Positions 1 to 64,000 of a DNA stretch of 64,000 nucleotides are shown one piece after another. Numbering within the stretch: position 1 is the first letter of the stretch; each line of letters begins with the position of its first letter. The notes beneath the pieces are model-generated. The model was not told where the DNA came from. It did not search any database and worked only from the letters and a program-made list of their open reading frames with translations. The DNA is from Allocoleopsis franciscana PCC 7113 (GTDB lineage Bacteria > Cyanobacteriota > Cyanobacteriia > Cyanobacteriales > Coleofasciculaceae), in assembly GCF_000317515.1 (NCBI RefSeq), contig NC_019738.1, positions 3,250,001-3,314,000 on the forward strand, given 5' to 3'. A program made the translations under genes and the position numbers.

Positions 1-968
1 AATCTCAATTAATTCAAACTGAAAAAATGTCAAGTTTGGGGCAAATGGTGGCGGGAGTTGCCCACGAAATTAACAATCCTGTCTGCTTTATCTTAGGTAA
101 TCTTGCTCCTGCTAAAGAATACTTTCAAGATGCGCTAAGACTGATTCAACTTTACCAGGAAACGTACCCGAATCCTACACCAGCTATTCAAGAATTGGCG
201 TATGAGATCGACTTACAATTTCTCAGAGAAGATTGGTCAAAACTGATGCATTCTATGCAAGTGGGGGCTGAACGGATTGAAGCCATTGTGCGATCGCTCA
301 AGACGTTCTCTAGATTGAATGAATCAGAATTAAAACCTGTAGATATCCATGAAGGCATTGACAATACTTTACTGATTTTGCAATCTCGACTGAGGGCAGA
401 AGGCGATCGCCCCGAAATTAAGGTGATTAAAGACTACGGTTCCCTGCCCAAAGTCACTTGTTATGCCAGTCAGTTGAATCAGGTGTTCATGAATCTGATA
501 GATAATGCAATTGACGCTCTAGAAAACCAACCTTCGCCACGAGTAATTACCATCCACACTTCCTTGATGGGTGGGGATTCAGGCACAAGAAAAGGGGGTA
601 ATTTAACCCATCCTTTACGCAAAAATTCCCCCAATTCCCAAGCTTTAAGTTCTAATAATCAATGGGTGATGATTCGGATTACTGACAATGGTTCTGGGAT
701 GCACAAAGAAGTGCAGCAAAAAATATTTGACCCATTTTTTACAACGAAGTCTGTAGGAAAGGGGACGGGATTAGGATTATCAATCAGCCATCAAATTATC
801 GTAGAAAAACACCAGGGTCAACTCAAATGCCTTTCTGTTCCAGGAAAAGGGACAGAGTTGATTGTAGAGATTCCTGTCAGCGGTCAAACGGGTACCACTC
901 ACAATCGATTCCCCCTTCAAGAATCTAATTATAAAGACCGTTATTGTCTCACCGTTTTTGAAGATTGA
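1..968 (+). CDS. Sensor histidine kinase, 3' part (5' end outside window)
   Basis: C-terminal kinase core of a two-component sensor. The reading frame is open from the first base of the window and runs through the ATG at 27, so that ATG is internal (SQLIQTEKM is the usual linker) and the true start lies upstream. The dimerisation/phosphoacceptor box reads GVAHEINNP, the N box NQVFMNLIDNAIDAL, the G1 box ITDNGSGM and the G2 box GKGTGLGLSI. Together these make a complete HisKA plus HATPase_c pair typical of cyanobacterial PAS/GAF kinases. Between the strand VITIHTS and the strand WVMIRITDN lie about 30 extra residues (roughly bases 563-662), rich in Gly, Ser and Asn; the family normally has a short loop there. 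Sensor domains and partner regulator are not visible. Confidence 0.93.
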   Translation, partial: SQLIQTEKMSSLGQMVAGVAHEINNPVCFILGNLAPAKEYFQDALRLIQLYQETYPNPTPAIQELAYEIDLQFLREDWSKLMHSMQVGAERIEAIVRSLKTFSRLNESELKPVDIHEGIDNTLLILQSRLRAEGDRPEIKVIKDYGSLPKVTCYASQLNQVFMNLIDNAIDALENQPSPRVITIHTSLMGGDSGTRKGGNLTHPLRKNSPNSQALSSNNQWVMIRITDNGSGMHKEVQQKIFDPFFTTKSVGKGTGLGLSISHQIIVEKHQGQLKCLSVPGKGTELIVEIPVSGQTGTTHNRFPLQESNYKDRYCLTVFED

Positions 969-1021
969 ATGATTTTGAGTCTGACTCTCAAAAACCGTAA
1001 AAATGGCTCAATTTAAAAAGT

Positions 1022-3349
1022 TTAGTTTACCTTTCTTCCTGTGAGCCAATAAGTCATCATTTTTCCCTTGCCTTTGATTATAATAGAACCCCGTTCCTCT
1101 AACTCAAACTGGTCTTTCAAGCGCTGATAAGTCTGATCAGTCACTTGAATTTTTCCTGGAATTCCAGACGATTCCATCCGGGATGCCACATTCACAGCAT
1201 CGCCCCATAAGTCATAAATAAACTTGTTGATCCCAATCACTCCAGCCACCACAGGACCGGTATTAATACCAATACGGATTTGGAAGGATTCACCTTGCTC
1301 GATTTGGAAACGATCAATAGCTTGTTGCATATCCAACGCCATGTGTGCGATCGCCTCAGCATGATAATCGCTGGGTACCGGTAAACCCCCCACTACCATG
1401 TAGGCATCTCCTATAGTTTTAATTTTTTCTACCTTATATTTCTGAGCAATATGGTCAAATTTAGAAAAAATCTGATTGAGTAAATTCACCAGTTCAATGG
1501 GTGGCAGACGAGTGGAAAGAGGAGTAAAACCAACAATATCAGCAAATAGAATAGTGACATCCTCAAAACTCTCCGCAATCGGTGCCGCACCACTCTGCTT
1601 TTCTAACGTCGGTTGCTCTTGTTTCAAGCGATTAGCAATTAGTTTGGGTAGAATATTGAGTAATAAACGCTCAGATTTGTCTTGTTCTAAACGTAATGCC
1701 TCTTCTGCCTGTTTGCGATCGGTGATGTCACGCGCAACCCATAAAATTGAGGTTTCTGCAATAGGCGAAATACCAGCAGAAAACCAAACTTCTTTTTCTC
1801 CTAAGAATAAGCTGTAATCAAAATTGATCGTCTGTTGAGTATCTAAAGCTAACCGGATTCTTTTCAACCACTCTTCTGCTCTCTCATCTGAAAAAAATTG
1901 TTCAATCGTTTGACCGATTGCGTCAACACCGGGTTCGTATAACCGATCGGGATTTGTGGGTGCAATTTCTATATTTCCGATTTCATTTTCTTGAATATCG
2001 AGGATAAGGACAATGCTAGTCATTGCCTCAAAAAACACGCGCATTTTCTTCTCAGAAGTACGTAGATTATCTTCCAATAATTTTTGGGTGCTGATGTCAC
2101 GTACTACGCAAATCACAGAATCTTCGGAAAGAGGTGAAATGCTAGTTGATAACCAAACTTCTTGTTGGCTAATCGTCAAACTGTACTCAATACTGATGGT
2201 TTGTTCGGATAAAAGTGCTTCTCGGATACTACTGAGTAAGAGTTCGGCTTGGGCTGGCGGGAAATGTTCGTGTAAGGTTTTACCCAACAAGTTAGCAGGC
2301 GGTTTGTAGACACTCACTGGGTTAGTTGGGGCTATTTTACGACATCGTCCGGAAGCATCGATCACCAACACAACGTCATTCATGGCGGCGAACAGGGCGC
2401 TCATTTCTGCTTCAGCTTTCTTTTGTTGCAGAGCCGTTCCCAACTGAGCAGATACCACTGAAACTAACTCCATCCAATATTGATTCTGTTGATGTCCTTC
2501 TAACATAAAGAAAGCCAACACGGCTAAGACAGACGATGAATCTTGAGTTGTCGCCATTGATGTGCTAGAAGGAGCGACAATCGGCACCGCAAACGCCGCT
2601 TTTAATCCGGAGTCTGAAGCCAGTTTGAGTCTCAAAAAAATGTCGTCTGATTCCGCTGAAAGATCGGAAATCCACTCCGGCTCACCTCGATACCATACTC
2701 GTCCTGGTAATTCTTCATTGGGTAAAAAAGTCAGTACTTCGCTATAGTCTCGGAAGTGGTCTAAAGCTGAGGCTAGGGTACCATCAATATCTGTGCGTTT
2801 ACGATACCAACTACGGCTACATTCTAAGGCTGTACCATCCGCCGCCGGCACCCAAACTTCGCTATAAATCCAACCCGTCGTTTCGCACACCAGACGCAGC
2901 GCTACTTCCAAAGCGGTGAGAAAATCAGGAGCAGAATTAATCGCTTGGCTAATTGCTAGTAATAGCTCAACTTTTTGCTCCGCCCGCTTGCGAACTGTGA
3001 TATCCAAAACAAAGCCCTCGATTGCCAAGATTTCTCCATTGGAGTCGAAAGTGCCTCTTCCTTGCTCCCAAACCCACTTGAGTTCTTCCGTTGCAGTCAG
3101 TATTCGATAGACAATCTGAAAAGGGCGGCGATCGGCTAAGGCGGATTGTCGCTCAAGCTGAACCAGATTTTGGTCTTCAGGGTGAATGATCTGCCTGTAA
3201 GAGACTCGGCGATTATTAATTAAATCCTCTGGTTGATAACCCGTGAGGTCGTAAGAACCCTCACTTACAAATTGGCATGTCCAGTCTCGGTCAATAGACA
3301 TGCAGTAAACCATACCGGGGACGTTGCTCATTTGTTTGGAGAATGCCAT
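1022..3349 (-). CDS. PAS-GAF-PAS-PAS class III adenylate cyclase
   Basis: Predicted soluble cyclase making cAMP from ATP under control of sensor domains. In order: a PAS fold from about residue 10 to 120 (GYQPEDLI, HPEDQ, then a PAC tail ending FVLDITVRKRAEQ), a GAF domain at about 125-310, two more PAS domains at about 318-430 and 435-550, and the cyclase domain from about 595 to the end. The catalytic domain keeps both metal aspartates (FADIVGF, D604; TIGDAYM, D648). The purine-selecting pair is Lys (EKIKTIGD, about 642) and Asp (YDLWGD, about 713), the adenylate rather than guanylate combination. No transmembrane segment is seen. It converges with the upstream histidine kinase gene. The first PAS domain starts almost at the initiator Met, so the annotated start is plausible but not proven. 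Confidence 0.93.
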   Translation of the reverse strand: MAFSKQMSNVPGMVYCMSIDRDWTCQFVSEGSYDLTGYQPEDLINNRRVSYRQIIHPEDQNLVQLERQSALADRRPFQIVYRILTATEELKWVWEQGRGTFDSNGEILAIEGFVLDITVRKRAEQKVELLLAISQAINSAPDFLTALEVALRLVCETTGWIYSEVWVPAADGTALECSRSWYRKRTDIDGTLASALDHFRDYSEVLTFLPNEELPGRVWYRGEPEWISDLSAESDDIFLRLKLASDSGLKAAFAVPIVAPSSTSMATTQDSSSVLAVLAFFMLEGHQQNQYWMELVSVVSAQLGTALQQKKAEAEMSALFAAMNDVVLVIDASGRCRKIAPTNPVSVYKPPANLLGKTLHEHFPPAQAELLLSSIREALLSEQTISIEYSLTISQQEVWLSTSISPLSEDSVICVVRDISTQKLLEDNLRTSEKKMRVFFEAMTSIVLILDIQENEIGNIEIAPTNPDRLYEPGVDAIGQTIEQFFSDERAEEWLKRIRLALDTQQTINFDYSLFLGEKEVWFSAGISPIAETSILWVARDITDRKQAEEALRLEQDKSERLLLNILPKLIANRLKQEQPTLEKQSGAAPIAESFEDVTILFADIVGFTPLSTRLPPIELVNLLNQIFSKFDHIAQKYKVEKIKTIGDAYMVVGGLPVPSDYHAEAIAHMALDMQQAIDRFQIEQGESFQIRIGINTGPVVAGVIGINKFIYDLWGDAVNVASRMESSGIPGKIQVTDQTYQRLKDQFELEERGSIIIKGKGKMMTYWLTGRKVN

Positions 3350-3620
3350 TCAACGGATATCTTGCACCCTTCTTAACAGGCATTCTTATTTTAGGGTGGG
3401 TAGTGTCCCAGACAATCAATTACTTAGCAATATATTAATAGATGTGGCCCCCTTCACATAGCTGCTCAGAATACGAAACTCTTGAATATTTTTGAAGCAT
3501 GATCGATTGCTGTTAGCCTTAACCGCGTTCGCTACTGGCGTGTAAAACTCATCTTTTATCTCATAATATCTCACAATAGTTTATCATCCTAAAAGGTGAC
3601 TTAATTAGTTCCATAAATCA

Positions 3621-4241
3621 CTACTTGTAAGGAAATAGAACTTCCCTAAAAGTCATAGAGATTCGTCTGGTTCTCATAAAAATTCTACCCTTATAATTAT
3701 CTCGTTTACGGGGAACAATTCCATGTTTCCAAATATATCTAGCTTCTCCTTTAAAAATCAATAAGCTTCCCGCTTGTAAGAGGATTCCTACTTCCTTTTG
3801 AGTTTGAGAATGAGTAAAATTCATAACACACTCACTGCCCAAACTTAGAGTAATAATCGTATTACCAAAACAAGGAATACAGTCAGTATGGCTAACAATT
3901 CCTTGACCGGGTTGATATTCATTAACGATAACTTGTTCGGGAACGTTTACCATGAAGCCATCCTCAGCCAGCCTGACAGCAACATTTTGTGCCCAATCGG
4001 GTAAATTCCCTAAGTGGGTTGATGCCACAAAAGAGCCATCTTTATAGTCATATTTATATCCATATTCTTGAATTCTTCTTTGGTCTTTAATTGACCAATC
4101 TTGTTGATCGATAATCCTAATTAAATTATCTTGTTCATCCTTATTCAGGTAGTTAGAAATATAGACAATCCCTGAAACTTTTTTTATTTCACAATCTTGA
4201 TAGTTATCTATAGTTAATTCAGCCTTATTGGGAAATTCCAT
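3621..4241 (-). CDS. AlkB-like 2-oxoglutarate/Fe(II) oxygenase
   Basis: Member of the AlkB family, which oxidatively removes alkyl groups from nucleic acids or, in some branches, modifies tRNA or protein. The iron ligands are visible: HTD in IVSHTDCIPCFG supplies His and Asp, and the later WKHGIVPR supplies the second His. The RIFMRTRRISMTFR segment gives the Arg residues that hold 2-oxoglutarate. At 206 residues it is a bare catalytic domain with a short N-terminal extension. The HTDCIPCFGNTI stretch is closer to the ALKBH8/ABH-like group than to E. coli AlkB, so the substrate is left open. It stands alone, divergent from the DUF4129 gene across about 215 bp. No Ada or other repair gene is adjacent. 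Confidence 0.88.
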   Translation of the reverse strand: MEFPNKAELTIDNYQDCEIKKVSGIVYISNYLNKDEQDNLIRIIDQQDWSIKDQRRIQEYGYKYDYKDGSFVASTHLGNLPDWAQNVAVRLAEDGFMVNVPEQVIVNEYQPGQGIVSHTDCIPCFGNTIITLSLGSECVMNFTHSQTQKEVGILLQAGSLLIFKGEARYIWKHGIVPRKRDNYKGRIFMRTRRISMTFREVLFPYK

Positions 4242-4457
4242 GCTTCTTCCGTTGAGCTTTGAGGCAAAGTGAAGTTTGGGTGATACAAGAACATTGAGTG
4301 ATTGGGTGTGCCGAATTCAGCAGATCCCCCGCGCCTATTAGCGGTATTCTACCCTTGGTCTCCCCTTCAGTTTTAGCCTCCAGTTGCTGGATTTGTACAG
4401 ATTCGTGATGCAGACATGGCTAAATAGAAATAGTCCTGCGCTGTGCGAGATTCATTC

Positions 4458-5069
4458 ATGTCTAACGGTTCCTTTGAGAAAGATAGTTGGGGTTGGCAGC
4501 TATCTCAACTGCAACAACGGTTTGGGGAGTGGTGGGAACTGCAACTCTCCCGATTTGCATCTAATCCATCCCAGGCATCGCTGCCATCGTGGTGGAATTC
4601 GCCAATCATACAGTGGCTAGCTAAAGCCACTTTTTGGCTGATAGCCGGTTTACTCCTAATCTGGATTGGTTTGCAGATTTGGCGATGGTTGCGTCCTTAT
4701 CTTTATTCCCTCAGGCAGTCGTTCAATCAGCCGACTCAAAAAGTGACCCAAACACCTGCCCAATCATTATCCGTTGCGGGATGGTTACAGCGATCGCAAA
4801 AATTCCAGCAGCAGGGTAATTATCGCGAAGCTTGTCGATGTTTGTATATGGCAATGTTGCAACAGTTAAATGACAACGGAATTGCACCCCACGAATCTAG
4901 CCGCACCGATGGGGAATACTTAAAATTAGTTCAGCAGCTACCCCAACCCAAACCATACCGAACCTTGCTCATGACCCACCAACAACTATGCTTTAGTAAT
5001 ACGGAAGCTTCAAGTTCAGACTTTGAGCAGTGTCAACAAGCTTACCAAGAACTTAAAGATGAAGTATGA
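4458..5069 (+). CDS. DUF4129 domain membrane protein
   Basis: First gene of a DUF4129-DUF4350-MoxR row. I use the ATG at 4458 (MSNGSFEKDSWGW), because the GTG at 4443 only adds five residues and related proteins start with a similar FEK...GWQ segment. An N-terminal cytoplasmic piece is followed by one membrane helix (ATFWLIAGLLLIWIGLQI, about residues 56-75). Next come a Gln-rich linker and the C-terminal DUF4129 helical domain (AGWLQRSQKFQQQGNYREA... to the end). DUF4129 proteins commonly travel with MoxR ATPases and DUF58 proteins; their biochemical role is unknown. Spacing to the next gene is about 95 bp and contains heptamer repeats. Confidence 0.85.
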   Translation: MSNGSFEKDSWGWQLSQLQQRFGEWWELQLSRFASNPSQASLPSWWNSPIIQWLAKATFWLIAGLLLIWIGLQIWRWLRPYLYSLRQSFNQPTQKVTQTPAQSLSVAGWLQRSQKFQQQGNYREACRCLYMAMLQQLNDNGIAPHESSRTDGEYLKLVQQLPQPKPYRTLLMTHQQLCFSNTEASSSDFEQCQQAYQELKDEV

Positions 5070-5131
5070 ACAGAATGCTCCTGTCCCCTGGTTCTCTTTT
5101 TGATTAAACAAAAAGCTCTATAAACAACATA

Positions 5132-5166
5132 CTTCACAGTTCATCCTTCACACTTCATACTTCATG
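5132..5166 (+). repeat. Short tandem heptamer repeat (STRR-like) before DUF4350 gene
   Basis: Five consecutive degenerate 7-mers are readable: CTTCACA, GTTCATC, CTTCACA, CTTCATA, CTTCATG. The last one supplies the start codon of the following gene. A reverse-complement relative of the same heptamer family sits at 31642-31676. Short tandemly repeated heptamers are a known feature of filamentous cyanobacterial genomes. Confidence 0.8.
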
Positions 5167-6312
5167 ATGAATGGGTCAAATCGGCGGTTATGGTTATTTG
5201 GCGCGATCGCAATTGCCGCCCTAATTCTTCTCACCTTTTTTGCAGCTCCTGCTAATAATAAACTGAGTAGTGGTTCTACTTACACCCGTGCCCCCAATGG
5301 CTACGGTGCTTGGTATGCTTTCATGGATGAACGGGGAACCCCAGTCAAGCGTTGGCAAAAACCATTTGAGAATTTAGCCAATAACGGGACAATCAAAACT
5401 CCGGCTACCTTGTTGCGCGTCAACAGTCAATTGTCTACTCTAGGCATTGATAAAGATGAGCAAAATTGGGTAGAAAAGGGCAATAATTTGGTTATTTTGG
5501 GCATCCGCCAGCCTGTAACCAAAGCCCCTTTTAATACCCTGCACGAAACGGAAATGGGGCAGGTTAAGATTAATACGGCGCGTCGGAATTTGTCAGCAAA
5601 GCAAAAACCGTTAGGCGATCGTTTTGGTTCAATTGTTTGGCAAGAAAATATCGGCAAAGGACATCTGATCTTCGCAACAACACCCGATTTGGCAGCCAAC
5701 GCCTATCAAGATTTCCGGGGTAACTATGAATTTCTCGCCCAACTAGTAACCCAATCCGGAGAGGAAGAAAACTCTTCCAGCTCCAATTCTATCTGGGTAG
5801 ACGAATACCTCCACGGTTACAGAGATACAGACGCCCCGAAACGTAAACAAGAACAAGGTATATTTAGTTACTTAGGTAAAACTCCCGTCTTTCCAGCTTT
5901 GATTCAGGTGGCAATTCTCCTCCTCGTCGCCATCTGGGCTGGGAATCACCGCTTTGGCAAACCCGAAACCTTACCCACACCCATTGTCAACAACAGCGAA
6001 GCGTACATTCAGGCTTTAGCCGCCGTCTTGCAAAAAGCCGAAAGCAGTGAGTTTGTGTTGGAAGTTGTGGGCAAAGAAGAACAAGTACAACTGCAAAAAG
6101 CCCTATTTTTAGGACAGGAGCAACTCGACTCTCAAGCCCTCGTTAACGCCTGGGTGCAGCAAACAGGGCGTCCAGCCGCAGAACTGGAATCCATGCTGCA
6201 AATGCAATGTCAAAAAGCTCGAATTAGGGAAACAGAATTGCTAAGCTGGTTGGGAAAATGGCAGAAAATTCATCGTTATCTCTCCTCCTCGAACCTTAAT
6301 CGTTCAGAATGA
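5164..6312 (+). CDS. DUF4350 domain membrane protein
   Basis: Second gene of the DUF4129-DUF4350-MoxR row. A membrane helix lies near the N-terminus (LWLFGAIAIAALILLTFFAA, about residues 10-29). It is followed by an extracytoplasmic domain containing the DUF4350 pattern (STYTRAPNGYGAWYAFMDERG early, then GKGHLIFATTPDLAAN). A second helix (FPALIQVAILLLVAIWAGN, about 240-258) returns the chain to the cytoplasm, where a ~120-residue helical tail follows. The fold resembles a glutamine-amidotransferase-like or ABC-associated sensor domain, but no catalytic triad is apparent, so I assign only the family. The start uses one of two adjacent ATG codons inside a heptamer repeat (5164 or 5167). The gap to the MoxR gene is 36 bp, which suggests co-transcription. 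Confidence 0.85.
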   Translation: MMNGSNRRLWLFGAIAIAALILLTFFAAPANNKLSSGSTYTRAPNGYGAWYAFMDERGTPVKRWQKPFENLANNGTIKTPATLLRVNSQLSTLGIDKDEQNWVEKGNNLVILGIRQPVTKAPFNTLHETEMGQVKINTARRNLSAKQKPLGDRFGSIVWQENIGKGHLIFATTPDLAANAYQDFRGNYEFLAQLVTQSGEEENSSSSNSIWVDEYLHGYRDTDAPKRKQEQGIFSYLGKTPVFPALIQVAILLLVAIWAGNHRFGKPETLPTPIVNNSEAYIQALAAVLQKAESSEFVLEVVGKEEQVQLQKALFLGQEQLDSQALVNAWVQQTGRPAAELESMLQMQCQKARIRETELLSWLGKWQKIHRYLSSSNLNRSE

Positions 6313-6348
6313 GAGTTCAAGCCCTATCCACTCCAATGCTGACACCAC

Positions 6349-7299
6349 ATGAGCGAACCGAACGCTATATTTGACCGCCTAGCACAGACCCTTTGCAAAG
6401 TTGTTGTGGGTCAATCAACTCTAGTGCAGCAGATGCTGGTGGCGCTTCTGAGTGGAGGGCATGTAATTGTCGAAGGAGTCCCCGGAACAGGAAAAACCCT
6501 ACTGGTAAAGGTGCTGGCAAGGCTGATTCAATCGGATTTTCGCAGGATTCAGCTCACACCAGATATTTTACCCTCCGACATTTTGGGGACGAACATTTTT
6601 GACCTGAATAGCCGCAGTTTCACCCTGAAAAAAGGGCCTGTGTTTACGGAAGTTTTGCTCGCGGATGAAATTAACCGCACACCTCCCAAAACTCAAGCGG
6701 CATTGCTAGAAGCGATGGAAGAACAGCAGGTGACGCTGGATGGCGAGACGTTACCCCTGTCTGAACTGTTTTGGGTGATTGCCACCCAAAACTCCCTAGA
6801 ATTTGAAGGTACTTACCCCTTGCCGGAAGCTCAGTTAGACCGCTTTTTGTTTAAATTGGTGGTCGATTACCCGGACTCAGTGGCAGAAAAGCAAATGTTG
6901 TTAAATTCTCAGGCGGGGTTTCGCGCCAAGCGCCTGGACTTAGCTCGGCTCAAACCGATCGCTACAGTAGCGCAGATTCTGAGCGCGAGAAAAGCCGTGC
7001 AAGCGGTTGAGATTGAGGACAAGTTGCTAGATTACCTCCTGGCGTTGGTACAGCGCACACGACAACATCCTGACTTGGCTTTGGGTGCTTCTCCGAGAGC
7101 GGCTGTGGCTTGGTTACAAACGAGTAAAGCTCACGCATGGTTAGAAGGTCGCAACTATGCCACCCCCGATGATGTCAAGGCTGTGGCACCTCCGTTGTTA
7201 CGTCACCGTCTGATTCTGAAAGCCGAATCACAACTGGATGGAGTGCAAATGGATGCGGTGATTTCTTCCTTGCTGAGTCAAGTGCCGGTGCCGAGGTAA
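6349..7299 (+). CDS. MoxR family AAA+ ATPase
   Basis: Cytoplasmic AAA+ chaperone-like ATPase of the MoxR group, which remodels or matures protein complexes, usually together with a von Willebrand A or DUF58 partner. Walker A is GVPGTGKT at residues 43-50 and Walker B is LLADE at about 103-107. The family signature LLADEINRTPPKTQAALLEAM is intact, followed by sensor 1 (FWVIATQNS) and the LPEAQLDRF arginine-finger region. The lid domain ends near residue 316, a normal length. It closes the DUF4129-DUF4350-MoxR row. A strong inverted repeat follows 5 bp after the stop. The DUF58 protein normally found beside it is about 19 kb downstream at 26381. Confidence 0.95.
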   Translation: MSEPNAIFDRLAQTLCKVVVGQSTLVQQMLVALLSGGHVIVEGVPGTGKTLLVKVLARLIQSDFRRIQLTPDILPSDILGTNIFDLNSRSFTLKKGPVFTEVLLADEINRTPPKTQAALLEAMEEQQVTLDGETLPLSELFWVIATQNSLEFEGTYPLPEAQLDRFLFKLVVDYPDSVAEKQMLLNSQAGFRAKRLDLARLKPIATVAQILSARKAVQAVEIEDKLLDYLLALVQRTRQHPDLALGASPRAAVAWLQTSKAHAWLEGRNYATPDDVKAVAPPLLRHRLILKAESQLDGVQMDAVISSLLSQVPVPR

Positions 7300-7304
7300 A
7301 TGCT

Positions 7305-7330
7305 TGGGGCAATCATGGGAGATTGCCCCA
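7305..7330. terminator. Inverted repeat between converging genes, likely terminator
   Basis: TGGGGCAATC, six loop bases, then GATTGCCCCA: a perfect 10-bp GC-rich stem between the end of the MoxR gene and the end of the opposing repeat-protein gene. Neither side has a long T run, so intrinsic termination is probable but not certain; its position suits a bidirectional terminator. Confidence 0.6.
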
Positions 7331-7370
7331 GCTTCAATAAACCGATGCTCTAGAGAATTCGGATAGGCTC

Positions 7371-10300
7371 TTAAATCAAGACTTTCAATAAAAGAGGAGC
7401 CGCACCAATCATTGAGGTTACAAACTCTTGAAGATCAAACTCTATCAAGTATTTGAAAGCATCAGCCAAGTCCCGTCCTCCTTCAATTAAGTTAAGGCTT
7501 TCATAGAATGCTGTTATATAATCTCCTTTTTTGACTGCTAGAACTGCATCAGCTAAGGATTGACCATCTGGGAAGTCAGCCAATTTAAAGGCAGTAGATA
7601 AAGCCTCTCCGTAGTTCTCTTTCTGTAGATTGCCAATAATTTTCACCCAATCCTGAGTATCAGCAAAGCTTCCTAAAGTCAAAACAGCAGATAGAGCATC
7701 AAGATATTTCCCTTCTTTAACAGCCCAAATGGAATCAACCCATTGCGTGACATCCTTAAAACCTAAATTGGACAATCCCAATTGAATCGCTTGACGGTCA
7801 TTAGCTAGGTTTCCATCTTTCAAATCTTTAATCCAATTGCTCTGAATAACTTGTGGATCATTACCAGAGAGAGCTATGAGAATATCTGCGGCTTGATTAG
7901 GATTTCCGTCCCGAATAGCAACTGTAAGGTTAAGGAAAGCATCTGCCTTAGATTGATCAATACCAAGATTTGTAAATCCAACCAATTGGAGTCCAGTTTT
8001 CAGAGCTTCTTTGTAGTTTCCGTCGATAATATCCCATGCCATATTAACAAAGGAATTGGCATTATTAAAACCGACTTTAGTCAGAGCAGCATTAATGGCA
8101 GTTTCCCAATTATTATCTACTGCCATTGACCAAGCTACAGTGACGAAAAGATCGGCTACTGTTTTTTGCATCCCAAGATTTTCAAGAGATGCTGAAATAG
8201 CCCCTTGATAATCTGGCTCTTTAAGTTCCCAGAAAATATCAACCGCAAACTCTACCATGTTGGGAGTGATCACGTTTGATGCTCCATAGAAAGCTAGGGC
8301 TGAATTGATTGATTCTTCAAGAATTCCTTTTTCGTCCCCTTGAGCAGCTTTAATGACTCCATCTATCACACCTACAGCAGTACCCAGAACCGGAATCTTT
8401 TTCAATCCATCAACAATTACTTCAACGTCTCCCTTTAAGGCTGCTTCAACGGTATTAACAACGATTGAATTAGGAAGAGTGTATGGTAATAGAACAAGAT
8501 CAACTACTTTTTGGTTGTCTTCGTAGAAATCTTTTAAGCTATCAGCAGTGCTATCAATAATTTGACCTGTAGAGTCGATCAGAGAGTTGCCTTTGTCGGA
8601 AATAGTATCAATAACGGCTGCTGCTCCTGGCACGGCTCCGAAAACAGCTTGAAAGAAAGGATTAATGATATTTTCTTTGACATAAGACTGTATAGCCAAC
8701 CAATGAGCTCGAGCGTCACTAGCTCCAATCCCCTTAAGTGCACTATAGACTTCACTATAGCCACCCCCTAAAGAATAGGTTATGACAGCGATTCGGTAAT
8801 CACTGACGGCATTTCCACTATTCCAAACAGCGATCGCTGCATCAACATAATTAAGATAATATCCGTTGTGTGTCACCCCCCATTTAACGGCATCACCAAT
8901 GACTTCATTACTCATGCCAAGAGAGCGCAATGTCTGACCAATTGTTGATTGGTCTGCCCCCTCATCCCACAGTAGATCGGCAAGCTTTCTAGTATCAAAT
9001 TTATATCCACTATTCCACAAAGCAATCGCTGCATCAATGTAATTAAGATTAGCTCCATTACTTTGCGTAACTCCCCATTTTACGCTATCAGCAATGGTTT
9101 CTAAGCTCAAGCCTAGATACTTCATTGCTTGACCAATTTGCTGTTGGCTTGCCCCCTCATCCCAAAGCAAATCTGCCAGCTTCCTATAGGTAAAGCCATA
9201 GCCGCTGTCCCAAATAGCTAGAGCTGCGTCAGTGTAATTAAGAGTATAAGTTCCATTACTATTCTTAACTCCCCATTTAACACTATCGGCAATAGTTTCT
9301 AGACTTAAACCTAGATACTTAAAAGCCTGACCAATTTTTTGCTGACTTGCTCCCTCATCCCAAAGCAAATCTGCAAGTTTTCTCGCATCAAAGCTATAGC
9401 CACTATTCCACAGAGCTATTGCTGTATCAATGTCATTCAGATTAGCTCCATTACTTTGGGTAATACCCCATTTTACGCTATCAGCAATATCTTCCAAACT
9501 CAAGCCAAGATATTTAAATGCCTGACCAATTTGCTTTTGGTTTGCTCCCTCATCCCAGAGTAGATCTGCCAGCTTTCTATACGTAAAACCATAACCGCTG
9601 CCCCAAATAGCACTAGCTACACTGTTCCAGTTAAGATTAGCTCCATTACTTTGTGTAATACCCCATTTGATGCTATCAGCAATGTCTTCTAAGCTTAAAC
9701 CAAGGTACTTAAAAGCTTGACCAACTTGTTGTTGAGTTGCTCCTTCATCCCACAGTAAGTCTGCCAGCTTCCTATAGGTAAAGCCATAGCCACTATTCCA
9801 AATAGCTATCGCTACGTCAATGTAATTAAGTTTAGTTCCATCACTGTTTGTAACACCATTATCCATAGCATCAGCAATGGCTTCTAAACTCAGCCCCAAG
9901 TATTTCATCGCTTGACCAATTTGTTGTTGGCTTGCTCCTTCATCCCACAACAAGTCAGCTAATTTTCTTGAATCAATACTATGTCCGCTATTCCAGAGAG
10001 CTAGAGCTACATCAAAATAGTTGAGATTAGTGCCGTCAGTCTTGGTAACACCATCATCCATAGCGTCAGCAATGGTTTCTAGACTCAAGCCCAAATACTT
10101 CATTGCTTGACCAATGGCTTTTTGATCTCCTCCTTCATCCCAGAGTAAATCAGCAAGCTTTCTGGAGGTAAGACCATCAGCAGCATTATAGCCACTATTC
10201 CACAAAGCTATGGCTGCATCAGTGTAATTAGCATTAGTGCCATCAGCTTTGGTAATTCCCCATTTAACGCTATCAGCAATATCTTCCAGACTCAATCCAA

Positions 10301-12110
10301 GATACTTAAATGCTTGACCAACTTGTTGTTGACTTGCGCCTTCATCCCAAAGTAAATCGGCGAGTTTCCTGTATGTAAAGCCATAGCCACTATTCCATAA
10401 AGCTATGGCTACATCAGTGTAATTCAGTTTAGTTCCATCACTTTTGGTAACGCCATCATCCATAGCATCAGCGATAGTTTCTAAATCCCAATTAAAATAC
10501 TTAAATATCTGACCAATCTGTTGTTGGCTTGCGCCTCCATCCCATAACAGATCGGCCAGCTTTCTTGTATCAAGCCCATGACCGCTATTCCAAACAGCTA
10601 AGGCAGCATCAATGTAGTTTAGATTAGTACCATCAATCTGTGTAATTCCCCATTTAACAGCATCAGCAATAGTTTCTAGGCTTAGATCCAAATACTCAAA
10701 TGCTTGACCAATTTTTTCTTGGCTAGCACTATTATCCCAGAGTAAATCAGCAAGCTTTCTGGAGTTAAGACCATCAGCACCAGTGTAGCCACTATTCCAC
10801 AAACCTTCAGCTACTTGATGGTAGTCAAGATTTGTGCCATCAGCCTTTGTAATACCCCATTTAAGGCTATCGGCAATAGTTTCCAAACTTAAGCCAAGAT
10901 ACTTCATTGCCTGCCCAATCTCTATGGGATTAGCACCCTGATCCCAAAGTAAATCAGCAAGCTTCCTCGCATCAAGGCTATAGCCACTGTTCCAGAGAGC
11001 TATGGCTACGTCAATATCATTAGGCCCAGTTCCATCACTCTTTGTAACGCCCCGCTTAACGCTATCAGCGATTGTTTCTAAGCTCAACCCTAGATAGTTC
11101 ATTGCCTGCCCAATTTGTTGCTGGCTGGCCCCTTCATCCCAGAGTAAATCTGCTAGTTTCCTTGCATCAATACTATGCCCGCTATTCCACAGACCTACTG
11201 CGACGCTCGTGTAGTTAAGAGCTGTCCCATCACTCTTGGTAACTCCATACTTCATGTCACTCGCAATCTCTGCTAAGTTGCGACCAATTCCATAATTCAG
11301 AGCCTGAGCTATTTCAGTTTCCGTCGCCCCTTCATCCCAAAGCAAGTCAGCGAGGACTTTTGTATCAATACTATGTCCGCTATTCCACAAACCAATGGCT
11401 ACGTCTGTGTAGTTTAGCTTAGTGCCATCACTCTTCGTAACACCATCATCAAGTGCATCGGCGATTGTTGGTAAATCAAAGCCAAGATTTTTTAGATTGA
11501 CTCCAATTTGGCTTACTGTCGCCCCTGTATCCCAGAGCAAGTCAGCAAGTTCCCTTGGATCTATATCATCAGACTGTTCGACAGCAATTGCCTGATTGTC
11601 AATAGTAACGAAGCTATGGTCATTCTCTTGATGAATCAGTAACTTCTCTGCATTACTTAGAGGAAGTCCCATCAAAGTTACGGCGAATAATGCTCCCTCA
11701 TCTCCAGGTGTATCACTCCCTGGATTGATAAGGGTATCCACAAAGTGTCCAATCTCTTCTAATAAGACGCCAGTAGCACCCGTGAGAAGATCGGGATTGC
11801 TTGAACCTTGGACAAGATAATCTGAAGACAAATAAATTGTGCGGGTCACTTCAGAAAAAGCGCCATTCGCACCGTTCATCAAATTGCTTGACAGAATCTC
11901 AATAGTCGGCAACTGGCTGAAGTCACCCGATGCCCAACTCTCTGACAATGCTTGCAGGCTACTTAAATCTCCACTTCCATTAAAGACTGGCGCTATCGTA
12001 GGAAAAAAATTGTCACTTTTCGAGGCAGCCATGAGGTAGCTGTAAGCGCTTTGCACAGCTACTTCAAGAATGTTTGTACCAGAGAACTGTAGGCTTTCCT
12101 GACTCTCCAT
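7371..12110 (-). CDS. Giant protein with degenerate metalloprotease-like head and fourteen 65-residue repeats
   Basis: A 1579-residue protein of unknown function. Residues 1-180 resemble the N-terminal domain found on many large cyanobacterial exoproteins (IYLSSDYL, then GVLLEEIGHFVD and TPGDEGALFA). The EEIGH motif sits where zincins have HExxH, so the first metal His is replaced by Glu and activity is doubtful. Residues 188-1106 are fourteen consecutive repeats of 64-69 residues with the cores LADLLWDEGAS, IGQAMKYLGLSLETIAD, WGVT and ALWNSG. They are predicted all-helical, with two Trp-Gly turns per unit, so a solenoid is likely. The remaining ~470 residues include looser ~45-residue helical units (GNYKEALKTGLQLVGF, GKYLDALSAVL, ENYGEALSTAFKLADF). 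No signal peptide or RTX nonapeptides are seen. It may be an adhesin or an exported structural protein. Confidence 0.8.
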   Translation of the reverse strand: MESQESLQFSGTNILEVAVQSAYSYLMAASKSDNFFPTIAPVFNGSGDLSSLQALSESWASGDFSQLPTIEILSSNLMNGANGAFSEVTRTIYLSSDYLVQGSSNPDLLTGATGVLLEEIGHFVDTLINPGSDTPGDEGALFAVTLMGLPLSNAEKLLIHQENDHSFVTIDNQAIAVEQSDDIDPRELADLLWDTGATVSQIGVNLKNLGFDLPTIADALDDGVTKSDGTKLNYTDVAIGLWNSGHSIDTKVLADLLWDEGATETEIAQALNYGIGRNLAEIASDMKYGVTKSDGTALNYTSVAVGLWNSGHSIDARKLADLLWDEGASQQQIGQAMNYLGLSLETIADSVKRGVTKSDGTGPNDIDVAIALWNSGYSLDARKLADLLWDQGANPIEIGQAMKYLGLSLETIADSLKWGITKADGTNLDYHQVAEGLWNSGYTGADGLNSRKLADLLWDNSASQEKIGQAFEYLDLSLETIADAVKWGITQIDGTNLNYIDAALAVWNSGHGLDTRKLADLLWDGGASQQQIGQIFKYFNWDLETIADAMDDGVTKSDGTKLNYTDVAIALWNSGYGFTYRKLADLLWDEGASQQQVGQAFKYLGLSLEDIADSVKWGITKADGTNANYTDAAIALWNSGYNAADGLTSRKLADLLWDEGGDQKAIGQAMKYLGLSLETIADAMDDGVTKTDGTNLNYFDVALALWNSGHSIDSRKLADLLWDEGASQQQIGQAMKYLGLSLEAIADAMDNGVTNSDGTKLNYIDVAIAIWNSGYGFTYRKLADLLWDEGATQQQVGQAFKYLGLSLEDIADSIKWGITQSNGANLNWNSVASAIWGSGYGFTYRKLADLLWDEGANQKQIGQAFKYLGLSLEDIADSVKWGITQSNGANLNDIDTAIALWNSGYSFDARKLADLLWDEGASQQKIGQAFKYLGLSLETIADSVKWGVKNSNGTYTLNYTDAALAIWDSGYGFTYRKLADLLWDEGASQQQIGQAMKYLGLSLETIADSVKWGVTQSNGANLNYIDAAIALWNSGYKFDTRKLADLLWDEGADQSTIGQTLRSLGMSNEVIGDAVKWGVTHNGYYLNYVDAAIAVWNSGNAVSDYRIAVITYSLGGGYSEVYSALKGIGASDARAHWLAIQSYVKENIINPFFQAVFGAVPGAAAVIDTISDKGNSLIDSTGQIIDSTADSLKDFYEDNQKVVDLVLLPYTLPNSIVVNTVEAALKGDVEVIVDGLKKIPVLGTAVGVIDGVIKAAQGDEKGILEESINSALAFYGASNVITPNMVEFAVDIFWELKEPDYQGAISASLENLGMQKTVADLFVTVAWSMAVDNNWETAINAALTKVGFNNANSFVNMAWDIIDGNYKEALKTGLQLVGFTNLGIDQSKADAFLNLTVAIRDGNPNQAADILIALSGNDPQVIQSNWIKDLKDGNLANDRQAIQLGLSNLGFKDVTQWVDSIWAVKEGKYLDALSAVLTLGSFADTQDWVKIIGNLQKENYGEALSTAFKLADFPDGQSLADAVLAVKKGDYITAFYESLNLIEGGRDLADAFKYLIEFDLQEFVTSMIGAAPLLLKVLI
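8793..11549 (-). repeat. Fourteen tandem ~195-bp coding repeats
   Basis: This stretch encodes the LADLLWD repeats of the giant protein. Twelve units are 64-66 residues. Units 4 and 7 (counted from the N-terminus) are 69, with an extra ADGL insertion before the Ser-Arg-Lys junction. The first two and last units are the most diverged. Middle units match closely in protein but differ in many third codon positions, so the array is old and held by protein-level selection rather than recently amplified. Confidence 0.9.
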
Positions 12111-12857
12111 GTTGTTTTCCTGAGTAAGAGGTTTTCACTTTTGGTCTGATTCTTCTGAATGGCGGCAAACACCTCAGTCACTGACTGAACCTATTCCCCT
12201 TCACTGAAACATAAAAACTCAAATTGACTGCATAAATAGCCGTGTTAGTCAAGCTTGTTTCTGCCCAAATTCTGGACAGCAGGCTCTCTTAACATCGCTC
12301 ATCTGCGTGAGAAACGATTCAAGTTCGAGATGATTGTTGGTTATAGATGCTACCTGTGAGAAATATTTGCAACCTTTTGCGATCGCTCTACCGGACTCCA
12401 GAATCTCTGAAACCAGTAACGTTGAGGTTGGTAAGGCGATGCCCCCTTTCTTCCCTATAAGCACAACTGCGATCTGCCTTTGGCGGCAGCGCTACGCTAT
12501 CGCCCTTTCCCAAGGGGTTACCCTTCGTGATTGCTACACTCTAACCACCCAAGCCCATCGGTGAGAGTCGGTAAAAGTCAGCAGAAGATGTAAAGAAGTC
12601 CTAAAAAAGTCAGACAAAAGTCAGATCTATGAAAAAATTCATTCTAATGGATGATGCGAGATAGCTGGAGGTAGAACTCAGGAGCTTCTTTTCAGGTTGA
12701 ACTCCACTTGTCTTTGCTAAATCTCCTGGGAAAAGTACAGCAGGTGTAGAAGGCTCTCAGCCCTACCCCTACAGGCATTTCATAGCTTCTAAACAAAGCA
12801 CAGCCATCTCCCGTGATGACATTCCTGATCGCCACTGCTCAAAACCAATACGCAACA
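12111..12857. other. Non-coding divergent intergenic region
   Basis: About 750 bp between the divergent repeat-protein gene and the NB-ARC/WD40 gene. Short open frames here lack coding character. A dispersed cyanobacterial repeat fragment (GCGGCAGCGCTACGCTATCG, from 12484) and the AAAAGTCAG direct repeats at 12573-12624 are the only structures I can name. Both promoters should lie in this region. Confidence 0.6.
12573..12624 (+). promoter_or_regulatory. Three AAAAGTCAG direct repeats upstream of NB-ARC/WD40 gene
   Basis: Exact copies of AAAAGTCAG begin at 12573, 12605 and 12616. The spacings of 32 and 11 bp are close to three turns and one turn of B-DNA, so all copies face the same side of the helix. 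That is the usual arrangement for cooperative binding of a regulator. The regulator is unknown. Confidence 0.45.
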
Positions 12858-15800
12858 ATGACATTAGAAGAAGCACTAGAGCTTGTAGAGAAAGCCCTAG
12901 ATAAAGGATGCTTGAATAAAGTTCAGGAACTTGTGTTCCGTGAATCTTGGCAAGGACAGTCTTACGAAGACATTGCCAAAGCCTCTAGTTATGACCCTGG
13001 TTACGTCAAAGATGTTGGTTCTAAATTGTGGCAGTCGCTTTCACTCGCCTTGGGTGAAAAAGTCACGAAACATAGCGTTCAAAAGGTTTTGCAGCGAGCA
13101 GCCAAGCAAAGAAATCAACAATTAGAACAGTCGCTCCCTTGCGATCCCGCCACTATAACTCAACAAGACTGGGGAGAGGCGATCGATGTTTCCGTTTTCT
13201 ACGGACGCAACCACGAACTCGCGCTACTCGAACAATGGCTTCTATGCGATCGCTGCCGACTCGTAGCCATTCTGGGTATGGGCGGCATGGGGAAAACAGC
13301 CCTCTCCGTGAAGCTAGGAGAACAGGTTCAGCATCAGTTTGAGTTTTTGTTCTGGCGATCGCTCTCTTCTGCTCCTCCCTTTGAAGAGCTTGCAACCGAG
13401 TTGGTTCAGTTCCTCTCCAATCAGCAAGAACTCCAGCTACCTGAGACATTAGAGGGAAAAACAGCACGCCTGTTGCACTATCTTCGCTCCTCCCGCTGTC
13501 TTCTCATCTTGGACAACTTCGAGTCCGTTCTTCAAGGTGGCAGCCAGACTGGACAATACCTCAAGGACTACGAAGGGTACGGACACCTGTTGAAGTCTAT
13601 AGGAGAAGTGCGCCACCAAAGCAGCGTCATCCTAACCAGTCGAGAAAAACCGAAGGAGATTGGATTTCTAGAAGGGGTGACGCTGCCGGTGCGATCGCTT
13701 CAACTACAAGGACTGACACCCGTAGAAGGACAGCCCATCTTTACAGATAAAGGCTGTTTTAGTAGCGATCGCCAGGAATGGCTGGAAATATTTGAACACT
13801 ATGCAGGCAATCCCCTAGCCTTAAAAATGGTTGCCTCAGGGGTACAAGAACTATTTGATGGCGATGTAGAGGAGTTACTTCCGTATATAAGGCAGGGGAA
13901 GGTTGGGTTTGCAGACATCAACGAACTGCTAGAGCGACAGTTCGATCGTTTGTCAGAAGCAGAGCAACAAGTGATGAACTGGTTAGCCGTGAATCGAGAG
14001 CCAGTTTCACTGCCAGAACTAGAAACAGATGTCGTATCAGAGGTAATTACCAAGCAATTACTAGGGGCATTGCGATCGCTGACTCAGCGTTCCTTAGTAG
14101 AACGCACTGAGAAACGCTGGTCATTGCAACCCGTAGTCATGGAGTACGCAACCACCCGATTCATCACAGCGGCCTGTGAAGATATTATTGACCAGCTACA
14201 GGAATTTTTAAAGGACTACGCCTTAATTAAAGCTCAGAGTAAGGACTACATTAGGCAAACACAGATTCGTCTCATCCTACAGCCAGTCATCGACACTTTG
14301 TTGCTATCTCTAGGCAGCTACAACAAAATTCAACAGCAACTCAAAGTAATTGCAAGCCAGTTGAGAGTAGAGGCTCCCCTGCAACCTGGATATGTAGGAG
14401 GTAATATTCTCAATCTGCTGGTGCAAATGCCAATTGACTTAAGCGGTTATGATTTCTCCTACTTAACCATCTGTCAGGCATATCTGCAAGATGTCAGTTT
14501 ATACGATGTCAATTTTTCTCATTGCCATTTTTCTAAATCGGTGTTTGCCCAATCCTTTGGCGGAGTTTTAGCGATCGCTTTTAGTCCCGATGGTCAACTT
14601 TTCGCAACAGGCAACGCCAACTTTGAAATTCATCTGTGGCGAGTTAGTGATCGCCAGCGCTTGCTAACCTTACAAGGACATACAGGTTGGGTTCGCAAGG
14701 TTGCATTTAGTCCAGATGGTCAGACTCTCGTCAGTTCTAGTGAAGATGGAACGATTAAACTTTGGAATTTGCCTTCAGGGGAATACCAATCCACGCTGTG
14801 TGAATCTACCGATAGCGTGTATGGAGTTACTTTCAGTCCCGATGGACAGTTACTCGCCAATGGTAGCAAAGACTGCATGATTAGGATTTGGGATGCAGTT
14901 AATGGCAATTGCTTGCAAGTTCTACAAGGGCATACGGGTGCGATTCTATGTGTTCATTTCAGTCCTGATGGAAAGTACCTCGCCAGCTGCGGCTTCGACA
15001 ACACGATCCGAATTTGGGATTGGGAGACAAGAGAGTGTTTGCAAACGATTACAGCCCATAAAAATTGGGTCGGATCGGTTCAGTTTAGTCCTGATGGAGA
15101 ACGATTAGTCAGTGCTAGCTGCGATCGCACGATCAGAATTTGGCGTCTTGCAGATGGGAAATGTCTTTGTGTCCTCAAAGGTCATAGTCAATGGATTTGG
15201 AAAGCGTTTTGGAGTCCTGACGGTAGGCAAGTTGCCAGTTGTTCAGAAGACCAAACGATTAGAATTTGGGATGTCGAAACTCGTACTTGTCTCCATACCC
15301 TTCAAGGACATAGTAGTAGAGTTTGGGGCATATCCTTCAGTCCAAACGGTCAAACCCTAGCCAGTTGCAGTGAAGACCAAACGATTCGGTTATGGCAAGT
15401 CAGTAACGGTCACTGCATTGCTAATATTCAGGGTTATACCAATTGGGTTAAAACAGTCGCTTTCAGTCCAAATAGTCAGGCGATCTCAACTGGACACAAA
15501 GACCGAACCCTACGAGTCTGGGATGCGAATAGTGGGACGTGTCTTCGGGAGATCAAGGCACACACCAGAGGTTTACCAGCCGTCGCTTTCCATCCCAATG
15601 GCGAAATTCTTGCCAGTGGTAGTGAGGATACAACCATCAAAATCTGGAGTCTTGTTGATAGTAGTTGCATTCATGTCCTTAAAGAACACAGAAATGAAGT
15701 TTGGTCGCTCAGCTTCAGCCCGGATGGAACGACTCTCGCCAGCAGCAGTTTTGACCACACCATCAAGCTTTGGGATGTGAGTACAGGTAAGTGTCTGCAA

Positions 15801-16415
15801 ACACTAGAGGGGCATCGCGATCGCGTAGGGGCAGTCAGCTATAATCCTCAAGGAACAATATTAGCAAGTGGCAGTGAAGACAACACGATTAAACTGTGGG
15901 ATATCCATCGCGGTGAGTGCATCCAAACCTTAAAAGAACACTCAGCTAGAGTCGGTGCGATCGCGTTTAATCCAGATAGTCAACTACTCGCGAGTGCCAG
16001 TTCGGATCAAACACTCAAAATTTGGGACGTCACAGCAGGCAAGTGTATTCGCACTCTAGAGGGACATACGGGTTGGGTCATGTCGGTTGCATTCTACCCA
16101 GATGGGCGGAAGATTGCCAGTGGTAGCTGCGACCAAACGATCAAAATCTGGGATATTTTCGAGGGAATTTGCCTGAATACCTTGAAAGGACATACTAATT
16201 GGATTTGGACAGTTGCCATGAGTCCTGATGGTTTAAAGCTTGCCTCCGCTAGTGAAGATGAAACCATCCGGATTTGGAGTACGCAAACACAGACTAGCCT
16301 TGCAACACTGAGAGCCAGAAGACCTTATGAGGGCATGAGATTAGAAGGTGCTACAGGTTTGACTCCAGCTCAGAGAACCATGCTAACAGTCTTAGGCGCA
16401 GTTGAAGAGTTCTAA
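12858..16415 (+). CDS. NB-ARC (STAND) NTPase with VMAP-like N-terminus and 14 WD40 repeats
   Basis: Large signal-transduction NTPase. I prefer the ATG at 12858 (MTLEEALELVEKAL) over 12813, since relatives begin at this helix. Counting from the longer start, residues 16-95 match the helix-turn-helix-like N-terminal domain of VMAP/STAND proteins (ESWQGQSYEDIAK, DVGSKLWQSLSLALGEKV). The NB-ARC domain follows with Walker A GMGGMGKT at 155-162, Walker B in CLLILDNFESVL and the VILTSREKP sensor. Next come a winged-helix region, a short pentapeptide-like stretch and fourteen WD40 units of ~42 residues (SPDG, W-D ends), enough for two seven-bladed propellers. The tail RPYEGMRLEGATGLTPAQ is typical of the cyanobacterial family. 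Such proteins are thought to sense a ligand with the propeller and oligomerise on NTP binding. The output partner here is unknown. Confidence 0.9.
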   Translation: MTLEEALELVEKALDKGCLNKVQELVFRESWQGQSYEDIAKASSYDPGYVKDVGSKLWQSLSLALGEKVTKHSVQKVLQRAAKQRNQQLEQSLPCDPATITQQDWGEAIDVSVFYGRNHELALLEQWLLCDRCRLVAILGMGGMGKTALSVKLGEQVQHQFEFLFWRSLSSAPPFEELATELVQFLSNQQELQLPETLEGKTARLLHYLRSSRCLLILDNFESVLQGGSQTGQYLKDYEGYGHLLKSIGEVRHQSSVILTSREKPKEIGFLEGVTLPVRSLQLQGLTPVEGQPIFTDKGCFSSDRQEWLEIFEHYAGNPLALKMVASGVQELFDGDVEELLPYIRQGKVGFADINELLERQFDRLSEAEQQVMNWLAVNREPVSLPELETDVVSEVITKQLLGALRSLTQRSLVERTEKRWSLQPVVMEYATTRFITAACEDIIDQLQEFLKDYALIKAQSKDYIRQTQIRLILQPVIDTLLLSLGSYNKIQQQLKVIASQLRVEAPLQPGYVGGNILNLLVQMPIDLSGYDFSYLTICQAYLQDVSLYDVNFSHCHFSKSVFAQSFGGVLAIAFSPDGQLFATGNANFEIHLWRVSDRQRLLTLQGHTGWVRKVAFSPDGQTLVSSSEDGTIKLWNLPSGEYQSTLCESTDSVYGVTFSPDGQLLANGSKDCMIRIWDAVNGNCLQVLQGHTGAILCVHFSPDGKYLASCGFDNTIRIWDWETRECLQTITAHKNWVGSVQFSPDGERLVSASCDRTIRIWRLADGKCLCVLKGHSQWIWKAFWSPDGRQVASCSEDQTIRIWDVETRTCLHTLQGHSSRVWGISFSPNGQTLASCSEDQTIRLWQVSNGHCIANIQGYTNWVKTVAFSPNSQAISTGHKDRTLRVWDANSGTCLREIKAHTRGLPAVAFHPNGEILASGSEDTTIKIWSLVDSSCIHVLKEHRNEVWSLSFSPDGTTLASSSFDHTIKLWDVSTGKCLQTLEGHRDRVGAVSYNPQGTILASGSEDNTIKLWDIHRGECIQTLKEHSARVGAIAFNPDSQLLASASSDQTLKIWDVTAGKCIRTLEGHTGWVMSVAFYPDGRKIASGSCDQTIKIWDIFEGICLNTLKGHTNWIWTVAMSPDGLKLASASEDETIRIWSTQTQTSLATLRARRPYEGMRLEGATGLTPAQRTMLTVLGAVEEF

Positions 16416-16571
16416 ATGCAAATAACCATGATTTTTAGCAATCTCAACGTAAGTAACCTAGTCAAGTGGTGGGGTGCGTTAGGTGTGGCAACGAGCTTTG
16501 GAATGCTTGAACAAATTGAGTTTTGCGCCGTAATCTACCAGCTTAGTACTATGTTAGGTTGCAGACGACCT

Positions 16572-16639
16572 GATGCATTGCTGGTGAGCGATCGCATAAA
16601 CCACTCTCTCCTGTCGAGCAAATGATATGGGTGCAGCTA
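16572..16639 (+). repeat. 68-bp direct repeat, left copy, flanking toxin-antitoxin pair
   Basis: Aligns without gaps to 17304-17371 at about 75% identity (51 of 68 by eye), most differences being transitions. The best-conserved parts are TGAGCGATCGCATA, which contains a HIP1 octamer, and TATGGGTG near the right end. Confidence 0.6.
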
Positions 16640-16703
16640 CCAAATTTACACTACAACATTCAGTAAGCGATACTTAGAGTAGCCTTTTTTAGATCCGGTA
16701 GGT

Positions 16704-16922
16704 ATGACCGAACTACTTGAAAAAGCGATCGCCCAATTGAAAACGCTGCCTGCTGACGAGCAAGATGCGATCGCAGCAATAATTCTGGAAGAACTTGAAG
16801 ATGAAATCCGGTGGGATGCAGCATTTGCACGTTCCCATGATGCCCTTGCTAAACTTGCAGCCGAGGCAAGAGCAGAGTACCGTGCAGGTAAAACTCAAGA
16901 ACTCGATCCAGAAACATTGTGA
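16704..16922 (+). CDS. Antitoxin of a type II toxin-antitoxin pair
   Basis: Small acidic protein of 72 residues. The N-terminal half is helical (LLEKAIAQLKTLPADEQDAIAAIILEEL), the common opening of cyanobacterial antitoxins paired with RelE/ParE toxins. The Glu/Asp-rich second half ends ELDPETL and would wrap the toxin. The stop codon overlaps the GTG start of the next gene by four bases (GTGA), so the two are translationally coupled. Autorepression by the complex would be expected from the family, but no clear operator palindrome is visible. The pair is bracketed by diverged direct repeats. Confidence 0.82.
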   Translation: MTELLEKAIAQLKTLPADEQDAIAAIILEELEDEIRWDAAFARSHDALAKLAAEARAEYRAGKTQELDPETL

Positions 16923-17188
16923 AGTCACGCACAACTGCTCAGTTCCGTAAAGCCTTCGCTAACTTACCGGAGCAGGTTCAGGCACAAACTCGCGAGGCAT
17001 ACCGCCAATTCAAGGAAGACCCCTGGCATCCAAGCTTGCGTTTTAAGCAAGTGCATCCGGAGTTACCCATTTACTCGGCTAGAATCAGCCGAAGCTATCG
17101 AGTAGTTGGTGAGCGAGATAGAGATACCATCGTTTGGTTTTGGGTTGGCTCACACACAGACTATGACAAGTTGCTATCTCAGTTGTAA
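16919..17188 (+). CDS. RelE/ParE-type toxin
   Basis: 89-residue basic protein starting at GTG inside the antitoxin stop region. It has the RelE/ParE layout: two N-terminal helices (FRKAFANLPEQVQAQTREAY, FKEDPWHPSLRFKQV), then a beta sheet with SARISRSYRVVGERDRDTIVWFWVGSHTDYDKLL. The SYRVVG and WVGSHTDYD segments are typical of the ParE/RelE/HigB superfamily. Whether it cleaves mRNA on the ribosome (RelE-like) or inhibits gyrase (ParE-like) cannot be decided by eye. The Arg-Tyr pair and the terminal HTDYDKL favour the RelE/YoeB-like branch. Confidence 0.83.
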   Translation: MKSRTTAQFRKAFANLPEQVQAQTREAYRQFKEDPWHPSLRFKQVHPELPIYSARISRSYRVVGERDRDTIVWFWVGSHTDYDKLLSQL

Positions 17189-17303
17189 CGATGCGGTCTA
17201 ATGAGGTAGGTTTCCGAAGTAACTTAACTCTGATTAGCAGAAGGATATGCAACGCTCCTGATGTAGCGTGGAGCAATAGAACAGCAAGTATTGTGAACTA
17301 CCT

Positions 17304-17371
17304 GATGGATCGCTGATGAGCGATCGCATAGGCCATTCCTTCCGGTTGGATCAATGGTATGGGTGTATCTA
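17304..17371 (+). repeat. 68-bp direct repeat, right copy, flanking toxin-antitoxin pair
   Basis: Partner of 16572-16639, same orientation and the same length without indels. It lies about 115 bp after the toxin stop codon and ends about 50 bp before the carotenoid-oxygenase gene. Confidence 0.6.
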
Positions 17372-17422
17372 TAACTGACATCTTGTTCAATAACCAAAGA
17401 ATAACTTCTAGACGCTTCTTAA

Positions 17423-19627
17423 ATGACTAATCCAGATTCCCAAAACTACTACATTCCCAAATCAATTATTAAAACAATCCGCAAAGAACTAGATATTGCA
17501 GAACTGCAAATTCACCAACAGGAGAACCAGGACGCAGAACCTGTTCCTGTAGATAAACTCCCCGAAGATTTACAAGGCTACGCTTTTATTGTTGGGGCTT
17601 TATTTCAATCTGAAAACTGCTCTCAAGAAGATGGAACGCTACTGTATACAGGCGATGGCATGATTTACCGCCTAGGTTTTGAAAATGGCAAAGCAACACT
17701 TAAAACGAGAATTGCCAAAACGCCTTGTTATTATGCCGACTATCCAACGCAATTCTATTTATTCCATAAAGCGACAAAACATAAAGCACAGTTCGCGAGA
17801 AACAATTCACTTTTTTCTTTTATTAGTGCCTTTCGGAATGGAGGTCAGAGTCGATATAGCCTTATTTTAGGTGGCAGAAATCAATTAAATACCGCATTTT
17901 TACAAACCAGAGAGCATCTGTTAGTTACGATTGATGCAGGTCGTCCTTATATCGTCGATCCCGACAGCTTAGAACTTATAGAACCCATAGGTTCCACCAA
18001 TGATTGGAAAGGGATTTTCCCTGTGATGGCTAAGCTTTTCCAAAATAATATGTTTGATGTCTATGCTAATTCAGCACACCCTGTTGCTGATTTGAGTCAT
18101 TCAGACGGACGCCCCGATGAACTTTTTACCACCAATTACTCTACTGGATATAACGGAAAGTATAAAAAGTGTGTTAATCGTATCTTAGATATTCTCAGTG
18201 TCAACCTCAAAAGCTTATTCAAAGATAAAAAGTTCGGGCAGGAAGAGTTCGGACGTTTCACCTACTTACTTCGCTATCAATTTGGCGACAAAGAAGCAGG
18301 AATAGAACCAAAAATGAAGTCTTGGCGAATGGTCTTACCCGATGGTAAGCCTGTTTTGGTCGAACAATCTCTTCATCAGATTGCCTTGACAGAAAAGTAT
18401 TTAATTCTGTCTGATATTAACTTCAGAATGGAATTTTCTCAAATATTCTCCCCTTTCACTTTTGGTTTTCTGCGATTACCTCTCTTTAGTCCAAAGATAT
18501 TTGATTGTTTAAAAATTTGGATTTATTCAGTCTTCCTCAGCCAATGTAAGCCCCTGCCTTATGGAACTTTGTACATTGTCAAACGGCAAGATTTAGAGGA
18601 AAACCCGGAAGCCGCAGAAGTTACGGTTAAGAAGGTTATTATTCCCATTGAAATTTCTCATTTTGCCGCAGATTATGCGAATCCCAATAACCAAATCACC
18701 GTTCATATCGGTCATAGTAACTGTTGGGATGTAACTGAGGGAATTAGTCGCTACGACAAACCTGTACCTGGAAAATCATTGCGGCATGATTTGGAAGGGA
18801 TGATGTCAGGTACAACAGATTTGGGTTCTCTCGGACGCTATGTTATTGATGGGGAAACGGGAGAAATCGAAAGTACTGAATTACTTCCTGACCCTGAATC
18901 AACTTGGTCACTGTCAGTTTACACTCATCGAGACCTTAGCCGTGACTGCAAAGAGTCATCTTCCCGAACAATCAAAAATATTTATTGGATGTCTTGGGGA
19001 TTCACTTGGGAGTTAATTCCGCAGCGAATTTACGAGGCTTACAAAGCCGATAAAAATCGGATTTTGGCTATTGAAGATTTGGAAAAACAAGATCACAAAC
19101 CCGTAACCTTACTCCGTCTCAACACAGAAACAATGGAAATTGTTGACCGTTTCCATTTTCCCGATCGCCATTTTGCTTGCTCACCTCAATTCATCCCCAG
19201 TTCTCTACCTTGTCCAGAGGGAAAAGATGAGTCAACCCATGGTTATATCGTGTGTATTGTTTTAACAGATAATCCGGAGCAACCTGATCAATGCCAAGAT
19301 GAGTTTTGGATCTTCCACGCAGATGACTTCAACAACAAACCCATCTATCGATTGAGCGCTCCTGCCACTAAAAAACCTCTGAATTTAGCACTAGCCCTGC
19401 ATTCAATTTGGCTACGCGATTTGCATCAGGGACGACAGTACTCAGAGGAGGAACGACGCCAAAAACGAGAGGCTTCTATCCAGCTCGACTATGACCATTT
19501 ATTGATGAAAAAGAAATCTCTAACGCTCCATAACTTATTTCACGACATCGTATATCCTAACTTTATTGACCAAACCCTAGAAGAGGAATTTGAGAAGGAA
19601 CTTTTGAAATCTCCAACTGAGTTGTAG
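17423..19627 (+). CDS. Carotenoid-cleavage-oxygenase (RPE65) family protein, unusually long
   Basis: Iron(II) enzyme family that cleaves the polyene chain of carotenoids or apocarotenoids with O2. The start shows LPEDLQGYAFIVGALFQ and the GTLLYTGDGMIYRLGF signature. All four iron His positions can be matched: SAHPVAD (about 219), SLHQIAL (about 318), ISHFAAD (about 413) and LALHSIW (about 660). At 734 residues it is much longer than the ~480-500 of bacterial carotenoid oxygenases. Extra sequence sits between the first and second His and between the third and fourth. A further ~70 charged residues follow the last His, ending in a Glu-rich tail. It is a single gene without crt neighbours. Substrate unknown. 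Confidence 0.8.
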   Translation: MTNPDSQNYYIPKSIIKTIRKELDIAELQIHQQENQDAEPVPVDKLPEDLQGYAFIVGALFQSENCSQEDGTLLYTGDGMIYRLGFENGKATLKTRIAKTPCYYADYPTQFYLFHKATKHKAQFARNNSLFSFISAFRNGGQSRYSLILGGRNQLNTAFLQTREHLLVTIDAGRPYIVDPDSLELIEPIGSTNDWKGIFPVMAKLFQNNMFDVYANSAHPVADLSHSDGRPDELFTTNYSTGYNGKYKKCVNRILDILSVNLKSLFKDKKFGQEEFGRFTYLLRYQFGDKEAGIEPKMKSWRMVLPDGKPVLVEQSLHQIALTEKYLILSDINFRMEFSQIFSPFTFGFLRLPLFSPKIFDCLKIWIYSVFLSQCKPLPYGTLYIVKRQDLEENPEAAEVTVKKVIIPIEISHFAADYANPNNQITVHIGHSNCWDVTEGISRYDKPVPGKSLRHDLEGMMSGTTDLGSLGRYVIDGETGEIESTELLPDPESTWSLSVYTHRDLSRDCKESSSRTIKNIYWMSWGFTWELIPQRIYEAYKADKNRILAIEDLEKQDHKPVTLLRLNTETMEIVDRFHFPDRHFACSPQFIPSSLPCPEGKDESTHGYIVCIVLTDNPEQPDQCQDEFWIFHADDFNNKPIYRLSAPATKKPLNLALALHSIWLRDLHQGRQYSEEERRQKREASIQLDYDHLLMKKKSLTLHNLFHDIVYPNFIDQTLEEEFEKELLKSPTEL

Positions 19628-19669
19628 GTGGATTTAGATTAAATTTTCATGGCTTCAGAGGCTCTTTCT

Positions 19670-19692
19670 AATCCCCCTTCCCAAGGGGGATT
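19670..19692. repeat. Palindromic dispersed repeat / possible terminator
   Basis: AATCCCCCTT, CCC loop, AAGGGGGATT: a perfect 10-bp stem 42 bp after the carotenoid-oxygenase stop. The same sequence type is common between genes in cyanobacteria. It could stop transcription or be a small mobile palindrome; no T run follows. Confidence 0.6.
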
Positions 19693-19782
19693 TAGGAATA
19701 TATCGATACATTTACACAGATTTAGAAACCCCTGTTCAGTAGATATGATAGTGCTACTCCAGCTTTGGATGTTGAGGGCGCT

Positions 19783-22700
19783 ATGGATGCAGAACAGAAG
19801 TCAGACGCTTTACACGAACTCATTCTGAGCCATATCTCTGATGCCGTCTTCATCACAGATAGTAACGGAACATTTACCTTTGTTTGTTCCAATGCCAATG
19901 TAATATTTGGTTACTCCCGCCAAGAAATCCAGCAATTCGGCAACATTCGCCATCTTTTGGGAGAGAACCTATTCGAGATGCACCAACTCGAAAGCTGTGG
20001 GGAACTGCGAAATATTCAGCAGGAAATTACAGACAAGTTAGGTAAATCCCACCATTTGCTGGTGAATATCAAGCGTGTGTCTATCCAAGAGGGCGCAGTG
20101 CTTTACACCTGCCGCGATATCACCGAACACCAACAGGCTAAAGCCCGAATTAGCTTTCTCAATGCTCAACTCGAAGAACAAGTGAGCGATCGCACCGCTG
20201 AGTTACATCAGATTTATGCCCAATTCACCCAAGAAATTCAGGAACGTCAACGGGTAGAGGATGCCCTCCGGGAAAGCGAAGCACAATTCCGTCAGTTGGC
20301 AGAAAAAATCGAATCCGTTTTCTGGATGGTTAAACCTGATCTGAGCGAACTCCTCTATGTCAGTCCGATGTACGAGCAAATTTGGGGACGTAGCTGCGAG
20401 AGTTTTTACCAAAATCCTTATTCTTGGTTTGAAACCATGCATCCCGAAGATCGTGAACGGATACGTGCCAATGCTGAACAAGCGGCTCTATCGGACTATC
20501 ACCAAGCCGAACTAGAAATAGAGTATCGAATTGTGCGACCCGATGGCAGTATTCGTTGGATACGTGCTCGTGCTTTTCCCATCCGCGACGACGCTGGAAC
20601 TGTCTATCGCGTGGCGGGTATCAGCGACGATATCACAGAACGCAAGCAAGCCGAAATAGATCGCGATCGGCAAACGGCGCAACGTCAGCAAGTGGAATTG
20701 CAGCTCAAAGAAAGCGAATTACGACTGAATACCATTGTCAATAGTACCTCCGATGGCATCCTAATTATTGATAAACAGGGAATTGTGCGCTTTGCTAACC
20801 CATCTGCCGCCAAGCTGTTTGGCAGAACCCTAGAACATTTGATGAACTATGATTTCGGAGAGCCGGTTTTGGTCGGTGACGTAGCGGAGTTGAGCATTAT
20901 TCGCTCTGGCGGGGAAATCGGGATTGGGGAAATGAGCGTTGCCCAAACCGAATGGCAAGGGAACCCCGTCTATATTGTCTCGTTACGGGATATCACCGAG
21001 CGGCGACAAGCGGAGGAGGCGCTGCGAGAAAGTGAAGAGCGGTTTCGTCAGTTAGCCGACAATATTGAAACGGTGTTTTGGCTGTTTAACCCCTATACAG
21101 AGGAGCTACTTTACATCAGTCCAGCCTATGAAACTCTTTGGGGACGCACTTGTGAGAGTGCTTACGCCACTGCGTCCAACTGGGTGAATACCCTTTATCC
21201 CGAAGATCGGGAAATTGCGTCTGCATCTTTCGCTCAACAATTACAGGGACACTCAACCCATGTAGAGTATCGGATTATTCGCCCGGATGGTCAAATCCGC
21301 TGGATTTTGGCTCGTACCTTTCCCATTAAAAACGAACGGCATGAAGTCTACCGAATTGCCGGAATTGCCGAGGATATCACCGATCGCAAACAGGCTCAAG
21401 AGGCACTACGCCAGAGTGAGGAACGTTTCCGTGCCATCTTTGAAAATGCAGGAATAGGGATTGCGGTGGTTGGCACCGACCTCAAACTCGTGCAGACGAA
21501 TCCATTCTTTCAACAATTCATTGGATATAATTCACAAGAATTGGCAAGCCTAGACTACACCGATATCACTTATATAGAGGATTCGCTGATTGAGCAAGCT
21601 CTAGCGCAAGAGTGTATGGCTGGAATCCGTAACGGTTATTGCATCGAGAAACGATTTATCCGTAAAGATGGGGAAATCATCTGGGGAAACCTCACCGTTT
21701 CTATCATTTGGGATACCGCTGGACAGTTTCAGTTTGCCGTGGGTCTGATTGAAGATATCACAGAGCGCAAACAAGTCGAGGCACAATTACAACAATACCG
21801 CGATCGCCTAGAAGAGTTGGTCGAACAGCGCACCGCCCAACTGCAACAGGAAATCATTGAACGCCAACGAGCTGAGTCAGCCATTCATTTTCAGGCACGT
21901 CTCTTAGATGTCGTTGAACATGCTATCATTGCCACGGATTTGTCCGGAGTGATTATTTATTGGAACCGATTTGCCGAACAGCTCTATGGCTGGTCAGCAA
22001 CAGAAGCGATCGGATGTAATATCTTAGAAATTACCCCCTCTGAGGCATCTCAAGAGCAAGCCACTGAAATTATGTCCTGCTTGAGTCGGGGGGAAAGTTG
22101 GTCTGGAGAATTTTGGGTTCAGCGTCGAGATGGTACACTCTTCCCCGCCTTAGTGACAGACTCGCCAATTTATGATGAAACGGGTTCGTTAATCGGACTC
22201 GTTGGCATTTCCTTTGATCTCACCGAGCGTAAACAGGCTGAAGAGGCGCTGCAAAAGGCCAATGCTGAACTAGGGATTAGGGTAGAAGAGCGAACCAGAG
22301 ATTTAGGGAGTGCCATCGAGCGGTTGCAGCAAGAGATTGTGCGGCGTAAACAAGTCGAGGACGCCTTACGAGCCTCACAAGCTCGCTTTGCAGGTATCCT
22401 GGAAATTGCCAACGATGCGATTATTTCCATTGATGCCCATCAGCAGATTACCCTGTTCAATCAGGGAGCTGAAAAGATTTTTGGTTACACCCCTCAGGAG
22501 GTTTTAGGTCAACCCGTAAGCTTACTCATGCCCACACGTTATGCAGACACACATCGTCAAGATGTTGTCAACTTTGCCCAATCAGCGGGTGAAGCCAGAA
22601 GAATGAGAAACCGGCGGGAGATTTGGGGGCGTCGTAAAGATGGGTCAGAGTTTCCCGCTGAAGCCTCAATTTCCATGCTAGCCATGGGAGGTGAAAAAAT

Positions 22701-24921
22701 ATTTACTGCCATCCTGCGAGATATTAGTGAACGCAAACAAGCAGAGGAAGCGCTGCAACTGCAAATGAACCGGGAGCGGTTACTCGCGCAGATTTCTCAA
22801 CACATCCGACAATCTTTAAATCTGGATCAAATTCTGAATACCACCGTTCATGAAGTGCGGCAACTGCTCCAATCCGACCGAGCTTTAATCTTCCGCATCG
22901 AACTCGATAAAATCGGTATTGTCACCCACGAATCTGTTTCTCCAGGTTGGAATTCCACCGTCGGGAACGAATATAAATATGAAGAATTTCCTGTAGATTG
23001 TTATCAAAGCTACTGTCAAGGCAAGGCGAGAATTATTACCGACATTACCCTCGATGAAACGGCCTCCTGTCTAATGAAAGACATGCAAGAATTGGGGGTA
23101 AAATCCCGACTTGCTGTTCCTATTTTGCACAGCCATGCTGGATTAGAGGCGAGGCAAAATTTAGCCTTAAATATGCAAAATTCTCCGTTGTGGGGACTGC
23201 TGATTATTCATCAGTGTAGCCATATTCGGTCTTGGCAATCGTGGGAAGTAAATCTACTTCAGCAATTAGCAACCCAAGTGGCGATCGCGATTCAGCAAGC
23301 TGAACTTTATCGTCAGTTAGAACTTGAACTCAATGAGCGCAAACAAGCTCAGGCTCAACTCCAACAAGCCAAAGAAGCAGCCGTTAGTGCAGCGGCGCAA
23401 AGCGCAGCCGCCAACCAGGCCAAAAGCGAATTTTTGGCTAACATGAGCCATGAACTCCGCACCCCCCTCAATACTATTTTGGGTTTCACCCAACTGATGA
23501 GCCATGAGCGAACATCCCTTGGGCATGAAACCCATTCCCTATCCCCCCAACAACAGGAATATCTAGGAATCATTAATCGTTCGGGTGAGCATTTACTGGC
23601 ATTGATCAATGACATTTTGTCCATGTCTAAAATTGAGGCGGGTCGGCTCACCTTGGATGAAAATAGCTTCGACCTATATCGCCTACTCGATACCTTGGAA
23701 AAAATGTTTCAACTCAAGGCCATTAACCAGCACTTAAAGCTGATCTTTGAACGTACAGTGGATGTTCCTCAATATATTCATACCGATGAGAGTAAATTGC
23801 GCCAAGTTTTGATTAACCTATTGGGAAATGCGATTAAATTTACTCCATCAGGGCAGGTAATGCTGCGCGTCGTTAGAGAATTGCAGGCTGAATGCTGGGC
23901 GGTTGAACCTTCAAACTCATCTCCCCATCTGCAACCTGCAACTTTGCGGTTTGAAGTTGAAGACACTGGCACTGGGATTGCCCCCGAAGAGATTGATAGT
24001 TTATTTAATCCTTTTGTCCAGACTCAAACGGGAAGAAAATCTCAATCAGGGACGGGTTTGGGTTTAGCCATTAGCCAACGATTTGTGCGGATGATGGGAG
24101 GAGAGATTACAGTCAGTAGTGTTGTAGGGGGGGGGACAATTTTTAAATTTGATGTTCGAGTTAGCGTTGCCCCATCTGCCCAGATTTTTCCTCAACCGCT
24201 TAAGGCGCAGGTGATTGCCCTCGCACCTGACCAACCCAGGTATCGCATTCTAGTGGTTGAGGATCAGTTGACAAATCGCAAACTCTTAACGAATCTGCTA
24301 GAACCCCTAGGCTTTGAGGTGCGAGAAGCCCAGAATGGGCAAGAAGGGGTTGCCCTGTGGGAAAGTTGGAAACCTCACCTGATTTGGATGGATATCCGGA
24401 TGCCTGTGATGGATGGGTATGAGGCAACCCAACAAATTAGAGCCAGGGAGAGACAACAGGCCGCACAGGGGTTGAATCATCTTTGTGGAGAATTGAGTTT
24501 CTCCTACTGGGCTACCGTGATTATTGCCATCACTGCCAGTGCTTTTGAAGAGGAACGCGAACGCTTTTTAACCGCTGGCTGTGACGATTTTGTCCTCAAG
24601 CCTTTCCGGGCGGAAATAATTTTCGAGAAAATATCACAACATCTGGGGGTGTGTTATCTATATGAACATAGAGATTCTACCTTCTCATCCCAGTCAGTCG
24701 TCCCCCAGCCGCCGCTAACACCAGAAGCCTTGGCTGTTATGCCCGCTGATTGGATCGTTCAACTCCATCAGGCAGCCAGAAGCCTTGATGCGGAACTCAT
24801 GTATAAGCTCATCGCCCAAATTCCTGAGTCTCATCATTCATTAGCGATCGCTCTCACGGATTTGATCGATGACTTTCGCTTTGATCGAATGATGGAACTT
24901 ACTCAACCCACTGCTCTGTGA
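19783..24921 (+). CDS. Hybrid histidine kinase: 7 PAS, GAF, HisKA, HATPase, receiver
   Basis: A 1712-residue cytoplasmic multisensor kinase. I prefer the ATG at 19783; a TTG at 19765 would add six residues. Seven PAS domains can be counted by their openings, among them ILSHISDAVFITD, IESVFWMVKPD, IVNSTSDGILIID, IETVFWLFNPY and IFENAGIGIAVVG, then VVEHAIIATD and ILEIANDAIISID. Coiled-coil linkers of the RKQAEEAL type separate them. A phytochrome-like GAF domain follows (QISQHIRQSLNLDQIL), then HisKA with SHELRTPLN. HATPase shows GNAIKF, DTGTGI and GTGLGL. The receiver has its phospho-Asp in IWMDIRMP and Lys in DDFVLKPF. A ~90-residue helical tail ends the protein. It overlaps the next kinase gene by 4 bp, so the two are translationally coupled and may form one relay. 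Confidence 0.95.
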   Translation: MDAEQKSDALHELILSHISDAVFITDSNGTFTFVCSNANVIFGYSRQEIQQFGNIRHLLGENLFEMHQLESCGELRNIQQEITDKLGKSHHLLVNIKRVSIQEGAVLYTCRDITEHQQAKARISFLNAQLEEQVSDRTAELHQIYAQFTQEIQERQRVEDALRESEAQFRQLAEKIESVFWMVKPDLSELLYVSPMYEQIWGRSCESFYQNPYSWFETMHPEDRERIRANAEQAALSDYHQAELEIEYRIVRPDGSIRWIRARAFPIRDDAGTVYRVAGISDDITERKQAEIDRDRQTAQRQQVELQLKESELRLNTIVNSTSDGILIIDKQGIVRFANPSAAKLFGRTLEHLMNYDFGEPVLVGDVAELSIIRSGGEIGIGEMSVAQTEWQGNPVYIVSLRDITERRQAEEALRESEERFRQLADNIETVFWLFNPYTEELLYISPAYETLWGRTCESAYATASNWVNTLYPEDREIASASFAQQLQGHSTHVEYRIIRPDGQIRWILARTFPIKNERHEVYRIAGIAEDITDRKQAQEALRQSEERFRAIFENAGIGIAVVGTDLKLVQTNPFFQQFIGYNSQELASLDYTDITYIEDSLIEQALAQECMAGIRNGYCIEKRFIRKDGEIIWGNLTVSIIWDTAGQFQFAVGLIEDITERKQVEAQLQQYRDRLEELVEQRTAQLQQEIIERQRAESAIHFQARLLDVVEHAIIATDLSGVIIYWNRFAEQLYGWSATEAIGCNILEITPSEASQEQATEIMSCLSRGESWSGEFWVQRRDGTLFPALVTDSPIYDETGSLIGLVGISFDLTERKQAEEALQKANAELGIRVEERTRDLGSAIERLQQEIVRRKQVEDALRASQARFAGILEIANDAIISIDAHQQITLFNQGAEKIFGYTPQEVLGQPVSLLMPTRYADTHRQDVVNFAQSAGEARRMRNRREIWGRRKDGSEFPAEASISMLAMGGEKIFTAILRDISERKQAEEALQLQMNRERLLAQISQHIRQSLNLDQILNTTVHEVRQLLQSDRALIFRIELDKIGIVTHESVSPGWNSTVGNEYKYEEFPVDCYQSYCQGKARIITDITLDETASCLMKDMQELGVKSRLAVPILHSHAGLEARQNLALNMQNSPLWGLLIIHQCSHIRSWQSWEVNLLQQLATQVAIAIQQAELYRQLELELNERKQAQAQLQQAKEAAVSAAAQSAAANQAKSEFLANMSHELRTPLNTILGFTQLMSHERTSLGHETHSLSPQQQEYLGIINRSGEHLLALINDILSMSKIEAGRLTLDENSFDLYRLLDTLEKMFQLKAINQHLKLIFERTVDVPQYIHTDESKLRQVLINLLGNAIKFTPSGQVMLRVVRELQAECWAVEPSNSSPHLQPATLRFEVEDTGTGIAPEEIDSLFNPFVQTQTGRKSQSGTGLGLAISQRFVRMMGGEITVSSVVGGGTIFKFDVRVSVAPSAQIFPQPLKAQVIALAPDQPRYRILVVEDQLTNRKLLTNLLEPLGFEVREAQNGQEGVALWESWKPHLIWMDIRMPVMDGYEATQQIRARERQQAAQGLNHLCGELSFSYWATVIIAITASAFEEERERFLTAGCDDFVLKPFRAEIIFEKISQHLGVCYLYEHRDSTFSSQSVVPQPPLTPEALAVMPADWIVQLHQAARSLDAELMYKLIAQIPESHHSLAIALTDLIDDFRFDRMMELTQPTAL

Positions 24922-26246
24922 ATGAACTAAGCGCTGATCCTAGCTCAAAGTATATTTTAATTGTTGACGATCAACCCAATAACCTGCGTCTGTTATCTAC
25001 CACGCTGATGGATGCCGGGTATAAAGTCAAGAGTGCGATCAGTTCTCAGATGGCTTTAATTGGACTGCAAACAGCCTTGCCTGAGCTGATTTTGCTCGAC
25101 ATCATGATGCCCGACATGAATGGATACCAGTTGTGTCAACAATTGAAAGCCAATACTCCTACCAAAGACATTCCGGTGATTTTCTTGAGCGCTTTGGATG
25201 ATGAAGCCGATAAATTAAAAGCCTTCGAGTTGGGTGGAGTGGACTACATCACTAAACCCTTTAAAACTCAAGAAGTTTTAGCTCGTGTCAAGAATCAACT
25301 CACCCTCGTGCGCCAGCAGCAGAGAATTAACGAGCAAAATCTACAACTTTTGCAGCAAAATCTGCGCCTTGAGCAATTGAATATTGAACTCGTGCAAGCC
25401 AATACAGAACTGCTCCGCTCCAACAAAGACTTAGAAGAATTTGCCTATATTGCCGCCCATGACTTGCGATCGCCACTGCAAATTATCAAGGCATTTACCT
25501 ATTTACTCAGCCAAAAATACCAAGGAGTTCTCGACGAAAAGGCTGAGCTATATATCACTCGCATTGTCGAGGCGGGGAATCGGATGGAGCGGCTAATTCA
25601 AGACTTGTTGAATTACTCACGAATTGGCACAAAGGCACTTGAAGTTGAACCGCTTGACTGTAATCAAATCCTCCAACAGGTTCTGACCAATTTGCAAACG
25701 GAGATCGAGTCTAGTGGTGCTGCAATCACCCACGAAGAACTACCAACCGTCGTGGGAAATGCTACCCAACTAACACAGTTGTTCCAAAACTTGATATGCA
25801 ATGCGATTAAATTTCGCCGCCCGGAAGTCCCGCCTCAGGTGAAAATTTCCTTAGAGTACAAAGATTGTAGAGCAGGAATTGCCAGGGAAGTTGAGAATTC
25901 CGGCTCAACGGATATGGGAGGAGAACAAAATCCCCTGATGATGCCTGCTGAGCGCCAAACTTGTCAATACAATCGGGTTGGGGAATGGGTATTTGGAGTT
26001 CATGACAATGGCATTGGCATAAAACCTGAAGACTTTGAACGGATTTTTCTGGTATTCCAACGCTTACATACCTCGGAAGAGTACCCTGGTACGGGGATTG
26101 GTTTAGCCATCTGTAAAAAGATTGTTGAGCGACACGGAGGACACATCTGGGTAGAATCTGACCCTGATTTGGGGACAAGTTTTTACTTTACTTTATCGAT
26201 AACACTCCTCCATGATTCGGAAACACCAAGAGCCTCAGAAAAGTAA
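24918..26246 (+). CDS. Response regulator-histidine kinase fusion (REC-HisKA-HATPase)
   Basis: The GTG start overlaps the stop of the preceding kinase (GTGA). The N-terminal receiver (about residues 10-130) has acidic DD near the start, phospho-Asp in LILLDIMMP and Lys in DYITKPF. A coiled coil rich in Gln and Leu follows, then a HisKA domain of the phytochrome-like type with the phosphoacceptor in AAHDLRSPL. The HATPase has NLICNAIKF, VHDNGIGI and GTGIGLAIC. About 35 extra residues (DCRAGIAR...CQYNRV, bases roughly 25860-25977) are inserted just before the G1 strand. Since the receiver lies N-terminal, it could accept phosphate from the upstream hybrid kinase and adjust its own kinase. Confidence 0.93.
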   Translation: MNELSADPSSKYILIVDDQPNNLRLLSTTLMDAGYKVKSAISSQMALIGLQTALPELILLDIMMPDMNGYQLCQQLKANTPTKDIPVIFLSALDDEADKLKAFELGGVDYITKPFKTQEVLARVKNQLTLVRQQQRINEQNLQLLQQNLRLEQLNIELVQANTELLRSNKDLEEFAYIAAHDLRSPLQIIKAFTYLLSQKYQGVLDEKAELYITRIVEAGNRMERLIQDLLNYSRIGTKALEVEPLDCNQILQQVLTNLQTEIESSGAAITHEELPTVVGNATQLTQLFQNLICNAIKFRRPEVPPQVKISLEYKDCRAGIAREVENSGSTDMGGEQNPLMMPAERQTCQYNRVGEWVFGVHDNGIGIKPEDFERIFLVFQRLHTSEEYPGTGIGLAICKKIVERHGGHIWVESDPDLGTSFYFTLSITLLHDSETPRASEK

Positions 26247-26380
26247 CTCAAATAAAATTGCTCTCGTTCTGAAGCTGTGATGCATGAACTGACATGAGGA
26301 GGACGGGCAGACTACCCAACTCATAATCAATCTCTGCCCTTGAAATCAGCAAGTTAGATAATTATTAACTGATTAAAAAT

Positions 26381-27733
26381 ATGATTCCCGCTCAACGCCT
26401 CTATTTACTCTTATTGCTCGGTATTGCGCTCACCATCGTTGTCGCCATCATTTTTGATTCACAAATCAGTATTTTCATTACCCTTCTATTCGATACCTTA
26501 GTGTTAGGCGTCGCCGTTTGGGATGGACTAGGAGTAAAACCTCACCGAGTGCAAGTCACGCGCCAACCTTTGCATCGGCTTTCCATCGGGCGGGATAATC
26601 CCGTTGTGCTTTCCGTACAATCGGGAAATCGGGGGGCGAAGATTCGCCTGCGAGATTACTATCCCTTGGAATTTGAGGTTTCTCAACCCCTATTAGAAGC
26701 CACTCTAGAACCGAACAGTTCTCAGGAACTCACCTATACCATTCACCCCGATAGTCGCGGGGAGTTTCAGTGGGGGGCGATTCAGCTGCGGCAACTGGGA
26801 CGGTGGGGTTTGGCATGGCATGATTGGAAGATTCCAGCCAGTCAGAAAGTGGCAGTTTATCCCGATTTAGTCGGGTTGCGATCGCTCTCGATTCGTCTCA
26901 CCTTAGAAAATACCGGCACCATGCGCCAAGCGCGACGATTGGGTGCAGGGACGGAATTTTCTGAACTCCGGGAATATGGGATTGGGGACGATACCCGTAT
27001 GATTGATTGGAAAGCCACCGCCCGTCGTTCACGCCCCCTCATACGAGTCTTGGAACCAGAACGGGAGCAAACCCTGATTATTTTACTCGACCGGGGACGC
27101 CTGATGACGGCACAAGTGCAAGGGCTGAAGCGCTTCGACTGGGGCTTAAATGCCACGCTATCCCTGGCGTTGGCGGGATTACATCGAGGCGATCGGGTGG
27201 GAATTGGTGTTTTTGATCGCGAAGTCACCTCCTGGATTCCTCCGGAACGGGGTCAACATCAGCTATCGAAACTGATTGAACGCCTCACCCCGATTCAGCC
27301 TGTCTTACTTGAACCCGACTATGTGGGTGCTGTCACTAAGTTAGTCAATCAACAAACCCGCCGCGCCTTGGTTGTTCTGATTACAGATATTGTGGATGCC
27401 ACCGCTTCGGTTGAACTGCTTTCCGCCCTCGGACGCCTCACGCCCCGCTACTTACCCTTTTGTGTGGCACTCCGCGATCCCCAAGTGGATCGGATCGCTC
27501 ATACTCCCCTGAATCAAGAGGGGAAAAAAATCAAGAGGGGGGATGCAGATGCCAACCGCACAATTGCAGCCGCCTATACTCGTGCTGTAGCTCTCGATTT
27601 AATCACTCAGCGTCAGGTTGCGTTTGCCCAACTCAAGCAAAAAGGGGTTCTGGTTTTGGATGCACCCGCCAATCAGATTAGTGAACAACTGGTTGATCGG
27701 TATCTGCAACTCAAGGCTCGAAATTTGCTTTGA
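26381..27733 (+). CDS. DUF58 (von Willebrand A-like) membrane protein
   Basis: Two N-terminal membrane helices (LYLLLLLGIALTIVVAII and ISIFITLLFDTLVLGVAVWD) precede a cytoplasmic beta-rich part and the DUF58 core. The hallmark G(A/T)EFSELREYGIGDDTRMIDWKATAR is present at about residues 190-215. It is followed by the vWA-like strand TLIILLDRGR, where the metal-site DxSxS is reduced to DRG, as is common in DUF58. Later segments are RGDRVGIGVFD and VVLITDIVD. DUF58 proteins usually work with a MoxR ATPase; here the MoxR gene is at 6349, in the same orientation but 19 kb away. A ~18-residue stretch (LNQEGKKIKRGDADANRT, about 27509-27562), encoded by a CCCCT/AGGGG palindrome, interrupts an otherwise conserved region. 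Confidence 0.9.
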   Translation: MIPAQRLYLLLLLGIALTIVVAIIFDSQISIFITLLFDTLVLGVAVWDGLGVKPHRVQVTRQPLHRLSIGRDNPVVLSVQSGNRGAKIRLRDYYPLEFEVSQPLLEATLEPNSSQELTYTIHPDSRGEFQWGAIQLRQLGRWGLAWHDWKIPASQKVAVYPDLVGLRSLSIRLTLENTGTMRQARRLGAGTEFSELREYGIGDDTRMIDWKATARRSRPLIRVLEPEREQTLIILLDRGRLMTAQVQGLKRFDWGLNATLSLALAGLHRGDRVGIGVFDREVTSWIPPERGQHQLSKLIERLTPIQPVLLEPDYVGAVTKLVNQQTRRALVVLITDIVDATASVELLSALGRLTPRYLPFCVALRDPQVDRIAHTPLNQEGKKIKRGDADANRTIAAAYTRAVALDLITQRQVAFAQLKQKGVLVLDAPANQISEQLVDRYLQLKARNLL

Positions 27734-27802
27734 CTTTCATCCGTTGGTCAATGTCCCACAGTTTTTTCCCCTAAAATCTGGTTGAACAAAATATCTTTTC
27801 TC

Positions 27803-28729
27803 ATGTCTGAAAACCTTAACTCTCCTCCTTTGATACAGCCGCTCAGTATTGGCAACGTTGTGAATGTGACGATTAACCTGTATCGTGCCAATTTACAATT
27901 GTATTTAAAAGTGTCTTTACTCGCCTATTTATGGCTATTGGTTCCTGTCTATGGCTGGGCTAAATTTTTAGTAAATTCTGCACTGATTTCGCGTTTAGCC
28001 TTCTGTGAGTTAATGAGTCAAACGGAGAGTATTAAAGATGCTAGACGCTATATCAAACCTCGAACCTGGAGTTTTTTACTCGCCGCTATTTTACTTTCTG
28101 TCTTACTGTTGCTCACACTAATCATATCTTTCATTCTGACTGGCCTATTCTTAGCCATGACTCGCATGGAACAAGTAATGGCTTCCTTTGACCCAATTGC
28201 TGATGAAGTTTTTGTCAGAAATAATATTTTGAGTGCGATATTTTTCTTGATTATTTTATTGCTAATATTGTTAGTATTTTTAGCTTGTTTGTTTGCGCCG
28301 ACACTGTGGCTTTATTCACGATTCTTTATTTCAGAAGTACCATTAGCTTCAGAAACCAACATTAATTTAATCACAACATTATGCCGGAGCTGGAAACTGA
28401 CAAAAGGATATTTTTGGAAAATTCAAATAATAATTATTGTATCCTTTTTTTTGTTTTTACCCTTAGAAATATTACTTTATTTAGGGGTGGAATTAATCAA
28501 TTTTACCACGTCTCGATTAATGGCAGATTTGATATCGTCGTATCCCCTAATGGATTCCATCTTAGTTGAGATGTTTTCCTGGGCAATCACTTTATTAAAT
28601 GCTGTCATACTTCTACCTTTTTTCCAAGTCATAAAAGCTGTGATTTACTATAACTTACGCTTGCGTCGAGAGGGTTTGGGTTTGAGGTTACGCCCTAGCG
28701 TTCCATACGTTTCAACGGATATCACTTAG
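27803..28729 (+). CDS. Polytopic membrane protein next to DUF58
   Basis: About 308 residues from the ATG at 27803 (MSENLNSPPLIQPLSIGNVV); a TTG at 27782 would add seven. Five or six hydrophobic segments are visible, for example LYLKVSLLAYLWLLVPVYGW, FLLAAILLSVLLLLTLIISF, AIFFLIILLLILLVFLACLF and IIIIVSFFLFLPLEILLYLG. The N-terminal SIGNVVNVTINLYRANLQLYLKV resembles the start of DUF975-like or glycerophosphodiester-phosphodiesterase membrane-domain proteins often found with MoxR/DUF58 loci in cyanobacteria. No catalytic residues are seen. It follows DUF58 by about 70 bp in the same direction and overlaps the converging GAF gene by 8 bp at the 3' ends. Confidence 0.75.
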   Translation: MSENLNSPPLIQPLSIGNVVNVTINLYRANLQLYLKVSLLAYLWLLVPVYGWAKFLVNSALISRLAFCELMSQTESIKDARRYIKPRTWSFLLAAILLSVLLLLTLIISFILTGLFLAMTRMEQVMASFDPIADEVFVRNNILSAIFFLIILLLILLVFLACLFAPTLWLYSRFFISEVPLASETNINLITTLCRSWKLTKGYFWKIQIIIIVSFFLFLPLEILLYLGVELINFTTSRLMADLISSYPLMDSILVEMFSWAITLLNAVILLPFFQVIKAVIYYNLRLRREGLGLRLRPSVPYVSTDIT

Positions 28730-31622
28730 CCAAAGGAATCAGCAACCGAGTGGAGTAGCGGTACTCCTCGGAAGCTACTCGAAAAGCAAGTGGGTAAAAT
28801 TGCAAATCCCCCCCCCACACCTGTAAAACTCGTTGGCAAATCTTCAGATTCAAGCTAGGGGGTGGCAGGGGCGCAGAGGAGGTAACGGCTTGGAGGCACT
28901 CATCTAACACCCCACTTTCAGCAATTAACAATTCTTGAAACGGACGGGAAGTTGGAGAGATCAGGGTGGTTTTGAACTGTGTACTAAAAGGACTGCACCA
29001 AAGGTTAATCCGACTACCGGGTTGAGCATGAATGCAGAAGGTGACTAACAATTCAAACAGGATGCATTCCAGTTTGAGCCGATCGCCATAAATGCTCTTG
29101 TTGGCTGAGTTATAAACTTGTAAACCAAGCTGGTGCTGCTTGTATAACGGTTCAACACGACGGAGCGATCGCTTTAGAAGATTGGCCAGGGGTATGGCAC
29201 GCGGTTTGACGGTTAGTTGCCATTGCTCGTCCTGGAGGACTGGCCTGAGCAACGCCAAAGCTTGTTCCATCTGATGCAGGAGTTGTTTTCGCCGCATCTG
29301 TTGTAATGATGCACTCCCAGGCATTGCCCCTTGTGCATGACCTTGACCCGCCTCCTGTGGTTGGGCATCCTGACCTTCTTCCGTACTAGGCGGTGGCAGC
29401 CTCTGAGCGTCCAATTCCAGCAAGGCACTCACACTCTCACGCACAGACTGCTGAAGCATATCCAAACACCGATGCTTATACCAGTTCAGCGTTTGTAAAT
29501 CTTCTACCCCTTGGGTGTACTGCGTCAGAGTGTATTGGTAATGGCGAAGCCAGGTAAACTGTTGGGTGAGAATTTCTAGAGCACTCAGCAGATGGGTGGG
29601 CCACTGCCGTTCCTCCTGATCGGCGAACAGGACAATCCCGGTCGTTGGTGTAGCATCGGCGTGCAACGGGATCGCCAACAACTGACCAATGGCAGGACTA
29701 TTGAGCCAGTTGCGGGTAAATGCCGTCAGTTCAGTCACACTACAACAGAGGAAATGACGAGCCGCTAAGGTATCTTGGATTAAGCGATCGCTGGTGATGG
29801 GGATCGCCAGATCTGGAGGCAGGGCAAAAGCGGGATCAGCCACAACCGTTGCGGCAATCGTGCCCCATTCACTGCCCGGTATCCAAGTGATTAAAGCCGC
29901 CAGAGGGCATTCCAAAAGATTCGCTAAATAATTTAACCCAATGCGCTCTAATTGGATCGGGTCTTGGGGGGCTTGGAAGAGAGTGGATAATCCGACTTGC
30001 AGCGTCTCTTGGGCAAGCAACGACTTTTTAGCGCTTTCGGTATAATTACCCAGCAAGAGCAAAAGATTCAGTTGTTGGGCGACAATACTCACCAAAGAGC
30101 GCTGTGTGGGGTTCCAAGTGCGGGGCTTGCGATCCGCAATCACCAGTAACGGAGAACCCTTGGCTGGGTTGAGCGAGTTGTAATGGCTGGACTTGGATGT
30201 CTGACAAATCAGAAGTGAGCGCACACCCACAAGCTGAAAGGCTTCCCGCCATGGGCGCAGTCGCCAATCCAAATCCAAGTCTTCAATGAATACGGCCTCA
30301 GCGTTATTGAACAACCACTGTCGATCTTCGGGAGAAACAGCCGCAAAGGGAGAGGCGAGAGGACGGCGATTTAAAGGTTGTGTCCCAAAGACCAAAGTAA
30401 ACTCACCCCTTTCTTCTTCTTGCAGGACTAAAAAGCGATCGGCATCTAGGCGGGTACACAGCAGCTTCGCGCACTCCTTGAGCGCCGTATTCAGGTCAAG
30501 GCTGCGAGCAATGGCTTGGGCAATTTCGGCGGCAAACTGGGCGTTGTTTTGAGTTTCTTGCAGGGTGGTTTCGAGTTCCTCCGTTCCCACCACTAGCGTC
30601 ACCAGTTGAGCGGCGGCGCGAACATATTTGAGTTCGGCCTCTTCCCAGATCCGAGCTTCGCTGTCTTCCACCGACAGAAAACCTAAGAGTTCTCCCTGTG
30701 CTTGAATGGGTGCTGCCAACAGAGAACGGGCGCGTAATCGTCCCAGTAAACGCTCGGTAATGTCAGATTTTAGCAGGCTGCGACCTGCACCAATCGTCAC
30801 TAATTGACCAGCGGCAAGGGCTTGATAAAAGTCGTGAACTTCGGCTACCGTCAAACCAGGAGCATTGGTTCGGGAGCTTCCTAAGCGAGGAATGCGTTCT
30901 CGGTTGCCGACTCGCTGCCAAAAGTAGCGTTGTTCGGGTGAGTACCAGTAGAGATTGGTGCGGGTGGGGGTGATAAATTGTTGTGTCATCTTAATCAACG
31001 CCTCCAGACGAGGCACGACGGTAGACACTTGCATGAGTTCATCGAGGACTTGAAAGACAGCCTGTTCGGGACGTTTGATCGAAGAACGTTGCCAGTCCAC
31101 TTCGATTTGATATAAGGCTGCGGCTAATCCGCCTAGGAGCAACGACAACTGAGCTTTTTCATCGGGTTGTGGGGAAACGCCCCACAGGTGTGATCCCAAT
31201 AACACCACCCCAAAACATCGATCCTTGCAACGCAACGGGAACAGGAGCGTGCCCTGAATGTTAAACTCTTGAGCGGCTCGACGCCATTCTCCGGCACGGA
31301 TTTCTTGGCGCAAGTCCGGGACGCCCACGGGTCGCTGCTGGATTACGACCTGCTCTAGGAGATCGCCGGGATTGAGGTTGAACCATTGCCTGAGAAATAG
31401 GGTTTCTCCATTGGGAGTGACACCGCCTTTGCCAAATAAGCGGTGTTCGAGACGGTCATAAAGACCAATCCAAATCAGGCCATAGTTAAACTCGTGGGTG
31501 AGGTAATCCAGGGTCGTCTCGATGAGAACGTCAGCATTCTCCTCTTCCCTTAAGGTCTGAAGGACTCGACCCAATGCAACGAGTTGGTCGTCGTTGTGGG
31601 GCTGTTGATTTTGCTGACTCAT
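28722..31622 (-). CDS. Multi-GAF sensor protein with degenerate kinase-like C-terminus
   Basis: About 966 residues from the ATG at 31622 (MSQQNQQPHNDDQ); a TTG nine bases upstream is less likely. Four GAF-type domains appear at about residues 15-180, 195-350, 365-530 and 550-700. One contains RSLLAAPIQAQGELLGFLSVED. The C-terminal ~270 residues resemble a histidine kinase core that has lost its key parts. There is a helical region around LNWYKHRCLDMLQQSV, and the usual N box is replaced by LECILFELLVTFCIHA. No G1 (DxGxG) or G2 glycine-rich box is present. I therefore read it as a non-catalytic sensor or scaffold rather than an active kinase. The region before the gene carries heptamer repeats, and pyrD is divergent. 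Confidence 0.85.
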   Translation of the reverse strand: MSQQNQQPHNDDQLVALGRVLQTLREEENADVLIETTLDYLTHEFNYGLIWIGLYDRLEHRLFGKGGVTPNGETLFLRQWFNLNPGDLLEQVVIQQRPVGVPDLRQEIRAGEWRRAAQEFNIQGTLLFPLRCKDRCFGVVLLGSHLWGVSPQPDEKAQLSLLLGGLAAALYQIEVDWQRSSIKRPEQAVFQVLDELMQVSTVVPRLEALIKMTQQFITPTRTNLYWYSPEQRYFWQRVGNRERIPRLGSSRTNAPGLTVAEVHDFYQALAAGQLVTIGAGRSLLKSDITERLLGRLRARSLLAAPIQAQGELLGFLSVEDSEARIWEEAELKYVRAAAQLVTLVVGTEELETTLQETQNNAQFAAEIAQAIARSLDLNTALKECAKLLCTRLDADRFLVLQEEERGEFTLVFGTQPLNRRPLASPFAAVSPEDRQWLFNNAEAVFIEDLDLDWRLRPWREAFQLVGVRSLLICQTSKSSHYNSLNPAKGSPLLVIADRKPRTWNPTQRSLVSIVAQQLNLLLLLGNYTESAKKSLLAQETLQVGLSTLFQAPQDPIQLERIGLNYLANLLECPLAALITWIPGSEWGTIAATVVADPAFALPPDLAIPITSDRLIQDTLAARHFLCCSVTELTAFTRNWLNSPAIGQLLAIPLHADATPTTGIVLFADQEERQWPTHLLSALEILTQQFTWLRHYQYTLTQYTQGVEDLQTLNWYKHRCLDMLQQSVRESVSALLELDAQRLPPPSTEEGQDAQPQEAGQGHAQGAMPGSASLQQMRRKQLLHQMEQALALLRPVLQDEQWQLTVKPRAIPLANLLKRSLRRVEPLYKQHQLGLQVYNSANKSIYGDRLKLECILFELLVTFCIHAQPGSRINLWCSPFSTQFKTTLISPTSRPFQELLIAESGVLDECLQAVTSSAPLPPPSLNLKICQRVLQVWGGDLQFYPLAFRVASEEYRYSTRLLIPLAK

Positions 31623-31641
31623 AATTTTCAAAACCCTTCAA

Positions 31642-31676
31642 AGGAAGGATGAAGTATGAAGGATAGAGGATGAAAA
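31642..31676 (-). repeat. Short tandem heptamer repeat upstream of multi-GAF gene
   Basis: Five consecutive 7-mers on the plus strand: AGGAAGG, ATGAAGT, ATGAAGG, ATAGAGG, ATGAAAA. In reverse complement these are the same YTTCAYN family as at 5132-5166. The array starts 20 bp upstream of the ATG of the minus-strand gene, so it would lie in that gene's leader. Confidence 0.75.
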
Positions 31677-31756
31677 AATTCAGAGTATTTGTCAAATCTG
31701 TTGTAGTTATCGCATCAAACGGGTCGCTCACTTTTATTTAATTTACGGTTGCTGTT

Positions 31757-32923
31757 ATGGATATTTATCAATCTAGTATTCGTCCCATTTTGTTCTCTGT
31801 TTTGAAGGCAGACCCAGAATGGTTGCATCACCAGACGTTCCGGATTTTAAGTTGGTTTGAGCAAAATAGCGATCGCCCACCCAGTCAATGGGTGCAATCG
31901 CGATTGCAGCAAACTTATTGTCTGAAACATGCCGCGATGGAGCAAACGTTATGGGGGCTGAACTTCCCCAATCCCCTCGGTTTGGCGGCTGGGTTTGATA
32001 AGGATGGCATGGCGGCTCGGCTATGGGGTCACTTGGGTTTTGGTTTTGCTGAACTGGGCACTGTCACACTGCACGCACAACCTGGAAACCCTCGTCCCCG
32101 GTTGTTTCGTTTGCTCCAAGATAAAGCTGTCCTCAATCGTATGGGATTTAATAATCAGGGTGCTGAGGCTTTGGCACAACGATTGGCGGCGGGGAAAGTT
32201 GAAAGTTTAGAGCATAACCCTCAACGTTCTCACTCCATTATTCCGTTGGGGATTAATCTGGGTAAATCTAAGGTAACACCCCTGGAAGCGGCGGCGGCTG
32301 ACTATTTGGGAAGTTTTCGCCAACTCCAGGATTTGGGGGATTACTTTGTGGTGAATGTGAGTTCTCCCAATACACCGGGATTGCGATCGCTCCAAGATTC
32401 GGCTCAACTGCGGGTGATCTTGGAGACACTGCAACAGGAAAATAATGCACAAAAGCCGATTTTAGTCAAGATTGCTCCAGATTTGGAGTGGGATGCGATC
32501 GCCGATGTGATCCAATTGGCTCAAACTTATCAGTTAGCGGGGATTGTTGCCACCAATACGACCATTCGTCGGGATGGACTCAAAACTCAGAGAATTGAGG
32601 CAACGGGTAAACCGGTCACAGAAGAAGCGGGTGGGATTAGTGGTGCGCCCGTGCGGCAACGTTCTACGGAGGTAATTCGCTTCATCTACCAGCAAACTCA
32701 AGGGCAATTACCGATTATTGGGGTTGGGGGCATTTTTACAGCAGAGGATGCTTGGGAGAAAATTACGGCGGGTGCTAGTCTGATTCAGGTTTACACCGGC
32801 TGGATTTATGAAGGCCCTTGGATGATACGGCGGATTTTGCAGGGATTAGTGGACAAGGTAGAGGAACGGGGATTAACTTCGATTTCTCAAGCTGTCGGTT
32901 TGGCAGGATTTAAGGCTAAGTAG
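31757..32923 (+). CDS. pyrD: Dihydroorotate dehydrogenase (quinone), class 2
   Basis: Fourth step of pyrimidine synthesis: dihydroorotate to orotate, with electrons passed to the quinone pool at the membrane. The 388-residue length and the N-terminal amphipathic helices ([25 protein letters not shown]) mark the membrane-associated class 2 enzyme. Visible motifs are [21 protein letters not shown], the catalytic [12 protein letters not shown] with its Ser, the FMN-binding KIAPDL and ATNTT segments, and [15 protein letters not shown] at the end. The gene stands alone, divergent from the GAF gene. Confidence 0.97.
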
Positions 32924-33441
32924 GTAGTAGGGCGTGGCGGAAATAAGTATCCAGTTGAAAAAGCTTAAAAAGCTGACTGTACAGGCTTTATTCTCTCTTG
33001 CCTACTCCTACGGAGAACGCTACGCGAACTGCCCTCTTGCAGTAGGCTAGGCATTTTGGAAAAAACGGATGACGGTTGGACTGCGATGGTGATTCTGGAT
33101 ATTTAGGGCGTACTTGCCCAGTCGATCTTCTAGACGCGCGATCGCTTTCCTGTTCGAGTAGCTCTGAATCATCCCTCTGATATAATTTTGGCAGAGAATA
33201 TTTGCCTATGTTGATTTCTAAAATATTCTCTAATCAGAGTGATAGAATAAGCTTAATCTATTATAAGTGGGTTAGTTTCATAAAGAACTCATGAAGCATT
33301 TCTACAATTGAATAAAGAATCGATTAAATCCCTTGCTTTGTGAGCTGAATCACTTCAAAAATAGATTCAACTCACAACTCAACATCGCGCAAATTCTAAC
33401 AATGAGAGAAGTATATTCTCCCAGTTAGGAAAGGATATCTA
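32924..33441. other. Non-coding region with dispersed repeat
   Basis: About 520 bp between pyrD and the small KDFLG gene. From about 32998 to 33050 an inverted-repeat block begins GCCTACT and ends AGTAGGC, enclosing a CTACGGAGAACGCTACGCG core that is a common cyanobacterial dispersed repeat. An AT-rich stretch and the hairpin at 33338-33377 follow. No coding frame is credible. Confidence 0.6.
33338..33377 (+). promoter_or_regulatory. Hairpin in the leader of the 46-residue gene
   Basis: TTGTGAGCTGAATC at 33338-33351 pairs with GATTCAACTCACAA at 33364-33377, 13 of 14 positions complementary, around a 12-base loop. It ends 64 bp before the start codon of the small gene. It could be an operator or an RNA leader structure. 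Confidence 0.5.
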
Positions 33442-33582
33442 ATGAGTAGACAACCAAACATAAAGGATTTCTTGGGTAGTTCTAAACCTTTAGCAAACCC
33501 TGAACCTCAACAACCAGAATCACAACCTCAACCCACTAAGGAGGAAATTGAAAAAACTCTCAAGAAATTTTTGGGATTCTAA
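33442..33582 (+). CDS. 46-residue protein with paired (K)DFLG / KKFLG ends
   Basis: Small open frame MSRQPNIKDFLGSS... ending TLKKFLGF, preceded by a Shine-Dalgarno-like AGGAAAGG about 8 bp before the ATG. The two ends carry related motifs (IKDFLG near residue 7 and KKFLGF at the C-terminus), separated by a Pro/Gln-rich linker (PEPQQPESQPQP) and a short charged helix (TKEEIEKTLKK). It looks like a soluble, largely disordered peptide with two short binding motifs. I do not recognise the family. In favour of it being real are the ribosome-binding site, the low-complexity but protein-like composition and a stem-loop just after the stop. Confidence 0.6.
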   Translation: MSRQPNIKDFLGSSKPLANPEPQQPESQPQPTKEEIEKTLKKFLGF

Positions 33583-33890
33583 TCCTATCTCCCGGAGTTT
33601 AGACTATTCTCATGAGAATAATATTTGTATGTATAGGGTGTGCTAGAAGGATAAAATCGTAAGTCTAAACTCCCAAATTCGGATACCCTTTGAGTTTAAT
33701 CTTGATACCTTGGAATTTCTGCAACTTCTGACCAAAGACTTATTACAGGAAGCCTGCCAACGCCAATCTTTATTCCTGAATAGAATCTGAGCTTGCAATC
33801 ACATTCTTCGTGAAGCTCAACTTTTAGGGAAAGTCTTTCAAGCTGGAACAAGCAAGTGTAGAAGCAGCCATCTTCTCAACCTTCAATTCC
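33583..33890. other. Intergenic region with possible decayed coding remnants
   Basis: Holds the inverted-repeat element at 33594-33673. After it comes an open stretch without a start codon that reads LDTLEFLQLLTKDLLQEACQ on the plus strand, then another in-frame piece reading REAQLLGKVFQAG. Both have protein-like composition but neither can be assigned. I treat them as possible gene debris. Confidence 0.35.
33594..33673. repeat. 80-bp element with perfect 12-bp inverted ends
   Basis: GGAGTTTAGACT at 33594-33605 and its exact complement AGTCTAAACTCC at 33662-33673. Inside, ATTCTCATGAGAAT (33606-33619) is itself a perfect 14-bp palindrome abutting the left arm. It starts 12 bp after the stop of the 46-residue gene. 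It may be a terminator, an operator or a tiny MITE. Confidence 0.55.
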
Positions 33891-34256
33891 TTACGATTTT
33901 AACAACTGTTGAACAGTTTCAATCAACTCTTTAGGTTGGAAAGGCTTGCCCACGTAAGCATCTGCACCTTGCTTAAAAGCCCAATAGCGGTCAGCATTGG
34001 TACATTTTAAAGAACACATAATTACAGGGATATTCTTGGTAGCTGGGTTAGATTTGAGGCGACGGCAAACTTCGTAGCCATTGAGATGAGGCATCAGAAC
34101 ATCTAAGACAACGACATCAGGGCAAGCCTGACCAATTTGTTCTAAAGCTTCAATTCCATCCTTGGCGGCGGTTACTGTAAACTGACTTGCCGTCAAAATG
34201 TTGGTAACCATGTAACGTTGTGTACGGCTGTCTTCTACAACTAAAATTTTACTCAT
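33891..34256 (-). CDS. Single-domain response regulator (PilH/CheY-like)
   Basis: 121-residue stand-alone receiver. Acidic residues in LVVEDSRTQR, the phospho-Asp in VVVLDVLMPHLNGYEVCR, Thr/Ser in VIMCSLK and the conserved Lys in AYVGKPFQP form a complete phosphorylation site. VEDSRTQRYM and LMPHLNGYEVCRRLKSN are characteristic of cyanobacterial PilH/PatA-associated CheY-like proteins used in type IV pilus motility and phototaxis. No output domain is present. No che or pil operon is adjacent, so the partner kinase is unknown. Confidence 0.93.
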   Translation of the reverse strand: MSKILVVEDSRTQRYMVTNILTASQFTVTAAKDGIEALEQIGQACPDVVVLDVLMPHLNGYEVCRRLKSNPATKNIPVIMCSLKCTNADRYWAFKQGADAYVGKPFQPKELIETVQQLLKS

Positions 34257-34496
34257 GATACAATTAATTTATACTCTATGTATTAATCGTAGAGCTGACA
34301 TGAGTAATCTGACATGAGGTGAGAGTCCCAAATTCATCTAGGTCTTAAGTCCTAGATTAAAATAGGACGCTTAGTTCTTGTATTGCTTGCTAGAAACAGA
34401 TAGGGTTAAGAAAAAAATGAATTTTCTCACTCCAGTCTGCACAAATTAGGAGCGGAATTTTAGTGTTTCCCTTATCCAAGGCTATAACCATTTCCC

Positions 34497-35165
34497 ATGA
34501 CAATTCGCGTTTTGATCGTAGATGACCAACCTCTGATTCGCCAAGCATTGAAGTTATTATTGGCGAATGAGGATGCAATGCAAGTAGTGGGAGAAGCTTC
34601 GGAGGGAGAAGCAGCCATTCGTCAGGTAGAAATGCTGCATCCTGATGTTGTGCTGATGGATATTCAGATGCCTGTCATGGATGGTGTGGCAGCGACGAGG
34701 GAAATTTGCCAACGCTTTGAACAGACAAAAGTGCTAGTTTTAAGCGTTGATGATGATGATGAATATGTCGCCCTAGCACTTAGATACGGTGCCGCCGGCT
34801 ATTTGCTGAAGAATACACCACCGGAAGAGTTAGCTTTGGCGATTAAAGCGGTCTATAGAGGCTACACTCATTTAGGGCCGGGACTGGGTAAGAAAATTAT
34901 GGCTCAAATTCCTGCACCGACGGCGAGTTCCTCGGTGGAATGGAATAAATTGACTCCTAGAGAACAGGAAATTGTGCGGTTAATAGCCACTGGCGCGAAT
35001 AACCGGGAAATTGCAGAAGTGCTTTACATTTCTGAAAAGACTGTAAAAAATCATATTACAAATATTTTGAGTCGCCTGAATTTGCGCGATCGCATTCAAG
35101 TCGCCATTTTCGCTCACTCTCATTTATCAGATTTGACCAGTAAGACTCAGATTGTCGGAAGCTAG
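34497..35165 (+). CDS. NarL/FixJ family response regulator
   Basis: 222-residue DNA-binding regulator. Receiver at about residues 3-120: DDQ acidic pocket, phospho-Asp in VVLMDIQMPVMDG, Ser in VLVLSVDDDDEY, Lys in GYLLKNTPPEEL. LuxR-type helix-turn-helix at about 150-210: LTPREQEIVRLIATGANNREIAEVLYISEKTVKNHITNIL. The acidic run VDDDDEY is a slightly unusual variation of the usual S/T-x-x-x-D-D-E loop. It is transcribed away from the single-domain regulator at 33891 across ~240 bp. A GC-rich stem-loop follows 45 bp after the stop. Confidence 0.95.
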   Translation: MTIRVLIVDDQPLIRQALKLLLANEDAMQVVGEASEGEAAIRQVEMLHPDVVLMDIQMPVMDGVAATREICQRFEQTKVLVLSVDDDDEYVALALRYGAAGYLLKNTPPEELALAIKAVYRGYTHLGPGLGKKIMAQIPAPTASSSVEWNKLTPREQEIVRLIATGANNREIAEVLYISEKTVKNHITNILSRLNLRDRIQVAIFAHSHLSDLTSKTQIVGS

Positions 35166-35209
35166 ATACAGAACTGGAGTGTTCGTCAGGGGTGTGACCC
35201 CTCCCCCAG

Positions 35210-35232
35210 CCCCTCCCCGCAACGGGGAGGGG
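35210..35232 (+). terminator. GC-rich stem-loop, terminator or dispersed palindrome
   Basis: CCCCTCCCCG, CAA loop, CGGGGAGGGG: a perfect 10-bp stem. It lies just after a smaller GGGGTGTGACCCC hairpin, 45 bp downstream of the NarL-type regulator. There is no T run, and the same sequence type is a very common cyanobacterial interspersed repeat. Confidence 0.5.
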
Positions 35233-35294
35233 AGTAAGATTATTCCCTTCCGTTAATGGAATGGAATGTTTGTAGAACAGTTGGCATAGCATTT

Positions 35295-35603
35295 CTATAC
35301 TTCTTTAGCCAACCACACCAGAATTCCCAGCAATTCTTCTACAGGAGGAATCAGATACTCGGTTAGATCAATAGTTACAGTTTGTGCTTCTAGCTTGAGG
35401 AATGTCCACAAATTCCCACTAGTCACACTTCCGTAAATAGTGGAGATGGGTTGCTCTTTGGCGGCGTTGAATCGTTGGGCAGCAACCATTTCGGCGATGC
35501 ACTGTCCCCAACCTCCCTTGAGATTTTGTTTTTTGGCTTCAACGATAACAATTACAGGCGCTTCGACGCTACTTATAAGGCTAGTTATGATCCAAAAGTA
35601 TTA
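35295..35603 (-). pseudogene. Truncated conserved cyanobacterial protein (C-terminal half only)
   Basis: An uninterrupted frame without its natural beginning. Reading starts after a stop near 35606 with [11 protein letters not shown], continues [31 protein letters not shown] and ends [13 protein letters not shown]. The EAKK...GQCIAEM and TTGNVW-like [12 protein letters not shown] segments belong to a widespread cyanobacterial family that resembles PD-(D/E)XK nuclease-like restriction subunits. The N-terminal part, including the first catalytic acidic residue, is missing. The break lies next to the start of the coiled-coil pseudogene, so a rearrangement probably removed the 5' half. Confidence 0.65.
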
Positions 35604-35623
35604 GTAATCTTCGATATGTACCC

Positions 35624-36378
35624 GTGAATAAGTCACAGGCTATTAAGCTCCTTAAGGATGAAGGATGGACAGAAGCAGACGCTAAGCGAGCTTTGGCAGG
35701 AATTGATTTTAGTACTAATCCAGGCGAACTTGCCATTCGTAGAACCATTTCGTCGTTTGCTGGGACTGAACTAATTCAGCGTCAGCGTCTTCAAGCCGCC
35801 CAGAAAGGTATGGTAACGAAGAAAACCAAAGAAATTGAGCGAAAGGATGAGGAATATGGTATCCAAATTAATCAATACGAAGAGTCTCTGAAACTGGCAA
35901 AAGAGAAATATGAATCAGAGATTCAAGCTTTGCTTTTGAGAAAGACTGATTTAGAGACTCAAGTCAACTCTATAGCCTTGCAGAATAATGAATTACTCCG
36001 AGTAAATGAGCAACTTGAAAAAGATAAATTGGAATCAGTTAAAGTAAAAGAAGAACTTGAAAAAGATAATAAAAATTTTAAAAATATAGTTGACGCTATC
36101 AAATTAGAAATTCAAGCTTTGCTTTTTAAATGAAGAACTTAAAAAAGATAATAAAGATTTGAAAAATTACGTTGACGCCATCAAACTCAGGCTGGCTATT
36201 GACGTGAAAAATCTCCACTCAAGAGATAGAAGAGTTTAATCATAAATTATCTAAAGAAGTCAATGATATTGCCGAAGAAATCGATAGACATTTTCCTAAT
36301 ACAGAGATTGAAGTTATTGATTTCAGTAAGAAAACCAATCATTCCTCTGGGAGAAAAAGTAATAGAAAATCATATTGA
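35624..36378 (+). pseudogene. Coiled-coil protein gene with two +1 frameshifts
   Basis: The first open part starts at GTG 35624 and runs 169 residues: a small helical head (SQAIKLLKDEGWTEADAKRAL, IRRTISSFAG) and a long charged coiled coil. It stops at 36133 in the run CTTTTTAAATGA. Removing one T restores the frame into NEELKKDNKDLKNYVDAIKLRLAIDVKNL. A second extra base, in CTCCACT near 36213, must be removed to continue as TQEIEEFNHKLSKEVNDIAEEID to the TGA at 36376-36378. With both corrections the product would be about 250 residues. The tail of the first part (VDAIKLEIQALL) and the second part (YVDAIKLRLAID) are near-duplicates. The downstream HNH gene begins 12 bp later, so the two probably formed a unit. 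Confidence 0.7.
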
Positions 36379-36390
36379 CCTAAAACTTTT

Positions 36391-36849
36391 ATGAGGGATA
36401 CTATGAATCTTGAAGATAAAGGACTTAAGGAATTATTTCAGCTTGCGAATCAAATTGGTAACAAGCAATATCACAAACTAACTCAACAAGATTTTGAAAA
36501 TTATAAAAAATATGATTATTGGCGGTATGTCAATGGCGATGGTGAGTGTGGAACGACCCAGGAAAGTAAAGATTGGGTGAGAGATAATTCAGACTGGCAC
36601 TGTCCAATCTGTGGAGAGAAATATTCTGAAAAGGGTGGTAGAACGATTGATCACAAGCTACCTCGCTCACAGTATCCCTGGTTGTCAATGGAATTCAAAA
36701 ATTTATGGGTAATTTGCCAATTATGTAACAAAGAAAAGGGTGAGATGCATTGGTACGAGTATGAACACTATATGTTCGTTCACCATCCGGAGCTTTATCT
36801 TGATGTGAAGGCTGCACGTCCTAGCCAATTACTCCAGCGCGATCGCTAA
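36391..36849 (+). CDS. HNH endonuclease
   Basis: 152-residue nuclease, with possible starts at 36391 or 36403 (MNLEDKGLKEL). The ~65-residue helical head is followed by a zinc-ribbon HNH fold. The zinc Cys pairs are C71-x2-C74 (HCPICGEKY) and C109-x2-C112 (CQLC), the catalytic DH is at 87-88 (TIDHKLPRS) and the N is at 104 (FKNLW). This is an intact HNH of the restriction/homing type. It sits between a frameshifted coiled-coil gene and a decayed xisI, a setting that suggests a mobile or defence island. The target is unknown. Confidence 0.88.
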   Translation: MRDTMNLEDKGLKELFQLANQIGNKQYHKLTQQDFENYKKYDYWRYVNGDGECGTTQESKDWVRDNSDWHCPICGEKYSEKGGRTIDHKLPRSQYPWLSMEFKNLWVICQLCNKEKGEMHWYEYEHYMFVHHPELYLDVKAARPSQLLQRDR

Positions 36850-36993
36850 TCGCCATAGGCTGGGTTTATGATGACACTGAGGAGGGGGTTGCTACCGATT
36901 TACTAGAAGCAGGCGTTTCCAAAGAAGATATATATAATACTTGGTTTTCGCCATCCCAAAGTGCATCAGCATACAGGCTTTGCCGTAGCTTGA
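36850..36993 (+). pseudogene. XisI-family remnant, frameshifted
   Basis: Only the C-terminal part survives. WVYDDTEEGVATDLLEAGV and SKEDI match the conserved end of XisI, the small protein associated with excision of fdxN-type elements in heterocyst-forming cyanobacteria and widespread as XisH/XisI pairs. After GAAGATATATATAATA a one-base shift is needed. The reading then continues GFRHPKVHQHTGFAVA and stops at 36991-36993, which is the canonical XisI ending. No start codon and no xisH are present. Confidence 0.72.
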
Positions 36994-37125
36994 TTGCAGG
37001 AAAACAAGAATAGAGCGATCGCATCTTGACACTATCCTCTCAAAATGAAAGCATTAAAGAATAATATCCAGTCTGGGCAGAGCAAAAAATCATTTGGAGG
37101 TTCCCAAATGGAAAAAATTCTTGAC

Positions 37126-37785
37126 TTAGGGCAGAACCTCTCTAAGTCTTGCCCGAAATAACCGTACAGATGCTCTCTGCCCAATCGTTTTACTTTGTTC
37201 AATAAAGCCTGGGATTTCTGCAATAGGGATGAAGGGAAAAGCTAAACTTTTATCCGTTGGCTGGTATTCTCCATCTACCAATTGATAAACCTGTAAACTC
37301 TGCTTGCTATATCTCCAAAGTTCAGGAACCCCCAGTGCGGCATAAATATTGAATTTATTTAAAGAAGAATGGGTATAGTCTGACTCCACAACTAAATCGG
37401 GTGGTGGAACATTGGGTAACTTAATTTCTTTACCTCTAACTTGCGATTCATTCTGAATATAGAAACAAGTATCAGGTTCTACAGCACGAGTTAAGTCTTC
37501 CCGTTCCAGAGTCAAGGAACCCAACTGTCTAATCTCGATTTCTAGCTCATCCGCAGTAGCTGTAACAAACTCCGCTATCAATATTTTGGGTTCTTCGTGT
37601 TGTTCGTATGGAACCATAATTTCTAACATTCCCTGGTCATAGGCAATTCTACAAGAGCGGTCTTCTCCGATATCCGCCATTAATGCCTTGAAGGTTTGCC
37701 AACTGACACCTCTCAAAACGACTCTTGCTTCTGCGGGAACTGACGCTTGGGGAAAAGTAGATGGAGTTGCTGTTTGTGCGTTCAT
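37126..37785 (-). CDS. Uma2 family endonuclease-fold protein
   Basis: 219-residue member of the Uma2 (DUF820) family, a PD-(D/E)XK-like fold very abundant in cyanobacteria and of unknown biological role. The core shows PPDLVVESDYTHSS followed by KFNIYAALGVPELWRYSKQ, the usual end of the domain. The N-terminus has the WQTFKALMADIG...RIAYDQGMLEIMVPYEQHE pattern. Acidic residues D and E of the presumed site are present. It is transcribed alone, divergent from metH across 93 bp. Confidence 0.87.
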   Translation of the reverse strand: MNAQTATPSTFPQASVPAEARVVLRGVSWQTFKALMADIGEDRSCRIAYDQGMLEIMVPYEQHEEPKILIAEFVTATADELEIEIRQLGSLTLEREDLTRAVEPDTCFYIQNESQVRGKEIKLPNVPPPDLVVESDYTHSSLNKFNIYAALGVPELWRYSKQSLQVYQLVDGEYQPTDKSLAFPFIPIAEIPGFIEQSKTIGQRASVRLFRARLREVLP

Positions 37786-37878
37786 CGTCTTTTATGCTCC
37801 CAACCTCTATAATTTTTGCAAATATAGATTAAGCTAATCATCCACAGCCTATCTCAAATCCCTATTTAGAAGCCGTCT

Positions 37879-40800
37879 ATGAACAGCCCCTTCCTGACTC
37901 GCCTCCATAGCCCGGAACGTCCTGTCATCGTCTTCGATGGCGCAATGGGAAGTTCTCTGCAAACACAAAACCTCACGGCTGAAGACTTTGGGGGGGCGCA
38001 CTACGAAGGCTGTAACGAGTACCTCGTTGTCACCAAACCCGAAGCGGTGGAGAAAGTGCATCGAGGCTTTCTGGAAGCTGGAGCGGATGTGATTGAGACG
38101 GATACCTTTGGCGGTGCGTCGATTGTACTCGCCGAGTATGACCTGGCAGACCAAGCGTATAGTTTGAATAAGACAGCAGCCGAACTGGCAAAGCGCGTAG
38201 CGGCTGAATACTCCACACCAGAGAAACCCCGTTTTGTTGCCGGTTCAATCGGGCCAACCACCAAACTGCCGACGCTGGGGCATATTGACTTCGACACCCT
38301 GCAAGCCTCCTTTGCCGAACAAGCCAGGGGACTGTATGACGGTGGTGCTGACTTGTTGATTGTAGAAACCTGTCAGGATGTGCTGCAAATTAAGGCAGCG
38401 CTGAATGGGATTGAACAAGTCTTCCAAGAAAAAGGTGCACGATTGCCGTTGATGGTATCCGTGACAATGGAAGTCCAAGGTACCATGTTGCTAGGGTCAG
38501 AAATTGGTGCCGCACTCACGATTTTAGAGCGTTATCCCATTGATATTCTTGGCCTGAACTGTGCCACAGGGCCAGACCGAATGCAGGAGCATATTAAGTT
38601 CTTATGTGAACATTCGCCCTTTGTTGTCTCCTGTATTCCCAATGCTGGACTACCGGAAAACGTCGGGGGACACGCCCACTACAAGCTGACGCCGATGGAA
38701 CTGCGGATGGCGTTGATGCATTTTGTAGAAGACATGGGTGTGCAAGTGATTGGCGGCTGTTGTGGTACGCGCCCCGACCATATTCAACAATTAGCAGAAA
38801 TTGGCAAAACCCTGAAGCCGAAAGAGCGACATCCTGAGTTTGAGCCATCGGCAGCATCAATTTACAGTGCTCAACCTTATGAGCAGGATAACTCGTTCCT
38901 AATTGTGGGTGAGCGCATTAATCCCAGTGGTTCTAAGAAGTGCCGCGAGTTGTTAATTGCTGAAGACTGGGATGGATTGGTGTCTTTAGCCAAGGCGCAA
39001 GTCCGGGAAGGTGCCCATGTCCTCGATGTCAACGTGGATTATGTGGGGCGTGACGGTGAGCGGGATATGCACGAATTGGTGTCGCGTTTGGTAACCAATG
39101 TGACACTCCCCCTGATGTTGGACTCCACAGAATGGCAAAAGATGGAGGCGGGACTAAAGGTTGCGGGGGGTAAGTGTTTGCTGAACTCCACGAACTATGA
39201 GGATGGGGAAGAACGTTTCTTCCAGGTGCTGGAGTTAGCGAAGAAGTACGGTGCGGGTGTTGTGATTGGCACCATTGATGAAGAAGGGATGGCACGGGCA
39301 GCAGACAAGAAGTTTGCGATCGCACAACGCGCCTATCGCCAAGCGGTAGAATATGGCATTCCCCCCTACGAAATCTTCTTTGATACCCTCGCTTTACCCA
39401 TTTCTACTGGTATCGAAGAAGATAGAGCCAATGGTAAAGCCACGATTGAAGCCATTCGCCGCATCCGGGAAGAGTTGCCAGGATGTCACATGATGCTGGG
39501 CGTTTCTAATATCTCCTTCGGATTGAACCCAGCGGCGCGGGTGGTACTCAATTCCATGTTTCTGCACGAAGCGATGGCAGCAGGGATGGATGCCGCGATT
39601 GTCAGCCCGAATAAGATTTTACCTTTGGCAAAAATTGAACCCGAACATCAGGAAGTCTGCCGGAAACTAATTTATGATGAACGGCAATTTGAGGGGAATG
39701 TCTGCGTTTATGACCCCTTGGCAGAGCTTACCACACTGTTTGAAGGGAAGACCACAAAGCGCGATCGCTCCCAAGATGAAAGCTTACCGGTTGAAGAACG
39801 TCTCAAGCGCCATATTATTGATGGTGAACGCATTGGTTTGGAAGAACAGTTAGCCAAAGCGTTAGAAAAGTATCCCCCCCTGGAAATCATTAATACGTTC
39901 TTATTAGATGGGATGAAAGTGGTTGGGGAACTCTTCGGTTCTGGGCAAATGCAGCTTCCTTTTGTGTTGCAATCAGCCGAAACCATGAAAGCCGCAGTGG
40001 CTTATTTAGAGCCATTCCTGGACAAAGCCGATACGGGCAATAATGCCAAAGGGAAAGTGATTATTGCCACTGTTAAAGGGGATGTTCACGACATTGGGAA
40101 AAACTTAGTTGATATCATCCTTTCTAACAACGGCTACCAGGTGATTAATTTGGGAATTAAGCAACCTGTCGATAACATTATTGATGCCTACGAACAGCAC
40201 AAAGCAGACTGCATTGCCATGAGTGGATTGCTGGTGAAATCCACGGCTTTCATGAAAGAGAATTTGGAAAAATTCAATGAACGGGGCATCACCGTACCCG
40301 TGATTTTAGGGGGAGCGGCGCTGACTCCTAAATTTGTCCATGATGATTGCCAAAATACCTATAAAGGGAAGGTTGTTTATGGCAAAGATGCCTTTTCTGA
40401 CCTCCACTTCATGGATAAATTGATGCCTGCGAAAGCGGCTAGTAAGTGGGATGATTTAAAAGGATTTTTGGATGAAATAGACGAAATTGCAACGGCAACA
40501 ACCAATGGTCATAAAGAATCTGTAACTGAAGCGAAGGAAGCCAAAGATTTGACTGAACCAGTAGTTATAGATACCCAACGTTCAGAAGCCGTTGCAATTG
40601 ATATTGAACGTCCCACGCCTCCCTTCTGGGGAACTCGGATATTGCAAGCAGAGGATATCCCATTGGAGGAGATCTTTGGGTATCTGGATTTGCAAGCGTT
40701 GATTGCTGGACAGTGGCAGTTCCGGAAGCCGAAGGAACAATCACGGGAAGAGTATGATGCGTTTTTGCAAGAGAAGGTTTATCCACTTCTAGAGGATTGG

Positions 40801-41451
40801 AAGCAGCGTATTGTTGAGGAGAAGTTGTTGCATCCTCAGGTGATTTATGGTTATTTTCCTTGTCAATCTGAGGGGAATTCACTACATATCTACAATCCGG
40901 AAGGAACGAACCACTCCAGGCAAGAGGACACAGAAAGTTTAGAGAGGAGAGAGGAGGTGGTGAGGTTTGATTTTCCTCGGCAGCGTTCTTTACGGCGTCT
41001 GTGCCTTGCTGATTTTTATGCGCCGAAGGAGTCTGGGGTGGTGGATGTGTTCCCGATGCAGGCGGTGACGGTTGGGGAGGTGGCGACAGAATATGCGAAG
41101 AAGTTGTTTGACTCCAATCAGTACACGGATTATTTGTATTTCCACGGGTTAGCGGTGCAGACGGCGGAGGCGGTGGCGGAATGGACGCACGCTCGAATTC
41201 GTCGGGAGTTGGGTTTTGGCAGTGAGGAACCGAATAATATTCGGGATATTTTGGCTCAGCGCTATCGAGGTTCCCGGTATAGTTTTGGCTATCCGGCTTG
41301 TCCAAATCTACAAGACCAGTATAAACAGTTGGAGTTGTTGGGAAGCGATCGCATTAATCTATATATGGATGAAAGCGAGCAACTATATCCGGAACAATCG
41401 ACAACGGCGATTATTGCACATCACCCAGTAGCGAAATATTTCAGCGCTTGA
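37879..41451 (+). CDS. metH: Cobalamin-dependent methionine synthase
   Basis: Transfers the methyl group of 5-methyltetrahydrofolate to homocysteine by way of methylcobalamin. All four modules are present in order. The homocysteine domain occupies about residues 10-310, with the zinc Cys pair in [10 protein letters not shown]. The pterin domain runs from about 335 ([20 protein letters not shown]). The cobalamin cap and Rossmann domain at about 650-870 includes the Co-ligating GDVHDIGKN. The activation domain that rebinds S-adenosylmethionine covers about 910-1190. The length of 1190 is usual. Two oddities are visible: a Lys/Glu-rich linker before the activation domain, and about 18 extra residues ([18 protein letters not shown], bases about 40906-40959) inside the activation domain. 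The extra residues are encoded by sequence resembling a cyanobacterial GAGGACACAGA dispersed repeat. Confidence 0.97.
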
Positions 41452-41464
41452 GGAGTGCTGGACT

Positions 41465-42202
41465 TCACAACTGATTTGGGTCAATCCCGCGTTCTCGCAG
41501 GAGCGCCTCTAAGGCTTGATAGCGCTGTCTTTCCTGTTCCAACTGAGTCAGCGCTTCATCTGCTCGTTGGCGTTCCTGTTCGGCACGTTGGTATTCTTGT
41601 TCAGCGCGTTGGCGTTCCTGTTCCCTCTGTTGAGCTAGTTCAACAAAGGACAGGAAGCGTTCTCCTGAGGGTCCAAAAATTTCTAGGTTGTCAGATGTTA
41701 GCTGAAACCTTATCTCCAGACGGGGACTCACCCAACCGTTCATTTCCTCAATTACCTCTAATTCCTCTCCAGAACGCAGCCAGCCTATTAACTCCACGCT
41801 ATCTGGGTCGTAAACATAGTATTCTTCTACGCCATAGCGTTTGTAGAATTGGAATTTCTGAGCCATTGCTTTGAGGCGATTGCCGGGGGATAAGATTTCA
41901 AATACTACTTGTGGCGGAATATGATCTTCTTCCCATTGCTTGTAGGAACCCCTGTCTCCTTTTGGTCTACCAAAGACAACCATTGCATCCGGTGCTTGGC
42001 GAAGCTTGTTATCTCCTTCTACGGGATACCAAAGTAAATCACCTGCGACAAATACTTCAGGGTTAGCGGCGAATAACAGTTCTAAATTTTCCTTAATAAC
42101 GACAATCCAGCGAAATTGTTTTGTGTTATCTGCCATTGGTTGACCGTCGCTATCAGGGTAGATGATGGCTGGTGCGGTATCAGTTGGCAATTGTTGTACC
42201 AT
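41465..42202 (-). CDS. Uma2 family protein with coiled-coil tail
   Basis: 245 residues. The Uma2 domain (about 1-190) contains APDAMVVFGRPKGDR, PPQVVFEILSPGNR and FYKRYGVEEYYVYDPD, the standard core. The last ~55 residues are heptad-rich repeats of REQERQRAEQEYQRAEQ type, a tail found on many cyanobacterial Uma2 proteins, ending LLRERGIDPNQL. It converges with metH (13 bp apart) and is divergent from the XRE-GTPase gene. Confidence 0.9.
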   Translation of the reverse strand: MVQQLPTDTAPAIIYPDSDGQPMADNTKQFRWIVVIKENLELLFAANPEVFVAGDLLWYPVEGDNKLRQAPDAMVVFGRPKGDRGSYKQWEEDHIPPQVVFEILSPGNRLKAMAQKFQFYKRYGVEEYYVYDPDSVELIGWLRSGEELEVIEEMNGWVSPRLEIRFQLTSDNLEIFGPSGERFLSFVELAQQREQERQRAEQEYQRAEQERQRADEALTQLEQERQRYQALEALLRERGIDPNQL

Positions 42203-42383
42203 GCTGCTGTATCTCCGCTTTGGGTCGTTGCTATATTTTAGCGATCATATGAATCGCCACACTCGACTCGACCTATTGCGATCGCAGCAGATTGCCTCAA
42301 AGTGCGCTCACCTGTTGGCATTCCTTACTACACTAATTGCTCTGTCAGGCTGTTTTCGTTACCTGAGAACAGGTCAGCCATTC

Positions 42384-42413
42384 TTGGTGAATATATGCAT
42401 AAATAACTAATAT
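42384..42413 (+). promoter_or_regulatory. Candidate promoter of the XRE-GTPase gene
   Basis: TTGGTG (42384-42389) and TAATAT (42408-42413) are 18 bp apart, a reasonable sigma70-type pair. The palindromic operator at 42435 lies just downstream, where a bound repressor would block elongation or open-complex formation. Confidence 0.4.
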
Positions 42414-42434
42414 ATTTTAGCAAATATGCTAAAG

Positions 42435-42462
42435 TAGCATTTATTGTCAAACATAAATGCTA
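42435..42462. promoter_or_regulatory. Palindromic operator upstream of XRE-GTPase gene
   Basis: TAGCATTTAT, eight spacer bases, ATAAATGCTA: a perfect 10-bp inverted repeat that ends 9 bp before the ATG. A related, smaller palindrome TAGCAAATATGCTA is at 42418-42431 and shares the TAGCA half-site. Two adjacent sites with the same half-site just ahead of a gene encoding an XRE-type helix-turn-helix strongly suggest autoregulation. No good Shine-Dalgarno precedes the ATG. Confidence 0.6.
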
Positions 42463-42471
42463 TAAACTAAC

Positions 42472-44583
42472 ATGAATATCAGCATATATGATGTTTCGGG
42501 CGACATTGGGAAGACTCTGGCTGAATTGAGAAAGGCAGCGAAAAAGAAGCAAGCGGATATAGCTGAAAGCCTCAACGTAGCTCAAAGCCATGTCTCACGC
42601 ATTGAGAAGGGGAAACTCATCCCCACTAACGAGGAGATTGAGGGATATTTGAGTGCTATTGATACGGATGAGGCACGGGATTATCTCGCGTTCTTGAAGC
42701 CTTGGGAAATTTTGAAGCGTCCCTCATTCAGGAATCCGCAGCGCGACGAGTTGTGGAAGGCAGAGACTTCTCTGCGAGAGCTAAACCAATTAATCTCTAA
42801 CGATGCACCTGATTTACTCAAAGCTCAAGCTCAGATGTATGACAAGAGGGTTCGGGAAGAGGCAGAATATTTGACTTCTCTCAAACACTCGATCGCCTAC
42901 GTGGGTTCCGTTGGTGTTGGTAAGACAACAGCAGTTTGCAAACTCACAGGGCTTATAATGCCCCAGGAAAAAAACTTTCTACGCCAAAGCATTCTTGCCG
43001 TAGGAAGTGGCAGGACAACAGTGTGCGAAGTTTGCATCCGACCTGGAGCGAAGTTCGGGATACGGGTGAAGCTTAAATCTAAAGATGAAATACACAAGTT
43101 AGTTGAGGACTTCTGCGCGGCTAAGAGAAATATCGATAAGGGAAATCAGGAAAATCAGTTAGAAGTAGTCTCTGAAGAAATGCAGCGCCTACTACTAAAT
43201 ATGGCAGGGTTGCAACCGGAGAGTTTAGCAGAGCTGATTAAACAGTGTGACAATGCAGATACTCTCCCCTTAAAGTTTTTAGAACTGCTAAAGCTCCCTG
43301 AAAGGACGCGAGAGGAAATTGAGTACGATAAAACATCTAATCAGACTGGCATCGAATGGCTTAAAGAAACCTTTAAGCTTATAAATTATGGTCGTCACAA
43401 AGAATTTTCTGTACCACAGCGGATCGATGTTATCGTTCCGGATAACGTCTTTCAGTTCTCTGACTATGAGTTAGAGATTATTGACACACAAGGTATAGAT
43501 AAAACGGCAATCCGACGTGATCTATTAGGCTACCTAAACGATCAGCGTACCCTTACTGTATTGTGTTCCCGGTTCAAAGATGCACCGGACCGAGAGATAT
43601 ATGATCTCTTAGAAAACCTGATTAAGAACGGTGCAAAAAAGACATTAAAAGAGCGTGTTCTCATTCTCGCTCTTCCGCAGAATGATGAAGCAGACAATAT
43701 GATGAATTATGCTGGCGACCCAGTAAATTCAACAGACGAGGCATATAATCTGAAACGTGAAGAAGTGCAGACTAAACTACAACCGTTACTACAAAGTATA
43801 GAAGGAATTGATATACCTATTATCTTTTTTAACGCCAAATCCGAAGAAGACAACCCCGCGAAGATAGCTAATGAGCTAATCAAGAAACTGGATAACTTAC
43901 GAGATAGCTATGTTAAGCAATTGTCAAGCACAGTCGAGGCGATCAACGTCTTGATTAAAAATCAAAAGGAACAAAATGCACGGGATGCTTACAAAGAGGT
44001 CAGCGAGTCCTTGAAGATTTTTCTCAAGGATTACCGAAACAAACCACTGCCCTTGTGGAATGTATATACGAGCCTAATAGAACAGATGGAGAAGACGCCT
44101 GCAAGTACCATACGAGCAACCATGCGCCGTAACGGAACTTGGCACAAGTTCGATGTCTATTTACATCTCGGCAATAAAGCTAGGTCGAATGCTTGGAGTG
44201 CTACTCGTCCTGCTTTCTACGGATTGAAAGAATTGGTCAAAAATATGAACCATAAACCTAAGCTAGAACCTGCGTACAATTTTTTGAGTGAAATCTTAGC
44301 AAATTGGGAGGTATGGCACGAAGAATTCTTGAAATATGCAGAACAAATTGGTGAACAAATTTTTCGACCCACACTGGTAAAATCTTATATCTGGGCAGAA
44401 TGTGCGGCTCTTGAAGGTGCAGGATTTCGAGAACAGGTCATCTGGAAGCTTAGACCGTGGTTTAAAAATCCTGAGCAACAGCACTTACACAACTTTTTAA
44501 AGAACCGCATCGAAGAAGCATGGCAAGAAAAAGTGTTGGCACAACTAGAAAAGCTCACGGATAAAGGTACAGAAGGGGACTAA
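42472..44583 (+). CDS. XRE helix-turn-helix fused to a dynamin-like P-loop GTPase
   Basis: 703 residues, no family name recognised. Residues 10-70 are an XRE/Cro helix-turn-helix (LAELRKAAKKKQADIAESL, VAQSHVSRIEKGKLIP). A large P-loop NTPase follows: G1 GSVGVGKTT at 145-153, a switch-I-like GRTTVCEV near 180-187 and the G3 motif IIDTQGID with DTQG at 338-341. The ~155 residues between switch I and G3 form a long insertion containing a helical segment. No NKxD G4 is visible; LALPQNDEA near 400 may replace it. The C-terminal ~250 residues are helical and charged, with Trp/Phe-rich ARSNAWSATRPAFYGLKELV. The order resembles dynamin-like or LeoA-type GTPases, but fusion to a DNA-binding domain is unusual. 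It could be a stress or phage sensor controlling its own transcription. Confidence 0.8.
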   Translation: MNISIYDVSGDIGKTLAELRKAAKKKQADIAESLNVAQSHVSRIEKGKLIPTNEEIEGYLSAIDTDEARDYLAFLKPWEILKRPSFRNPQRDELWKAETSLRELNQLISNDAPDLLKAQAQMYDKRVREEAEYLTSLKHSIAYVGSVGVGKTTAVCKLTGLIMPQEKNFLRQSILAVGSGRTTVCEVCIRPGAKFGIRVKLKSKDEIHKLVEDFCAAKRNIDKGNQENQLEVVSEEMQRLLLNMAGLQPESLAELIKQCDNADTLPLKFLELLKLPERTREEIEYDKTSNQTGIEWLKETFKLINYGRHKEFSVPQRIDVIVPDNVFQFSDYELEIIDTQGIDKTAIRRDLLGYLNDQRTLTVLCSRFKDAPDREIYDLLENLIKNGAKKTLKERVLILALPQNDEADNMMNYAGDPVNSTDEAYNLKREEVQTKLQPLLQSIEGIDIPIIFFNAKSEEDNPAKIANELIKKLDNLRDSYVKQLSSTVEAINVLIKNQKEQNARDAYKEVSESLKIFLKDYRNKPLPLWNVYTSLIEQMEKTPASTIRATMRRNGTWHKFDVYLHLGNKARSNAWSATRPAFYGLKELVKNMNHKPKLEPAYNFLSEILANWEVWHEEFLKYAEQIGEQIFRPTLVKSYIWAECAALEGAGFREQVIWKLRPWFKNPEQQHLHNFLKNRIEEAWQEKVLAQLEKLTDKGTEGD

Positions 44584-44742
44584 AAAAATGTGAATTAAGG
44601 AGTTAACCTAAATTAGGGTAATTAGGCTTGGCTAGATTGAACCCATTGAATCGTAGGGACGTTATGTTTACGTGCAATCGCTTTTCCCCGTTTCTCTCTA
44701 TTAAATTGAAGGTTAAAGCGATCGCATCTTCCCCTCATACCC

Positions 44743-45522
44743 CTAAACCTCATCATCCAAATCAGGTTCAACGCCAAGCGATCGCAATTGTTCTGTTAAT
44801 CTTTCTACCCGTCGTCTTTCTCGCTCAAGCTGTTGACTTTCTTGCTCAGCTCGTTGTCGTTCTCGTTCTTCAGGAGTCAGAATCCAGTTACCAGCAGCAT
44901 CATACCAACGCAACCAGACGCGATCAATTCCCTGATAAACACCTTGCCACAATCCCAAACCTAGTTGAATGTCATTCATCCACACTCGCGGTTCACTCAG
45001 TTCTAATTCTGAATAGCTACTACCGACTAACTGAAACGCCCTCAACTGATCGCTATAACGGTCAAACACAATGTAAAAGGGAACCCGCAAAATGCGCTCG
45101 TAAACTTCCCATTTCGTCGGGGGTTGATTAACTTCCCGCAAAGCTTGTCCTAAATCTTCTTTTTCAGTTCCCGGTGATAGCAGTTCGACGACGACGAAAG
45201 GATTAACCCCTTCTTGCCAAACCACATAGCTTAAGCGTAGTTCCCGTTGCTCATACAACCTAGATACGCCTAAAACTGCAAACCAGTCGGGGCGTTTATA
45301 CCAAAGAGGATGGCGAACGTTGTAGTAAAGATTTAAATCGCTGGCAACAAAGATTTCGCCTTCTGGATAGTTTGCAGGACAGAAGGTGTATCCCAGCAGT
45401 TGGGGCTGTAGTAGATGGTATTCGTCAGGCAAACCGGGTTCCTCTGGGTCTTCGCTAGGAAGATCGTACATTGTGGGCAAAACTTTTTTCGGGTCAAGAG
45501 GAGGGTCGGTTTGATACATCAT
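44743..45522 (-). CDS. Uma2 family protein with coiled-coil tail
   Basis: About 259 residues from the ATG at 45522 (MMYQTDPPLDPKKVLPTMYDLPSED). The frame is open further upstream to 45630 but would then overlap the next gene. The Uma2 domain includes LYYNVRHPLWYKRPDWFAVLGV, NPFVVVELLSPGTEKEDLG and VPFYIVFDRYSDQLRAF. The tail is a short Glu/Arg coiled coil ending LRSLGVEPDLDDEV. It is the third Uma2 gene within 9 kb. It follows the membrane protein at 45611 in the same direction and may be co-transcribed with it. Confidence 0.88.
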   Translation of the reverse strand: MMYQTDPPLDPKKVLPTMYDLPSEDPEEPGLPDEYHLLQPQLLGYTFCPANYPEGEIFVASDLNLYYNVRHPLWYKRPDWFAVLGVSRLYEQRELRLSYVVWQEGVNPFVVVELLSPGTEKEDLGQALREVNQPPTKWEVYERILRVPFYIVFDRYSDQLRAFQLVGSSYSELELSEPRVWMNDIQLGLGLWQGVYQGIDRVWLRWYDAAGNWILTPEERERQRAEQESQQLERERRRVERLTEQLRSLGVEPDLDDEV

Positions 45523-45610
45523 GCCCAACAGGGTAGCGCTGTCAACTTCATCATACAAAAAAGCACCTTGGCTAAGGTGCTCAAAGAGGAGGTAACAATC
45601 AACAGAAAAA

Positions 45611-46240
45611 TTATCGTTCTCGATACACACGAGGACTCCGAGTTCCCACTGAGGCTCCTCCCATCGATGCAGCTAAACCCAGTAACGAACCAATCACAAA
45701 AGACCACAATCCCTTCGCAGCATCTCCAGCAATATTACGCGTTTGCTGAGCTGTTACATTCGGCGGATTGTCGGGTAGATTAACGCCACCCTGTTGAACC
45801 TGATTGACAACTTCCCCAGCATTGGATGCTGCGATTCCAAAAGCTCCCGTCACCCCACTGGCTAATAACCAAGAGCCAAGTGCTAGAGTCGTTGCCCAAA
45901 GAATTGCACCATTGAGAAGCGCTGTATTGCGGTTCATTGGCCCACTGGCACGGGCGGCAACCCAACTGCCGATAAATAAGGCAATTAACAAACTAATAAT
46001 TGACCAAATTCCTACGCCCGTGCCAACGCCTGGTGCATTGGATCTCGGTGCCCCTGAACCGGATAAAAAACTGGCTCCAATCGCAGCACCTAAAGCACTC
46101 AAAATAAGTTGAGTGGCTAAAGCAACCACAAGACCTGAAATAATCGGTCCCCACCGTACACGGTCATGATATTCTACTACTTGATTCACAACGGGAGGTT
46201 CAGTTATCAAATTATCTCCCGGTCGATTGGTGTATGTCAT
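45611..46240 (-). CDS. Small glycine-rich membrane protein
   Basis: 209 residues with about four membrane helices: RWGPIISGLVVALATQLILS, VGIWSIISLLIALFIGSWVA, ALLNGAILWATTLALGSWLL and LWSFVIGSLLGLAASMGGAS. A ~30-residue Asn-rich N-terminal cytoplasmic tail (NRPGDNLITEPPVVNQ) precedes them. The RWGPIISGLVVALATQ opening and the SWVAARASG loop occur in widespread bacterial proteins of unknown function (TIGR04086-like). The C-terminus is basic. No transport or enzymatic motif is seen. Confidence 0.8.
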   Translation of the reverse strand: MTYTNRPGDNLITEPPVVNQVVEYHDRVRWGPIISGLVVALATQLILSALGAAIGASFLSGSGAPRSNAPGVGTGVGIWSIISLLIALFIGSWVAARASGPMNRNTALLNGAILWATTLALGSWLLASGVTGAFGIAASNAGEVVNQVQQGGVNLPDNPPNVTAQQTRNIAGDAAKGLWSFVIGSLLGLAASMGGASVGTRSPRVYRER

Positions 46241-46469
46241 AGCCTACTACTCCCTTCCCTTGCTTGCTAATCCGCTAAGCGTTTTTTCTGCTAATAACTC
46301 CGTGACATTAAATTTAGAGCGGAAGTCGATGCAATACGTCTATCAGTAGGAAGAGTAGGCTTCTCTCTCCTGAGAAATACTGGCTCAAGTGTACAGGATT
46401 ACCAAGGATTATAAACTAATGTAAACCATGATTCATAAGCAAGGAAACAGTTACCCTAGGTTTTCTGCC

Positions 46470-47711
46470 TCAACGACAAAACTTTTCTACACAGCGAACA
46501 AAGATTTCTGTACCCATCAATAAAGCTGTTTCATCAAAATCGAATCGGGGATGATGATGGGGATAAGCTAAATCCCGGCTAGGGTTGGCTGACCCCAAGA
46601 AGAAATAGCAACCAGGCACTTCCTTAAGGAAAAATGACATATCTTCTCCCCCCATGGTCTGACATTCTGGAACAACTCCGGCTGGAGTTTCCACAACATC
46701 GGATGCCACTGACCGAACAAGTTCAGCCATTTGGACATCATTAATTACGGGTGGATAAAGCTGTACATAATTAAACTCGTAAAGAGCGCCCTGACTCTGG
46801 CAAATACCAGCAATGACTTGTTCAATTCTTTGGGAAAAATACCCTTCTAGTTTCGGGTTAAAATACCTAACCGTACCACTCATTTTAGCCGTGTCGGCAA
46901 TCACATTGCGTGCTGTACCCGAATGAAGTGTGCCCACTGTAACCACGGCTGAATCAATCGGGTCAACATTCCGAGCGACAATAGTCTGTAAAGCATTCAC
47001 AATTTGGGCACTGACGACGATGGAGTCAACGGTTTGATGGGGCATCGCACCGTGTCCCCCTTTGCCAAAAATAGTGCAATCAAAGCCTTCTACGGCTGCC
47101 ATTAATGCACCACTGCGTACACCCACGGTACCCAAGGGCAAATTGTTCCACAGATGCAAACCAATCATGGCTTGAACATCGGGATTTTTTAAGACGCCCT
47201 CTTCTATCATCGGTTTGGCACCCCCTGGCCCTTCCTCTGCGGGTTGGAAGATGATTTTTACAGTCCCAGTGAAATCTTCCCGGTGGTGGGCGAGATAATA
47301 AGCAGTACCCAGAGCGATCGCGGTATGTCCATCATGACCACAAGCGTGCATGATCCCGTCATGCTGCGATCGGTAAGGCACGTCATTTGCTTCTTGAATC
47401 GGTAGGGCATCCATATCCGCCCGAATGCCAAGCACAGGGCCAGGGCGATTACTGGAAATTGTGGCAACAATCCCGGTTTTGGCAATCCCGGTTTGATAAC
47501 GAAGCGGTACTGAGGAGTTAAGTGTCTGCTCAAATCCCCATTCCTGCAACTTCTGTGAGATAAATGCCGCCGTTAGCTGTTCTTTAAAGCCTAATTCGGG
47601 ACGCTGATGCAGATGTCTGCGCCATTCGACGAGTTGAGGCTGCAATGAGCGAATCGCGAGTCTAATCTGAGAGAAATCGACCGAATGGGGATGGGGGAAT
47701 GTAGAAACCAT
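46470..47711 (-). CDS. M20 family metallo-amidohydrolase
   Basis: 413-residue zinc or manganese hydrolase of the M20D type (IAA-amino-acid / N-acyl-amino-acid amidohydrolase group). Motifs in order: ADMDALPIQE, then HACGHDGHTAIALG with metal ligands, IFQPAEEGPGGAKPMIEEG with the catalytic Glu pair, then IGLHLWNNLP. The dimerisation insert is present, and the final metal-binding region is PECQTMGGEDMSFF with HHHPRFDFDE. The natural substrate is not predictable; N-acetylated or hippurate-like amides are usual. Its gene follows bioD in the same direction by about 55 bp. Confidence 0.93.
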   Translation of the reverse strand: MVSTFPHPHSVDFSQIRLAIRSLQPQLVEWRRHLHQRPELGFKEQLTAAFISQKLQEWGFEQTLNSSVPLRYQTGIAKTGIVATISSNRPGPVLGIRADMDALPIQEANDVPYRSQHDGIMHACGHDGHTAIALGTAYYLAHHREDFTGTVKIIFQPAEEGPGGAKPMIEEGVLKNPDVQAMIGLHLWNNLPLGTVGVRSGALMAAVEGFDCTIFGKGGHGAMPHQTVDSIVVSAQIVNALQTIVARNVDPIDSAVVTVGTLHSGTARNVIADTAKMSGTVRYFNPKLEGYFSQRIEQVIAGICQSQGALYEFNYVQLYPPVINDVQMAELVRSVASDVVETPAGVVPECQTMGGEDMSFFLKEVPGCYFFLGSANPSRDLAYPHHHPRFDFDETALLMGTEIFVRCVEKFCR

Positions 47712-47766
47712 GTTTTGCCGCGCTTAATAGTAACGTGGGTAAGCAACTATGGGGTAAGTGTTGCTT

Positions 47767-48447
47767 CTAGCTTGGCATTAACAACTCCAAGTCTAAACTT
47801 GAAGCCACTTGAGCCAGCTTCGAGAGGTCAGTGGGGTCAGTCAAATAAGGTAAAATCCCCAAAACTGGGACGTTGGTCAAAGACTTAATCAAGTCAATCG
47901 GTGTCCAATTGGCGATGTCCTCCTGTGAACAGGGCTGGACACAATTGAGAACAATGCCTTGAAGCTGAACCCCACACGAGCGTGCTAAGGCAACATTGGC
48001 AACGGCTTGCGCGATCGCACCGAGTTTCACCGACACAACTAATACAACCGGTAACCGCCAATCCCTTGCCAAATCCGCCACTGTGAGTTCGTGAGTGATG
48101 GGTGAACCCAGTCCGCCGAGGGCTTCCACCAGCACCCACTGACGCTGCTGCTGCAAGCGACTAAACGCCTGCCACACTAAACCGAGGTCAACGGTACGTC
48201 CTTCCCGTTCTGCCGCTACCGGGGGTGCTACGGGTGTCTGAAAGCGCAAGGGCGTCATTTCTTCTGGGGATTGGTTGAGGTTAAAAAGCTGTTGATACAA
48301 CTCACAATCTCCTTCCCCCGTTTGAATGGGTTTGAATACCCCCAAACTCTCTTGAGGACGGTAAGTCTGCCAATAAGCCACTAGGGCACAGGTCAAAACT
48401 GTTTTTCCTGCTCCCGTATCGGTGCCAGTAATTAGTAGTGCGTTCAA
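47767..48447 (-). CDS. bioD: Dethiobiotin synthase
   Basis: ATP-dependent closure of the ureido ring of dethiobiotin from 7,8-diaminononanoate and CO2. The N-terminal P-loop GTDTGAGKT (about residues 7-15) follows MNALLIT. KPIQTGEGD carries the substrate-contacting Lys and Thr, and VLVEALGGLGSPI corresponds to the VEGAGG motif, altered here to VEALGG. The length of 226 is usual. It is 18 bp downstream of the Ser/Thr kinase gene and upstream of the M20 hydrolase gene, all on the minus strand. No other bio gene is in the window. Confidence 0.93.
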   Translation of the reverse strand: MNALLITGTDTGAGKTVLTCALVAYWQTYRPQESLGVFKPIQTGEGDCELYQQLFNLNQSPEEMTPLRFQTPVAPPVAAEREGRTVDLGLVWQAFSRLQQQRQWVLVEALGGLGSPITHELTVADLARDWRLPVVLVVSVKLGAIAQAVANVALARSCGVQLQGIVLNCVQPCSQEDIANWTPIDLIKSLTNVPVLGILPYLTDPTDLSKLAQVASSLDLELLMPS

Positions 48448-48465
48448 AGGTCAATCAAGTTTGCT

Positions 48466-50505
48466 TTAGGGAGTCGTGGTGGGAGTTGGAGTTGGTGTTG
48501 GTGTTGGAGTCGGTGATGGAGTCGGTGTTGGAGTCGGTGTTGGAGCCACATTCTGAAGACTGAGATTGAGCTTAAAGCTTGCCTCATTTCCAGCGATCAC
48601 ATCCACTCTATACTGACCAGGCCGGACAAAATTGATCCCGGCGGCATTTTGCTGAACGGTTCCATCGGGATATTGAACATTGATTCTCACGTCAGCTTCT
48701 ACAGGCTTCACCGTAAGCGCCTGACCTTGTGGAACGGTCACCACATACCGCTTGATCAGTTGTGGGCTAGTTTTACCTGAAACATCCACACTTTTACCTG
48801 CTGGCACCTTGACTGTTTCTGAGTCGTATTTAGCTGAAGGCGAGGGTGAGGGTGACGGTGAGGGTGAGGCTGAGGGTGACGGTGCCAAAGTCAGCGCTAG
48901 GGTGTAATCCCTATCCGCCACACCTTGGACGGGTCGCAGTTGAATGGTGTAATTTCCTGTAAAAGGAAGCGTTCCTTCCCAATCCTTCACCCGTGTCGCC
49001 CGGTTACCCACTGGCTTTCCATTGGGTCCGAGTATCGTCATCAAGACTCCTTCTTCCGGAATCCGTGCGGTCAGTCGTTGGTCTTGTTCACCCTTGATAA
49101 TGTAGTTAACGGTTGTATTGGCGTTTAAAGCCCCTTCTGTGGTAATCGTTTTACCGACGGGCACGTTCAGGTTTCGACTAAAGGAAGTCGGCGTTGGTGT
49201 TGTTGGTACGGGTGAGAGTGGTGTTGCCGGTATTGGTGAGAGTGTTGTTGTCGGTATCGGTGAGAGTGTTTCGATGGGTGTCGGCGGTAATGTTTCTATA
49301 ACGAGGGGAGTGGGTAACTCGTCGCCAATCGGCTCGGTGGGCGTTAAAGTGGCTTGAGGGTCGCCTTGATTTCTCAGAGAACTGAAAAGCGCCCAAGAAC
49401 CTAATCCTGCTAACAATGCCAGCGTAATGCCAATCCCCAGCACAGCCATGGGATTATCCCAGATTGTGTTTCGGTTGGGATCAGGGATTGAGGGATTGCC
49501 TCGTTGTGGCGTTCTGGCACCCGCACCCCCGGCGGGAGGACGTCCCACCGCCATGGTGGCGACTTGTGAGAGGTTGGGATCGGGTCGTTGAGGAGGTGGG
49601 GGAGAAACAGGTGATTGGGGTGTGGGGGATTGAAGTGCTTGCATCACTTCCGTTGCCGATTGGTAGCGATCGCCCGGTCTATAACTTAGCATCCGGTTCA
49701 AAACGCTGGCTAATTCATCACTCACATTCGCCCATCGCCGCCAGCTCCAAGTGAGTTGATTATCATCAAATAGGGCTTGTGGCTCTTTGCCGGTTAGCAA
49801 TACCACGGCTGTAGCGGCTAAAGAATACAGGTCACTGCTAGGATAAGCCCGACCCGTCTGGATTTGTTCACTGGGTGCATATCCGACTTTGCCCACAGTT
49901 GTGATTGGGGCGGAGGCGACGGAGGTGAAAATTCGGGTTGCCAGTTCCTTAACCACACCGAAGTCGATCAGCACCGGCAAACCGTCCGAGTTGCGTCGAA
50001 TAATATTGTCCGGCGTAATGTCTCGGTGAATAATGCCTTTGCTGTGGACGTGATCCAACACGGGCACTAATTGAATTAATAACTGCCGAATCTCGGCTTC
50101 TGAGAAGACGCCAGTGCTAGGCTCTGGGCTTCCCCCGCTCGGATTGGTACTTTGAATATAGGTCTGGGCTTTGCGATCGTTGAGCAGTTCGCGATAGGTT
50201 TTCCCCTCCACATAGTCCTGCACCAAAAACAGCCGTCCGTCCTGCTCAAAGTTGGCTCGGAACTGGGGAACTTGTGGGTGGTTAATTTTATAGAGAGATT
50301 CTGCCTCTCTTTGGAACAGTTCCTTCGACTTCTCTAGTTCATACGCTCCTGTCTCAGGAGGAATTAATTCCTTGAGGGCGCAACGTTCATTAAAGCGCCC
50401 TTGGTCTTCTGCTAGGTAAGTCCGACCAAATCCGCCTTGACCCAGAACACTGAGCAAGTGGTAACGATTTTGCAGAATAGTTCCTGAGGGAATCGGTGGT
50501 TCCAT
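48466..50505 (-). CDS. Membrane Ser/Thr protein kinase with extracytoplasmic sensor domains
   Basis: 679 residues. The Hanks-type kinase domain occupies residues 14-290: G-loop GQGGFGRTY (22-30), Lys in CALKELIPP (45), catalytic HRDITPDN with the usual LxxxN variation, and metal-binding DFG in LIDFGVVKEL. The activation loop is followed by GYAPSEQ. A Pro-rich linker leads to one membrane helix (VLGIGITLALLAGLGSWALF, about 354-373). Outside are two beta-rich modules similar to bacterial pre-peptidase C-terminal domains (VPVGKTITTEG..., VPAGKSVDVSGK...), joined by Pro/Ser-rich linkers. A Thr-Pro repeat tail ends the protein. This layout is typical of cyanobacterial receptor-like kinases. It is upstream of bioD and M20 on the same strand. 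Confidence 0.93.
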   Translation of the reverse strand: MEPPIPSGTILQNRYHLLSVLGQGGFGRTYLAEDQGRFNERCALKELIPPETGAYELEKSKELFQREAESLYKINHPQVPQFRANFEQDGRLFLVQDYVEGKTYRELLNDRKAQTYIQSTNPSGGSPEPSTGVFSEAEIRQLLIQLVPVLDHVHSKGIIHRDITPDNIIRRNSDGLPVLIDFGVVKELATRIFTSVASAPITTVGKVGYAPSEQIQTGRAYPSSDLYSLAATAVVLLTGKEPQALFDDNQLTWSWRRWANVSDELASVLNRMLSYRPGDRYQSATEVMQALQSPTPQSPVSPPPPQRPDPNLSQVATMAVGRPPAGGAGARTPQRGNPSIPDPNRNTIWDNPMAVLGIGITLALLAGLGSWALFSSLRNQGDPQATLTPTEPIGDELPTPLVIETLPPTPIETLSPIPTTTLSPIPATPLSPVPTTPTPTSFSRNLNVPVGKTITTEGALNANTTVNYIIKGEQDQRLTARIPEEGVLMTILGPNGKPVGNRATRVKDWEGTLPFTGNYTIQLRPVQGVADRDYTLALTLAPSPSASPSPSPSPSPSAKYDSETVKVPAGKSVDVSGKTSPQLIKRYVVTVPQGQALTVKPVEADVRINVQYPDGTVQQNAAGINFVRPGQYRVDVIAGNEASFKLNLSLQNVAPTPTPTPTPSPTPTPTPTPTPTTTP

Positions 50506-51489
50506 GAGCGTATTTACCCGTTTTGATCAGAAAGAGGAAGGACGCCTAACGGCAAGTTGGTTTTGCTTTCCGTGCATCAGCTAGCTGTCTTCACTTTACT
50601 TAGGGTACCGTGAATGAAAGCAACTCGCCAGTAAGATATTTATCAGAAATTTTCTTCATTATTCCATTAAAAGATAATAAAGAAAGAATTTATTTTTGGT
50701 CAGTTAGACATTTTTACCCCATAAGGGCATATTCCTTTTGAGTGAAGTTTTGATTTTTCTAATCAAATCTCTAATCAATATGAGAAAGACCTGAAGCCAA
50801 AAGACAGATGGATGATCACTCACAAAAGGCGGGCATCGTCTCGAAGCGCCTCGCTTTTGCCGCGAAAAAATTGAACCTAGAACAGCGCTTGCCAGAGCGG
50901 TCTATGCTTCTGGCTGGACAACAACTACCCAAACGTGAAATGTAGTGATACACTATAAAGCTGCCTAAAAACTAACTACACTCGTCTGTGTGTCGAAAGA
51001 CTAGTTTGCGACTCACGACTCAAAAAACTTGGCTTAGCTAGCCATCAGCTTTTCTAGACCAACCTAATCTAGAAACTAATGGCTATTCTGGTATTTTACC
51101 TACGACTTGTAGTAGGTTCGATTTTTCATGTCTAAATTTCGGTAGATTAGATGCTGAATTTTCCCTAATATTTTCTATTTCCATTGACTAAGCAAAAATC
51201 TAACTCAGGACTTGTTTAGGTTGGAGTCCAAGTCAGTGAAAAGGAGTAGGCAGAACCTGTTTTATTGGGGGCTAGGCTATGCCGCCAAATGGATTTTTAC
51301 CTGTTGGTAATCACCATGGGATCATGGCGCAATGCTCACTTCCTCCGTTTTTACAAGCTGTATTTATGTAAAAAATATAAAGTTTATTTCTTTGTGCTGA
51401 TTAATTAGCTTTCATCTATCTCAATGAATGGCTATCCTTCTCATCCGTACAACTTTTTTAAAAAATCTTACAAGTGTTTATAACTGGGA
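50506..51489. other. ~1 kb non-coding region upstream of prs
   Basis: No open frame here has coding character. Four structures stand out: a GC-rich inverted stretch around 50825-50862, the strong hairpin at 51040-51084, an ACCTAC/GTAGGT hairpin at 51098-51117 and a TTGGGGGC / GCCGCCAA stem at about 51277-51294 followed by ATGGATTTTT. A non-coding RNA or a long structured leader of prs is possible. I do not recognise a known RNA family. Confidence 0.5.
51040..51084. promoter_or_regulatory. Long hairpin in the prs upstream region
   Basis: AGCCATCAGCTTTTCTAGA (51040-51058) pairs with TCTAGAAACTAATGGCT (51068-51084) around a 9-base loop, with TCTAGA and AGCCAT at the two ends of the stem perfectly matched and small bulges between. 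It is too long to be chance, and no T run follows it. Confidence 0.55.
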
Positions 51490-52521
51490 ATGATAAGATT
51501 GCAATCAAATGAGCTTCGAGGGTTTGCTGTGAGCCGTTCTGCAACTTTAACGCTTCAGCCCATGCTGCCGCCAATTGCGGACAATAATCGTCTCCGACTG
51601 TTTTCAGGTTCTGCGAATATTCCACTGGCACAAGAAGTGGCTCGCTATCTGGGGATGGATTTGGGACCGATGGTTCGCAAACAATTTGCAGATGGAGAGT
51701 TATATATTCAAATTCAGGAATCCATTCGGGGTTGTGATGTTTACCTGATTCAGCCAACGTGCCAACCAGTAAACGCTCACCTGATGGAATTGCTGATTAT
51801 GGTTGATGCCTGCCGTCGGGCATCAGCGCGGCAAATTACTGCCGTAATTCCTTACTATGGTTATGCCAGAGCAGACCGCAAAACGGCTGGGCGCGAGTCG
51901 ATTACGGCGAAGCTGGTTGCTAACTTGATTACGGAGGCAGGTGCCAGTCGCGTTTTAGCCATGGATTTGCACTCTGCCCAAATTCAAGGCTACTTTGACA
52001 TTCCCTTTGACCATGTCTACGGCTCACCTGTATTGCTAGACTATCTGGCAAGTAAACGACTCTCTGACATCGTGGTTGTTTCACCCGATGTGGGTGGTGT
52101 GGCTAGAGCTAGGGCATTTGCCAAAAAGCTAAATGATGCTCCCCTGGCGATTATTGACAAGCGTCGGCAGGCGCACAATGTAGCGGAAGTGATGAATGTC
52201 ATCGGGGATGTCGAAGGCAAAACCGCCGTTTTGGTAGACGACATGATTGATACCGCTGGCACCATTTGTGAGGGAGCGAGAATACTGCGGGAGGAGGGTG
52301 CACGCCAAGTCTACGCCTGTGCCACTCATGCCGTTTTTTCGCCTCCAGCTATCGAGCGCCTTTCGAGTGGGATATTTGAAGAAATCATTGTGACGAATAC
52401 AATTCCCGTTTCGGAAGAAAAGCGCTTTGCACAATTAACGGTGCTTTCGGTGGCTAACTTGCTGGGCGAAACCATTTGGCGTATTCATGAGGACAGCTCT
52501 GTAAGTAGTATGTTCCGTTAA
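51490..52521 (+). CDS. prs: Ribose-phosphate pyrophosphokinase (PRPP synthase)
   Basis: Makes PRPP from ribose 5-phosphate and ATP for purine, pyrimidine, His, Trp and NAD synthesis. Motifs: LRLFSGSANIPLAQEVA, FADGELYIQIQESIRG, PYYGYARADRKTAGRESITAKLVA (ATP and the catalytic flexible loop), DLHSAQIQGYFDIPFDH and the PRPP loop VLVDDMIDTAGT. The 343-residue form from the ATG at 51490 is slightly long. A GTG at 51532 (VSRSATLTLQPM), closer to the start of related proteins, is a serious alternative. It is a monocistronic gene closed by the strong terminator at 52561 and supplies the substrate for PurF encoded at 58424. Confidence 0.97.
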   Translation: MIRLQSNELRGFAVSRSATLTLQPMLPPIADNNRLRLFSGSANIPLAQEVARYLGMDLGPMVRKQFADGELYIQIQESIRGCDVYLIQPTCQPVNAHLMELLIMVDACRRASARQITAVIPYYGYARADRKTAGRESITAKLVANLITEAGASRVLAMDLHSAQIQGYFDIPFDHVYGSPVLLDYLASKRLSDIVVVSPDVGGVARARAFAKKLNDAPLAIIDKRRQAHNVAEVMNVIGDVEGKTAVLVDDMIDTAGTICEGARILREEGARQVYACATHAVFSPPAIERLSSGIFEEIIVTNTIPVSEEKRFAQLTVLSVANLLGETIWRIHEDSSVSSMFR

Positions 52522-52560
52522 TGGAGTAAATCTCCTGAAAGAATTCTCCGCAGAAGCCTG

Positions 52561-52590
52561 TAATACCAACTCCGGTTGGTATTACTCCTT
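52561..52590 (+). terminator. Intrinsic terminator of prs
   Basis: TAATACCAAC, TCCG loop, GTTGGTATTA gives a perfect 10-bp stem, followed directly by CTCCTTTTTCTTT. It lies 40 bp after the prs stop codon. Confidence 0.85.
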
Positions 52591-52696
52591 TTTCTTTAGC
52601 CCGAGTAAGCCCGGAGATTTAGTGAGGACTATGTTTTGTGTAGCCCCAGGTTTCCAGCCTGTGGGGGAAAAAAGCGTATTAGAGCATTAACGCAAT

Positions 52697-53137
52697 TCAA
52701 CGTCCCTGCTTCTGATCAGATGGCGGGAGTTGTTTTTGTATCTGCGTCTGATTCTCTCTAACAGCTTTTTCTAACTCCACTTCTAGCTCAGACTTTAAAG
52801 ACTTCGTCCAGTTATAGCAACAGACTAAAGCGACTCGCCTCTCACCACACCCCAACTGGCGCGATCGCCAATTCGCCTCCATCAGCTTTTGCTTACACCG
52901 ACGCAAACCCGCTTTGATTTCCTCCGGTACACCCTGCAAAGAAAGCGGCCCAATGCCCTCTAGTTTCTCCTCTTTCCACCACTGAGTATTCGTATTGTTC
53001 TTGGCAACTTGACGCAACTCACGACGACACCAATCCCGCCATGCCTTTGCGATCGCACAATTCATGTGTAACTTAGCCAGAACACTCGCCGCTTCGAGTA
53101 GCATCGCCTCACCTACTGGTGGTTGCTCAGCTCTCAT
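52697..53137 (-). CDS. Conserved hypothetical protein
   Basis: About 146 residues from the ATG at 53137 (MRAEQPPVGEAML); a TTG at 53170 would add eleven. It is basic, Cys- and Trp-containing and probably helical, with KAWRDWCRRELRQVAKN, a central GIGPLSLQGVPEEIKAGLRRCK, and GERRVALVCCYNWTKSLKSELE near the end. The last 30 residues are Gln/Glu-rich. It resembles small hypothetical proteins annotated in other cyanobacteria, but I cannot name a domain. It is divergent from the LCIB-like gene (about 95 bp between starts). Confidence 0.65.
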   Translation of the reverse strand: MRAEQPPVGEAMLLEAASVLAKLHMNCAIAKAWRDWCRRELRQVAKNNTNTQWWKEEKLEGIGPLSLQGVPEEIKAGLRRCKQKLMEANWRSRQLGCGERRVALVCCYNWTKSLKSELEVELEKAVRENQTQIQKQLPPSDQKQGR

Positions 53138-53231
53138 GGCTATCTTTGATAGTATTGCTCGAATCCTCAAGGATGGGTGACGTTAAGCTAGTCAACAACA
53201 GTTTCGCAAGCTAGTTAGGAGGATGTAGGAG

Positions 53232-54047
53232 ATGACTCAGGGTTCTGTCAATCAGCTTGGTGAAACTATCCCGCAATTGCTCAATGGATATGACCCTAAC
53301 GTGTTTCCAGCATTTCATCAAACACTTTCTACGCACTTTCCAGGGGCATTACCCATGACCAAGTACATGAGAAAAACTTTCCAAAGTTTGAGTGCCTACG
53401 GTTTTTGTGACGAGAACACGATGGGAATGATCGCTATTTGTCGAGATGAAATCGCTGAACCCCTATTCACTGAAGTGATTCGATACTGGGGGAAAACCTT
53501 TAATTGTTGTAGTTTAGCTGGGTTCGTCATGATGGGGAAAACTGGGTTAGCTGCCGCCACAGACCATACCCCTATTGTTGATGGTATTCGTCGCTTTGCC
53601 TTCTATGCTATGCCCCACATTGCCATTTCTAGACATGGTGATATGGGTAAAGTCTATAGAGATGGTCTTCAAAAAGCTTCTCATGCTTGTGGAGCATTAG
53701 AAACAGTGGTTCAAGAACTGGCATCGGGTCACTTGAAACTAGAAATGGATATGCAGGATATTGAACAAACAATTATCCGCCAGAAAATTCTTTCGACCCT
53801 TACCTATGGGGACAAACCCGATTTGATAGAAATTACGAAATTGGCCTCTCGAATTATTTCTGATGATGTCAAAAACCTCTTAAACATCCTGGATTCTTCG
53901 GTATTTAATTATGCCGTTATGACCGGCATTCAAATTCACGGTCCTTTAGGCAGCCACTGGATCTATCCGCAAGATTTTTATGTCGTCGGATCTGACCTTC
54001 CTGAAGGAAAGGCAGAGATTGAAGCGTTTCAGTCGGGGCGGAAATGA
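53232..54047 (+). CDS. LCIB-type carbonic anhydrase homologue
   Basis: 271 residues, very similar in layout to the algal limiting-CO2-inducible protein B/C family, whose members are zinc carbonic anhydrases of beta-like fold used in CO2 capture. FPGALPMTKYMRKTFQSLSAYGF opens the domain. The zinc/catalytic set can be placed: C70-R71-D72 in AICRDEIAEPL, H129 in YAMPHIAIS and C153 in KASHACGALE. Also seen is SLAGFVMMGKTGLAAATDHTP, typical of the family. Two ribosome-binding-like GGAGG/GGAG motifs precede the ATG. No carboxysome or bicarbonate-transport gene is adjacent. Whether it is active or regulatory cannot be told from sequence alone. Confidence 0.85.
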   Translation: MTQGSVNQLGETIPQLLNGYDPNVFPAFHQTLSTHFPGALPMTKYMRKTFQSLSAYGFCDENTMGMIAICRDEIAEPLFTEVIRYWGKTFNCCSLAGFVMMGKTGLAAATDHTPIVDGIRRFAFYAMPHIAISRHGDMGKVYRDGLQKASHACGALETVVQELASGHLKLEMDMQDIEQTIIRQKILSTLTYGDKPDLIEITKLASRIISDDVKNLLNILDSSVFNYAVMTGIQIHGPLGSHWIYPQDFYVVGSDLPEGKAEIEAFQSGRK

Positions 54048-54117
54048 ACCTCAGTGGTACGATCACGATCCGCTATGTATTTTCCAGCTTGTGTAGATAC
54101 AGGTTTCAGTGGGTGCG

Positions 54118-54228
54118 GTTTCATCAACCCTCCCTTAATAGAGTGGGTTGAAAGATCGCGACTTCTACAAGGTGTTTCGTCGTTCCGTCAAGTTTTGTCA
54201 ACCCTCCCTTAATAGGGTGGGTTGAAAG
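54118..54228. CRISPR. Minimal CRISPR remnant: two 37-bp repeats and one 37-bp spacer
   Basis: Repeats at 54118-54154 and 54192-54228 are 37 bp each and differ at three positions. Both begin GTTT, contain CAACCCTCCCTTAATAG and end GTGGGTTGAAAG. The inner CAACCC / GGGTTG pair can form the usual repeat stem, and the ending TTGAAAG is CRISPR-like. The spacer 54155-54191 is also 37 bp. No cas genes or leader are in the window. A decayed third repeat end, AATAGGGTTGAAAG, is at 56060-56073 beyond the insertion sequence. Confidence 0.6.
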
Positions 54229-54248
54229 ACACGTCTGGAAATTTTGAT

Positions 54249-56030
54249 CCCACATTCCGCCCTTTGACTGTCACAAGTAGATAATTTAGTGGAGGCAATC
54301 GAGGCAAACGCAACGTAAGTGGAGTTAAAGATAGCCTAGCCAGCTTTTTGGCCGAAACAGGATAATTGAACGGGAGTGGAAGGGCTAAGTCTTGGGGAGG
54401 GGGTGTGAAAGCAGCAGAAATGCAGGTAATGAACCTCGACCACTTGGGTCTGGTGGCAGGTATTATTGACGAAATCGGGCTGGTGGAACAAATAGACCTG
54501 CGGTTGGGGCAAGACAGCCGAGAAAAAGTCAGTGCAGGTCTTGTGGTCAAAGCAATGATTCTCAACGGACTGGGCTTTGTGTCAGCCCCACTGTACTTAT
54601 TTAGTCGATTTTTTGAAGGGAAAGCTACAGAACACCTGATTGGAACCGGAGTCAAGCCAGAACATCTCAATGATGACCGCCTGGGACGAGTGCTTGATGA
54701 ACTGTTCCTGGCAGGACTAACCCGTTGCTTCGTCAGCATTGCCATGAAAGCTATCGCCAAGTTTGGAGTGAGTATTGAGACAGCGCACTTAGACTCGACC
54801 TCATTTCATCTGCATGGCGAGTATGAAACAGCCAATGACGAAGTGGTAGTCACTCAAAAGACAGAAGATGGCACAAGAGTAGAAATTGAGGTAGCGCCGA
54901 AAGCGATTCACCTAACGTATGGATATTCTCGTGACCATAGAAGTGACCTCAAACAATTCGTGATGAATCTGATATGTGGTGGAGAGGGTGGTATACCGTT
55001 ATTTTAGAGATGGCAGATGGCAATCAAGACGACAAGACAAAGTTTGCCCATCTGTTTGAGGAGTTTCAGAAACAGTGGACTTTTGAGGGAATACACATAG
55101 CAGATAGTGCTTTGTACACTGCCGACAACCTCAAGCGGATGAAGCAGTTGAAATATCACACCCTAGAAGCAGTAGAAATCATTGAGCAAGACCATTACTC
55201 CCAACCGGGAAGACCAGCAAAGCAAACTCGACCCACTCACAAAACCTATCACATTCAAGCCACATTGGTAGTCAATGAAACTGTCCTAGAACAACAAAGA
55301 CAGCAAGCGGGACGATTCATTCTCGCCACCAATGTCCTAGACAAGGAACAATTGAATAATGATGCAGTCCTGAGTGAGTACAAAGAGCAGCAGAGTACGG
55401 AACGGGGCTTTAGCTTTCTCAAAGACCCTCTGTTTTTTGCTGATAGTGTTTTCCTGAAAGACCCAGGTCGCATTGCTGCTGTAGGGATGGTTATGGGATT
55501 GTGTCTGTTGGTCTACAACTTGGGACAGGCAGCTTTACGTCAAGCCTTAGTTCAAGCTGATGAAAGCCTCCCTAATCAATTAAAAAAGCCGACTCAGCGT
55601 CCCACCCTCCGCTGGATATTTCAGTGTTTCCAAGCGGTGCATTTGTTAGTGATTGATGGGGTTGAGCAAATTGCCAATCTTACCGATGAACGCTTAAAGA
55701 TTTTGCGCTTTTTCTCTCAAGCTTGCCGGGACTACTATCTATTGTGCTGAGTTCTTCAAGTCATTGAAATACTTCAACAATTATTTCAGCAAAGTGATGC
55801 GTAGACGAGCTTTTTAGTTAACGCATCAGGCTTTTCCTGATAGGAAACAGTTCACTTTATGTTGCCAGTTACTTGACTTTTTATTGCTACTTGCTGCTTT
55901 TTGAGAACAAGCACCCGAAAAAAGTTAGCATCTCTCATCTCTAGAACGTTTCACTCGATTGAACTGGCCTGTGTTAGCCTTCAGTTCCACACAATTATCC
56001 GCTTGTGACAGTCAAAGGGCGGAATGTGGG
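54249..56030 (+). mobile_element. IS1634-like insertion sequence, complete ends
   Basis: 1782 bp bounded by perfect 29-bp inverted repeats at 54249-54277 (CCCACATTCCGCCCTTTGAC...) and 56002-56030. A 6-bp target duplication TTTGAT is at 54243-54248 and 56031-56036. It encodes one transposase in two overlapping frames (54420-55750). Intact ends and duplication mean a recent insertion, 20 bp after a CRISPR repeat. About 250 bp after the transposase gene are non-coding. Confidence 0.9.
54420..55750 (+). pseudogene. IS1634-family DDE transposase, split by a -1 shift
   Basis: The N-terminal frame starts at ATG 54420 (MQVMNLDHLGLVAGIIDEI) and runs to a TAG at 55005-55007. The C-terminal frame continues from 54974 and ends at 55750. 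Rereading one T in TTATTTTAGAG joins them as PLFLEMADGNQDD, exactly where the family continues. DDE candidates are D in HLDSTSFHLHG, D in IHIADSALYTADN and E in the region STERGFSFLKDPLFF. The joined product is about 443 residues. The break is at a T4 run, so it is either an inactivating one-base loss or a programmed -1 slip. Most annotation would call it broken. Confidence 0.8.
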
Positions 56031-56059
56031 TTTGATGAAAAGTGCCACAAATTTAGCAA

Positions 56060-56073
56060 AATAGGGTTGAAAG
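56060..56073. repeat. Decayed CRISPR repeat end beyond the insertion sequence
   Basis: AATAGGGTTGAAAG equals the last part of the second CRISPR repeat with TGG deleted. Once the insertion sequence and one target copy are removed, it lies 57 bp after the second repeat's end, against 74 expected for an intact unit. It is therefore a partly deleted third repeat at best. Confidence 0.4.
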
Positions 56074-56238
56074 GAGTGCCTGCTTTACAATTTGGACTAA
56101 CTGAGCATAGCTCACTTTCAAGGAAAAACCTGAATCGAATTCAAATTAGCGGCACTAATTCGTTAACCGTCAATTGGTTAGGGCAAGCAACATCAACATG
56201 TTAACGGCGACAAAGAAAGTGTAAATTGACATACTAAA

Positions 56239-56311
<73 letters not shown>

Positions 56312-56350
56312 GATAACATAATTAGATTAGCACAAAAATGATAATAACAT

Positions 56351-56914
56351 ATGCCCTCTGGTCAAACACATGATCGCATAACTTTATGGAGCTTACCCGT
56401 CGTCACCGGTTTGACCATAGCATCAACACAGAGTGGCAATCTTGCCTTAATCGTTTCCGGAGGGTTCCTCTTTAGTGGGCTGATGCTCAGTCCTGACTTA
56501 GACCTGAAATCGCTACCCTTCAAGCGCTGGGGGTGGCTGCGGTGGATTTGGATACCCTACCAAAAAGCGATGCGCCATCGCTCAATCTTTTCTCATGGCC
56601 CTCTCATCGGCACTACTCTCAGGATGCTTTATCTGGCTACATGGACAGCCTTGGTGGGGATACTGATTTTGGGCGTTGTCCAGTTATTCCGTGACGTGCC
56701 TTGGAGTTGGCAGCAGTTTGGTGAAGATATCAAGCAATGGCTCATTAATTACCAAGCCGAATGGATTGCTCTGTTTGTGGGTTTGGAACTGGGAGCGATG
56801 ATTCATTCTGTCAGTGATTGGACTAGCACTGCCCTCAAGCGTTCTCAACGCAAACCCAAGCGCAAATCGACGACACGCAAGCGCACCCCGTCCCGACGTA
56901 CTTCCAAAAAATGA
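56351..56914 (+). CDS. DUF2227 (YdjM-like) putative metal-binding membrane protein
   Basis: 187 residues. MPSGQTHDRIT opens with a His-Asp pair. SPDLDLKSLPFKRWG, RHRSIFSHGPLIG and LGAMIHSVSDW supply further His/Asp residues spaced as in the phospholipase-C/LexA-regulated YdjM-like membrane hydrolase family. Membrane segments are about 15-50 (two), 85-110 and 140-160. The last 25 residues are strongly basic (KPKRKSTTRKRTPSRRTSKK). The family is broadly conserved in cyanobacteria without a proven function. It is divergent from tRNA-Val. Confidence 0.85.
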   Translation: MPSGQTHDRITLWSLPVVTGLTIASTQSGNLALIVSGGFLFSGLMLSPDLDLKSLPFKRWGWLRWIWIPYQKAMRHRSIFSHGPLIGTTLRMLYLATWTALVGILILGVVQLFRDVPWSWQQFGEDIKQWLINYQAEWIALFVGLELGAMIHSVSDWTSTALKRSQRKPKRKSTTRKRTPSRRTSKK

Positions 56915-56924
56915 AGGTCAAACC

Positions 56925-57506
56925 CTAACTAATCCTTGTCCACAACGCTAATCCACCGCCCCGCCCCCTCGCAGCTATGCTTTGGTTCTGCACCAGGAAG
57001 TAGGTGAAAAATGCCTGCTCTTTGACACTTTGTTCATAAAAGCGGGTTTCCCGTTCTTTACCCCCACGAATGTAGCCTTCATAGACCTTCAGCCCCGATA
57101 ATGACACGTTCATCCGGGTAAAGTCGAACGCAAGTATATTAGTTTTTGACCAGAACTGGGTAGGGCCAGTGAGAATGAATTGTAATAGTCCAAGTTCAAC
57201 GCAATTTTGCACCCGGCCTCGCTCTTGATTGGAGTCCGATGGGGAGTAGGATAGATGAATCTTCACCCACTTGGGTAAAAACCGTCCCGCACCTAACATA
57301 ATTCCTGCTCGTTGGCGTGATTTCTTTGTCCCTGTGATAAACCCTAATCGCCAGGTGCCGAGCAATTGTGGATAGGCATAGCGCCGTTTGCTCTGTTTAG
57401 CCGCTTTTTCTGCCATCAGCAGTGCTTCAACCACCGCCTCTGGAGTTGGGGCTATTGCAGATGGGGTGGTTAAAAACTCAATCGCTTGGTCTAATGCCGA
57501 GTCCAT
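56925..57506 (-). CDS. PAP/fibrillin-like conserved cyanobacterial protein
   Basis: 193 residues, soluble. A helical N-terminal segment (EAVVEALLMAEKAAKQSKRRYAYPQ) leads to LLGTWRLGFITGTKKS and then to beta-rich sequence (VKIHLSYSP, NCVELGLLQFILTGPTQFW, NILAFDFTRMNVSLSGLKVYEG). The LxGTWRL...  F.G... layout is that of plastid lipid-associated (fibrillin) proteins, small lipocalin-like proteins of thylakoid and plastoglobule membranes. The match is by pattern only, so confidence is moderate. It converges with DUF2227 (10 bp apart) and is divergent from the chorismate lyase gene. Confidence 0.6.
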   Translation of the reverse strand: MDSALDQAIEFLTTPSAIAPTPEAVVEALLMAEKAAKQSKRRYAYPQLLGTWRLGFITGTKKSRQRAGIMLGAGRFLPKWVKIHLSYSPSDSNQERGRVQNCVELGLLQFILTGPTQFWSKTNILAFDFTRMNVSLSGLKVYEGYIRGGKERETRFYEQSVKEQAFFTYFLVQNQSIAARGRGGGLALWTRIS

Positions 57507-57607
57507 TTTGGGAAGATACGAGGTTGGGTAAGTTGCCTAGAGGAGCGGGAGCAATAGGCTAAGGGCGCTATCATTATGGATGTAGAAGTTAAGTTTTGTA
57601 AAGCCTC

Positions 57608-58219
57608 TTGACTGCAACCTTGAAACCCACCAACAGCGCCAGTGTATCAACAACCTGGCACGCTCTCGACCCTCTCTGGGAGGGAGGCGAAGAAACCGTT
57701 CAGCAGGGATTACCCCATAGTCAGCTAGCACCGGCTTGGCAGATATTGCTGTTAGGAGATGGCTCTCCCACTCGCCATCTGCAACTCCTGACAACGGAAC
57801 CGACGGAAGTCGATGTGATTGATATGTCCCTGATTGGGATGGCGGATGATGGGGCACCGAAGCATATTCAAGCCGTACCTGCGCCCAGATTAAGACGGCA
57901 GGTTTGGTTACGCACGGCTTCGGGGCAGCGGCTGGCTTATGCGGCTTCTTGGTGGGATGCGAACCATGTGGATGAATATTTGCAAAATCGCAATATCCCG
58001 ATTTGGGCTAGCCTTTCTCGCCTACGGAGTGAGCTTTATCGGGATATTCAGGGAATTTATTACGGTCACTCAGAAGCGTTAGAGTTAGCGTTTGGGGAGA
58101 AAGGGCCGTTTTGGGGTCGTCACTATCTGTTTTGGCATCATGGGCAACCTCTGACGCTGATTTATGAGGTGTTTTCACCTTATTTGAAAAAGTACTTAGG
58201 AGAGACGCACCTGACCTGA
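57608..58219 (+). CDS. Chorismate lyase family protein (4-hydroxybenzoate for plastoquinone)
   Basis: 203 residues starting at TTG 57608 (MTATLKPTNSASVSTTWHALDPLW). It matches the cyanobacterial chorismate-pyruvate lyase family that makes 4-hydroxybenzoate, the ring precursor of plastoquinone. The core shows RRQVWLRTASGQRLAYAASWW, NIPIWASLSRLRSELYRDI and the end FWGRHYLFWHHGQPLTLIYEVF. The Arg in RRQVWL and a late acidic residue (YEVF) correspond to UbiC substrate-binding positions. A rarer TTG start is used; no in-frame ATG is available near the domain start. A dispersed repeat follows. Confidence 0.85.
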   Translation: MTATLKPTNSASVSTTWHALDPLWEGGEETVQQGLPHSQLAPAWQILLLGDGSPTRHLQLLTTEPTEVDVIDMSLIGMADDGAPKHIQAVPAPRLRRQVWLRTASGQRLAYAASWWDANHVDEYLQNRNIPIWASLSRLRSELYRDIQGIYYGHSEALELAFGEKGPFWGRHYLFWHHGQPLTLIYEVFSPYLKKYLGETHLT

Positions 58220-58264
58220 GTTCGATGTCATATTGAATACGTTTGCATTGGAATCATTTTTTTT

Positions 58265-58305
58265 AACGCAGAGATCGCAGAGGGGGGCGCTGAGGGACGC
58301 TAAGG
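58265..58305. repeat. Dispersed AACGCAGAG-type cyanobacterial repeat
   Basis: Contains AACGCAGAGATCGCAGAGG, GCGCTGAGGGACGCTAAGG and a following T run. This GAGG/ACGC repeat family is scattered through many filamentous cyanobacterial genomes. A related sequence is embedded in frame in metH near 40903-40960. Confidence 0.55.
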
Positions 58306-58423
58306 TTTTTGAAGCGTCCAACTGTCTTATTCCCCCTCTCGCCCCCTCTCCATCTCGTTGAGGAAGGGAATTATCGAGACACAGGGGGTACCATAATGAT
58401 GGGCATTCAACCGGATAGGATAT

Positions 58424-59935
58424 TTAGACCGTCACTACTTTTTCTGCTTTTTGCATTTTTTCCAACATGAGCTTGGAACGTTTGACCATTTCTGGAATCA
58501 AAATTGGGTAATCGCCGGTAAAACAGGCACTGCAAAAGCTATTGGGGTCTTCTCCTGTAGATTCCAGCATTCCCTTCCAACTGAGATAAGCTAAACTATC
58601 GACACCAATTTGCATGGCAATGTCTTCAACTGACTTGGTTGCCGCAATTAATTGGTCTTGACTATCCGTATCAATGCCATAGAAACAGGGGTGTGTCACG
58701 GGCGGTGAAGAAATTCGCATATGAACTTCAGTGGCACCGGCATCACGCAGCGCTTTAACAATTTTGCGGCTGGTTGTTCCCCGCACAATCGAGTCATCGA
58801 CAATTACAACCCGTTTCCCTAATAAGACATCTTTCAGGGGGTTGAGTTTCATGCGAATGCCCGATTCTCGCATGGATTGGGTGGGTTGGATGAAGGTGCG
58901 ACCGACGTAGCGATTTTTGATTAATCCTTCCGCGTAGAGAATGCCGGATTCTTGGGAAAATCCAATCGCGGCAGGAATACCGGAGTCGGGTACGCCAATG
59001 ACAATGTCGGCATCGACTAATGATTCTTTCGCCAACTGACGCCCTAGCTTTAAGCGATAGCTATACAGGGTTTCATCGGTCATGATGCTATCGGGTCTGG
59101 CAAAGTATATCATTTCAAAAATGCAAAGCTTGCGCTCTGGTTTTGGACTCCAGTGGAAGGATGCCATCCCTTCTTCGGTAATCCAAACCAATTCCCCTGG
59201 TTCAACGTCCCGCAGATATTCAGCACCGATAATATCTAAACCACAGGTTTCGGATGCCAGCACGTAACGCTGAGGATGACTGCCTACGGTGCCGATGACC
59301 AGAGGACGGATGCCATTGGGGTCGCGCACACCCATCAACCCAACCGGAGTGCCAATCACTAAACTATAAGCGCCTGAACAGTGACCAAAGGCACTCAGGG
59401 CGGCTTCCAACCATTCTTTGCCGCTATCGACTTCTGATCCGATCGCGATCGCAATCATTTCAGAATCCGTGGTTGTCGTAAAATTACAATTACGCTGGAG
59501 CAAATGTTCGCGTAGCTCTCCTGTATTCACTAAGTTGCCATTGTGGGCTAGCGCCAGTTTCCCCAAGCGAGTTTCCACCAGAGCTGGCTGAGCATTGGCA
59601 ATCCGACTAGAACCTGTGGTAGAGTAACGGGTATGACCAATAGCCATGTCCCCTGGTAGCTCGGCTAAGATCGACTCGTTGAAAACCTGCGACACTAGCC
59701 CCATATTTTTGTATAGATGCACCTGGTCTCCCTGAAACGCCGCAATCCCTGCTGATTCTTGACCTCGGTGCTGTAGCGCATAGAGACCAAAGTAAGTTAG
59801 TTTAGCGACATCTTCCCCTGGTGCGTAAATGCCAAAAACTCCACAAGCTTCCTCCTGTTTATCGGGTCGCTGTGCATAGCCGTCCTCAGATTGAGCCAGA
59901 TTCTGCTGAGAAGAAAGGGGTTCGTGATGCATCAT
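58424..59935 (-). CDS. purF: Amidophosphoribosyltransferase
   Basis: First committed step of purine synthesis: PRPP plus glutamine to phosphoribosylamine. The N-terminal nucleophile Cys is C31 in EEACGVFGIYAPG, preceded by a 30-residue propeptide (MMHHEPLSSQQNLAQ...) that must be removed. Glutaminase motifs HRGQESAGIAA, GHTRYSTTGSS, LAHNGNLVN and TDSEMIA are intact. The PRPP-binding loop is VVIVDDSIVRGTTSRKIV. C-terminal Cys residues (SCACF-like FCSACFTGDYP) suggest the Fe-S containing, Bacillus-type enzyme. The length of 503 is normal. It is downstream of purL in the same direction (183 bp gap), so the two may be co-expressed. Confidence 0.97.
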   Translation of the reverse strand: MMHHEPLSSQQNLAQSEDGYAQRPDKQEEACGVFGIYAPGEDVAKLTYFGLYALQHRGQESAGIAAFQGDQVHLYKNMGLVSQVFNESILAELPGDMAIGHTRYSTTGSSRIANAQPALVETRLGKLALAHNGNLVNTGELREHLLQRNCNFTTTTDSEMIAIAIGSEVDSGKEWLEAALSAFGHCSGAYSLVIGTPVGLMGVRDPNGIRPLVIGTVGSHPQRYVLASETCGLDIIGAEYLRDVEPGELVWITEEGMASFHWSPKPERKLCIFEMIYFARPDSIMTDETLYSYRLKLGRQLAKESLVDADIVIGVPDSGIPAAIGFSQESGILYAEGLIKNRYVGRTFIQPTQSMRESGIRMKLNPLKDVLLGKRVVIVDDSIVRGTTSRKIVKALRDAGATEVHMRISSPPVTHPCFYGIDTDSQDQLIAATKSVEDIAMQIGVDSLAYLSWKGMLESTGEDPNSFCSACFTGDYPILIPEMVKRSKLMLEKMQKAEKVVTV

Positions 59936-60118
59936 ACTAAGATAGGTTCCTGATAGCGGCAGAACGTCAGTGAGACTTAGAGCGAAGCAAAAAAGCGCTG
60001 TAATTGTTAAGGTGGGTTAACAACTCTTTAAGAATAGCACCAATAACAGTCGCTGGGCTGACTGAAGTTGTTGCTATTAAAGCCTTTGATCTGTTTTATA
60101 CAGGCGTTTACCGCCCAG

Positions 60119-62470
60119 TTATACATTCAAACGTCGTTCAAGAGCATTTGAAAAGCGTTCGCTCATTTCTATCATCGTAACGTCGATTATCGGCTGATTG
60201 TCATCAATTAACAGTTTTAATCCAGCATTTTGGCTCTTGACAAAACCTAGATTTTGCCAGTGTTGAGTCTGCTCGCCCCATTGCTCTTTCAGGTAAGATT
60301 CCCACCTGGCTTGGTGTTCCGGCTTTACCGATACGAGTATGCGACTGGCACTCTCACCATAGAGAACCTCATCCCAACGCCTTTCTATATTCGTTAGCCG
60401 CAAGTTAATTTGGGCACCCAACTGACTGGCAATACAAGATTCCGCCAGGGCAACCGCAATGCCGCCTTCCGCACAATCATGGGCAGAACGTACCCAGCCT
60501 TGACGAATCCCTTCCCGCGTGGCAGCTTGGACACGACGTTCCAAATCAAAATCCACGACAGGTGGTTTACCCGCAACAACCCCATGAATACTGGCGAGGT
60601 ATTCAGAACCCCCTAAACAAACGTGAGGCGTAGAATCAGTCAGAGGCAGTCCCAAAAGATAAATTAAATCACCTTCAGCTTGCCAACCTTGACGGCAAAC
60701 GCGAGTCATATCAGGAATCAACCCCACCATCCCAATCACTGGTGTTGGGTAGATGGGTTGAGGTGTGCCCGTGGCATCCAATGTTTCGTTGTAAAGGGAG
60801 ACATTCCCCCCAGTCACAGGGGTTTCCATAATTCGACAAGCTTCTGCAATCCCCTGACATGCCGACGCCAACTGCCAGTATCCAATTGGCTTTTCGGGAC
60901 TGCCAAAATTTAGGTTATCGGTAACCGCCAAGGGTTCAGCCCCGACACAGCTAAGGTTCCGCGCCGCTTCGGCAACAACGGCTTTAGCCCCTTCGTATGG
61001 GTCAAGATACACATAACGAGAGTTGCAATCTACCGTTGCAGCAACGGCTGATTTGGGATTGGGAATGCCTACTTCCAACGGACGCAACCTGACAACAGCC
61101 GCATCAGCACCACCGGGCAACATCACCGTATTATTTTGTACTTGATGGTCGTACTGGCGATAAACCCAACGTTTAGAAGCAATCGTGGGAGTATCCAGAA
61201 GTTGCAGAAGGATGTCACTCCAGGTTTTGTGGTTACCTTGGATGTCAATTCCCTCTAAGGTGCAAGCTGGGAGAGAGTTGGCTGTCCACTCCCAAGCTTG
61301 ACGGGCATATTCCGGCGGTTGGGCTAAAAGTTCCCGATGATAAATCGGCGTATTATCGGCTAATGCTGTGGCTGGAATTTCCGCTGCCACTCCGCCTTGG
61401 AACAAAATTCGCACAATTGGCTCTGCAATAACTGTGCCTGCGACAACCGCCTGTAGCCCCCAACGGTGGAAAATATCAATTAATTCCTGTTCTCGACCCT
61501 TGTGAGCAACAAATAACATCCGTTCCTGGGATTCAGAAAGCAGATATTCATAGGGAACCATACCACTTTCCCGTACTGGAATCAAGTCTAAATCCAGCTC
61601 AATTCCCACACCGCCTTTGGCTGCCATCTCTGAGGTGGAACAGGTAATTCCAGCCGCACCCATATCTTGGGCGGCAACGACAGCCCCGGTTTTAAAGGCT
61701 TCTAGACAAGCTTCAATTAATGATTTTTCCAAAAATGGGTCACCCACTTGCACCGCAGGACGGTCATCCATAGATTGTTCGCTGAGTTCCGCACTGGCAA
61801 AACTTGCCCCACCCATGCCATCTCTCCCCGTGGTGGAACCGACGTATAAGACTGGATTACCGATACCCGCCGCCCCAGATTTGACGATTTCTGGGGTTTC
61901 CATCAATCCCAGTGCCATGACGTTAACTAAGGGATTGTCGCTATAAGCGGGGTCAAAGTAAACTTCGCCGCCGACGGTGGGAACCCCGACGCAATTACCA
62001 TAGTGGGAGATTCCTTCGACGACACCACTAAACAGTCTTCGCGTCCTGGCATCCTCCAGGGAACCGAAGCGCAGAGAGTTGAGGACGGCAATGGGACGCG
62101 CACCCATTGTAAAAATATCCCGCAGGATTCCTCCTACTCCCGTTGCTGCACCTTGGAAGGGTTCAACGGCGGAGGGGTGATTGTGTGATTCGATTTTAAA
62201 CGCCAGTCTTAACCCGTCTCCTAAGTCTACAACTCCGGCATTTTCTCCGGGGCCGACTAAAATGCGATCGCCTTCTGTGGGAAACTGCTTGAGTAAGGGA
62301 CGCGAGTTTTTGTAACAGCAATGCTCCGACCACATCACGCCAAACATTCCCAGTTCAGCCTTATTGGGATGACGCCCTAGCCGATGAACAATGTCTTCGT
62401 ATTCTTCAGGCTTCAAGCCTTCAGCGGCAATTTCTTCGGGAGAGAATGGAGCAGAGGAGATGCTGGACAT
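60119..62470 (-). CDS. purL: Phosphoribosylformylglycinamidine synthase subunit II
   Basis: Large subunit of FGAM synthase, which works with PurQ and PurS (not in this window) to convert FGAR, glutamine and ATP. The preferred start is the ATG at 62470 ([18 protein letters not shown]); an ATG two codons upstream at 62476 is possible. Motifs include [19 protein letters not shown], the His of [56 protein letters not shown] and [16 protein letters not shown]. About 783 residues, normal for the small-type PurL. Confidence 0.97.
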
Positions 62471-62609
62471 GAACACTTTGCAATGGGCGGGACAGTGCTT
62501 TATTTTATCGATAATTGGGGCTGAGGAATTTTAGATTTGGGAATTGGGATGGGTTGAGGTGTTGTTTTCCCTAGCATTGGCAACGGTATCCTCTCTTTTG
62601 AAATTGGAA

Positions 62610-63683
62610 TCACATTCCCCATCGTAAGGCAGGGGTTTTCACGGGTGCATCCCAAAATTTAATCATCTCTTCATCTAGTTTGAGTAGGGTGATTGAGCAT
62701 CCTTGCATTTCTAGGGAGGTGATGTAAGGGCCAATTAAGTTTCGCACAATCTGAAGGTTATGCTTTTGGCAGACTTCTGCTAATTTGCGATAAACGATGT
62801 ACAACTCAGACAGGGGAGTGCCACCCATACTATTAACAAAGGCGAGGACGGAATCACCGCTTTGCAAGGGAGGGTCTGTTAGTTCTACCTCTATCCATTG
62901 TGATGTGTCTGCATCCCACTCTCGCACTGTGCGTGAGTAGTTCGTGTCTTCGATGATAGAAACTGCCAGCATCTCGGTGATTTCATCGGCTGACTTGAGA
63001 GGCATTCGTTGCCGTCCCGGTTCCCCGTGAATGCCGATACCCGCTTCCATTTCATCTTCACCCAATTCAAAGGTGGGGCTACCATTGGCCGGTACGGTGC
63101 AGGAAGTAAGTGCTATCCCCATGCTGCGTCCGTTGAGGTTAACCTTGCGGCAGAGGTTGGCAAGTTGCTGCAAGTCATATCCCTGTTCAGCCGCAGCACC
63201 ACAGATTTTTTCAGCCAGTACAGTGGTGCCCACACCCCTACGCCCTTGGGTGTAGAGGCTGTCTTTAACCGCAATATCATCATCAATCAGAATATTGGAT
63301 ATGGGGATGCCCTCAGAGTGGGCGAGTTCGGCTGCCATCTCGAAGTTCATCACGTCACCACTGTAATTTTTAACGATATTGAGGACACCAGCACCACTAT
63401 TAACCATATTGGCAGCTTCTAGCATCTGGTCAGGAGTAGGAGAGGTGAAGACTTCACCGGGACAGGCAGCATCTAACATGCCGATGCCGACAAAGCCGCC
63501 GTGCATGGGTTCATGTCCACTGCCACCACCGGAGATAAGGGCGACTTTGTTTTGAATGGGTGCGTCAGCGCGATAGATGAAGTGGGGGTCGAGGTGGACT
63601 TTGATCAGGTCGGAATGGGCGACTGCCATGCCTTGGAGACTTTCGCGTACTACGTCGTCGGGGTTGTTGATGAGTTTTTTCAT
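62610..63683 (-). CDS. dhaK: Dihydroxyacetone kinase subunit DhaK
   Basis: 357 residues, the substrate-binding subunit of the dihydroxyacetone kinase system. [15 protein letters not shown] carries the substrate loop, and the later [14 protein letters not shown] carries the His that binds dihydroxyacetone covalently. The pattern [19 protein letters not shown] is typical. The ADP- or phosphodonor-carrying partner DhaL, usually next in the operon, is absent: the gene is followed by purL with a 140-bp gap, and no dhaL is seen upstream on the same strand. A complete DHA kinase would need a dhaL elsewhere. Confidence 0.95.
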
Positions 63684-63830
63684 AGCTTAATGATGAGGAT
63701 GGGGCACGGAGCGATTGCTTTCTGGCTATCCTGATAATGTGTCTTTTTCCGATGTTATGCCAGATCGTAACTTGCACTTACCCTCAACTTTGATGAAAAT
63801 CAGCGACGAGCTATTAAACAAATAGGAGTC

Positions 63831-64000
63831 ATGGATAATGGGCGAAGCCAAACGCAGAAAGCAACTAGACCCAAACTATGGGAAGGAAACCTAATTTATG
63901 AGATAGCAAAAACCTTAAACTCCTTTTTGGCCGCAAACACGATTCAAACAGCTGTTGCTGCCTTCCAGATGTTGACTTTCAAAGACATTGTGTTTGTCAA
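63831..64000 (+). CDS. Partial ORF at the right edge with an overlapping MGEAKRRK frame
   Basis: Two frames overlap. One starts at ATG 63831 and stays open to the window end, ending ...LIYEIAKTLNSFLAANTIQTAVAAF and QMLTFKDIVFV; AGGAG is only 2 bases ahead, too close. The other starts at 63838, with AGGAG 9 bases ahead, reads MGEAKRRKQLDPNYGKET and stops at once. MGEAKRRK...DPNYGK is a common opening of small cyanobacterial proteins, so a one-base frameshift near 63890 joining the two is a good explanation. The gene cannot be named without the rest. Confidence 0.4.
   Translation, partial: MDNGRSQTQKATRPKLWEGNLIYEIAKTLNSFLAANTIQTAVAAFQMLTFKDIVFV

Follow-up and report, generated by a model that had tools for sequence, protein, structure and literature searches.

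The nearest described relatives, by predicted fold, of the protein reported here are bacterial dynamins. The SynDLP paper and the cyanobacterial DLP review that were searched make no mention of a DNA-binding domain. SynDLP, BDLP/NosDLP and the 5oxf pair, the best structural matches to our model, appear to share with it a G domain and a long helical stalk, whereas the present protein carries a helix-turn-helix (HTH) before the G domain, has a degenerate G4 and lacks a hydrophobic paddle. In the Eleos system, a set of dynamin-based defence genes, LeoA works with LeoB and LeoC. The LeoA structure (4aur) is a moderate Foldseek match to our protein (E 3.6e-4) but, unlike Eleos, the present case consists of one gene with a fused HTH, its PADLOC match is confined to that HTH and, by annotation, no Leo gene adjoins it in the loci viewed.

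DynA of B. subtilis is a bacterial dynamin with a reported anti-phage effect, which delays lysis and protects cultures from phage (PMC8844932). The abstract presents DynA as a membrane-fusion protein and reports no HTH, the comparison with our protein being made at the level of the fold (PMC8844932). RptR, a repressor of restriction islands that is linked to type I R-M, has a promoter of its own in which several short palindromes lie over the -10; it binds TAGCTA in 9-bp repeats (PMC12255303). RptR is a separate repressor (PMC12255303), whereas the repressor described here would be part of the candidate effector itself and its predicted sites are 10 bp long and 31 bp apart. No description of an HTH-dynamin/GTPase fusion was found in a literature search that left out bioRxiv and most subscription journals.

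The gene studied here lies in a window, that is, the whole stretch of 64,000 nucleotides of Allocoleopsis franciscana PCC 7113 that was analysed (contig NC_019738.1, positions 3,250,001 to 3,314,000). Our main reading, to which we give a probability of about 0.6, is that it encodes a self-repressing single-gene dynamin-like effector, an accessory mobile gene that is most likely directed against phages or against other DNA elements entering the cell.

Gene layout and predicted fold

The gene is the single one of the HTH-dynamin type in the whole 7.97-Mb genome, and its ORF (Table 1) starts and ends where an initial annotation, made from the sequence, had placed it. That annotation had described a fusion of an HTH with a dynamin-like protein, and this description holds, as the HTH scores above the Pfam gathering threshold and the predicted structure is clearly dynamin-like. 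The N-terminal region matches HTH_31 (E 5.9e-10, 39.7 bits for a gathering cut-off of 27) and HTH_3 (E 3.3e-8, 33.9 bits for a cut-off of 23), both over residues 12-68; an N-terminal HTH was found in all 13 of the 13 full-length relatives, and a PDB search showed that the HTH of the fusion protein resembles HigA/HipB antitoxins. Among the PADLOC 2023 models, those of HTH type alone match, over the HTH region, and no system-defining anti-phage model of that set matches the protein; beyond the HTH, no convincing Pfam, NCBIfam or PADLOC model was obtained. Pfam Dynamin_N stays below threshold (17.8 bits for a cut-off of 27), with a match at E 0.01 in one of 13 relatives; the missed threshold is a limit of sensitivity rather than a biological criterion.

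The G3 box that had been noticed at the outset is present, and the P-loop is likewise intact (Table 1), the hallmark residues of the two motifs (G, K, T, D and G) being invariant in 13 proteins from two phyla. The canonical G4, [TN]KxD, which goes with guanine specificity, is absent: LPQNDEA is found instead, and this position varies across the family in the 13-protein alignment. Since the G4 departs from the canonical motif and varies in the family, GTP is a putative nucleotide of the protein, the GTP-driven control that had been suggested at the outset is hypothetical, and the protein is described here as dynamin-like by its predicted fold, not filed as a proven dynamin GTPase.

Sequence searches of the PDB, with the single protein or with a profile, yielded essentially HTH proteins only, so that the fold rests on an AlphaFold2 (AF2) model of the fusion protein, built from five sequences, its own and fetched ones (mean pLDDT 78.5, pTM 0.55). 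The model shows an HTH of five helices at residues 12-75 (pLDDT mostly 86-92), a helix pair, an alpha/beta G domain into which a large helical segment is inserted, and four long stalk helices; confidence is low over the P-loop region, where pLDDT falls below 50 at 148-157 and at 159-172, and residues 85-135 correspond in alignment to the beginning of dynamin-like structures. Searched against the PDB with Foldseek, the model retrieved bacterial dynamins on top (SynDLP, E 8e-10; dynamin pair 5oxf, E 2e-9; BDLP, E 5e-7), followed by IniA, Fzo1 and mitofusin, with LeoA also among the matches. VIA-align gave Z 14.8 over 405 residues with 5oxf_B (rmsd 14.0) and Z 14.4 over 295 residues with MFN2 (rmsd 6.7), the rmsd of full-length structural alignments being large. 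The structure prediction that the initial annotation had proposed as a check for a dynamin-like stalk thus returned one, together with matches to dynamins by Foldseek and VIA-align. A separate AF2 run on L046, a distant member (30% identical), gave the same G domain and stalk (pLDDT 78.0), with the HTH at low confidence.

No transmembrane-like segment was found in the stalk, where KD19 is at most 0.9 and there is no hydrophobic paddle; peripheral, SynDLP-like membrane binding may be compatible with a stalk of this kind. The conserved region around RNGTWHKFDVYLHLGNKARSNA probably lies at the stalk tip, judging from the helix lengths in the model.

Table 1. Features of the HTH-dynamin locus, with positions counted from the first nucleotide of the window
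Feature	Position	Strand	Evidence or remark
Operator copy 1, GAATATATGC (-83)	42389..42398	+	Family motif match
Palindrome TTTAGCA-N4-TGCTAAA, enclosing operator copy 2, GCAAATATGC (42420-42429, -52)	42416..42433	.	Inverted repeat
Palindrome TAGCATTTAT-N8-ATAAATGCTA	42435..42462	.	Inverted repeat; contains operator copy 3
Operator copy 3, ACATAAATGC (-21)	42451..42460	+	Family motif match, inside the second palindrome
HTH-dynamin-like fusion gene	42472..44583	+	ORF with ATG, 703 aa
Operator copy 4, GCATATATGA (+10)	42482..42491	+	Family motif match, inside codons 4-7
XRE-type helix-turn-helix, residues 12-68	42505..42675	+	Pfam HTH_31, HTH_3
Two helices (residues 91-107 and 114-135), between HTH and G domain	42742..42876	+	Structure model
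G1/P-loop GSVGVGKTT, residues 145-153	42904..42930	+	Invariant across 13 proteins: G145, G148, G150, K151 and T153
GSGRTT, residues 178-183, likely switch I/G2 threonine (putative function)	43003..43020	+	G180 and T183 invariant
G3 motif DTQG, residues 338-341	43483..43494	+	D338, T339 and G341 invariant
G4 position LPQNDEA, residues 401-407	43672..43692	+	Alignment; preceded by strand 396-401 (model)
Long helical stalk, residues 462-703	43855..44580	+	Model helices 462-522, 562-593, 596-637 and 667-700
Conserved motif RNGTWHKFDVYLHLGNKARSNA region, residues 553-575	44128..44196	+	R553, G555 and A574 invariant

A predicted operator array in the window and across the family

A double operator had been proposed upstream of the gene, and both of its palindromes are real (Table 1), but this description was incomplete: what the window holds is an array of four copies of a family-wide unit, GCATATATGC, whose starts are exactly 31 bp apart, the first palindrome corresponding to copy 2 and the second containing copy 3. 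As 31 bp is three helical turns, the copies share one face of the helix. The first palindrome, of 18 bp, has no second occurrence in the entire genome; when the 150 bp upstream are shuffled by dinucleotide, about 0.3% of the outcomes give an arm as long as that of the second palindrome. A degenerate pattern of two sites 31 bp apart has three whole-genome matches, all of them steps of the window array; this pair pattern was fitted to the array, its absence elsewhere in the genome was not. The conservation of copy 4 in Nostoc could be of coding origin (SIYD).

A plain inverted-repeat test was significant at the window and at L041, marginal at L039 (2.3%) and not significant at the other loci. 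Because it was significant at few loci, we used a shared-motif test, in which all palindromic 10-mers were scanned in the region from -120 to +20 of 15 HTH-bearing loci. GCATATATGC was the top 10-mer, within one mismatch at 7/15 loci (shuffle maxima: average 2.3, highest 4) and within two mismatches at 11/15 (shuffle maximum at most 8), counts that are not fully independent, the family loci being akin (L034 and L036 are 83% identical). At the other gene starts of the same loci it was found within one mismatch at 0/214 and within two at 9/214. It was again the top palindrome in a set of sixteen non-cyanobacterial relatives, from which all cyanobacteria (window and Nostoc) were absent.

Site pairs at 31 bp numbered 7, for a null mean of 0.2 and maximum of 4 in 20,000 draws. 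The loci L003, L034 and L036, the last two from Sphingomonadales, repeat this spacing, and so does the region 5' of an HTH-less gene of G386 (L058), where the sites are perhaps relicts; the Nostoc relative L002 has spacings of 35, 28 and 33 bp instead. In six of seven proteobacterial or viral loci the site falls on the -10, starting 14-16 bp past a TTGAC -35 box, TTGAC being present in 1.9% of random 26-bp stretches at those loci. Other subclades appear to have palindromes of their own, GCAAGTTTGC in L039 and L046 and TGCGAAWWTTCGCA-like ones in L042 and L064; read by eye from the upstream sequences, such subclade-specific palindromes would fit an HTH co-evolving with its operator.

In relatives the core TATATG and the -10 overlap, which might suggest that AT-rich promoters and their -10 boxes produced the whole array incidentally. 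This explanation is most improbable, however, as the motif is reproduced neither by dinucleotide shuffles nor by the 214 starts of other genes in these loci, and a second copy is present exactly 31 bp off, outside the -10, in the window, L003, L034, L036 and L058. The autoregulation that had been suggested for this gene is strongly supported, at the level of sequence, by the predicted operator array and by the family motif at its own promoter, and sequence and structure prediction together make it very probable that the product is an autorepressed dynamin-fold protein.

Distribution and mobility

Full-length HTH-bearing relatives are encoded by two Nostoc genomes (65% identity), and 18 plasmid records hold relatives, 27-32% identical, that span 80% or more of the query. 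The alphaproteobacterial plasmid hosts are Rhizobium, Agrobacterium, Mesorhizobium, Sphingopyxis, Sphingobium, Roseomonas, Aminobacter and others, with Citrobacter carrying the gene on a conjugative IncU plasmid. Two viral contigs have relatives too: in L045 the HTH-dynamin gene ends a stretch resembling a phage structural module, and in L046 it is found between phage late genes and an MTase/Vsr cluster. No relative was detected in the phage records searched or, using the Citrobacter gene and blastn, in complete E. coli genomes, and searches of viral contigs with single proteins gave nothing beyond L046, which was found again.

At the syntenic site of the congener G386, metH (97% identity) and the flanking genes are kept and a WD40 gene is found instead of the HTH-dynamin gene, which is therefore accessory at the window site. 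This position beside metH (L070, G386:C6:12000-20200), with its WD40-repeat gene in place of the HTH-dynamin gene, looks like a variable cargo site.

The closest solved structures being those of cyanobacterial and bacterial membrane dynamins, the protein could be a housekeeping membrane-remodelling dynamin, with the role of SynDLP or BDLP, that is incidentally autoregulated. We regard this as very unlikely for a gene that is patchy and horizontally moved, that has a full-length match in just 1/386 sampled cyanobacterial genomes, that is present or absent between congeners, and whose product has no hydrophobic paddle segment.

Gene neighbourhoods

Homologue neighbourhoods, whose inspection the initial annotation had recommended, contain genes of restriction, of known defence systems or of toxin-antitoxin type at a distance of up to about 10 kb at 12/16 non-cyanobacterial HTH-bearing loci, a raw count, such plasmids being rich in these genes. 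The defence types near relatives include restriction, Hachiman, Gabija, Septu and Dnd. The neighbours are GmrSD, adjoining, with MTases and RelE/HigA (L034); a DpdE/DrmD-type helicase, an N6 MTase and an adjoining DUF262 gene (L036); PtuB with an AAA_21 ATPase directly downstream (L037); MazF/PrlF (L038); HamA as divergent neighbour (L039); DndE and DGQHR (L041); HipA_C (L042 and L063); HipA family, by annotation, and DGQHR (L064); GajA/GajB (L043); an MTase and Vsr (L046); and a DNA methylase (L062). The remaining four loci, L035, L040, L045 and L061, present plasmid cargo, metabolic genes, a contig end and an XRE/M78 pair. The window itself has no obvious defence island and L040 stands amid metabolic genes, both of which count against the defence reading.

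The HipA-type genes of L042 (7971-9803), L063 (5986-7896) and L064 (5968-7803) lie upstream on the opposite strand and share the regulatory region of the HTH-dynamin gene, whose product may take the place of HipB at these loci. Uma2 genes flank the window gene on the minus strand (41465-42202 and 44743-45630), and in the Nostoc locus L002 the HTH-dynamin gene shares 8 bp at its end with a Uma2 gene. The flanking Uma2 genes were considered as partners and dropped, the genome having 88 Uma2 matches and both flanking copies being on the other strand.

A one-chain toxin-antitoxin-like module, or a HipB-like partner, would have the HTH both restraining and repressing, and the dynamin part, or an adjacent HipA, acting as the toxic component. 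The operator architecture, which is like that of autorepressing antitoxins, the resemblance of the HTH to HigA/HipB and the HipA_C gene upstream on the opposite strand at three related loci (for L064, by annotation) all speak for such a module, but no HipA or separate toxin adjoins the window gene or most relatives, and we find this explanation doubtful. A type II toxin-antitoxin system consists of two adjacent genes, for a toxin and for a DNA-binding antitoxin, and the window and most relatives have a single gene.

A sister lineage without the HTH

Cyanobacteria also contain an HTH-less lineage, recognised by profile comparison (probability 100, E 7e-50, columns 120-695). At each of the five loci viewed in cyanobacterial genomes, and on a Pseudanabaena plasmid, the HTH-less gene is followed by a co-directional gene of ~240-260 aa; the two copies tested match the restriction-nuclease domain HSDR_N_2 (the Pseudanabaena copy falls just below the Pfam cut-off). 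The two-gene units of HTH-less dynamin and this second gene are at L053 5871-8747, L054 6041-8899, L055 4112-6975, L056 4659-7534 and L044 9866-12577, and the pair is a candidate defence system in its own right. In G376 (L057 7261-9275) an HTH-less dynamin-like gene is split into ORFs of 98 and 534 aa, likely a broken copy or a sequencing error.

Another HTH-less copy, in G386, closes an hsdR-hsdM-hsdS operon (L058 6519-14123). The two operator-like sites of L058 lie directly 5' of this dynamin gene, despite the protein being without an HTH. The tree groups this copy with the HTH proteins of the window and Nostoc (81/64 support), the HSDR_N lineage standing apart (100/100), and because of this placement the loss of the HTH in G386 looks secondary. 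The one-protein sensor-effector that the initial annotation had imagined fits the window locus but is not universal, the sister lineage having no HTH and being paired with a nuclease.

These findings also bear on whether the protein is an effector or a regulator. As a nucleotide-sensing transcription repressor, it would use its dynamin-like part as a GTP/ATP switch of DNA binding, for which its HTH with dedicated predicted operators and its intact P-loop and G3 can be invoked. Yet the genome has no 31-bp pair pattern outside this array, which leaves no second target gene of that form, and the sister lineage, unlike a pure regulator, dropped the HTH and kept the dynamin part in nuclease operons, so that a role of this sort seems quite unlikely to us.

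Proposed function

We thus retain the self-repressing dynamin-like effector. Defence appears as its most probable purpose because the gene is mobile and has defence neighbours and a nuclease-paired sister lineage, and because DynA protects cultures from phage (PMC8844932). The evidence is circumstantial, and the role in phage or stress defence that had been put forward from the sequence is probable as far as neighbourhoods, mobility and the analogy with DynA (PMC8844932), to which its support is limited, can carry it.

In the resting state, dimers of the XRE HTH would sit on the GCATATATGC-type operators, 31 bp apart, over the promoter and the start codon, and contacts between G domains and stalks would make this binding cooperative and keep expression low. 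Once triggered, the dynamin-like part would engage its target and assemble elsewhere, and the HTH dimers would leave the operators, a derepression driven by titration. The promoter so freed would allow a burst of effector, which would stabilise or block a step of infection, or cooperate with a nearby nuclease.

A bolder version, which we consider rather unlikely, takes DNA and not a membrane as the template of assembly: HTH units would bind the 31-bp operator ladder with the stalks oligomerising along one face of the helix, and the same polymerisation that silences the gene itself would serve as the defence switch once it starts on invading DNA or is lost from the operator.

The functions of bacterial dynamins are poorly understood, and the roles found in the literature concern membranes. 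The HTH fusions, the HTH-less proteins with their HSDR_N nuclease and the hsdRMS operon with its dynamin suggest a new defence-associated dynamin clan. Within it, a mobile and widespread HTH-dynamin family with its own operator ladder offers a compact and testable model for asking whether the assembly of an effector can control its own transcription.
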